NCBI GenBank assembly: GCA_946408655.1
Contig: CAMJTE010000007.1
Coordinates: forward strand, 1-33,666
Length of the DNA: 33,666 nucleotides
Origin: an uncultured Caryophanales bacterium
GTDB taxonomy: Bacteria; Bacillota_I; Bacilli_A; RF39; UBA660
Direction: 5' to 3'
The translations under genes and the position numbers were made by a program. Positions within the stretch are counted from its first letter, which is position 1; each line of letters starts with the position of its first letter. Of the stretch, positions 1-33,666 are shown piece after piece. Under the pieces are notes generated by a model. That model saw only the letters and a program-made list of their open reading frames with translations, did no database searches and was not told the DNA's origin.

Positions 1-127
1 TGTCACAAATAATTATACTATGTCGATTTTTCCTAGTCGGATGATTTTATCCTGAATATTATAAAGGTTATGTTTAATTATTTGAGATTATAATATATAA
101 TGATATAATGTTAATGGAAGTGAGATT

Positions 128-1102
128 ATGAAAGTTAGTGAAATAAGAACTGAGTTAAAAAAATACAATAGTAAAGAATTAGAGAACATAATTATTGAGT
201 TATATCAAAGAATTCCTAAGAGAAAAAAAGAGGAACACAATATAGATTTATTAATTAAAGATGCAAATTATAAGAAAAAAGAAAAATTAAAGGAAGAGAA
301 TTTAGGTTTTGATGAATTACAAAAAGAGATGAAGTATTTCTTTTCATGCGTGGATGAAGGATTATATTCTTCACCTAATAATACTATTTCTAAAAGTGAG
401 AGAAGTGGTTATCGTTTTAAAGTTAAGAAATATTATAAAAAACTATGTGAAATAGATGGTAGTTCATCAGATTTTGAATACGCAACTAATTTACTAATAG
501 AACTATATAAAAGGCTTAGTAAGGGTTCTAATTATTTGTTGTTTGCAAACTGGGAAACATTTAGAGCGCTAGGAGTAGAACAAGTAGATTTTTTAGAAGT
601 TATAGTAAAAAGATTGTTATATAAAGAAGTAAATGAAGATAGCTTAAAAAGATGTATTGATGTTCTTAATAATCCTAAGGATCCTTATGGTTGTTGCTAT
701 GATTATTTTTACCGAAGATTTGCTCATTTAATTAAGGATAGTGAGTCGAGAAAGATATCAGTTAAATTATTAAATGATATCATTGTAGAAAATAAATCAA
801 ATTTAAATGGATTAGGTAAGTATGATAGAAAAAGGTATAATATTGAAGAAACTATAAATCATAATATAATATGTTTAATTAATTTATGCTTTGATAATAC
901 TGATTACGATGAAGGTATTAGCTATTTTCATAAAAATTATATAAGAAGTAATTCAGAGGTTAAGGAGTATATATTACTTGAAGAGTTATATGAAAGAGAA
1001 TTATATGAGTATTGGATAAAAGAATATGAGAGTAATAAAAAAATTAAGTATAGAGAATCATTAGTTAGTCAATATAACGAATTAAAAAAGAAATATAAAT
1101 AA
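128..1102 (+). CDS. hypothetical protein
   Basis: 324-aa ORF with ATG and upstream purine-rich RBS (gaagtgag); no family recognised. Confidence 0.75.
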   Translation: MKVSEIRTELKKYNSKELENIIIELYQRIPKRKKEEHNIDLLIKDANYKKKEKLKEENLGFDELQKEMKYFFSCVDEGLYSSPNNTISKSERSGYRFKVKKYYKKLCEIDGSSSDFEYATNLLIELYKRLSKGSNYLLFANWETFRALGVEQVDFLEVIVKRLLYKEVNEDSLKRCIDVLNNPKDPYGCCYDYFYRRFAHLIKDSESRKISVKLLNDIIVENKSNLNGLGKYDRKRYNIEETINHNIICLINLCFDNTDYDEGISYFHKNYIRSNSEVKEYILLEELYERELYEYWIKEYESNKKIKYRESLVSQYNELKKKYK

Positions 1103-1139
1103 AAAGATTTAGTTTAGATTATATAGAAAAGGGGATTAT

Positions 1140-2906
1140 ATGAAGAAGAATAATTTAAAAAAGGTTTTGAAAAAAATATATAAAATATTGGATTATAAAC
1201 AAAAAATCAAATTTTTAATAATTGTATTAATAATGATTGTTTCTGCAATATTAACACAAATGACTCCAAAAGCTATTGGCTGGTTAACGGATGATGTTTT
1301 AAATGTAAACGGGGTGACATTTGAAAAAGTAGTTCCATTTCTTATTATTATTTTAGTTGTTAATGTTTTAAATGAGATTATTAAAATTTTACGAAGAGTA
1401 ATGGTGGAGGATGTTGCAACAAGAACAGAAAAAAGAGCTAGAGGAATGGTTATAAAATCGTTATTAATGGCACCTTTGTCTTATTTTAGAAAAAATATGA
1501 CGGGTAATATTCACGGAAGAATGAATAGATGTTTAGATGGAACTATAAAATTAGAAAAATTATTATTTATGGATTTTGCACCAGCAATATTTAATAGTAT
1601 TGCAGCAATAATAACTATTTTTTTAACACTGCCTGTAACGTTAGCTTTACCTATGTTAATGGTAATTCCTATTGGTGTAATTATCGTTCTTGCTCAAATT
1701 AATAGTCAAAAAGGGATAAGGGTTGATTTGTTAGAAAGTAAATCTAGTATGGATGGGACAATTGTTGAACTAATAAATGGTATTGAAGTTATAAGAATTT
1801 GTGATAGCGTTGATTTTGAAACAAGGAGATTTGATAATAAATCCGAATACTTGAGAAATAAGGAAATGAAACATCATAAGGCTATGGCTTTATACGATTG
1901 TTTAAAATTTATTAATCAAGCGGTATTTACTGTTTTGATAATTGGTTTATCAACATATTTAGCAACCAGAGGTATAATATCAGTTGGGGCTGTTTTGACA
2001 GCTTACCTTTGTTTTAATCAATTAATAAAACCATTAGAAGAATTACATAGAATATTTGATGAAGTGTCAGAATGTACTATACTAGCAGGTGATTTCTTTA
2101 AAATGGTTGAAATTCCAAATGACTTCTCATATTTAGAAACCAAAAGAGAAATAAATAATGTAATAACAGATGAGGTAATTAATATAAAAAATTTAAATTT
2201 TTATTATTCAGAAGATAAGGAAAAATTAGTTTTAAAGGATTTTAGTATTGATATAGAAAAAGGGATGTATCTTGGAATAGCTGGACCATCAGGTTGTGGA
2301 AAATCATCTTTAATAAAATCAATATGTAAATTAGAAAAAGCTGATGGAACCATTGTTTTAGATGATACTAACATAGATAATTTAAATAGAAAAGATATCG
2401 CCAATATAATTGCATTGGTACCTCAAAGTCCTTTCTTAATTGCAGGTACAATTTATGAAAATATCGTTTATGGAATTAATCGAGAAGTGTCTATTGAAGA
2501 AGTAAAAGAAGCAGCAAGAAAGGCATATATTTTAGATTACATTGAATCTCTTCCAGAAAAGTTTAATACAGTTATATCTGAAGGTGGAAATAATTTATCA
2601 GGTGGTCAAAGACAAAGAATAGCTATCGCAAGAATATTCCTTAGAAAACCTAAAATATTAATACTTGATGAGGCAACAAGTGCACTTGATAATACATCAG
2701 AGAAACATATTCAAAGTGAAATAGAAAAATTACAAAAAGAAAATAATACTACAATAATTGCAATTGCCCATAGATTAACTACATTAAAAAATTGTGATAG
2801 AATAATAGTATTAAATAAAGGAAAAATTGAAGAAAGTGGAAAATTTGAAGAATTAGTTGCAAAAGAAGGTATATTTAGTGATATGTATTATGGAAGATTA
2901 AAATAG
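1140..2906 (+). CDS. ABC transporter, fused permease/ATP-binding protein (multidrug/lipid exporter type)
   Basis: N-terminal hydrophobic TM region; Walker A GPSGCGKSS, signature LSGGQRQRIAIAR, Walker B ILILDEATSALD, H-loop AHRL. Confidence 0.95.
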   Translation: MKKNNLKKVLKKIYKILDYKQKIKFLIIVLIMIVSAILTQMTPKAIGWLTDDVLNVNGVTFEKVVPFLIIILVVNVLNEIIKILRRVMVEDVATRTEKRARGMVIKSLLMAPLSYFRKNMTGNIHGRMNRCLDGTIKLEKLLFMDFAPAIFNSIAAIITIFLTLPVTLALPMLMVIPIGVIIVLAQINSQKGIRVDLLESKSSMDGTIVELINGIEVIRICDSVDFETRRFDNKSEYLRNKEMKHHKAMALYDCLKFINQAVFTVLIIGLSTYLATRGIISVGAVLTAYLCFNQLIKPLEELHRIFDEVSECTILAGDFFKMVEIPNDFSYLETKREINNVITDEVINIKNLNFYYSEDKEKLVLKDFSIDIEKGMYLGIAGPSGCGKSSLIKSICKLEKADGTIVLDDTNIDNLNRKDIANIIALVPQSPFLIAGTIYENIVYGINREVSIEEVKEAARKAYILDYIESLPEKFNTVISEGGNNLSGGQRQRIAIARIFLRKPKILILDEATSALDNTSEKHIQSEIEKLQKENNTTIIAIAHRLTTLKNCDRIIVLNKGKIEESGKFEELVAKEGIFSDMYYGRLK

Positions 2907-2982
2907 TAGTTGCAATCATTTTTAGTAAATAATAATCTTTGTATTATAAAATAATTAAAACATATAATTAAGTGGTGATTAT

Positions 2983-4030
2983 ATGTTTTTTCGTGATATT
3001 CATACTAGAATTAGGATTATATTAATTTCAATCATTTTCTTGTTTTTTCTTATAGTATTTAAAGTGTTCTATATACAAGTAATTAGTTATAATAAATTAA
3101 ATTCTAAGGCAAAAGGAGTATGGAGTCGTAATTTACCATTAGAGGCAAAACGTGGTAATATTTATGATAATGAAGGAGTACTTCTTGCAGGTAATATTAC
3201 TACAACATCTTTAGTATTAATTCCTAATCAAATTAAAAATAAGAAAGATACTGCTAGTAAACTTGCTAGTATTTTAAATGTTAGTGAAAAAGAGATGATG
3301 GCTCATGTATCTAAGAAAACATCGATTGAAAGAGTTCATCCTGAAGGAAGAAGATTGTCTTACGAAATAGCAGATAAGATAAATGGACTAAAATTACCGG
3401 GGGTATATTTAGTAAAAGAAGCGAAAAGATATTACCCGTATGAGAACTGGTTATCTCATACTTTAGGTTATGTAGGAATAGATAATCAAGGACTTGGTGG
3501 ATTAGAACTTACTTATGATAAATATTTAACAGGCAGTAACGGGGCAATTAAGTACTTTTCAGATGCTAAAGGTAAAACATTATCTTTAGCGCAAACTTAT
3601 GAAAAACCACAAGATGGTATGAATATGACGTTAACTATAAATTATGAAATACAGGAAGCTTTAGAAAGAGAATTAGATAATGCAGTATCAATGTATTCAC
3701 CTGATCACGCTATAGGAATAGTAATGAATCCTAATAATGGTGAAATACTTGCTTTATCATCAAGACCTAACTTTGATTCTAATAATTATACAAAGTATTC
3801 TATGGAAGAGATTAATAGAAACTTACCTGTATGGATGACATATGAACCAGGATCAACTTTCAAAATAATTACTCTTGCAACTTCTTTAGAAGAAAAAGCA
3901 GTAGATTTAGAAAAAGATCATTTTAATGATACAGGTTCTATTACTGTAGAAGGAGCACACCTACATTGTTGGCGCCACGGAGGGCATGGAGACCAAACAT
4001 ATTTAGAAGTAGTTGAGAATTCTTGTAATC
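2983..4030 (+). CDS. spoVD: SpoVD-like PBP, fragment A (TM anchor, dimerisation domain, STFK and SxN motifs)
   Basis: WSRNLP..AKRGNIYD, YEPGSTFKIITLA, HCWRHGGHGDQTYLEVVENSCN match SpoVD/class B PBP. ORF continues 18 codons into the element and stops at 4086. Confidence 0.93.
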
Positions 4031-4160
4031 TTGGAATAAATACAGGAACATATTTGAATATGAAGAAAAACTTGCAAATAACATAAATTATACAACCAAA
4101 TTAGAGGTTTGTTCTACATACAATTTAATATACGATGGAGTACAATATTCAAATAATGAA

Positions 4161-4955
4161 GTGATTGATATGTCTGATGTTAATGTTATTTCTAGTGTTG
4201 ATAAAGAAGCATCAGAAAGAAAAACTAAATTATTAAATGTAGATACAAGTTGCTATGAAGATATAATATTCAATAAAAAAGAAATAGCAATAAAATTGCT
4301 AGATAAATTTGATAAACAAATTTTAAATATTAGTGATAATATTAAAAGAAACTATTTAATAAGAAATGTTGCTTATAAATTAGATAAAAAGATAATTGAA
4401 GTACAAGTTAATCAATCAAATGTTTTAATCTCTTTATATAAAAATATAAAGCAATTTGATTATGATGATAAATTATTAATTAGAAAAGGATACGAAAAGG
4501 CTAGTTTATGTTATTTCACTAAAATAGATAAATTAGAAAATTTAAATTATGTAATTGAGATAATTAAAAATTATTATTCATATATATCAGAAACTAATAT
4601 TGATCCAATAGATAACTTATTTAATACTTTATCATTTAAAATTAATTCTATTAATACAAATGTTACTTCTCATACTACTAATAAAGGGTTAATGTTTAAA
4701 AATAGAAGAAACTTTACTATTTTATCTAAAAAGAAATATGGTATTTATATTAGATTATTAGATGTTGAAGATAACAATAATATTCTTAATATAGTAGGTA
4801 GAACTAGTTATGAACCTCTATGTAAATATTTTAAAGTATTAAAAGAAGAAGATATAGATATTATAATGCCATATATAATAAAGAGTTATGAAATATCAAA
4901 ATATAATCCAATAGATTTAAAACATAATTTTATTGAATTATATTATTATGAATAA
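4161..4955 (+). CDS. DUF5655-like protein, probably 5'-truncated at attL
   Basis: GTG-start ORF. The frame is open upstream to the element boundary (..FEYEEKLANNINYTTKLEVCSTYNLIYDG..) with no obvious start/RBS. FKINSINTNVTSH..LMFKNRRNFTILSKKKYGIYIRLLDV resembles DUF5655. Confidence 0.55.
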   Translation: MIDMSDVNVISSVDKEASERKTKLLNVDTSCYEDIIFNKKEIAIKLLDKFDKQILNISDNIKRNYLIRNVAYKLDKKIIEVQVNQSNVLISLYKNIKQFDYDDKLLIRKGYEKASLCYFTKIDKLENLNYVIEIIKNYYSYISETNIDPIDNLFNTLSFKINSINTNVTSHTTNKGLMFKNRRNFTILSKKKYGIYIRLLDVEDNNNILNIVGRTSYEPLCKYFKVLKEEDIDIIMPYIIKSYEISKYNPIDLKHNFIELYYYE

Positions 4956-4959
4956 TATA

Positions 4960-5007
4960 TGTTATTTTTAAAATTAAAATATTAATAAAATAATTAAAAA
5001 AGTAACA
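4960..5007 (+). terminator. stem-loop downstream of DUF5655-like gene
   Basis: TGTTATTTTT...AAAAAGTAACA imperfect inverted repeat; near-duplicate at 9010-9057. Confidence 0.55.
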
Positions 5008-5050
5008 GAAATAAGTGATATAATAATATTGTATAGATGGAGGCTTATTA

Positions 5051-5476
5051 ATGAAGGTTATTAGTATTAAAGAACCATTTGCTACTTTAATTAGAAATGG
5101 TGATAAAAGAGTTGAAACTAGAAGTTGGAAAACGAACTACAGAGGGGAATTATTTATACATGCAAGTGGTAAAAGTTTAGCTAAAGAGTTTTTAAATAAT
5201 GATTATGTTATTAATTTAATTGATGGAATAGATATGAATTATGGTAATATAATTTGTAGAGGAAATTTAGTTGATTGTGTTTATATGGATGAATCATTTT
5301 TAAATGCAATAAAGGAAGATGAAAAAGAATATAACTTAGGATTATATGAAATTGGTAGATATGCTTGGATTTTTGAAGATGTTGAGCCAATATATCCTAT
5401 ACCTGTGAAAGGTCAATTAAATATATGGAATTATGATGGTGAATATGAAATTATGAATACTAAAAAACATCGCTAG
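5051..5476 (+). CDS. ASCH domain protein
   Basis: MKVISIKEPFATLIRNGDKRVETRSWKTNYRGELFIHASG; RBS ggagg. Confidence 0.88.
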   Translation: MKVISIKEPFATLIRNGDKRVETRSWKTNYRGELFIHASGKSLAKEFLNNDYVINLIDGIDMNYGNIICRGNLVDCVYMDESFLNAIKEDEKEYNLGLYEIGRYAWIFEDVEPIYPIPVKGQLNIWNYDGEYEIMNTKKHR

Positions 5477-5534
5477 ATTTTGACATAATAGTTGTCATGT
5501 GCTAGAATAATCATTGATTTAGGGGGAATTATAT

Positions 5535-6134
5535 ATGATAAAATTAAAGAGAACTGGCACACAAGAAGAATTCGATAAGGGAGTAGAAGCATTAACTTCA
5601 ATATTTATTGAAGAATATCCTTATTATTCAACATGGATAATTAATCACTTGGATCAATTTAAAAATGGTGAAAAACAAATTTTATCCATTAATAACGAAA
5701 ATGAATTACTAGGTTATTTAATGATACATTTTTGCACAGATAAAATTGTAAAAATTAATGGTATTTATGTTTTTGAAAATAATAAGGGAAAAGGAATTGC
5801 AACTTTGGCTATAAACGAATTGGCTAGATTATTACAAAAAATGGATGTACAATTAATATTTGTTCAAACAAGATTAGATAATAATGCTGTTGTTCATTTA
5901 TTTGATAAAACTGGGTATAACCTAATTGGCAAGAATTTTCATCCTGTTGAATTAAAAGAAAATTGGGTTGCATGTAATAATGTTTCATCATTAGAATTTG
6001 ATGATCAAAAAGTCGCATTAGAAATATATGATGGATTTACTCCTCTTTCTGAGCAAGAAGTTCAAGAACTAAGAAATGAGCACAAAGATGGAAATTTAGT
6101 TTTAAAAAAGAAAATTAAGAAAATAGGTGATTAA
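5535..6134 (+). CDS. GNAT family N-acetyltransferase
   Basis: KINGIYVFENNKGKGIATLAINELARLL acetyl-CoA-binding pattern; RBS gggggaa. Confidence 0.85.
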   Translation: MIKLKRTGTQEEFDKGVEALTSIFIEEYPYYSTWIINHLDQFKNGEKQILSINNENELLGYLMIHFCTDKIVKINGIYVFENNKGKGIATLAINELARLLQKMDVQLIFVQTRLDNNAVVHLFDKTGYNLIGKNFHPVELKENWVACNNVSSLEFDDQKVALEIYDGFTPLSEQEVQELRNEHKDGNLVLKKKIKKIGD

Positions 6135-6135
6135 T

Positions 6136-6846
6136 TTGAATAAAAAACCAATAATTGGAATTGTTGGAAAACCACAGTGTGATGATGTTATCTGGAATAA
6201 AATATGTATTAGTAATGAAATTAAAGATGCAATTAATAAAAATGGTGGAGTTGCTATTGGAATAATTCCTCAAAGCAAAATAAAACAAATAAAAGAAGGG
6301 AAACCATTTTCTTATCAAAATTATTATTTAGATGAGAAATCATTAAGTGATTTGTTTTCAACTATTGATTTATGCGATGGTATTATATTAGAAGGTGGAA
6401 TTACAATTTGTGATTATGAACAAGAGATTGCCAAATATTGCATAGAAAAAAATATTCCTTTATTAGGAATATGTTGTGGATGTATTAATATGGCTCTAGC
6501 AACAGGTGGAAGTATTTCATTGGAAAACTATGATTATTTAAAAGAAAAACATTTTAGTTTGTTAAATATGGAAATGCATGATGTAATTATTGACAAAGAT
6601 TCTAAACTTTATTCAATGATTAAAAAAGATAAATTTATTGTTAATAGTATTCATAAATGTAAAATAGATAATCCGGGTGCTTATTCAATAAAAGGACTTG
6701 CCAATGATAATATTATAGAATTACTTGAGTTAGATGGAAAAGGATTTAATATTGGCGTTCAATGGCATCCAGAATTTATAACTGATAAAGAAGAAGAAAA
6801 TCAGATATTTAAAAAATTTATTGATTATATAATTAAAAGTAATTAA
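6136..6846 (+). CDS. class I glutamine amidotransferase-like (gamma-glutamyl-GABA hydrolase / peptidase C26 type)
   Basis: KKPIIGIVGKP.., LLGICCGCINMALATGGS, VQWHPEF catalytic Cys/His-Glu motifs. Confidence 0.85.
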   Translation: MNKKPIIGIVGKPQCDDVIWNKICISNEIKDAINKNGGVAIGIIPQSKIKQIKEGKPFSYQNYYLDEKSLSDLFSTIDLCDGIILEGGITICDYEQEIAKYCIEKNIPLLGICCGCINMALATGGSISLENYDYLKEKHFSLLNMEMHDVIIDKDSKLYSMIKKDKFIVNSIHKCKIDNPGAYSIKGLANDNIIELLELDGKGFNIGVQWHPEFITDKEEENQIFKKFIDYIIKSN

Positions 6847-6867
6847 TTATTTTAATATTTATATTAT

Positions 6868-6896
6868 AAAGATGATTTTAGTGAATCATCTTTTTT
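6868..6896 (+). terminator. Rho-independent terminator
   Basis: AAAGATGATT-loop-AATCATCTTT followed by TTTTTT. Confidence 0.85.
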
Positions 6897-6951
6897 AATT
6901 TATATATACATAAATATAAAATTAATTAATAAAATTAAATTGGAGGTATAT

Positions 6952-7089
6952 ATGAAAAAAATAATAAAAGAATTAAAATTAATAATTAATAAAGAATTAT
7001 ATCAAAAAGGTAAAATTACATTTGAAGAATTTAAATTAGCAAATGAAAGAATAATGAAAGAGAAAGAAAATGAATATTGTAAAAACTAG
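6952..7089 (+). CDS. small SHOCT-like protein (45 aa), overlaps recombinase start
   Basis: MKKIIKELKLIINKELYQKGKITFEEFKLANERIMKEKENEYCKN; RBS tggaggt. Confidence 0.6.
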   Translation: MKKIIKELKLIINKELYQKGKITFEEFKLANERIMKEKENEYCKN

Positions 7090-8653
7090 AAGTGAGTTAT
7101 TACTTGGTAAAACCATTTTTGATATGAATTTAAATGTTGGTTATTATGCAAGAGTATCTACTGATAAAGATGATCAGTTAAATAGTTTAGAAAATCAATC
7201 TAATTATTTTAAAGAAATGATAAATGAAAATAAGAATTGGAATTTAGTTGGAGAATATATTGATGAAGGTATAAGTGGAACTAGTATAAAAAATAGAGAT
7301 AATTTTTTAAGAATGATTGAGGATTCTAAAGCGGGGAAACTTGATTTAATAGTTACAAAAGAAATATCTAGGTTTTCTAGAAACGTAATAGATAGTATAA
7401 AATATACAGAAGAACTTTTAAATAATGGAACAGTAGTATTTTTTATAAGTGATAATATTAATACTATATATCCAGATAGTGAATTTAGATTAACTTTGAT
7501 GTCATCTCTTGCACAAGATGAAGTTAGAAAGCTTTCTGAAAGAGTTAAATTTGGAATTAAAAGAATGATTAAAGATGGAAAAGTAATTGGAAGTAATTTA
7601 ACTGGATATTATAGAAAAGATGGAAAAATGATTATTAATGAAGAGGAAAGACCAATTATTGAAACATTATTTAATTTATATGTAACAGGAAAATATTCTT
7701 TTGAAAAAATAGCGGACATTTTATACAAAAAAGGATACAAAAACAAAAATGAAAAAATCTATTCTGGAACTACTCTAAAAAAATTTCTAACTAACCCTAG
7801 ATATAAGGGTTATTATACAGCTAATTTAACTAAAGTAGAAAGTTATAAAACTCATAAAAAGATTAAGGTACCAAAAGAAGAACATATAATTTATAAAACA
7901 GATTTAATTGAACCAATAGTATCTGAAGAGTTATGGGATAAAGCAAATATGTTATATGAAAAAAAGCATAAAGCAAAAAATACTCATATAACAACTAATC
8001 AAAAAGTAATAGATGAATCTAAATACACATTTAAACTAATCTGTAACGAACATAATGAAATATTTGTTAGATGTGCTGGATCAAATAGAAGAAATAATCC
8101 TACTTGGGTATGTAAGAGGTATAAAAATGATGGAGTTATTATTTGCGAATCTCCAATTATTAGAGAAAAAAAATTAGATGAATTATTAGAAAATATAATA
8201 AGCAATTATATAAAAGGGTATTTAAAAGATATTACAAATCAAATGGTTAAACTTTATAATGAGGTTTCAATTATATCAAACCAAAAATTAAAAATAGATT
8301 TAGAAAAAAGACTTGAAGATTTAATAGGACATAAAGATAAATTAATAAATTTAAATTTATCTAAAATTATTTCAAATGAAGATTTAAAAAATAAATTAAT
8401 TAAAAATGAAAGTGATATAAATAAAATAAATAATGAATTAGAAAATATAAAAGAAGATATCAATATCACATCAAATATTAATGATGTAGAAAAAGAAATA
8501 AAAAATATTATAAATGTTAAATATAATTTAAATACTTTTGTTAATTTATTAATAGATAAAATTATAGTTACAAAGTTAGATACTAGATACAAAATGAATT
8601 TAAAAATATATTTTAAAGATGGAAATATAAAAGATGTTTTATTTGAAAATTAA
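7070..8653 (+). CDS. large serine recombinase (E1)
   Basis: VGYYARVSTDKDDQLNSLENQ catalytic Ser region, VTKEISRFSRN, recombinase domain, C-terminal coiled coil. Confidence 0.95.
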   Translation: MNIVKTRSELLLGKTIFDMNLNVGYYARVSTDKDDQLNSLENQSNYFKEMINENKNWNLVGEYIDEGISGTSIKNRDNFLRMIEDSKAGKLDLIVTKEISRFSRNVIDSIKYTEELLNNGTVVFFISDNINTIYPDSEFRLTLMSSLAQDEVRKLSERVKFGIKRMIKDGKVIGSNLTGYYRKDGKMIINEEERPIIETLFNLYVTGKYSFEKIADILYKKGYKNKNEKIYSGTTLKKFLTNPRYKGYYTANLTKVESYKTHKKIKVPKEEHIIYKTDLIEPIVSEELWDKANMLYEKKHKAKNTHITTNQKVIDESKYTFKLICNEHNEIFVRCAGSNRRNNPTWVCKRYKNDGVIICESPIIREKKLDELLENIISNYIKGYLKDITNQMVKLYNEVSIISNQKLKIDLEKRLEDLIGHKDKLINLNLSKIISNEDLKNKLIKNESDINKINNELENIKEDINITSNINDVEKEIKNIINVKYNLNTFVNLLIDKIIVTKLDTRYKMNLKIYFKDGNIKDVLFEN

Positions 8654-8703
8654 ATAATATGTCGAACTTATTTTTTTAGCTAGAAATCCCGCTCCCGAGA
8701 ATC

Positions 8704-8899
8704 CAGGATTTGTAAATTTGGGATTAAAACTAGGTAAGGAAACACTTTTTAAATATATAAAAAACTTTGGATTTGGAACAAAAACTGGAGTAGATATAGT
8801 AGGGGAATCCAAAGGAATATTATTTAATGTCGATAATATAGGTGATTTGGAACTTGCAACTACTGCTTTTGGTCAAGGAGTATCAGTAACTCCTATACA
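8704..8899 (+). CDS. spoVD: SpoVD-like PBP, fragment B
   Basis: (P)GFVNLGLKLGKETLFKYIKNFGFGTKTGVDIVGESKGILF...ATTAFGQGVSVTPI; continues fragment A exactly. Confidence 0.93.
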
Positions 8900-9007
8900 T
8901 CTTGGAGTCTGTTAAATGATACCTTTACTATAACTAGAGGAAAGTCTAGTAAATATACTAAAAAATATGATGTTGAGTTCAATTATAATTGTTTTGCAGA
9001 AATATAA
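8900..9007 (+). pseudogene. remnant C-terminus of a DUF5655-like gene at E2 left end
   Basis: open frame ..TITRGKSSKYTKKYDVEFNYNCFAEI* resembles the E1 tail ..SYEISKYNPIDLKHNFIELYYYE*, and is followed by the same 48-nt stem-loop. Confidence 0.45.
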
Positions 9008-9009
9008 AA

Positions 9010-9057
9010 TGTTACTTTTAAAATTAAAATATCAAAATAATAATTAAAAAAGTAACA
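9010..9057 (+). terminator. stem-loop, near-duplicate of 4960-5007
   Basis: TGTTACTTTT...AAAAGTAACA inverted repeat; 48 nt with few differences from the E1 copy. Confidence 0.6.
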
Positions 9058-9076
9058 TTTATATAACAAATTTACA

Positions 9077-9111
9077 TTTTTTAGGAATATTAATTAGTTT
9101 TTCCTAAAAAA
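9077..9111. terminator. AT-rich hairpin, possible bidirectional terminator
   Basis: TTTTTTAGGAA...TTCCTAAAAAA inverted repeat (approximate ends). Confidence 0.6.
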
Positions 9112-9194
9112 TAAAAATATTTTTTTATAATTTTACTTAAAATATATTTTCAAATATGATTTATTTTAATCGTTAAAGGAAAAAGCAAATGTAA

Positions 9195-9223
9195 TTTACA
9201 AAATAATAAAATTATGATATATT
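9195..9223 (+). promoter_or_regulatory. promoter for attenuated deaminase operon
   Basis: TTTACA -17 bp- TATATT. Confidence 0.6.
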
Positions 9224-9261
9224 ATAAATGTAAATTATTCAAAGAAAGGAGTGTGATTAAG

Positions 9262-9327
9262 ATGAAAAATTTACAAGTTATTAATAATGCAGAATTAATC
9301 ACTACTCCTAATTTATTAAACTTTTAG
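9262..9327 (+). CDS. leader peptide (21 aa) MKNLQVINNAELITTPNLLNF
   Basis: RBS AAAGGAG; ORF contains a segment (9284-9299) perfectly complementary to the 5' arm region of the downstream terminator. Confidence 0.75.
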   Translation: MKNLQVINNAELITTPNLLNF

Positions 9328-9352
9328 GAATATTCTTTTAGATTATAAAATT

Positions 9353-9378
9353 AATTCTGCATTATGCAGAATTTTTTT
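9353..9378 (+). terminator. attenuator terminator
   Basis: perfect 9-bp stem AATTCTGCA-TTA-TGCAGAATT plus T tract, directly before RBS of the 9396 gene. Confidence 0.85.
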
Positions 9379-9395
9379 GTTAGGAGGATATTGAA

Positions 9396-10151
9396 ATGAT
9401 AATGAAATTAAATATTAATGATAGAGCCGCTCTAGCTATTAAAAATAATACTAAAAGAGTAGAAATAAGAGTAAACAAAGAAAATAGTGAGCATGATTAT
9501 AGTATATTAAAACAAAATGATATTATAGAATTTACTAGTAATAATTTAGGTGCATTTTATGTTAAAGTTAAAGAAGTAAATTATTATAATTCTTTAGATG
9601 AACTTTTTACTTTAGAAGGAACAAGATATACAACTTCATCTACAAATGATAAAGAAGAAGCAATTAGAAATGTAAGTAAATTAGATGGATATGAAGAAGC
9701 TATTAAGAAAAATGGTGTATATGCTATTCATATAGAATATTTATATAGTGAAAATACTGTTTGGGAAGAATTATATGAAAAGGCAAAGAGTTTCAGAAAT
9801 CCAAGAGATGTATCAGGTATGATTAGTGCAGGAGGAGTAGGAGCAGCAATACTTACTAAAAATCATAATATTTATACTGGAGTATGTATTGATACTGCAT
9901 CAACACTAGGCATGTGTGGAGAACGTAATGCGATTGCTAATATGATTACAAATGGTGAAAATGAAATTATAAAGTTAGTATGTGTTGATTCTAAAGGTAA
10001 TGTTGGTTCACCTTGTGGTGCTTGTAGAGAATATATGATGCAACTTTCTAAAAATAGCAAGAATATTGAGATACTAAAAAATATTGATACTAAAGAAATA
10101 GTAAAATTAGAAGAATTAATACCTGATTGGTGGGGAAGTGAAAGGGTATAA
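9396..10151 (+). CDS. ASCH domain - cytidine/blasticidin-S deaminase-like fusion
   Basis: N-term NTKRVEIRVN..NDIIEF (ASCH-like); C-term GMCGERNAI and SPCGACREYMMQL zinc motifs. Confidence 0.85.
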   Translation: MIMKLNINDRAALAIKNNTKRVEIRVNKENSEHDYSILKQNDIIEFTSNNLGAFYVKVKEVNYYNSLDELFTLEGTRYTTSSTNDKEEAIRNVSKLDGYEEAIKKNGVYAIHIEYLYSENTVWEELYEKAKSFRNPRDVSGMISAGGVGAAILTKNHNIYTGVCIDTASTLGMCGERNAIANMITNGENEIIKLVCVDSKGNVGSPCGACREYMMQLSKNSKNIEILKNIDTKEIVKLEELIPDWWGSERV

Positions 10152-11587
10152 TGAAGAATATAAATCTAGTTGTTCCAAAATTAAGAGATTATTACTATGA
10201 ACAAAAACTTGAAAGTGATTCTAAAACAATGAGTTATAATGCAGGATATGATGTATCATACTTTGGATATCATTATGATACAGGTTGCATAGATTTTCCA
10301 AAAGAAAAATGGGAAGATACATATAATAAAAGAATAAATGAAAACAAGTATTTTGCTTATATAAAGGATTGTACTATTAATAGATATGTTGGATATGTTA
10401 ATTATCAATATAATAAAAATGATGATATTTATGAGTGTGGAGTATTGATTGAATATAAGTATAGAGGTAAAGGTTATTCTAAAGATGCATTAAGACTTTT
10501 AGTAAAAGAGGCAAATAAAAATGGAATAGAATACCTTTATGATACTTTTGAAAAAGAGAGAGAAAATACTTTAAAAACTTTCCTTGATGTTGGATTTGAA
10601 ATTTATAAAGAAAATATATGGAAGAAATTTGATAAAAATGTAAATGGTGTAATAGTTAGAATTAAAACAGATAGAGTTTTACCAGATATATCAAATATAA
10701 AAACAATAGATGATGTTTTATCATTTATGAAGAAAAACATAAGATATGGATGGATAGATATTAATAATGAAATTCATATTGGTAATATGAAAAATTTTAG
10801 GAAACTATATAAAACTTTATCTATTGAAGAAATACTAGAATATGGTATTGGAACATGTATAGATCAAGTTAATTTAATGCATTATTTATTGAATAAAATA
10901 AACATTAAAAATAAAATGTTTGCAACTAGAATATATGAGCCTAATAATTTTAATAAGCTAGATGAAGAAGAACATATGCATTGTTTCATATTATGCTATA
11001 TTGATAATAAAGTTTATCATATTGAACATCCGAATTGGTATAGAATAGGTATATATGAATATGAAGATGAACAAGAAGCATTAAAAACAATTAATGATTA
11101 TTATATTAAGTTGTCAGGAGGAATATCAAGACCTATAACAGAGTTTTATAAAATTGATTACAATATTTCATTTAAAGAGTTTAACAGTTATATTAATAAT
11201 TTAGATGTACTAAAAAATAATAATTTAAATTCAATTAATAGGTGGACATTTGGAATAGATACAGATAAATTAGTGAAACTTGTGTTAGATGGTAAAAAGA
11301 CAGCAACAGCATCTTTGTATGAATATGATAGTTTACCTACAGTAGGTGAATTATCAATATTAACTGATTCAAATAATAATGATATATGTATTTTAAAAAC
11401 AAAAAAGGTTATTATAACTGAATTTACGAATATTACTTGGGATTTAGCAAAATTAGAAGGAGAAAATAATTCATTAGAAGGTTGGAGAAAAGTTCATAAA
11501 GATTACTTTAACAAAATAGATTCTACTTTTAATGATGATACAAAAATTATATTTGAAATATTTGAGGTGGTAGAGAGATGCAAATAA
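10151..11587 (+). CDS. three-domain protein: GNAT - transglutaminase-like - ASCH
   Basis: IEYKYRGKGYSKDALRLLV (GNAT); GIGTCIDQVNLMHYLL..HCFILCYIDNKVYHIEHP (transglutaminase-like); WTFGIDTDKLVKLVLDGKKTATASLYEYDSLPTVGE (ASCH). Confidence 0.8.
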   Translation: MKNINLVVPKLRDYYYEQKLESDSKTMSYNAGYDVSYFGYHYDTGCIDFPKEKWEDTYNKRINENKYFAYIKDCTINRYVGYVNYQYNKNDDIYECGVLIEYKYRGKGYSKDALRLLVKEANKNGIEYLYDTFEKERENTLKTFLDVGFEIYKENIWKKFDKNVNGVIVRIKTDRVLPDISNIKTIDDVLSFMKKNIRYGWIDINNEIHIGNMKNFRKLYKTLSIEEILEYGIGTCIDQVNLMHYLLNKINIKNKMFATRIYEPNNFNKLDEEEHMHCFILCYIDNKVYHIEHPNWYRIGIYEYEDEQEALKTINDYYIKLSGGISRPITEFYKIDYNISFKEFNSYINNLDVLKNNNLNSINRWTFGIDTDKLVKLVLDGKKTATASLYEYDSLPTVGELSILTDSNNNDICILKTKKVIITEFTNITWDLAKLEGENNSLEGWRKVHKDYFNKIDSTFNDDTKIIFEIFEVVERCK

Positions 11588-12066
11588 TTGAATACGAGAA
11601 TAAATATTTGGAAGATGTTAAAGACTTGTTAGTTGAACTTGAAAAGTATATTTTATCTATTGATAAAGATAATTTAGATCAACTACATCCAGAATATAGA
11701 GAAAAAATGGCAATTTTAGATTTAGAAGAAGTTAAAAATAATAATGGTAAATGTTATATAGCAGTTGAAAATGATAAAGCAGTAGGATTAATTATGGGAA
11801 CTATAATTAAATTTGATGAATATGATTACCTAGACTATAAATGTCCTAAAGAAGGGGAAATAACTGAATTAGTAGTTTCTAAAGATGTAAGAAGTAAAGG
11901 TATAGGTAATATGCTTATTTCTAAAATGGAAGAATATTTTAAATCATTAGGTTGTGAATATGTTTTAGTAGATGTATTTGCTTATAATGATAATGCTATT
12001 AAGTTTTATGATAAAAGTGGATATCATTCCAGAATGTGTACAAATATAAAGAAGATTGGAGATTAA
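11578..12066 (+). CDS. GNAT family N-acetyltransferase
   Basis: TELVVSKDVRSKGIGNMLISKMEEYFKSLGCEYVLVDVFAYNDNAIKFYDKSGY. Confidence 0.92.
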   Translation: MQIIEYENKYLEDVKDLLVELEKYILSIDKDNLDQLHPEYREKMAILDLEEVKNNNGKCYIAVENDKAVGLIMGTIIKFDEYDYLDYKCPKEGEITELVVSKDVRSKGIGNMLISKMEEYFKSLGCEYVLVDVFAYNDNAIKFYDKSGYHSRMCTNIKKIGD

Positions 12067-12067
12067 T

Positions 12068-12448
12068 ATGATATTTAAAGAATTTTATATATCTGATAAA
12101 AACGGAAAAAGCAATTGTGTAATAAGAAGTTTATGTAAAATTTTAAATAAAGAATATGAAGATGTTTATAATGGATTATGCGAAGTTTCAAAAGAATTAA
12201 AACGTTCTTCATTTAATGATATTGAAGTATTTGAAAAATATATGGAAGATAATAATATTATTAAAATCAATCGTGATGAAGATATTAAAGTTAAAGATTT
12301 AAAAATAGATAATGGTTCATATATTGTGTTTTGTTATGACAAAAAAGAATTTTATCATATGATTTCAATTATTGATAATGATATATATGATAAAAATTCT
12401 GATTGTATGGATTTATATGTTATATCAGTTTATAGAAAAATAATATAA
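12068..12448 (+). CDS. possible papain-fold/cysteine peptidase-like small protein
   Basis: NCVIRSLCKIL (Cys near N-term) and YHMISIIDNDIYDKN (His) pattern; weak. Confidence 0.45.
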   Translation: MIFKEFYISDKNGKSNCVIRSLCKILNKEYEDVYNGLCEVSKELKRSSFNDIEVFEKYMEDNNIIKINRDEDIKVKDLKIDNGSYIVFCYDKKEFYHMISIIDNDIYDKNSDCMDLYVISVYRKII

Positions 12449-12475
12449 ACAGATGTAAAATACACATTTTTAATG

Positions 12476-12514
<39 letters not shown>

Positions 12515-12539
12515 AATTACTTTGAAATGGGGTATTTTC

Positions 12540-13055
12540 GTGAAAGAAACAATATATAATTATGACTATTTAAATGATGAAGACATAACTGAAGTTGTTA
12601 CAAGAACTAAAGCATTAATAATTAATAATAAAAATATAATTTTGGGAAATGAAAATAATATATATCAATTTCCAGGAGGTCATTTAGAGGAAAATGAAAC
12701 TTTTGAAGAATGCTTAAAACGTGAAGTCTTAGAAGAAACTGGTATAGAGATTGATGACGATGAAATAAAAAGACCTTTTATGAAAGTCAATTATTTAAAT
12801 AAAGATTGGCCAGCAATTGGTAAAAATAGAAAATCCGAAATATATTATTATTTAATTGAAACTAGTAAAAATCCAGATATGAATAAGGTAAAATTTACCG
12901 AACATGAAAAACAAGGTAATTTTAAAATTGAATCTATTCCTTTGAATGAATCAATAAGTGTTATTGAAAATAACATTTCAAAAAATGAAAAAAATAAAGT
13001 TATAGCACCAGATATGATAATGGCCATAGCAGAATACTTATATCAGTGTAAATAA
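12540..13055 (+). CDS. NUDIX hydrolase
   Basis: GGHLEENETFEECLKREVLEETGIEI Nudix box; GTG start with RBS tggggt. Confidence 0.93.
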   Translation: MKETIYNYDYLNDEDITEVVTRTKALIINNKNIILGNENNIYQFPGGHLEENETFEECLKREVLEETGIEIDDDEIKRPFMKVNYLNKDWPAIGKNRKSEIYYYLIETSKNPDMNKVKFTEHEKQGNFKIESIPLNESISVIENNISKNEKNKVIAPDMIMAIAEYLYQCK

Positions 13056-13125
13056 ATGTAGTTTGCAAGTTGAAATTAGCAAAAAAATCTATATAATATG
13101 TTTTAATAATTGATTAATCAATGGT

Positions 13126-13156
13126 GGAGGAGGCTATTTTTAGTCACCTCTTTTTT
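13126..13156 (+). terminator. hairpin plus T tract in 5' UTR of HAD gene (candidate attenuator)
   Basis: GAGGAGGCTA-TTTT-TAGTCACCTC-TTTTTT, one mismatch and one G.T, between a TATAAT promoter and the start codon. Confidence 0.65.
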
Positions 13157-13172
13157 GTTAGGAGATGGTAAA

Positions 13173-13664
13173 ATGTTTTTTATAAATGAGTTGCAAAAGA
13201 TTAGAAACGATAATTCAGGAAAAATTGGTGTTTTTATTGATATGGATGGAGTAGTTGCAGATTATAGATTTGGTGAAGGAAAAAATATTGAAAATAATGT
13301 TCCTGGTACATATTTGAATAAAAGACCTATTTCAACAGCAATTAATATTTTAAAAGAAGTTAATAATGCTTTTGATTTTGATATGTATATTTTGAGTTCA
13401 TGTAGACATGATGAACAAGCTATTGAAAAAAGTAAGTGGCTTGAAAAAAATATGCCATTTATAGATAAGAAACATCAATTGTTTGTAGTTTCGAATACAT
13501 TTGAAGATAGAAAAATGTTAAAAATTAATAAAATTAAAGAAATTATGGAAAACAAATATGATAAAGTTATAATGATAGATGATACACATGATATATTATT
13601 TTTGGCAATAAAAAATTTAGGTGATAAAGTAATTCCGTATCATGTGATTACATTATTTGATTAG
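13173..13664 (+). CDS. HAD-family 5'(3')-deoxyribonucleotidase-like
   Basis: VFIDMDGVVADYRFG, YILSSCRHDEQA, VIMIDDTHDI; RBS TTAGGAG upstream of ATG 13173. Confidence 0.82.
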   Translation: MFFINELQKIRNDNSGKIGVFIDMDGVVADYRFGEGKNIENNVPGTYLNKRPISTAINILKEVNNAFDFDMYILSSCRHDEQAIEKSKWLEKNMPFIDKKHQLFVVSNTFEDRKMLKINKIKEIMENKYDKVIMIDDTHDILFLAIKNLGDKVIPYHVITLFD

Positions 13665-13675
13665 GAGGGGTAATT

Positions 13676-15175
13676 ATGAAATATGATGTTATAGTAGATT
13701 GTTATACTGATGAACCATCTGGGTTGGGAGTGCCTCCATTTTTAAGTGTCCATTCAAGATATATTGCTGGTGCATTAGAAGAACAAAAAAGAAAATATTA
13801 TTACTTAACTATAGATGACTTGAGATATAGTAATGGAGAAAAACACAATAATGATTCATATAATAAAAGAATCATTAATACAACCAAAAATAAAGATAAT
13901 GTTTTTGATATTTTAAATAATGCTAACAATATTTATGTTGTGATGGGCTGTTTTGTTAAATATGAATATGTATCAGCAGAACCTCCATCATTCTTAGAAG
14001 TTGAAAATCTATTGAGAAAATATAGTGCTAATAAATTATTATTTTATTCTTTAGGTGGAAATGAATTGACGAGAGAAAATGTTAGAAAAACTGTTCCACA
14101 AGGTTTGTTCAATGAAATAATATTTGGAAATACATATAATTATTTTATTGGTGAAACAAGTAATAAATTTAAACCTAATTATGATAGATTAAAAAATATT
14201 GCTATATCTTCTGCAACAGTACTTAATCAATTAGAAAGACCTTTAGTAATAGAGATAGAAACTGCAACGGGTTGTAATAGAAAACCAGGCTGTACATTTT
14301 GTATTGAAGGTATGAGAGGTTTACCATTACAATTTAGAGAAGTAGAAGATATTGTTTCTGAAATTAAAAGCTTATATGATAATGGTGCTTTATATTTTAG
14401 ATTAGGAAGACAACCTAACTTTTATGCCTATAAAGATTGTAATCCTTCTGAAATTGAAAAGTTACTTAAAAGAATATGGGAAGAATGTCCAAATATTAAG
14501 ACACTTCATATTGATAATGTTAGTCCTCACAATGTTAATACACCTGAAGGAATAAAAATAACTGAAATAGTTGCAAAATATACTACTGCTGGAAATATTA
14601 CACCATTTGGGATAGAGTCTTTTGACTCAAGAATCAGAGAATTATGTAACCTTAATGGTAGTTTAAATGATATTCACGAATCAATAAATATCATTAATAG
14701 ATTTGGTAAAGAACGTGGCGATAATGGATTCCCAAAATTATTGCCTGGTATAAATATTATTTATGGTTTAGATGGGCAATCCGAAAAAACTTTAGATTGT
14801 AATTTGAATAATTTTAAAAGAATATTAGATTCAGGTAATTGGGTTAGAAGAGTTTTTGTTAGAAAATTAACATCCCCCTATGGTGAGCAATTTGATAGAT
14901 ATACGAAAGACAAACTTGATGAATTTAAAAATTGGAGTTCTACAATTGAAAATGATTTTACTATTCCGATGTTAAAGCAAGTATTTCCAGTTGGTTTAAT
15001 AATTAAAGATTTAAGAATGGAAATGTATAAAGATGGTGATTCTATTTTAAGGCAAATGGCAACTTGTCCAGTTAGAGTTGTTGTAAAAAACAAAGAATTA
15101 AAACTAGATCAATTTTATACTGTTAAAATTATTGGATATGTAGGAAATAGAACTCTATTAGGAGAAGTTATATGA
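13676..15175 (+). CDS. radical SAM protein with C-terminal TRAM-like domain
   Basis: ETATGCNRKPGCTFCIEG (CxxxxxxCxxC-like cluster), GIESFD; C-term LDQFYTVKIIGYVGNRTLLGEVI resembles TRAM. Confidence 0.82.
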   Translation: MKYDVIVDCYTDEPSGLGVPPFLSVHSRYIAGALEEQKRKYYYLTIDDLRYSNGEKHNNDSYNKRIINTTKNKDNVFDILNNANNIYVVMGCFVKYEYVSAEPPSFLEVENLLRKYSANKLLFYSLGGNELTRENVRKTVPQGLFNEIIFGNTYNYFIGETSNKFKPNYDRLKNIAISSATVLNQLERPLVIEIETATGCNRKPGCTFCIEGMRGLPLQFREVEDIVSEIKSLYDNGALYFRLGRQPNFYAYKDCNPSEIEKLLKRIWEECPNIKTLHIDNVSPHNVNTPEGIKITEIVAKYTTAGNITPFGIESFDSRIRELCNLNGSLNDIHESINIINRFGKERGDNGFPKLLPGINIIYGLDGQSEKTLDCNLNNFKRILDSGNWVRRVFVRKLTSPYGEQFDRYTKDKLDEFKNWSSTIENDFTIPMLKQVFPVGLIIKDLRMEMYKDGDSILRQMATCPVRVVVKNKELKLDQFYTVKIIGYVGNRTLLGEVI

Positions 15176-15819
15176 AAAAAGTTGGATTACTTGTTCCAAA
15201 AACAAATTTAACTGTTGAATATGAACTACAATATTTATATAATAATCACTTTTTTAATATCGAAGATATAGCGTTTTATATTTCAAAATTAGACTATAAA
15301 ACAAGCTATAAAGAAGATAAAACAAAATTTTTAAATGATCTTGCAAATGATAGTAATAAGAAAATTAATGATTTAGAATATATTGGTGTTGATTACATTA
15401 CTTTTTTCTGTACATCATCATCTGTACTAAATTCTGAAATCATTATTAATAATAATCCTTTTACTGCACTGCTAGAAGAGGTCATAGAGAAAAATATAAA
15501 AAAGTGTTTATTGATTACTCCGTATGATGATGTTGTTGGAACAAATATTAAAGTTGAATTAGAAAAAAATGAAGTTTTCGTTTGTAAAAACATTAATTTA
15601 AATTTATTAAATACAGCAGATTATTTTGATTTTGGTATTAATAAGCTTAAACAATTTATTATTGATAATTATAAAGAAGAATATGAAAATGTAATAATTT
15701 CTTGCACCAATCTTCCAACACTATCAATAATTAATGAATTGGAATCTTTATTTAACAATAATGTAATATCAAGTAATTCATGTTTATTTAATAAAATAAA
15801 AAAAGAAGTGGTAGGTTAA
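15172..15819 (+). CDS. Asp/Glu racemase / maleate isomerase-like
   Basis: KKVGLLVPKTNLTVEYEL, DYITFFCTSSS, VIISCTNLPTL paired Cys-Thr motifs. Confidence 0.7.
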   Translation: MKKVGLLVPKTNLTVEYELQYLYNNHFFNIEDIAFYISKLDYKTSYKEDKTKFLNDLANDSNKKINDLEYIGVDYITFFCTSSSVLNSEIIINNNPFTALLEEVIEKNIKKCLLITPYDDVVGTNIKVELEKNEVFVCKNINLNLLNTADYFDFGINKLKQFIIDNYKEEYENVIISCTNLPTLSIINELESLFNNNVISSNSCLFNKIKKEVVG

Positions 15820-15823
15820 TATA

Positions 15824-16585
15824 ATGACAAAAGAAGAATTTAAGAAGATAATTGATGTTTGTGCAAGTATGCCAGATGTAAAAGAAGATGTTTTTAAAAA
15901 TCATGACAATAATATGTGGTGGCCTTTAGAAATTGAAGATTATAAAAAGAGATTACTTATTGCAGGATTGTCTACAAGAATTTCTTATAATATGATTAAT
16001 AGTTATAGGAAAGTTATAAATAAATTGAATGAATATAGTTATGAGCAAATAAAAAGTATGAAAAAAGAAGAAATTATTGAAATAATTAAAGGTTTAGGAC
16101 TTTCTAACACTCGTTATTCATATCTATCATCAATGATTGATTTTATTGAAAAATATAATGATACAATATTAGAAAAAGATAATGATGAATTGATTGAGTT
16201 AATTGCTAATAACGTTAGTGGTGCTTCGTACAAAGTTGCTCAATGTTGTGTACTATATATGCGTGGATATTATTGTGGAATTATGCCAGTTGATAGTGGT
16301 ATGAAGGATGTTGAATTACCATGTATTGGTTTTGAAAAATATGGAAATGCAATTGGACATGATATACTTAGAAAACAATTACAAGAATTAGTTAAAGACA
16401 ACAATATGGAAGATATTATTATCAAATATGGATATGATAAATTAAATATACCAAATTATAATAATGCTACTTGGTGGGCTCATTTAGTATTGATTTATTT
16501 TAAAAGACATTATTGCAATAAACACAAACCTGATGAATGTCCATTAGCAAATAAAGTATGTGTTAGTTGTAAATGTAAAAAATAA
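15824..16585 (+). CDS. HhH-GPD DNA glycosylase, endonuclease III-like with C-terminal Cys cluster
   Basis: IKGLGLSNTRYSYLSSM, VDSGMKDVELPCIGF, C-term CNKHKPDECPLANKVCVSC ([4Fe-4S]-type spacing). Confidence 0.72.
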   Translation: MTKEEFKKIIDVCASMPDVKEDVFKNHDNNMWWPLEIEDYKKRLLIAGLSTRISYNMINSYRKVINKLNEYSYEQIKSMKKEEIIEIIKGLGLSNTRYSYLSSMIDFIEKYNDTILEKDNDELIELIANNVSGASYKVAQCCVLYMRGYYCGIMPVDSGMKDVELPCIGFEKYGNAIGHDILRKQLQELVKDNNMEDIIIKYGYDKLNIPNYNNATWWAHLVLIYFKRHYCNKHKPDECPLANKVCVSCKCKK

Positions 16586-16606
16586 CAAATTTAAGGGGGA
16601 TTTGAG

Positions 16607-17104
16607 ATGATAATAATTGAGGGATTAGATGGTGTTGGTAAAACAACTTTAGTTGATTATTTTGTGAATATGGGAATGAAAAAATATCATTTTGATTATG
16701 ATGCTCAAAATATGGATTTGTTTACAAAATATATGCTAGTATTAGATGAGAAAACTGATATTTTAGTTTTAGATAGATCTTTTATAAGTGAAATGGTATA
16801 TGGTACTGTATTGCGTAATAATTGTAAATTAACAATTGAACAATATACTGAATTGTTAAAAACATATAAAGAAAAAGGAGCTACAATAATTTATTTAACA
16901 GCCCCAAAAGAAGTTTTATTAGAAAGAAGAGCTAATGATTTAAAGGATTATGAAATGATTGATAAATATTATGAAACTCTAAATGCTAGATATGATGAAA
17001 TTATGGATTATAGTTGTAATTACATAAATGTTTTACAATATGATAGTTTTGCTATGAATAAAGAAGAAATTCAAAATAATACTAAGAGGTTGATTGTTAA
17101 ATGA
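16607..17104 (+). CDS. thymidylate kinase-like dNMP/nucleoside kinase
   Basis: IIIEGLDGVGKTTLVDYF P-loop, LVLDRSFISEMVYG, LLERR. Confidence 0.85.
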   Translation: MIIIEGLDGVGKTTLVDYFVNMGMKKYHFDYDAQNMDLFTKYMLVLDEKTDILVLDRSFISEMVYGTVLRNNCKLTIEQYTELLKTYKEKGATIIYLTAPKEVLLERRANDLKDYEMIDKYYETLNARYDEIMDYSCNYINVLQYDSFAMNKEEIQNNTKRLIVK

Positions 17105-18693
17105 TAGATTTATGTTTTGTTGGAAATAGTTCAATAGATTTAATTAAAAATGAAAACGGGAATGAGAAAAAATTTGGTGGGAGTGCTATATATAGTTCAC
17201 TATCATGTCGAAGTATTTCTGATAAAAGTATAGGAATAATAAGTAATGTTAATAGTAATTTAAAAAAATTACTAGATTCAAAACAGATATATTTATTTGG
17301 TAAGGTTGTTGATGAGATAAATACGTTTGAGATAGATGAAGCTTTAGGAACTTGTAATTTTATAAAACAAAGTAATAATGATATTTTAATTGATGAGGAT
17401 ATTGAAGTTAATTATTTACATGTTTCATTTAGAAAAGGTGTAAATATAGTTAATGTTTTAAACAATCCAAAAATAAGATATAATCATTTATCTATAGATG
17501 TTATGATACATAGTATAGATAGTTTTATAGAAATGATAGAAAAATATATTGATAAAATTGATATAATTTTTTGTAATAATGAAGAGTATCAAGTGTTAAA
17601 AAAACATTTTAATAATTTGCCACTTACTATTATTACAAATCAAGACAAACCAGTTATAGCTGTAAATAAGGAAAAAAATATATATTTTAATGTTCCACAA
17701 AATATTTCTACAGTATCTTCAACAGGAGCAGGAGATTCCTTTATAGGGGGCTTCTTAGCAGAGTATTCAAAAAATCAAAATCTTAATAGTGCAATAAATA
17801 CTGGTATTGCTAATGCAAGTTATTCTGTAACTAAATTAGGGCCTATTAATATTTCATGTAGAAGTACTGATATATTTAAAAATGGTATTTTACCTAAAAA
17901 TATAATAGTTGTAGGTAATTCGTGTGCAGGTAAAACAACTTTTATTGATTTTTTTAAATCGTTTTATAATATATATACAGATATTGATGATTTGGCTCCA
18001 TTGTTAGAAATGTTTATGATAGATGACATTTCTAATGACAATAATCTTGATGATTTTATTAATCTTAAAAATAAATTAGTATTTATGAAAGATATTTATG
18101 AGCATTATTTAAATAATTTTTCTAATATAGAACACTATACCGTTATTGCAAAAAATGGTGAAGGACATGATATTATAAATCCTGATCTTTGGGATATAAT
18201 TTTAAAAAGATCAGTAGAAGTACTAAAAAATGAAAACAACATAATTCAATTTTCTCGAGGGCGAGATGAAGAATATGAAAAAAAATATGGAAATGATGTT
18301 TATAAAAGAAGTCTAGAAATTATTCTTCAAGAACTAGATAATAAAACAAGTACTATTATAATAAACTTGGTTTCAGATTTAAAAATAAGAAAAGAAAGAA
18401 ACAAAATTAGATTTGAACAAGGTGGTCATTTTGTTTCTGAAGATACTATGGATAATGTCTATAAGGATGATATTTTCCAATACGAGCATGTTGAAGATAT
18501 TAAAGGTGTTATTAATTTGTCAGGAGTAAATTATCCTGTATATACGATTAATAATAATAGAATGTTATCATCAATTGAACTATCTGAATTTTTAATGTAT
18601 AATGTTAATGAAATATTAAAATATTATGAAGAATTTAAGGAGGAAAAAAATTATGAATATGAAAGAAATTCAAAAGGAAATATGGCAAAATAA
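17101..18693 (+). CDS. PfkB carbohydrate/nucleoside kinase fused to C-terminal P-loop kinase
   Basis: KFGGSAIYSSL, STGAGDSFIGGFLAEY (PfkB); PKNIIVVGNSCAGKTTFIDFF (Walker A). Confidence 0.85.
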   Translation: MIDLCFVGNSSIDLIKNENGNEKKFGGSAIYSSLSCRSISDKSIGIISNVNSNLKKLLDSKQIYLFGKVVDEINTFEIDEALGTCNFIKQSNNDILIDEDIEVNYLHVSFRKGVNIVNVLNNPKIRYNHLSIDVMIHSIDSFIEMIEKYIDKIDIIFCNNEEYQVLKKHFNNLPLTIITNQDKPVIAVNKEKNIYFNVPQNISTVSSTGAGDSFIGGFLAEYSKNQNLNSAINTGIANASYSVTKLGPINISCRSTDIFKNGILPKNIIVVGNSCAGKTTFIDFFKSFYNIYTDIDDLAPLLEMFMIDDISNDNNLDDFINLKNKLVFMKDIYEHYLNNFSNIEHYTVIAKNGEGHDIINPDLWDIILKRSVEVLKNENNIIQFSRGRDEEYEKKYGNDVYKRSLEIILQELDNKTSTIIINLVSDLKIRKERNKIRFEQGGHFVSEDTMDNVYKDDIFQYEHVEDIKGVINLSGVNYPVYTINNNRMLSSIELSEFLMYNVNEILKYYEEFKEEKNYEYERNSKGNMAK

Positions 18694-18952
18694 ACTTAAT
18701 AAAGGATTCAATACAACAGATGTTAATAAAGAATTTTGCTTATTATATGGAGAAGTTGCTGAAGCATATGATGCATATAGAAAAAAGAAAGATGATTTAA
18801 ACGAAGAACTTGCCGATATAGCAATATACCTAATGGGGTTATCTGAAATGCTTGGTTTTGATTTAGAAACTGAAATTCTAAAAAAAGTAGATAAAAATGG
18901 TAAGAGAGTATATAAAAATATAGATGGCGTTAATGTCAGAGTTAGTGATTAA
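18653..18952 (+). CDS. MazG-like NTP pyrophosphatase
   Basis: KEFCLLYGEVAEAYDAYRKKKDDLNEELADIAIYLMGLSEMLG; RBS aaggagg; overlaps previous CDS. Confidence 0.82.
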   Translation: MNMKEIQKEIWQNKLNKGFNTTDVNKEFCLLYGEVAEAYDAYRKKKDDLNEELADIAIYLMGLSEMLGFDLETEILKKVDKNGKRVYKNIDGVNVRVSD

Positions 18953-19076
18953 TTTTTAAAACATATTAAAAAATTACATATTCATACCAAAAACGGTCTA
19001 AAAAAATAAAGCAACAAAAAAATATTTACACAGCAAAAAATATTTGGTAAAATTGCAAACTGTTGTGGGTGATAAA

Positions 19077-19190
19077 ATGGAAAGTGTAGAAATATTAAAA
19101 GCTTTAAAATTAATTGGTTATGATAATGATATAGATATTAATAATGATTTGTATGATTATAGTAGAGAACAAGAATTAGTAACTGCATAA
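19077..19190 (+). CDS. small hypothetical protein (37 aa)
   Basis: MESVEILKALKLIGYDNDIDINNDLYDYSREQELVTA. Confidence 0.4.
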   Translation: MESVEILKALKLIGYDNDIDINNDLYDYSREQELVTA

Positions 19191-19210
19191 TTGATAGGAG
19201 TTTGAATTAT

Positions 19211-19657
19211 ATGAAAGATGAAATATATGAATATTTAATAAATTATGGTTTTAGTAAAGAAAATTTAGATAAATTCGAAGAATTAAATGAAGATATGTAT
19301 TTTGTATCTTTAGAAAAAGTTAAAGAAAATATAGATTTCTTTGCAAGCAAAGAATTAAATAATATAGAAATTATTAGTTTAGTTAATATCAATCCTTTTA
19401 TATTAACTCTATCTTCAAAAAGAAAGAATGCATTTGATGAAATATATATTAACAAATTAAATTTATCTAATGAAGAAATTAAAAATTTATTAAATATTAA
19501 TAATAATATTTATACATGCAGTCCATTAGAACTTGATAAAATCATTAATTATTTAGTTAATGATAAGAATTATTCTATTGATAATATTAAAAAGATTATA
19601 TTAACTAATCCTAATATAATAAATAAAAAAATAGATGAAATTGTGGAAATTATATAG
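19211..19657 (+). CDS. mTERF-like helical-repeat protein
   Basis: repeats such as GFSKENLDKFEELNEDMYFVSLEKVKENIDFF / EIISLVNINPFILTLSSKRK / SIDNIKKIILTNPNIINKKIDEI. Confidence 0.5.
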   Translation: MKDEIYEYLINYGFSKENLDKFEELNEDMYFVSLEKVKENIDFFASKELNNIEIISLVNINPFILTLSSKRKNAFDEIYINKLNLSNEEIKNLLNINNNIYTCSPLELDKIINYLVNDKNYSIDNIKKIILTNPNIINKKIDEIVEII

Positions 19658-19668
19658 GCGGTGTTTAT

Positions 19669-22389
19669 ATGTATGAATATTTATTAGAAAACTTAATTAG
19701 TTATAGACAAGTTGATGGAAATTTAAGAAGAGCTGCTAAAAAAGGATTAGTATCGGAATTATATAGAAAACAAATGAATGCCCTAGCACTTAAATATTTC
19801 GGAGTAGACTCAAATGGAAATTATACAGAAAATAAAGAAGATATTGTTGCCTATAGATGTCCTTATAGTGGTGAAATAATAAATGACCTATCAACTGCTT
19901 GGCTAGAACATATATTGCCAATATCAAGTGATGGTGGAACTGTATTATTTAATTGTATTCCTATTCTAAAAGAAGTTAATTCATCAAAAAACGATGAACC
20001 TAATCTTTTAGTATGGTGGCAAGGAAAAGGTAAAGAATATTTTAGTTATGATAGATTAGAAAGATTAATTCAATATATGTTAGAAGCATATACACTAGCC
20101 TTTAAAGAACCAATTGAGGAGGAATTATATGATTACGATAATTCATTAAACAATGATGATTATATCGAAAATGATGATTTATCAATAGATTTAAAAGATA
20201 GAATAAGTATCAAGACCAATACAAACATTCAGCAAAATATAACTTATTATCAATTAATTAATGATCTAATAAATGAATTATCTAAAAATAGAGATGTATC
20301 AAAATATAGTTCTCAATTAAATAATATAAAAGAACAAAATGTATTTGGCAATATTAATGAAATTGAAAAAGTAATTAATGTTGTACAAACTGTATTTAAA
20401 GAAGTATTAGGAGATAATTCTAAAAAATATTTATCTTATTCATTAAAAATTGATATGAATAAATTATTAAATTCTTTAAAAACAAATGATTATGAAAATG
20501 AAATAAGAGAAAGAATAAACAATATTAAGTCAATATTAATGAAAGATGGTAAAAATATAAATGATTATTTTGAAAGTATTACTGATATAGAAGAAGAAAA
20601 TATATTATATAAGAATAATTTATCACAAGATGACATAACTTATTTTTTAGAGACTATTAGACTCAGTCACAAAAGTAAAATTAGAATATTTATAGATATG
20701 TTGTCTGATTCTAAGTTTACTAATTATATTAATGGTCTTCCGGATAATAATAACATCTTTTCAGTTAATAATAAGATTCACTTTAAAAATTATGAGCATA
20801 TTCATGGATTGCATGTTTTACAATTTTGGAAAAATAATAGCGAAGAAATTGTAAGTGAAATTATGAGGCTGAGACAAGAGTTATTAGCAAATAATGCAAA
20901 AACAACCGATGAAAGATTAGTAAAATTAAATTCTGCATTAAAAGCAATAGATGATTACAATTTTGCAAATCAATACTTTCCTCAAAAAAGGATAGAAGTT
21001 TTTATAGAAATGTTATCAAATTCTAAATATACAAATTATGTAAATGGAACTTTTGATGAAAATAATATTTTTGCAAGAGATAATAAAGTTCCATTTGAGG
21101 GATATGAACATATTCAAGGCTTAAATACTAGTCATTTTTGGACATATAATTCAGATAGAATTATACAAACAATAAACACATTAAAAAATAATTTGGAAAG
21201 AAAAGAAGAAAAAACATATGAAGAAGAACAAAAACTAATTAAATTAAATATGGCTTTAAAAGCAATAGATAACTATAATTTTGCTAATAAAAGCAATTCG
21301 CAGAGTAGAATAGAAGTCTTTATAGAAATGCTATCAAATCCTAAATATACTAATTATATAAATGGAACACTTGATAACAATAATATTTTTGGCTTGAATG
21401 AAATTCCATTTGAAGGATATGAACATATACAAGGTTTAAACACTAGTCATTTTTGGACACGTAATTCAGATAAAATTATACAAACAATAAATATATTAAA
21501 AAATAATTTGGAAAGAAAAGAAGAAAAAACATATGAAGAAGAACAAAAACTAATTAAATTAAATATGGCTTTAAAAGCAATAGATAACTATAATTTTGCT
21601 AATAAAAGCAATTCGCAGAGTAGAATAGAAGTCTTTATAGAAATGCTATCAAATCCTAAATATACTAATTATATAAACGGAACACTAGATAACAATAATA
21701 TTTTTGGCTTGAATGAAATTCCGTTTGAAGGATATGAACACATAAATGGATTAAATACTAAGCAATTTTGGCGTGTAAATTCAGATAAAATTATAGAAAC
21801 GATTTATATGCAAAAAAATGAATTAGATAATAAAGAGAATAGAACACAAAATGAAGAACAAAAACTGATTAAATTAAATATGGCTTTAAAAGCAATAGAT
21901 GATTATAATTTTGTCAACAAAAACAACCCAAAATATAGAATAGAAAAATTTATAGAAATGCTATCAGATTCTAAATATACAAATTATACTAATAATATTC
22001 CAGATGATAATAATATTTTTTCTGCGAAAAACAAAATTCCATTTGAAGGATATGAACACATAGATGGCTTAAATACTAGCCAATTTTGGAATCGCTATTC
22101 TGTAAAAAATATCATTCCTTTACTTTTTTATAGTAGTAACTATAATGATTTAAAATATGATTTTGCTAGAAATGCAGTAATGGGGTATTTAAATTACAAT
22201 AGAAGAAGAAAAAAACAACCTGAATTTAAAATTATTGATGAATATATTGATACATTAGATAAAACTAAAAAAGAGGTTAAATCATTATTAGAATTAAGAG
22301 CATCACTGCTATTAAGAAAACAACAATTAAGTATTGAAAATCATGAATTGACTGAAGAATTAAATTCTTCTTATAGGAGAGCAATGTAA
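19669..22389 (+). CDS. HNH endonuclease-like protein with five ~105-aa repeats
   Basis: YRCPYSGEIINDLSTAWLEHILPISSDGGTVLFNCIPILKEVNSSKND (HNH-like); five copies of (R)IEVFIEMLSN.KYTNYINGT.DNNNIF...PFEGYEHI.GLNT..FW. Confidence 0.72.
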   Translation: MYEYLLENLISYRQVDGNLRRAAKKGLVSELYRKQMNALALKYFGVDSNGNYTENKEDIVAYRCPYSGEIINDLSTAWLEHILPISSDGGTVLFNCIPILKEVNSSKNDEPNLLVWWQGKGKEYFSYDRLERLIQYMLEAYTLAFKEPIEEELYDYDNSLNNDDYIENDDLSIDLKDRISIKTNTNIQQNITYYQLINDLINELSKNRDVSKYSSQLNNIKEQNVFGNINEIEKVINVVQTVFKEVLGDNSKKYLSYSLKIDMNKLLNSLKTNDYENEIRERINNIKSILMKDGKNINDYFESITDIEEENILYKNNLSQDDITYFLETIRLSHKSKIRIFIDMLSDSKFTNYINGLPDNNNIFSVNNKIHFKNYEHIHGLHVLQFWKNNSEEIVSEIMRLRQELLANNAKTTDERLVKLNSALKAIDDYNFANQYFPQKRIEVFIEMLSNSKYTNYVNGTFDENNIFARDNKVPFEGYEHIQGLNTSHFWTYNSDRIIQTINTLKNNLERKEEKTYEEEQKLIKLNMALKAIDNYNFANKSNSQSRIEVFIEMLSNPKYTNYINGTLDNNNIFGLNEIPFEGYEHIQGLNTSHFWTRNSDKIIQTINILKNNLERKEEKTYEEEQKLIKLNMALKAIDNYNFANKSNSQSRIEVFIEMLSNPKYTNYINGTLDNNNIFGLNEIPFEGYEHINGLNTKQFWRVNSDKIIETIYMQKNELDNKENRTQNEEQKLIKLNMALKAIDDYNFVNKNNPKYRIEKFIEMLSDSKYTNYTNNIPDDNNIFSAKNKIPFEGYEHIDGLNTSQFWNRYSVKNIIPLLFYSSNYNDLKYDFARNAVMGYLNYNRRRKKQPEFKIIDEYIDTLDKTKKEVKSLLELRASLLLRKQQLSIENHELTEELNSSYRRAM
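20680..22120 (+). repeat. tandem protein-coding repeats (~315 bp period), two central copies nearly identical at DNA level
   Basis: segment from 21181 reappears with very few changes from 21496 (offset 315 bp). Confidence 0.92.
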
Positions 22390-22390
22390 T

Positions 22391-22603
22391 ATGAATGATA
22401 AAATAATTGAATTAGAAGAATATAAAAATATAATAAATAATAAAAATAATTTAGATAATGGTACTACAAACGTCGAGGAGTTATCACTTGAAGAACTAGA
22501 AGATGTTAGTAAATTATATAGAAGTGAAGTTACTAAACTATCACAAGAAGTTCAAGTTTTAGAAGAAGAAAATATAAAACTTAAAAGACTTCTTGAAAAA
22601 TAA
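22391..22603 (+). CDS. small coiled-coil protein
   Basis: heptad-like ELEEYKNI..VTKLSQEVQVLEEENIKLKRLLEK. Confidence 0.6.
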   Translation: MNDKIIELEEYKNIINNKNNLDNGTTNVEELSLEELEDVSKLYRSEVTKLSQEVQVLEEENIKLKRLLEK

Positions 22604-22619
22604 TGGAGGTATTACATCT

Positions 22620-23612
22620 ATGTTAAAAAATTTATTTGAAAAAAGGAAAAGTGAATTTAAGAACTATGTTTTAGATAATCATATATTACCTAAAGTATGG
22701 AAAGTAAGATTTAGTGATGGTACTGATATGAGAATATGGTTTAATAAAATATCAAAGGTAGCTGAATTTAAAGATTTTATTACTGAGATTGATGATATAT
22801 TAAATAAGTATGATTCTAAAGTATTAAGTGATAAAGAAAAGGAAGAAGAGTTTTTGAATTACATTCATAGATATAATCAAATACCATTATATGGACAAGC
22901 ATATTTCTCTGATAATGATGAGATGAATTCATGGTATATGAGTTATAGAAATAATAATAGAGATTATGAAACTATAGTTTATAATAGTTTAAGTGAGTAT
23001 AATAATCTTGATTTAGCAGCTATCTGGTCATTTATTAGAGATGAATTTATAAGTATAATAAAGACATTAAAAAGAATACCTAATCATGGAGAGTTTATTA
23101 TTAGGAATGGTATTGATGTAAGAGTTATATATGATAAATTAGTATCCTTTGATCCAGAAACTACTGAACAGTTGTTGCTTCACTTACAAACATATAATAG
23201 GAATAAATTATCACAAGATGATAGGTTAAGTGAGTTCTTAGAGTGTGTATCTAATTTAGGTTATATACCTTATATACAAGAGTCTAGATTTTCTGATGGT
23301 ACTGATATGTTTACTTGGTATAGTAGATATAAGAATAAAGTTACTAATTTAGAAAATGAAGTAAGTAGTAGAATTAAAGGAGAAACTCCAATTAGAAAAG
23401 TTAATATATATCTTATTCCTAATTTTAGAAATACTGGTGGTAAGTTTTATACAGTATGTTCTAATATAGGTGAAAGATTAGATTTATCGCAGGTATCATC
23501 ATTTGAAGAAGCAAAGATGCTTGATGATAGTTTAGTAAAACGTGGTGGCGTAATATTAAAACAAGATGAAGAGATTGATAGTGTTGATTTTACGAAAGGA
23601 AAGTCTAAATAA
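22620..23612 (+). CDS. repeat protein, helicase-associated-domain-like modules
   Basis: three to four repeats of EFLNYIHRYNQIPLYGQAYFSDNDEMNSWYMSYRN / LSEFLECVSNLGYIPYIQESRFSDGTDMFTWYSRYKN; RBS ggaggt. Confidence 0.55.
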   Translation: MLKNLFEKRKSEFKNYVLDNHILPKVWKVRFSDGTDMRIWFNKISKVAEFKDFITEIDDILNKYDSKVLSDKEKEEEFLNYIHRYNQIPLYGQAYFSDNDEMNSWYMSYRNNNRDYETIVYNSLSEYNNLDLAAIWSFIRDEFISIIKTLKRIPNHGEFIIRNGIDVRVIYDKLVSFDPETTEQLLLHLQTYNRNKLSQDDRLSEFLECVSNLGYIPYIQESRFSDGTDMFTWYSRYKNKVTNLENEVSSRIKGETPIRKVNIYLIPNFRNTGGKFYTVCSNIGERLDLSQVSSFEEAKMLDDSLVKRGGVILKQDEEIDSVDFTKGKSK

Positions 23613-23896
23613 TGAAGATTAATGCAATAGATGAAAGTGGTAAATTAAAAGAATATGATGTTATATTAACTTATCATAGTGATGAATATAATAAGGATTA
23701 TATTGTATATACAGATAATATTTATAATTCAAATAATGAGTTACAAGTATATATTAATGAGTATAATAAAGATAGTGTAGAAGATACTGTTAAGGATATT
23801 ACTGATACAAATGAATATAATAAGATTAAATCTGATATTGATAGTGTGTTAGTAAATATGAAAAATGAGTCAGATATACTTAATAATAGTGAATAA
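23612..23896 (+). CDS. DUF1292-like protein
   Basis: YDVILTYHSDEYNKDYIVYTDNIYNSNNELQVYINEYNKDS. Confidence 0.65.
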   Translation: MKINAIDESGKLKEYDVILTYHSDEYNKDYIVYTDNIYNSNNELQVYINEYNKDSVEDTVKDITDTNEYNKIKSDIDSVLVNMKNESDILNNSE

Positions 23897-24078
23897 TGAT
23901 AATTAGTAATCTAGGTATTAATGGTATATATCAGAAATTTGATGGAAATCATAAAACTGTTGAAGGTAATGATAATAGAAGTGAAGTATTTAGAAGTGTT
24001 TGTATTTTTATTGATATCATACTTAATAAAGAAAAGAAATATGAATCAAGTGATATAGGTATAGTTAATGTTAATTAG
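23896..24078 (+). CDS. hypothetical protein
   Basis: 60-aa ORF, start overlaps previous stop. Confidence 0.45.
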   Translation: MIISNLGINGIYQKFDGNHKTVEGNDNRSEVFRSVCIFIDIILNKEKKYESSDIGIVNVN

Positions 24079-24147
24079 TTCATATAAATTGGTTTATAAA
24101 GTAATCATTTATAAAAAGTTACATAAATTAGTCAAAAACACAAAAAT

Positions 24148-24192
24148 GACATAAAACGACATGAATTTGACATAAATTGACCTAAATTCGAC
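24148..24192 (+). repeat. five GACAT/GACCT motifs at 10/11/10/11-bp spacing
   Basis: GAC at 24148, 24158, 24169, 24179, 24190. Confidence 0.9.
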
Positions 24193-24203
24193 ATGAAAAA
24201 GTC

Positions 24204-24231
24204 TTGACTTGCACTTGTCAAGTGGTATAAT
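24204..24231 (+). promoter_or_regulatory. near-consensus promoter with palindromic operator
   Basis: TTGACT -16 bp- TATAAT; palindrome CACTTGTCAAGTG (24212-24224) in the spacer. Confidence 0.8.
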
Positions 24232-24244
24232 ATGGTAAAATAAG

Positions 24245-24301
24245 TTGATTTTGCAAGGAATTATAGTAGTAGTTGCTGCAGGAATAGTTTGTTCATATTG
24301 A
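24245..24301 (+). CDS. possible 18-aa hydrophobic peptide
   Basis: TTG-start ORF MILQGIIVVVAAGIVCSY between the strong promoter and a terminator; RBS unclear. Confidence 0.3.
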   Translation: MILQGIIVVVAAGIVCSY

Positions 24302-24308
24302 TTATTAA

Positions 24309-24338
24309 AATAATACATTATAGTGTGTATTATTTTTT
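24309..24338 (+). terminator. Rho-independent terminator of ~100-nt transcript
   Basis: AATAATACA-N8-TGTATTATT followed by T tract. Confidence 0.8.
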
Positions 24339-24874
24339 TATGTGGCACTACATTTTTTAATAGCAATCTTGTATAGTGTCAGTTGTAATTTTTTATGACA
24401 TTTCATGATTATACTGATATATAAGGGATTAATTTGAAAATTAGTGTCGTAAAAAAGAGTAAAGTGTCATTTTTGCACGTGCAAAAATAGTATTGCCACC
24501 CACGTTTTCCTTTATATTATAAGGGATAACAACTAATTGAGTGGCTCGTCTCTTATCCTGATTAAAAATACCTAGTATTTTTAGCGTAAATTATGCTTAA
24601 TTTGACACTATAGAAAATATATTGAAAGGAGGTGATATTTGTAGGATTATTTTATATATGAATTTCCAGAGAATAAACTTTTTCATTTTTTTACAAAAAA
24701 CTCTTGCAAAAATCACTTTTTTAAGTGATAAATAAAACGAATTAAAAATGTCATTAAACATGATTTATATGACTGTCATTAAATGTGAGTATTAGGTTTG
24801 AATAGTTATAAGTACAAAATTATAAATACTCTTAAAATAGCTTTAATTCGTTTGTTAGGAAGGGGTATTTAAAA

Positions 24875-25474
24875 GTGAGTAGAAAAAGGAAATCAGCAAA
24901 TGAGAATAATGTTATTGAATTTGATGATATTAAAGAATTGGAGAATACTTTTATGTATATAACAGAAACAACTAAGAAGGTTAAAATATTCTTTGGAATA
25001 TTACTTAGATTAGATGATAAATCTAAAATGGCAGTATTACTATATTTGTTTAGTAAACTTAATTGTAATCAAGTAAATGATAAGAATGAAGTTAATCCAG
25101 ATTTGCTTGATGGTAGTGATGATATTATTATATTTAATTTAGAAGTAATAGGATATGATATGCATACTACTGAGGCTTTTTTGGAATACAATGTATTTCA
25201 GTATAACTTGAAAGAAAGAAATAAAAGGGGGTATCTTTATATAGATAATGGATTTGTAATAGGGATAAAGCCTACATTATTTATAAGTTTAGTAATAGCT
25301 ATATTTGAAAAGTTATCGTTTAGTGAGCAAATAGATGTATTTGCTGAACTTATAATTAGATATGATAATGATACCTATTTTGATTCACTAGAGCCTGAAG
25401 TGTTATTTGTAGGAAATAGAAGTGGATTTGATGTTGCAAAAGCAATAAACGAGTGGAAGAAGAAAAATATATAG
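24875..25474 (+). CDS. hypothetical protein
   Basis: 199-aa ORF with RBS ggaagggg. Confidence 0.7.
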   Translation: MSRKRKSANENNVIEFDDIKELENTFMYITETTKKVKIFFGILLRLDDKSKMAVLLYLFSKLNCNQVNDKNEVNPDLLDGSDDIIIFNLEVIGYDMHTTEAFLEYNVFQYNLKERNKRGYLYIDNGFVIGIKPTLFISLVIAIFEKLSFSEQIDVFAELIIRYDNDTYFDSLEPEVLFVGNRSGFDVAKAINEWKKKNI

Positions 25475-25492
25475 AAAAAAACTAAATTGTTG

Positions 25493-25597
25493 TTTGAAAA
25501 CTTAATTAATTTCAAATGATGATTTAGTCTAATATTGTCCTTTGTGATATTAAGTTTTCAAATTTTTGTAGAACTTAGTATCGCAAGTTCTTTTTTA
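25493..25597 (+). ncRNA. structured noncoding transcript/leader candidate
   Basis: perfect 14-bp inverted repeat TTTGAAAACTTAAT (25493-25506) / ATTAAGTTTTCAAA (25549-25562), then terminator AGAACTT-N8-AAGTTCT-TTTTTT. Confidence 0.45.
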
Positions 25598-25635
25598 GTT
25601 TTATTTAAATATGCTAAAAAGGAGAGGATGATTAT

Positions 25636-25842
25636 ATGTATAATACTTCAAAGATTCCATCAAAGATTATTGAAACTGAATTAAGTATTAGATTGCTTGA
25701 GTATTTAAAAAGAAATAATACTATAGATGATGGAATGTATAATTATTGTATTAATAAATTAGTAAGAAAAATAGAGATAGAAAAAAATAAAATTGATGAT
25801 AATTATATAGAAAATGATAGTAATTATAAAATATTAGTTTAG
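25636..25842 (+). CDS. small SHOCT-like protein upstream of E2 recombinase
   Basis: IIETELSIRLLEYLKRNNTIDDGMYNYCINKLVRKIE; RBS aggagagg. Confidence 0.65.
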   Translation: MYNTSKIPSKIIETELSIRLLEYLKRNNTIDDGMYNYCINKLVRKIEIEKNKIDDNYIENDSNYKILV

Positions 25843-25852
25843 GAGGCTAACT

Positions 25853-27514
25853 ATGGACTTATATACAGTTAGGAATAATATATTAAAAGGTATTCCTTTA
25901 CAAGAATTAAATCTTAGGGTATGTTTTTATGCTAGAGTATCAACAGATAAAGATTTGCAGTTGCACTCACTACAAACACAGATAACATTTTTTAATGATT
26001 ATATTAGTAAAGTTCCTAACTGGCGCTTTGTAGGTTCATATATAGATGAAGGAATAAGCGGAACGCAGGTTAAAAAACGTGAAGAATTTTTAAGAATGAT
26101 TGAAGATGCAAAAAATCATAAATTTGACTTAATTCTTACAAAAGAGATATCTAGGTTTTCTAGAAGCACATTAGATAGTATTAAATATACACAAGAATTA
26201 TTATCAAGTGGTGTAGGTGTATACTTTTTAAATGATAACATTAATACTATATTACCTGATTCGGAACTTAGACTTACAATTATGTCTTCAATTGCTCAGG
26301 ATGAGGTTAGAAAATTATCTGAAAGAGTTGCATTTGGTATGAATAGAAGTATTGATAATGGTGTTGTACTAGGGTGCTCTAATATATATGGATATGTAAA
26401 AGATAAAGGAAAACTTGTAATAGATGAAAAACAAGCAGAGATGGTTAGAATAATATATGATAGATATGCAAATACCTCTGATGGTGTATCTAAAATATCA
26501 AGATATTTATACTCACTTGGATATAAAAGTAAAACTGGTAAAAGGATTGATACAACGATTATTACAAGAATTATAAAAAATCCTAAATATAAAGGATATT
26601 ATTGTGGACGTAAGTCTAAAGTAGAAGATTATAGGACTAAGAAAAAGAAGTTTTTAAATGAATCAGAATGGATTTTATATAAAGATGAAGAATCAGTTCC
26701 TGCTTTAGTATCTGAAGAGTTATGGGAACGGGCAAATATCAAATTAAAAAGTAGACAAAAGAGTTTTGATAATAGATTAGAAGATAAAACAATATTTCAA
26801 AATAGGTATACATATTCAGGTAAAATATATTGTGGATGTCATAAACTTACTTATCATAGGGTGGGCGCTGGAAAAAGGAAGAAAAATCCTGTTTGGGAGT
26901 GTCAGGTTTATAGAAAAGAAAGCTTAAAAGGGTGTACTAATCCTAGATTATTTGAGCGTGAATTAGATGAACTATTTAGTGATATACTTAATAAATTATT
27001 GAATAAAACAAATACATTTTTTGATGAGATATTAAAAGAATGTAAAAACTATTTAATGATTAATAATAGTAAAAATGATATTAAAAAGTATGAATCTAAA
27101 ATACAAGTTTTAAATAATAAAAAAGATAAACTGTTAGAACTTGTTATGGAAGAATATATAACTAAGGATGAATATAAAAAACAATTAGATATAATTAATA
27201 GTGATTTAGAAAAATATAAAGATAATATTAATAAATTAAATGATAATAATAAAGATGAAAACTATATTAAAAATAAAATTAAAGAAATTAAACAAGTTTT
27301 AGAAAAATATAATTTAGATAGTGTTTGTTATAGTGATTTATTTAATGAATTAGTAGATAGAGTATATGTTTATAAAGAAGAAGGTAAAAAAATAAAATTA
27401 GATATTTTTATTAAAACTGGAGAATGTATAAAATCATTCTCCAATGAATTAGGTAAAAAGTTTCATTTGCAGGACCCCGTTACAACAAATAACTGCGGTA
27501 TCTGCGGCAATTAA
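25853..27514 (+). CDS. large serine recombinase (E2); stop codon lies beyond the element boundary
   Basis: VCFYARVSTDKDLQLHSLQTQ, ILTKEISRFSRSTLDSIKYTQELL; paralogue of the E1 recombinase. Confidence 0.95.
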   Translation: MDLYTVRNNILKGIPLQELNLRVCFYARVSTDKDLQLHSLQTQITFFNDYISKVPNWRFVGSYIDEGISGTQVKKREEFLRMIEDAKNHKFDLILTKEISRFSRSTLDSIKYTQELLSSGVGVYFLNDNINTILPDSELRLTIMSSIAQDEVRKLSERVAFGMNRSIDNGVVLGCSNIYGYVKDKGKLVIDEKQAEMVRIIYDRYANTSDGVSKISRYLYSLGYKSKTGKRIDTTIITRIIKNPKYKGYYCGRKSKVEDYRTKKKKFLNESEWILYKDEESVPALVSEELWERANIKLKSRQKSFDNRLEDKTIFQNRYTYSGKIYCGCHKLTYHRVGAGKRKKNPVWECQVYRKESLKGCTNPRLFERELDELFSDILNKLLNKTNTFFDEILKECKNYLMINNSKNDIKKYESKIQVLNNKKDKLLELVMEEYITKDEYKKQLDIINSDLEKYKDNINKLNDNNKDENYIKNKIKEIKQVLEKYNLDSVCYSDLFNELVDRVYVYKEEGKKIKLDIFIKTGECIKSFSNELGKKFHLQDPVTTNNCGICGN

Positions 27515-27871
27515 CGGTGGTAAATTATATAAACCATATATTGTAAAAAGCATTAATGAACCTGAAACAAATAGTGTAATTGTGAAAAATGAACCTAAAG
27601 TAGTTAGAAAAGTAATAAGTGAAGATACTAGTAAAAAAGTAAGATATGCACTAGAAAGCGTAGTTGCTCGTGGTACTGGACATAATGCTTATATAGCTGA
27701 TTATCGTGTTGGAGGTAAAACAGGTACAGCCCAAAAAGTAGAAAATGGAATTTATTTAAAAGGAAATTATATAACCTCATTTATTGGGTTTTTACCTGCT
27801 AATAATCCCCAGGTTATAGTTTATATTGCAATAGATAATGCCAAAGGTATAACTCAGTATGGAGGAACAGT
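27485..27871 (+). CDS. spoVD: SpoVD-like PBP, fragment C (KTG motif)
   Basis: QITAVSAAINGGKLYKPYIVKS...RYALESVVARGTGHNAYIADYRVGGKTGTAQKV...SFIGFLPANNPQVIVYIAIDNAKGITQYGGT. Confidence 0.93.
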
Positions 27872-27973
27872 ACACGCTCTTCTAAGTGAAAAGAGGAATA
27901 AACTCTTTATTTATAAGGGATTAAGGCAATACTGAAACACTTTTAATATACAAAAATAGTGTTGGAGGCAAAA

Positions 27974-28195
27974 ATGAAAAACTTAGAAGAATTAAGATTT
28001 GTTTTAACATATGAAATGAACGAAATATTTATTAAAATACTAATTATCAAACAAAGACTAGAAGAAGAAATTACAACGAGTGAGCAAATGCTACTAAAAA
28101 AAGAGCTCCATATTTTAACTAATAGGTTTATTAAAGAGTTTAAGAAAAATAATGTAGAACAAATCAAAGACTATAACAATATTATAAATCAGTAG
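27974..28195 (+). CDS. small hypothetical protein
   Basis: MKNLEELRFVLTYEMNEIFIKILIIKQRLEEE..; RBS ttggaggc. Confidence 0.6.
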   Translation: MKNLEELRFVLTYEMNEIFIKILIIKQRLEEEITTSEQMLLKKELHILTNRFIKEFKKNNVEQIKDYNNIINQ

Positions 28196-28300
28196 AGAGT
28201 AATAACTATCTTTTTTGATACCAAACAAAAACCGAACATTAAAACAAAAGAAAATGTGTTATAATATCTATCAATAATTTTTAAATCTTGATAAGATTTA

Positions 28301-28316
28301 ATTGTTCGCGAACAAT
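28301..28316. promoter_or_regulatory. palindromic operator candidate
   Basis: ATTGTTCGCGAACAAT, perfect 16-bp palindrome between a GTTATAATAT promoter-like box and the 28341 gene. Confidence 0.65.
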
Positions 28317-28340
28317 ATAAATTTAAAGGAGTGATGATAG

Positions 28341-28802
28341 ATGTTAATATATGGATATAGAGAAAAAAATTGTCTTGTATCTACAAATGAAAACAATTAT
28401 ACAAATCTATGGGCTTTAGTTCATTATTACGATGGTTCTTATAGTTTTGAGTATCCAACATCTATAATTGTGAGGCGTATATATTGTTCTTACACGACAT
28501 TATGTAGATTTAATAATTCTTTAACTAGAGTTTATGAAGCAAATAGTGATTATATTAAAAGTATAGATTTTGTTAAAGAGTACTTAGAAGAAAATCAGGA
28601 CATAGAAAATAGTATGGATAGAAGATGTAGAAGTATCTATGATGATTTAAAAGTATGGTACAGAAGATTATGTAGTAGTCAAAAATCATTAGATGATATA
28701 AAGTGGCAAGTAGTTAAAACAATGAAACATTACGAGAAACAAGAAATCTTTAAAGTAGCAAGTATTAACTTAAAACGAAATTATTATGATTTTGTTATAT
28801 AA
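28341..28802 (+). CDS. hypothetical protein
   Basis: 153-aa ORF, RBS aaaggagtg. Confidence 0.65.
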   Translation: MLIYGYREKNCLVSTNENNYTNLWALVHYYDGSYSFEYPTSIIVRRIYCSYTTLCRFNNSLTRVYEANSDYIKSIDFVKEYLEENQDIENSMDRRCRSIYDDLKVWYRRLCSSQKSLDDIKWQVVKTMKHYEKQEIFKVASINLKRNYYDFVI

Positions 28803-28829
28803 TTATCACTCCATAAAAAAGGAGGAGTA

Positions 28830-29120
28830 ATGAAAGACAATAAGAAAATATCTTTAATGGAAGATAAAAATGATTTATATCAAAAACAAGCACAAGAATA
28901 TTTAAAAAAGAGGGTTATAAAGTCTGCTTTAGACACATATACAGGAAATAAAGTAGAAGATAAGGAAGTTAGAAAGTTTGTAGCATACTTAGATAGATTT
29001 GTAAGACAAACTTCATCTAAAAATGATATTAACTATAGAATATCAAGCCTATATAACTATATTGTAAGTAAATATAGCGACTATATGGAAATAAATGAAA
29101 TAGTACTAAATGAAAACTAA
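28830..29120 (+). CDS. hypothetical protein
   Basis: 96-aa ORF, RBS aaggaggag. Confidence 0.6.
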   Translation: MKDNKKISLMEDKNDLYQKQAQEYLKKRVIKSALDTYTGNKVEDKEVRKFVAYLDRFVRQTSSKNDINYRISSLYNYIVSKYSDYMEINEIVLNEN

Positions 29121-29185
29121 TTAGTGACTTATATTAAAGTACTCCTATACACAAAAGAAAGGAGGAATAAATTAAGACTAAACTT

Positions 29186-29220
29186 AGAATAGACTTACAT
29201 TAGGTCTATTCTTTATTTTT
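29186..29220 (+). terminator. Rho-independent terminator
   Basis: AGAATAGAC-loop-GTCTATTCT then T-rich. Confidence 0.75.
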
Positions 29221-29482
29221 TTATATGTAGTTATATTTATATAATTATATATAGAGTAATTACTTTTTATACTTTTATGTTAAGTTATATACTATTAAGT
29301 ATATTAAATAAAATATAATATATATAAAGTTAAATATATAAATATAATACTTATCTTTCCATAAGACAATATTATTATAAATTATATTTGGTACTTTTTG
29401 TAAAGTATTAATTTTAACAGAATACATTTTTTTGTTAAAACACTTAAAATATGTGCTATAATGATTATAGGAGGTATTTTTG

Positions 29483-30007
29483 ATGACAAGGGAAGAATTA
29501 TTAAACAAGAGTGATGAATTAACACTTGCTTGGATGGATAAACAAGCAAAGTTAGATAATTATGTTCAAAGATGGTTAGATGGTGAAGTTCAAATGAGTT
29601 CAGAGGGAGTTCAACAACTTATTGATAGTGCTACACAACAAATAGAACAATTAAAAGCACAAGCAACTCAATTTCAAAGTGAATATATGAGAATAACACA
29701 AGAAGAAACAATGAGAAAAAATGCTGTAATAAGTGTTAGACATAATTTTGGTGTTAGTCCTGATGAAATTATTATAACAGATGGTGTTTTGTCTTCAAAC
29801 GCTAATGAATCACATTTAGATGGTAGAAGTAAAAGCCCAGAGGAATTAGAAGATGAAAGAACTCAATTGTTAGCAAGAGTTAGAGAAAAAACTATGAAAA
29901 AGGAAATATCATTATCAGAAGCTTCAAGATTAGCTAATGATATTAACATTGCATATGGTAAATCTAGTTATAATCAAGAAAATACTCAAGGTGGTATGAA
30001 AAGATAA
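29483..30007 (+). CDS. hypothetical Gln-rich helical protein
   Basis: ATG with RBS aggaggt; LIDSATQQIEQLKAQATQFQSEYMRITQEE. Confidence 0.65.
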   Translation: MTREELLNKSDELTLAWMDKQAKLDNYVQRWLDGEVQMSSEGVQQLIDSATQQIEQLKAQATQFQSEYMRITQEETMRKNAVISVRHNFGVSPDEIIITDGVLSSNANESHLDGRSKSPEELEDERTQLLARVREKTMKKEISLSEASRLANDINIAYGKSSYNQENTQGGMKR

Positions 30008-30358
30008 GTATATAGTTATTCTATATGCTTTTTATTTTTCTAATTCTATTTTAGGGCACATACCTCTTTTAAAGATAATCATACCTTTTCTAATTTTACC
30101 CTAGCCCCACTTAAAAACAAACACCACCGTTTTTAGCCCTTTATTAACGGCATTTAGCCCCTAGTAATATAAATATACTAAAAAGATATTTTCAAAACAG
30201 ACAGATAGCGGATTTTGGTGTTTTAAGAGGTGTTTTAATGAAAACTATTCTTTGATTTTTTCACTCGTTTTACTATATACCTACTAGATAGGTACTATAG
30301 ATAACTTTTTGTAGTTTGTAAGTCATCTTACTACTAACAAGTAAGGAGATGATAAAAG

Positions 30359-30541
30359 ATGAGTGATAAGTTTTATACGTTAAAAGACATAAGTAGTCTT
30401 TTACAAACGCCAATACCATACCTAAGAAAACTTATTAAAGAACATAAGTTAAAAGGAAAGTTTTTAGGTAGACATTATATAGTTAGTGATGATGAGTTAA
30501 AAAGGTTTATTAGTTCTTTGGGGGTTAAAAATGAAAGATAA
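30359..30541 (+). CDS. helix-turn-helix excisionase-like DNA-binding protein
   Basis: MSDKFYTLKDISSLLQTPIPYLRKLIKEHKLKGKFLGRHYIVSDDELKRFI, MerR/HTH_17-like. Confidence 0.8.
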   Translation: MSDKFYTLKDISSLLQTPIPYLRKLIKEHKLKGKFLGRHYIVSDDELKRFISSLGVKNER

Positions 30542-30830
30542 GAAGATTAGTATAGATTTAGATATAGAAGATTTATTAGGACTTAAAGAGCCAAGTAAGA
30601 ATAGTCTAGAGTATGATTTAAACTTTATAATTAATAATGGTATTGATGATTATTTAAAAATACAAGAAAATGAGAAAAGAAAGGATAGAGAGTTTGTAGA
30701 ACTATTTAAACGAAATTATAATGAGTTAGTTAAATATATTGAATTAGATGGTAGAATAGCAGTTAACTGCTTTACTTGTTTAAAGGGTGTTGATTTAAGT
30801 AAAAAATATGGAAAGCCAAGAAGTAAGTAG
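30531..30830 (+). CDS. hypothetical protein
   Basis: 99-aa ORF overlapping the HTH gene. Confidence 0.6.
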   Translation: MKDKKISIDLDIEDLLGLKEPSKNSLEYDLNFIINNGIDDYLKIQENEKRKDREFVELFKRNYNELVKYIELDGRIAVNCFTCLKGVDLSKKYGKPRSK

Positions 30831-30864
30831 ATAGTATAAATACTATTTGCTTACTTCTTTTTGT
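30821..30864 (+). terminator. Rho-independent terminator
   Basis: AAGTAAGTAGATAGTA-taaa-TACTATTTGCTTACTT then CTTTTT. Confidence 0.8.
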
Positions 30865-31015
30865 TATATACCAAACAAAAAACGAACAACGAAAGACTAA
30901 AAATAAGGTTAAAACCTATTAAAAATATTTTGTCGTTTTGTTATTATAGAACCAATTCAACCCAAAAGAAATATTTTAGATATGTATACATAAGATTACT
31001 TAGGAGGTTAGCTTA

Positions 31016-31105
31016 ATGGTTAAAGAAACTTTTAACGAAAATGGTAAGACACTCCAAGAAATTATGGAACAATTTTTAATACTATATTATAATGGAAACC
31101 TTTAA
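31016..31105 (+). CDS. small conserved-type ORF upstream of recombinase (29 aa)
   Basis: MVKETFNENGKTLQEIMEQFLILYYNGNL; RBS taggagg. Confidence 0.5.
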   Translation: MVKETFNENGKTLQEIMEQFLILYYNGNL

Positions 31106-31175
31106 AAATAAGGCTAAAAATGGTATAATATATATGTATATTAAAAGTCGTTTCAGTAATTTGAAAGGAGAATAT

Positions 31176-32756
31176 ATGGTAGATACTGAAACGTGGAAAG
31201 TTGGTATATATTGTAGATTATCTCGTGAAGATGAGTTAGAAGATGAAAGTAAAAGTATTACTAATCAACGTGAAATGTGTATGAACTATTGTGTTAAAAA
31301 TGGCTTACGTATTATTGATGAGTATATAGATGATGGTATAAGTGGTAGTACTGATAATAGACCATCATTTAAACGTATGCTTAAAGATATAGATGATAAA
31401 AAAATAAATATGGTAGTAGTAAAAGATACTTCTAGACTTGCTCGTAATTTTAATGATGCTACTAAATATGCTTTTGTTTATTTTCCAGAAAGAAATATAA
31501 GATTATATAGTGTTATTCAAAGTTATGATAGTATAGACCCTAAAGCAAATAGTGATGGTATTTACTTTAAAAGTTTCTTTGATGAGTGGTTTATACGTGA
31601 TACATCTACTAAGATAAGAAAAGGTTTAAGAGATAAAAAAGAAGTTGGTAAGTTTTTAGGAGGTATTGCTCCTTATGGTTATTATAAAGACCCTTTAGAT
31701 AAGCATAAACTTTTAATTGATGAGTATTCAAGTGAAATAGTAAAAAGAATATTTAGTATGTTTGCTAGTGGTATGGGACTTAAAAAGATTTGCTATACTT
31801 TAACTGATGAGAAAGTACCAATACCAAGTGTTTATAAGAACTTAAACAGAGGACAAAAATCTACTTGTTATGGTAAATGGGTGACTCGTACTATTGTTGA
31901 TATGTTAGTTAATGAAACATATATAGGAAACTTAACACAAGGTAGAGGTAAAAAAGTTAGTTATTTAGGTAAGAAAAAAGTAAGAGTGCCTAAAAAAGAC
32001 TGGATAATTGTACCTAATTCTTGTCCTAGAATAATTGATGATGATACTTGGAATATAGTACAAAACATTTATAAACGTAATAGGAATAGACAAAAAACAA
32101 GTCACGAACATTTACTAAGAGGTTTATTAGTATGTAAAGACTGTGGACATACTATAGGAATATCTTTAAGCAAGTGGACTAATAAAGATGGAACAACTAA
32201 TAAGAAATACTATTGCTATTGTAATTATTATCGTAAGATGAGTAAGTATAATGCTTGTACTCCTCATAAGATGGAATATGATGAGGTAGAAGAAAAAGTC
32301 TTAAAGAGTGTTAAGAAGATGTGTAAGAAATATCTAAGGGTAAACGACTTAGAAAATATATTAAAGAACAATGATAAGACTAACAAACTACTAGTAGAAT
32401 TACAAACTAAAAAGAAAAAGTTAGAAAACGAAGTTAATTTAGTTAATACTAGAATAAATGATATTTATATGGATAAGATTAACAAAGTAGTTAGTGAAGA
32501 AGTGTTCTTTAATGCTTACAATACACTTATAGAAAACAATGAAAAGAATAAAACTGAACTAAAGGAAATAGATAAGAAAATATATCAACTAAAAAATAAG
32601 AATACTAATTCTAATGATAAGTATAAAAAGTCTATAGAGGAGTTTTTAAAACTAAAAAAACCATCTATCCAACTTATATCAAGTTTAATTGATAAAATTG
32701 TAATAGATGATGAAAAAAACATAGAAATATTTTATAAGATAAAACCTTTATTTTAA
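31176..32756 (+). CDS. large serine recombinase (E3), TndX/TnpX-like family
   Basis: WKVGIYCRLSREDELEDESKSITNQ, VVVKDTSRLARN, zinc-ribbon LLVCKDCGHTIG; ATG 31176 with RBS aaaggag. Confidence 0.95.
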   Translation: MVDTETWKVGIYCRLSREDELEDESKSITNQREMCMNYCVKNGLRIIDEYIDDGISGSTDNRPSFKRMLKDIDDKKINMVVVKDTSRLARNFNDATKYAFVYFPERNIRLYSVIQSYDSIDPKANSDGIYFKSFFDEWFIRDTSTKIRKGLRDKKEVGKFLGGIAPYGYYKDPLDKHKLLIDEYSSEIVKRIFSMFASGMGLKKICYTLTDEKVPIPSVYKNLNRGQKSTCYGKWVTRTIVDMLVNETYIGNLTQGRGKKVSYLGKKKVRVPKKDWIIVPNSCPRIIDDDTWNIVQNIYKRNRNRQKTSHEHLLRGLLVCKDCGHTIGISLSKWTNKDGTTNKKYYCYCNYYRKMSKYNACTPHKMEYDEVEEKVLKSVKKMCKKYLRVNDLENILKNNDKTNKLLVELQTKKKKLENEVNLVNTRINDIYMDKINKVVSEEVFFNAYNTLIENNEKNKTELKEIDKKIYQLKNKNTNSNDKYKKSIEEFLKLKKPSIQLISSLIDKIVIDDEKNIEIFYKIKPLF

Positions 32757-32807
32757 GTGAGTTATGGCCTAAATTAAGTATAATTTTTCACTTATGAGGA
32801 CGTGAGT

Positions 32808-33084
32808 TGCTGCTCCAATTGCTAAAGCAGTATTATCTTCATCAATAGATGCACTAGATATAAAACCCCAAGCTAATGAAATAGAAAAGGAGTTTAACTA
32901 TATAGATAAAGTATATGCTAAGGTACCAGATGTAGTTGGAATGTCTCGAGAAGAAGCAACCAATAATCTTAAAAGTTTTAAAGTAGAATATAGTGGAGAA
33001 GGAGGTAAAGTAGTATATCAATCGCCTTCTAGTGGTACTCAAATATATGAGGGTGAAGTTGTAAAACTTATGTTAGATGATTAA
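32808..33084 (+). CDS. spoVD: SpoVD-like PBP, fragment D (linker and C-terminal PASTA domain)
   Basis: VAAPIAKAVLSSSIDALDIKPQANEIEKEFNYIDKVYAKVPDVVGMSREEATNNLKSFKVEYSGEGGKVVYQSPSSGTQIYEGEVVKLMLDD; stop 33082-33084. Confidence 0.92.
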
Positions 33085-33216
33085 AAACAAAAGTATTATA
33101 AGTAAATTGAGGCATAATTCTTAAAAAAAATTATTGACAAATACTTAAAATAGATATAAAATGAATAGGCGCAATAAAATAAAAGGTAGTTTGATGTATT
33201 TGTTATTAATAGATAA

Positions 33217-33244
33217 AATAGAGCTACTTTTAGTTCTATTTTTT
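33217..33244 (+). terminator. Rho-independent terminator downstream of spoVD
   Basis: AATAGAGCTA-loop-TAGTTCTATT then TTTT. Confidence 0.65.
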
Positions 33245-33349
33245 AGTTACCTTAATACAATTAATTGTGAAACAATTGTGAAATTGATTGACTTTGATAA
33301 TTCTTTATGATATGATTGAATCATAATAAGAGGGACTGTGGAGGTGGAC

Positions 33350-33666
33350 ATGAAGGACACGTATGTATTTGAGTATGTTAATGAAAATGAGTTTAGAAAA
33401 CTTGAAAGATCAATAAAAAAATATAACATGCTTGCATATAAACAATTGTATTTTCAGTATTATCCAGAACTTAAAAATGGGAAATTTTTAGGTGAGATAG
33501 TGTCTGATGATGAGGATAATGGGACTACAACTTATGAATTAAAGCTAACAACAGATGCGATGTTTTCTAAGGTTCACGGTGACATTAAATTGTATTATAT
33601 AGTTTATCATAAGGAAAAAATTGTTATGCTTGATAAGTTTGAACCACTTGATATATTAAGTGAAGG
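33350..33666 (+). CDS. hypothetical protein, partial at window edge
   Basis: ATG after GGAGGTGG; open to window end MKDTYVFEYVNENEFRKLERSIKKYN... Confidence 0.65.
   Translation, partial: MKDTYVFEYVNENEFRKLERSIKKYNMLAYKQLYFQYYPELKNGKFLGEIVSDDEDNGTTTYELKLTTDAMFSKVHGDIKLYYIVYHKEKIVMLDKFEPLDILSE

Follow-up and report, generated by a model that had tools for sequence, protein, structure and literature searches.

The stretch of DNA analyzed here (the window; 33,666 nucleotides of contig CAMJTE010000007.1 from an uncultured Caryophanales bacterium) contains a co-directional gene array whose first gene encodes an ASCH domain fused to a cytidine-deaminase-like domain and is preceded by a promoter, a short leader ORF with its Shine-Dalgarno (SD) sequence, and an intrinsic terminator (Table 1). 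A sequence-only reading of this DNA had proposed these leader elements together with a complementarity between arms 2 and 3, and we found each of them in place, with the complementarity exact over 16 nt. Absent from that reading were pairing of the leader SD and spacer (arm 1) with an anti-SD segment inside the leader ORF (arm 2b), a possible stem at the 5' end of the RNA, and a small hairpin.

Table 1. Features of the leader and of the downstream gene array in the window
Feature	Coordinates	Strand	Details
Promoter TTTACA-17-TATATT	9195..9223	+	TG ahead of the -10; RNA start expected at ~9230
RNA 5' end TGTAAATT	9229..9236	+	Can pair with 9267-9274 (AATTTACA), leader codons 2-5
Arm 1, anti-antiterminator: leader SD and spacer GGAGTGTGATTAA	9248..9260	+	SD GGAG at 9248-9251; partner 9295-9308
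Leader ORF MKNLQVINNAELITTPNLLNF	9262..9327	+	ATG 9262, TAG 9325-9327; 21 codons plus stop
Arm 2, antiterminator 5' strand within leader ORF	9284..9299	+	Partner 9350-9365
Arm 2b, anti-SD TTAATCACTACTCC	9295..9308	+	Overlaps arm 2
Small hairpin TCCTAA...TTAGGA surrounding leader stop codon	9306..9329	+	Arms 9306-9311 and 9324-9329; antiterminator cap in the ON fold
Arm 3, antiterminator 3' strand	9350..9365	+	Includes terminator 5' strand
Intrinsic terminator AATTCTGCA-TTA-TGCAGAATT-T7	9353..9378	+	Arms 3:4 and T7
ASCH-cytidine deaminase fusion, first gene of the operon	9396..10151	+	251 aa; CGER and PCGACRE zinc/catalytic motifs
GNAT and ASCH protein, transglutaminase-like middle	10151..11587	+	478 aa
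GNAT acetyltransferase, operon member	11578..12066	+	Near the deaminase in many loci
Rest of co-directional array	12056..18952	+	Putative operon members (by spacing and strand only): small unknown, NUDIX, NT5C-like, radical SAM, arylmalonate-decarboxylase-like, HhH-GPD-like, dTMP-kinase-like, PfkB, MazG-like

The deaminase motifs are conserved as CGER/CAER and PCGAC in 21 homologues, which is the C-[AG]-E and P-C-x-x-C pattern of the cytidine deaminase superfamily, and the structure was predicted with a pLDDT of 88. The gene had been called blasticidin-deaminase-like, a name that proved too specific: general cytidine deaminases match at least as well, and an ASCH domain lies at the N terminus. 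In sequence searches of the PDB, cytidine deaminases (CDA) scored 2.8e-12 and blasticidin S deaminases (BSD) 1.6e-4 at best, and the NCBIfam cytidine deaminase model scored above its cut-off, so that the sequence is no closer to blasticidin S deaminase than to cytidine deaminases. Foldseek with the predicted fold placed CDA structures first (3.9e-10, with BSD at 1.5e-8), with similar TM-scores. Cytidine-deaminase-like is the safe name. We also considered an N4-acylcytosine amidohydrolase role for the ASCH domain. The YqfB-type enzymes use a Lys-Thr-Glu triad plus Arg (PMC6972931); by eye, the position of the nucleophilic Thr is Glu here, with Lys and Arg kept (K-R-V-E-I-R), and this role was rejected. 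Plasmid- and phage-borne homologues matched the deaminase domain with at most 64% identity and covered half of the protein, and the deaminase had no match in a viral collection.

The transglutaminase-like middle of the second gene product is our own tentative reading, with no Pfam match behind it. The neighboring genes (GNATs, NUDIX, kinases) differ in order between loci in the fashion of a cassette array, and the first gene behind the leader is usually the deaminase. Pieces of a penicillin-binding-protein gene (SpoVD/FtsI-like; 2983-4086, 8718-8915, and 27582-27935) flank this cargo, and serine recombinases at 7070-8653 and 25853-27514 point to tandem insertion of two integrative elements at a single site within that gene. 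Homologues of the penicillin-binding-protein piece also occur close to the deaminase in L003, L004, L015, L019, and L023. A second small array at 4161-6846, encoding ASCH (5051-5476), GNAT (5535-6134), and glutamine-amidotransferase (6127-6846) proteins, has no recognisable attenuator, and PADLOC reported no convincing defence system.

The terminator is the sole terminator-like stem on the forward strand of 8900-10200 (shuffle mean, 0.0), and its exact upstream complement of 16 nt is by far the longest among the T-tailed hairpins of the window, the next longest being 12 nt (an A/T run) and the rest 4 to 9 nt. Taken alone, the promoter falls short of significance (8 such sites present versus 11.8 expected), but comparably positioned -35 and -10 elements precede almost every homologous leader. 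In the centroid fold of 9230-9378, the leader SD region is base paired to the leader ORF. Because the SD:anti-SD arm overlaps the antiterminator strand, the 1:2b and 2:3 pairings are mutually exclusive, and the leader can form all three classic structures: an anti-antiterminator (1:2b), an antiterminator (2:3), and a terminator (3:4).

The conservation of these arms was analyzed in related loci. Using the deaminase as a query against a genome collection recovered 80 loci, and an alignment was built from 27 distinct leaders of related, uncultured gut Bacilli. Across these 27 leaders, six antiterminator pairs were changed on both sides versus 0.8 after shuffling, and four terminator pairs versus 0.5 (0/500 in each case). 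The SD:anti-SD helix was 94.6% paired, an invariance too high for covariation, and the small hairpin was paired in 79.7% of cells and missing from some leaders. In L015, the leader and arm 3 are altered jointly and arm 4 is unchanged, keeping a G-U. Homologues L014, L031, and L032 are leader-less. In L007 (2096-2133), the DNA between two TGCAGAATT direct repeats is absent, so that arms 2b and 3 are lost and neither an antiterminator nor a complete terminator is left; L007 looks like a natural, predicted constitutive form. A plain terminator with fortuitous complementarity might be entertained in DNA this A+T-rich, where loose complementarity is common, and a less stringent test (permitting G-U and a single mismatch, with mononucleotide shuffles) was indeed not significant individually for several leaders. 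We therefore rely on the exact pairing, on covariation, and on conservation across species. These, together with maintenance of the ORF and the failure of any of 400 shuffled leaders to switch (see below), leave fortuitous complementarity with virtually no credibility.

In all 34 diverged leaders examined, the frame of the leader ORF stays open over 17 codons or more; the other two frames are open in 0/34 and 2/34. L025 carries a frame shift within the ORF and still terminates at the equivalent stop, indicating that the RNA matters more than the central amino acids. Peptide starts also vary by sub-group (MKNLQ, MNYII, MKKLE, and MRNVK), and the RLR (Arg-Leu-Arg) arrest motif is absent from all leader peptides read. 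Stalling specific to MKNLQ need not be invoked, as the N termini of related leaders differ and the 5' RNA stem could account for the conserved codons. This possible stem is present in most deaminase-type leaders and not in those of the GNAT, ABC, and kinase types; its two strands are shifted jointly with an insertion in L023 and L105, and it would cross the SD hairpin. An amino-acid-starvation attenuator of the trp/ilv type likewise has a leader ORF with a terminator and antiterminator, but here we observed no run of a single codon, no amino acid common to the leaders at a fixed place, and no biosynthetic gene downstream, making a starvation response exceedingly improbable.

We computed how the position of a ribosome affects the fold by partition-function folding with the ribosome footprint kept unpaired, a treatment that assumes equilibrium and simplified footprint lengths. 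In naked RNA, the probabilities were 0.99 for the SD hairpin, 0.00 for the antiterminator, and 0.89 for the terminator. A ribosome on the AUG reversed this outcome (antiterminator, 0.97; terminator, 0.00). The result was mixed with the P-site at codon 4 (antiterminator, 0.36 versus terminator, 0.43), implying a narrow window of inducing arrest positions, and the terminator predominated with the P-site at codon 9 or 13 (0.94 to 0.95). The switch from off in naked RNA to on with a ribosome at the AUG was found in 30 of the 34 leaders, the exceptions being L009, L030, L157, and L158, and in 0/400 shuffled versions of the window leader (ATG to terminator). According to this model, the operon should be on only with arrest at the first codons, or at the stop codon if sterics are ignored.

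Arrest at the leader stop codon deserves attention as the inducing event, considering that blasticidin S in bacteria preferentially blocks termination (PMC8287960) and would be expected to hold ribosomes there. The window leader indeed favors the antiterminator when a ribosome occupies the stop codon (0.80 versus 0.18 for the terminator). However, this effect, unlike that at the start codon, is not conserved, with a terminator probability of at least 0.67 in about half of the 34 leaders, and the antiterminator would need to close around the ribosome. The preference of blasticidin S for termination is a mismatch with the ribosome position that the conserved anatomy rewards, and we consider induction from the stop codon very improbable.

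The anatomy of the arms, their conservation in dozens of related species, their covariation, and the computed thermodynamic switch lead us to propose that the leader probably acts by ribosome-dependent transcription attenuation, with termination as the default and induction by translation inhibitors that arrest ribosomes early. In the free RNA, pairing of the leader SD with the 3' portion of the leader ORF (1:2b) would sequester the antiterminator strand, so that the terminator (3:4) forms and the operon is off. A ribosome translating through the leader would cover arm 2, with the same outcome. A ribosome arrested at the AUG or within the first few codons would instead cover the SD in arm 1 and leave arm 2 free to pair with the emerging arm 3, blocking the terminator and allowing RNA polymerase to enter the deaminase operon. 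The likely trigger would be an inhibitor of the first elongation steps, and the operon products (the deaminase, acetyltransferases, and kinases) would inactivate the drug. Cytosine-nucleoside inhibitors of peptidyl transfer would be attractive substrates, as they would also arrest early ribosomes, and a cytosine-containing peptidyl-transferase inhibitor may be the natural target. Comparative and thermodynamic evidence strongly supports the idea, already put forward in the sequence-only reading, of a mutually exclusive antiterminator and terminator set by a ribosome early in the leader ORF; the drug induction proposed there is a reasonable hypothesis. Overlooking the SD:anti-SD arm, that model would give read-through whenever the leader is untranslated, whereas the default predicted here is termination.

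The same structures could in principle sense general SD occupancy by initiating ribosomes (30S or 70S at the AUG, or stress that traps initiation), with no role for a drug or the peptide. Induction is predicted from the start codon itself, the peptide start varies between leader sub-groups, and the MKNLQ codons of the deaminase group are explicable by the 5' stem, all of which suit this alternative. Yet the controlled genes resemble drug-modifying enzymes and exporters, a better fit to drug sensing, and a full ORF, unnecessary for mere SD occupancy, is kept in all leaders. Sensing of SD occupancy therefore appears unlikely to us, and we retain attenuation induced by early-arresting inhibitors as the preferred reading.

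The distribution of the leader was assessed with an exact pattern and a covariance model. The pattern (GGAGNGTGATTA...TAATCAC) occurred in 10 of 276 genomes of the order (reversed-pattern control, 0) and in 3 of 395 genomes drawn from the class, namely, the own genome, which was part of the draw, and two unrelated sites. Pattern matches L170 and L171 are unrelated, the latter resembling a ribosomal-protein gene start. The covariance model found one copy in the own genome and more in the same order; its weak matches L120, L121, and L149 are ordinary gene starts, and L155 was discarded as decayed or broken. Of 23 viral contigs that matched a degenerate leader pattern, the covariance model supported at best one weak match (L131; E, 0.14). 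Clostridial stand-alone homologues (L034-L081) have no such leader by eye.

Related leaders, widely divergent in sequence and retaining the SD:anti-SD logic, also precede other genes. These include a GNAT acetyltransferase (L119), an AAA-type small kinase followed by methyltransferase-like and phosphotransferase-like ORFs (L156), a protein without recognised function (L157), and, in one genus, ABC exporters (L148, L158, and L161, with another ORF intervening in L148). In L153, the leader lies almost directly before a GNAT-transglutaminase-ASCH protein, with a short deaminase remnant in between. Within the order, stand-alone deaminases belonging to the same clade (L095, L097, L098, and L099) are preceded by the GAAAGGAGTGTGATTA sensor module and an ORF of 15 to 16 codons, with no terminator and a second hairpin that sequesters the SD of the gene. 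In folds with a ribosome on the leader AUG, this SD was freed in L095, L098, and L099, which are predicted to be ermC-like translational attenuators, and the small hairpin persisted in L097. One sensor with two outputs argues for ribosome sensing and against a ligand-specific riboswitch. As a more tentative extension, one SD:anti-SD module that reads ribosome arrest at the start codon may serve uncultured gut Bacilli as a lineage-specific plug-in sensor, with transcriptional and translational outputs, for at least five unrelated enzyme or exporter genes, including a dedicated ASCH-deaminase that would act on gut-produced, cytosine-containing inhibitors of peptidyl transfer. If so, it would be, to our knowledge, the first drug-induced attenuator for deamination of a nucleoside antibiotic.

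An antibiotic-stuck ribosome on a leader gene is a classic on-switch for bacterial resistance genes. The leaders described here share the anatomy of such attenuators, namely, an SD and leader ORF 5' of a terminator, a mutually exclusive antiterminator and terminator, and a computed anti-antiterminator at the leader start. No Rfam family matched at gathering score anywhere in the window. The leaders are a new family, absent from Rfam, of a known attenuator kind, and the closest described system is rli80-hflXr of Listeria monocytogenes (PMC6310831). There, an antibiotic-stalled ribosome causes read-through, mutation of the start codon abolishes induction, and deletion of the anti-anti-terminator makes expression constitutive. 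Both have a short ORF overlapping the anti-anti-terminator, followed by an antiterminator and terminator, a logic proven experimentally in Listeria and computed here. However, the 14-aa Listeria ORF carries the macrolide-leader RLR motif, which the present family lacks, and the Listeria target is a ribosome-splitting factor rather than drug-modifying enzymes. Bacillus subtilis bmrB-bmrCD, which is induced by ribosome-targeting antibiotics, similarly places a leader ORF, terminator, and antiterminator before a drug gene (PMC4191407); ABC exporters are targets in both systems, but the leader peptide is unrelated and most members of the present family control other genes. The arms of the ermC translational attenuator likewise pair as 1:2 / 2:3 / 3:4, arm 1 again containing the start region of the leader (PMC4191407), and its translational output resembles that of the stand-alone-deaminase leaders L095, L098, and L099, but ermC hides the SD of the gene where the window leader employs a terminator. 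Leader-peptide transcription attenuation of a resistance gene is also found in mef(E)/mel and msrD (PMC4335068 and PMC10314930), which are macrolide specific and have no sequence relation to the present leaders.

Uncultured gut Bacilli are difficult to grow, and our literature searches returned no regulatory work on them. Our analysis, read from sequence alone, suggests that these bacteria carry resistance-like operons under a conserved family of ribosome-sensing RNA switches and that these operons are predicted to be inducible. The genes behind the switch (the deaminase, GNATs, a kinase, an ABC exporter, and proteins without known function) constitute candidate resistance functions aimed at translation inhibitors to which the community must be exposed, and the leader family provides a search model for further members.
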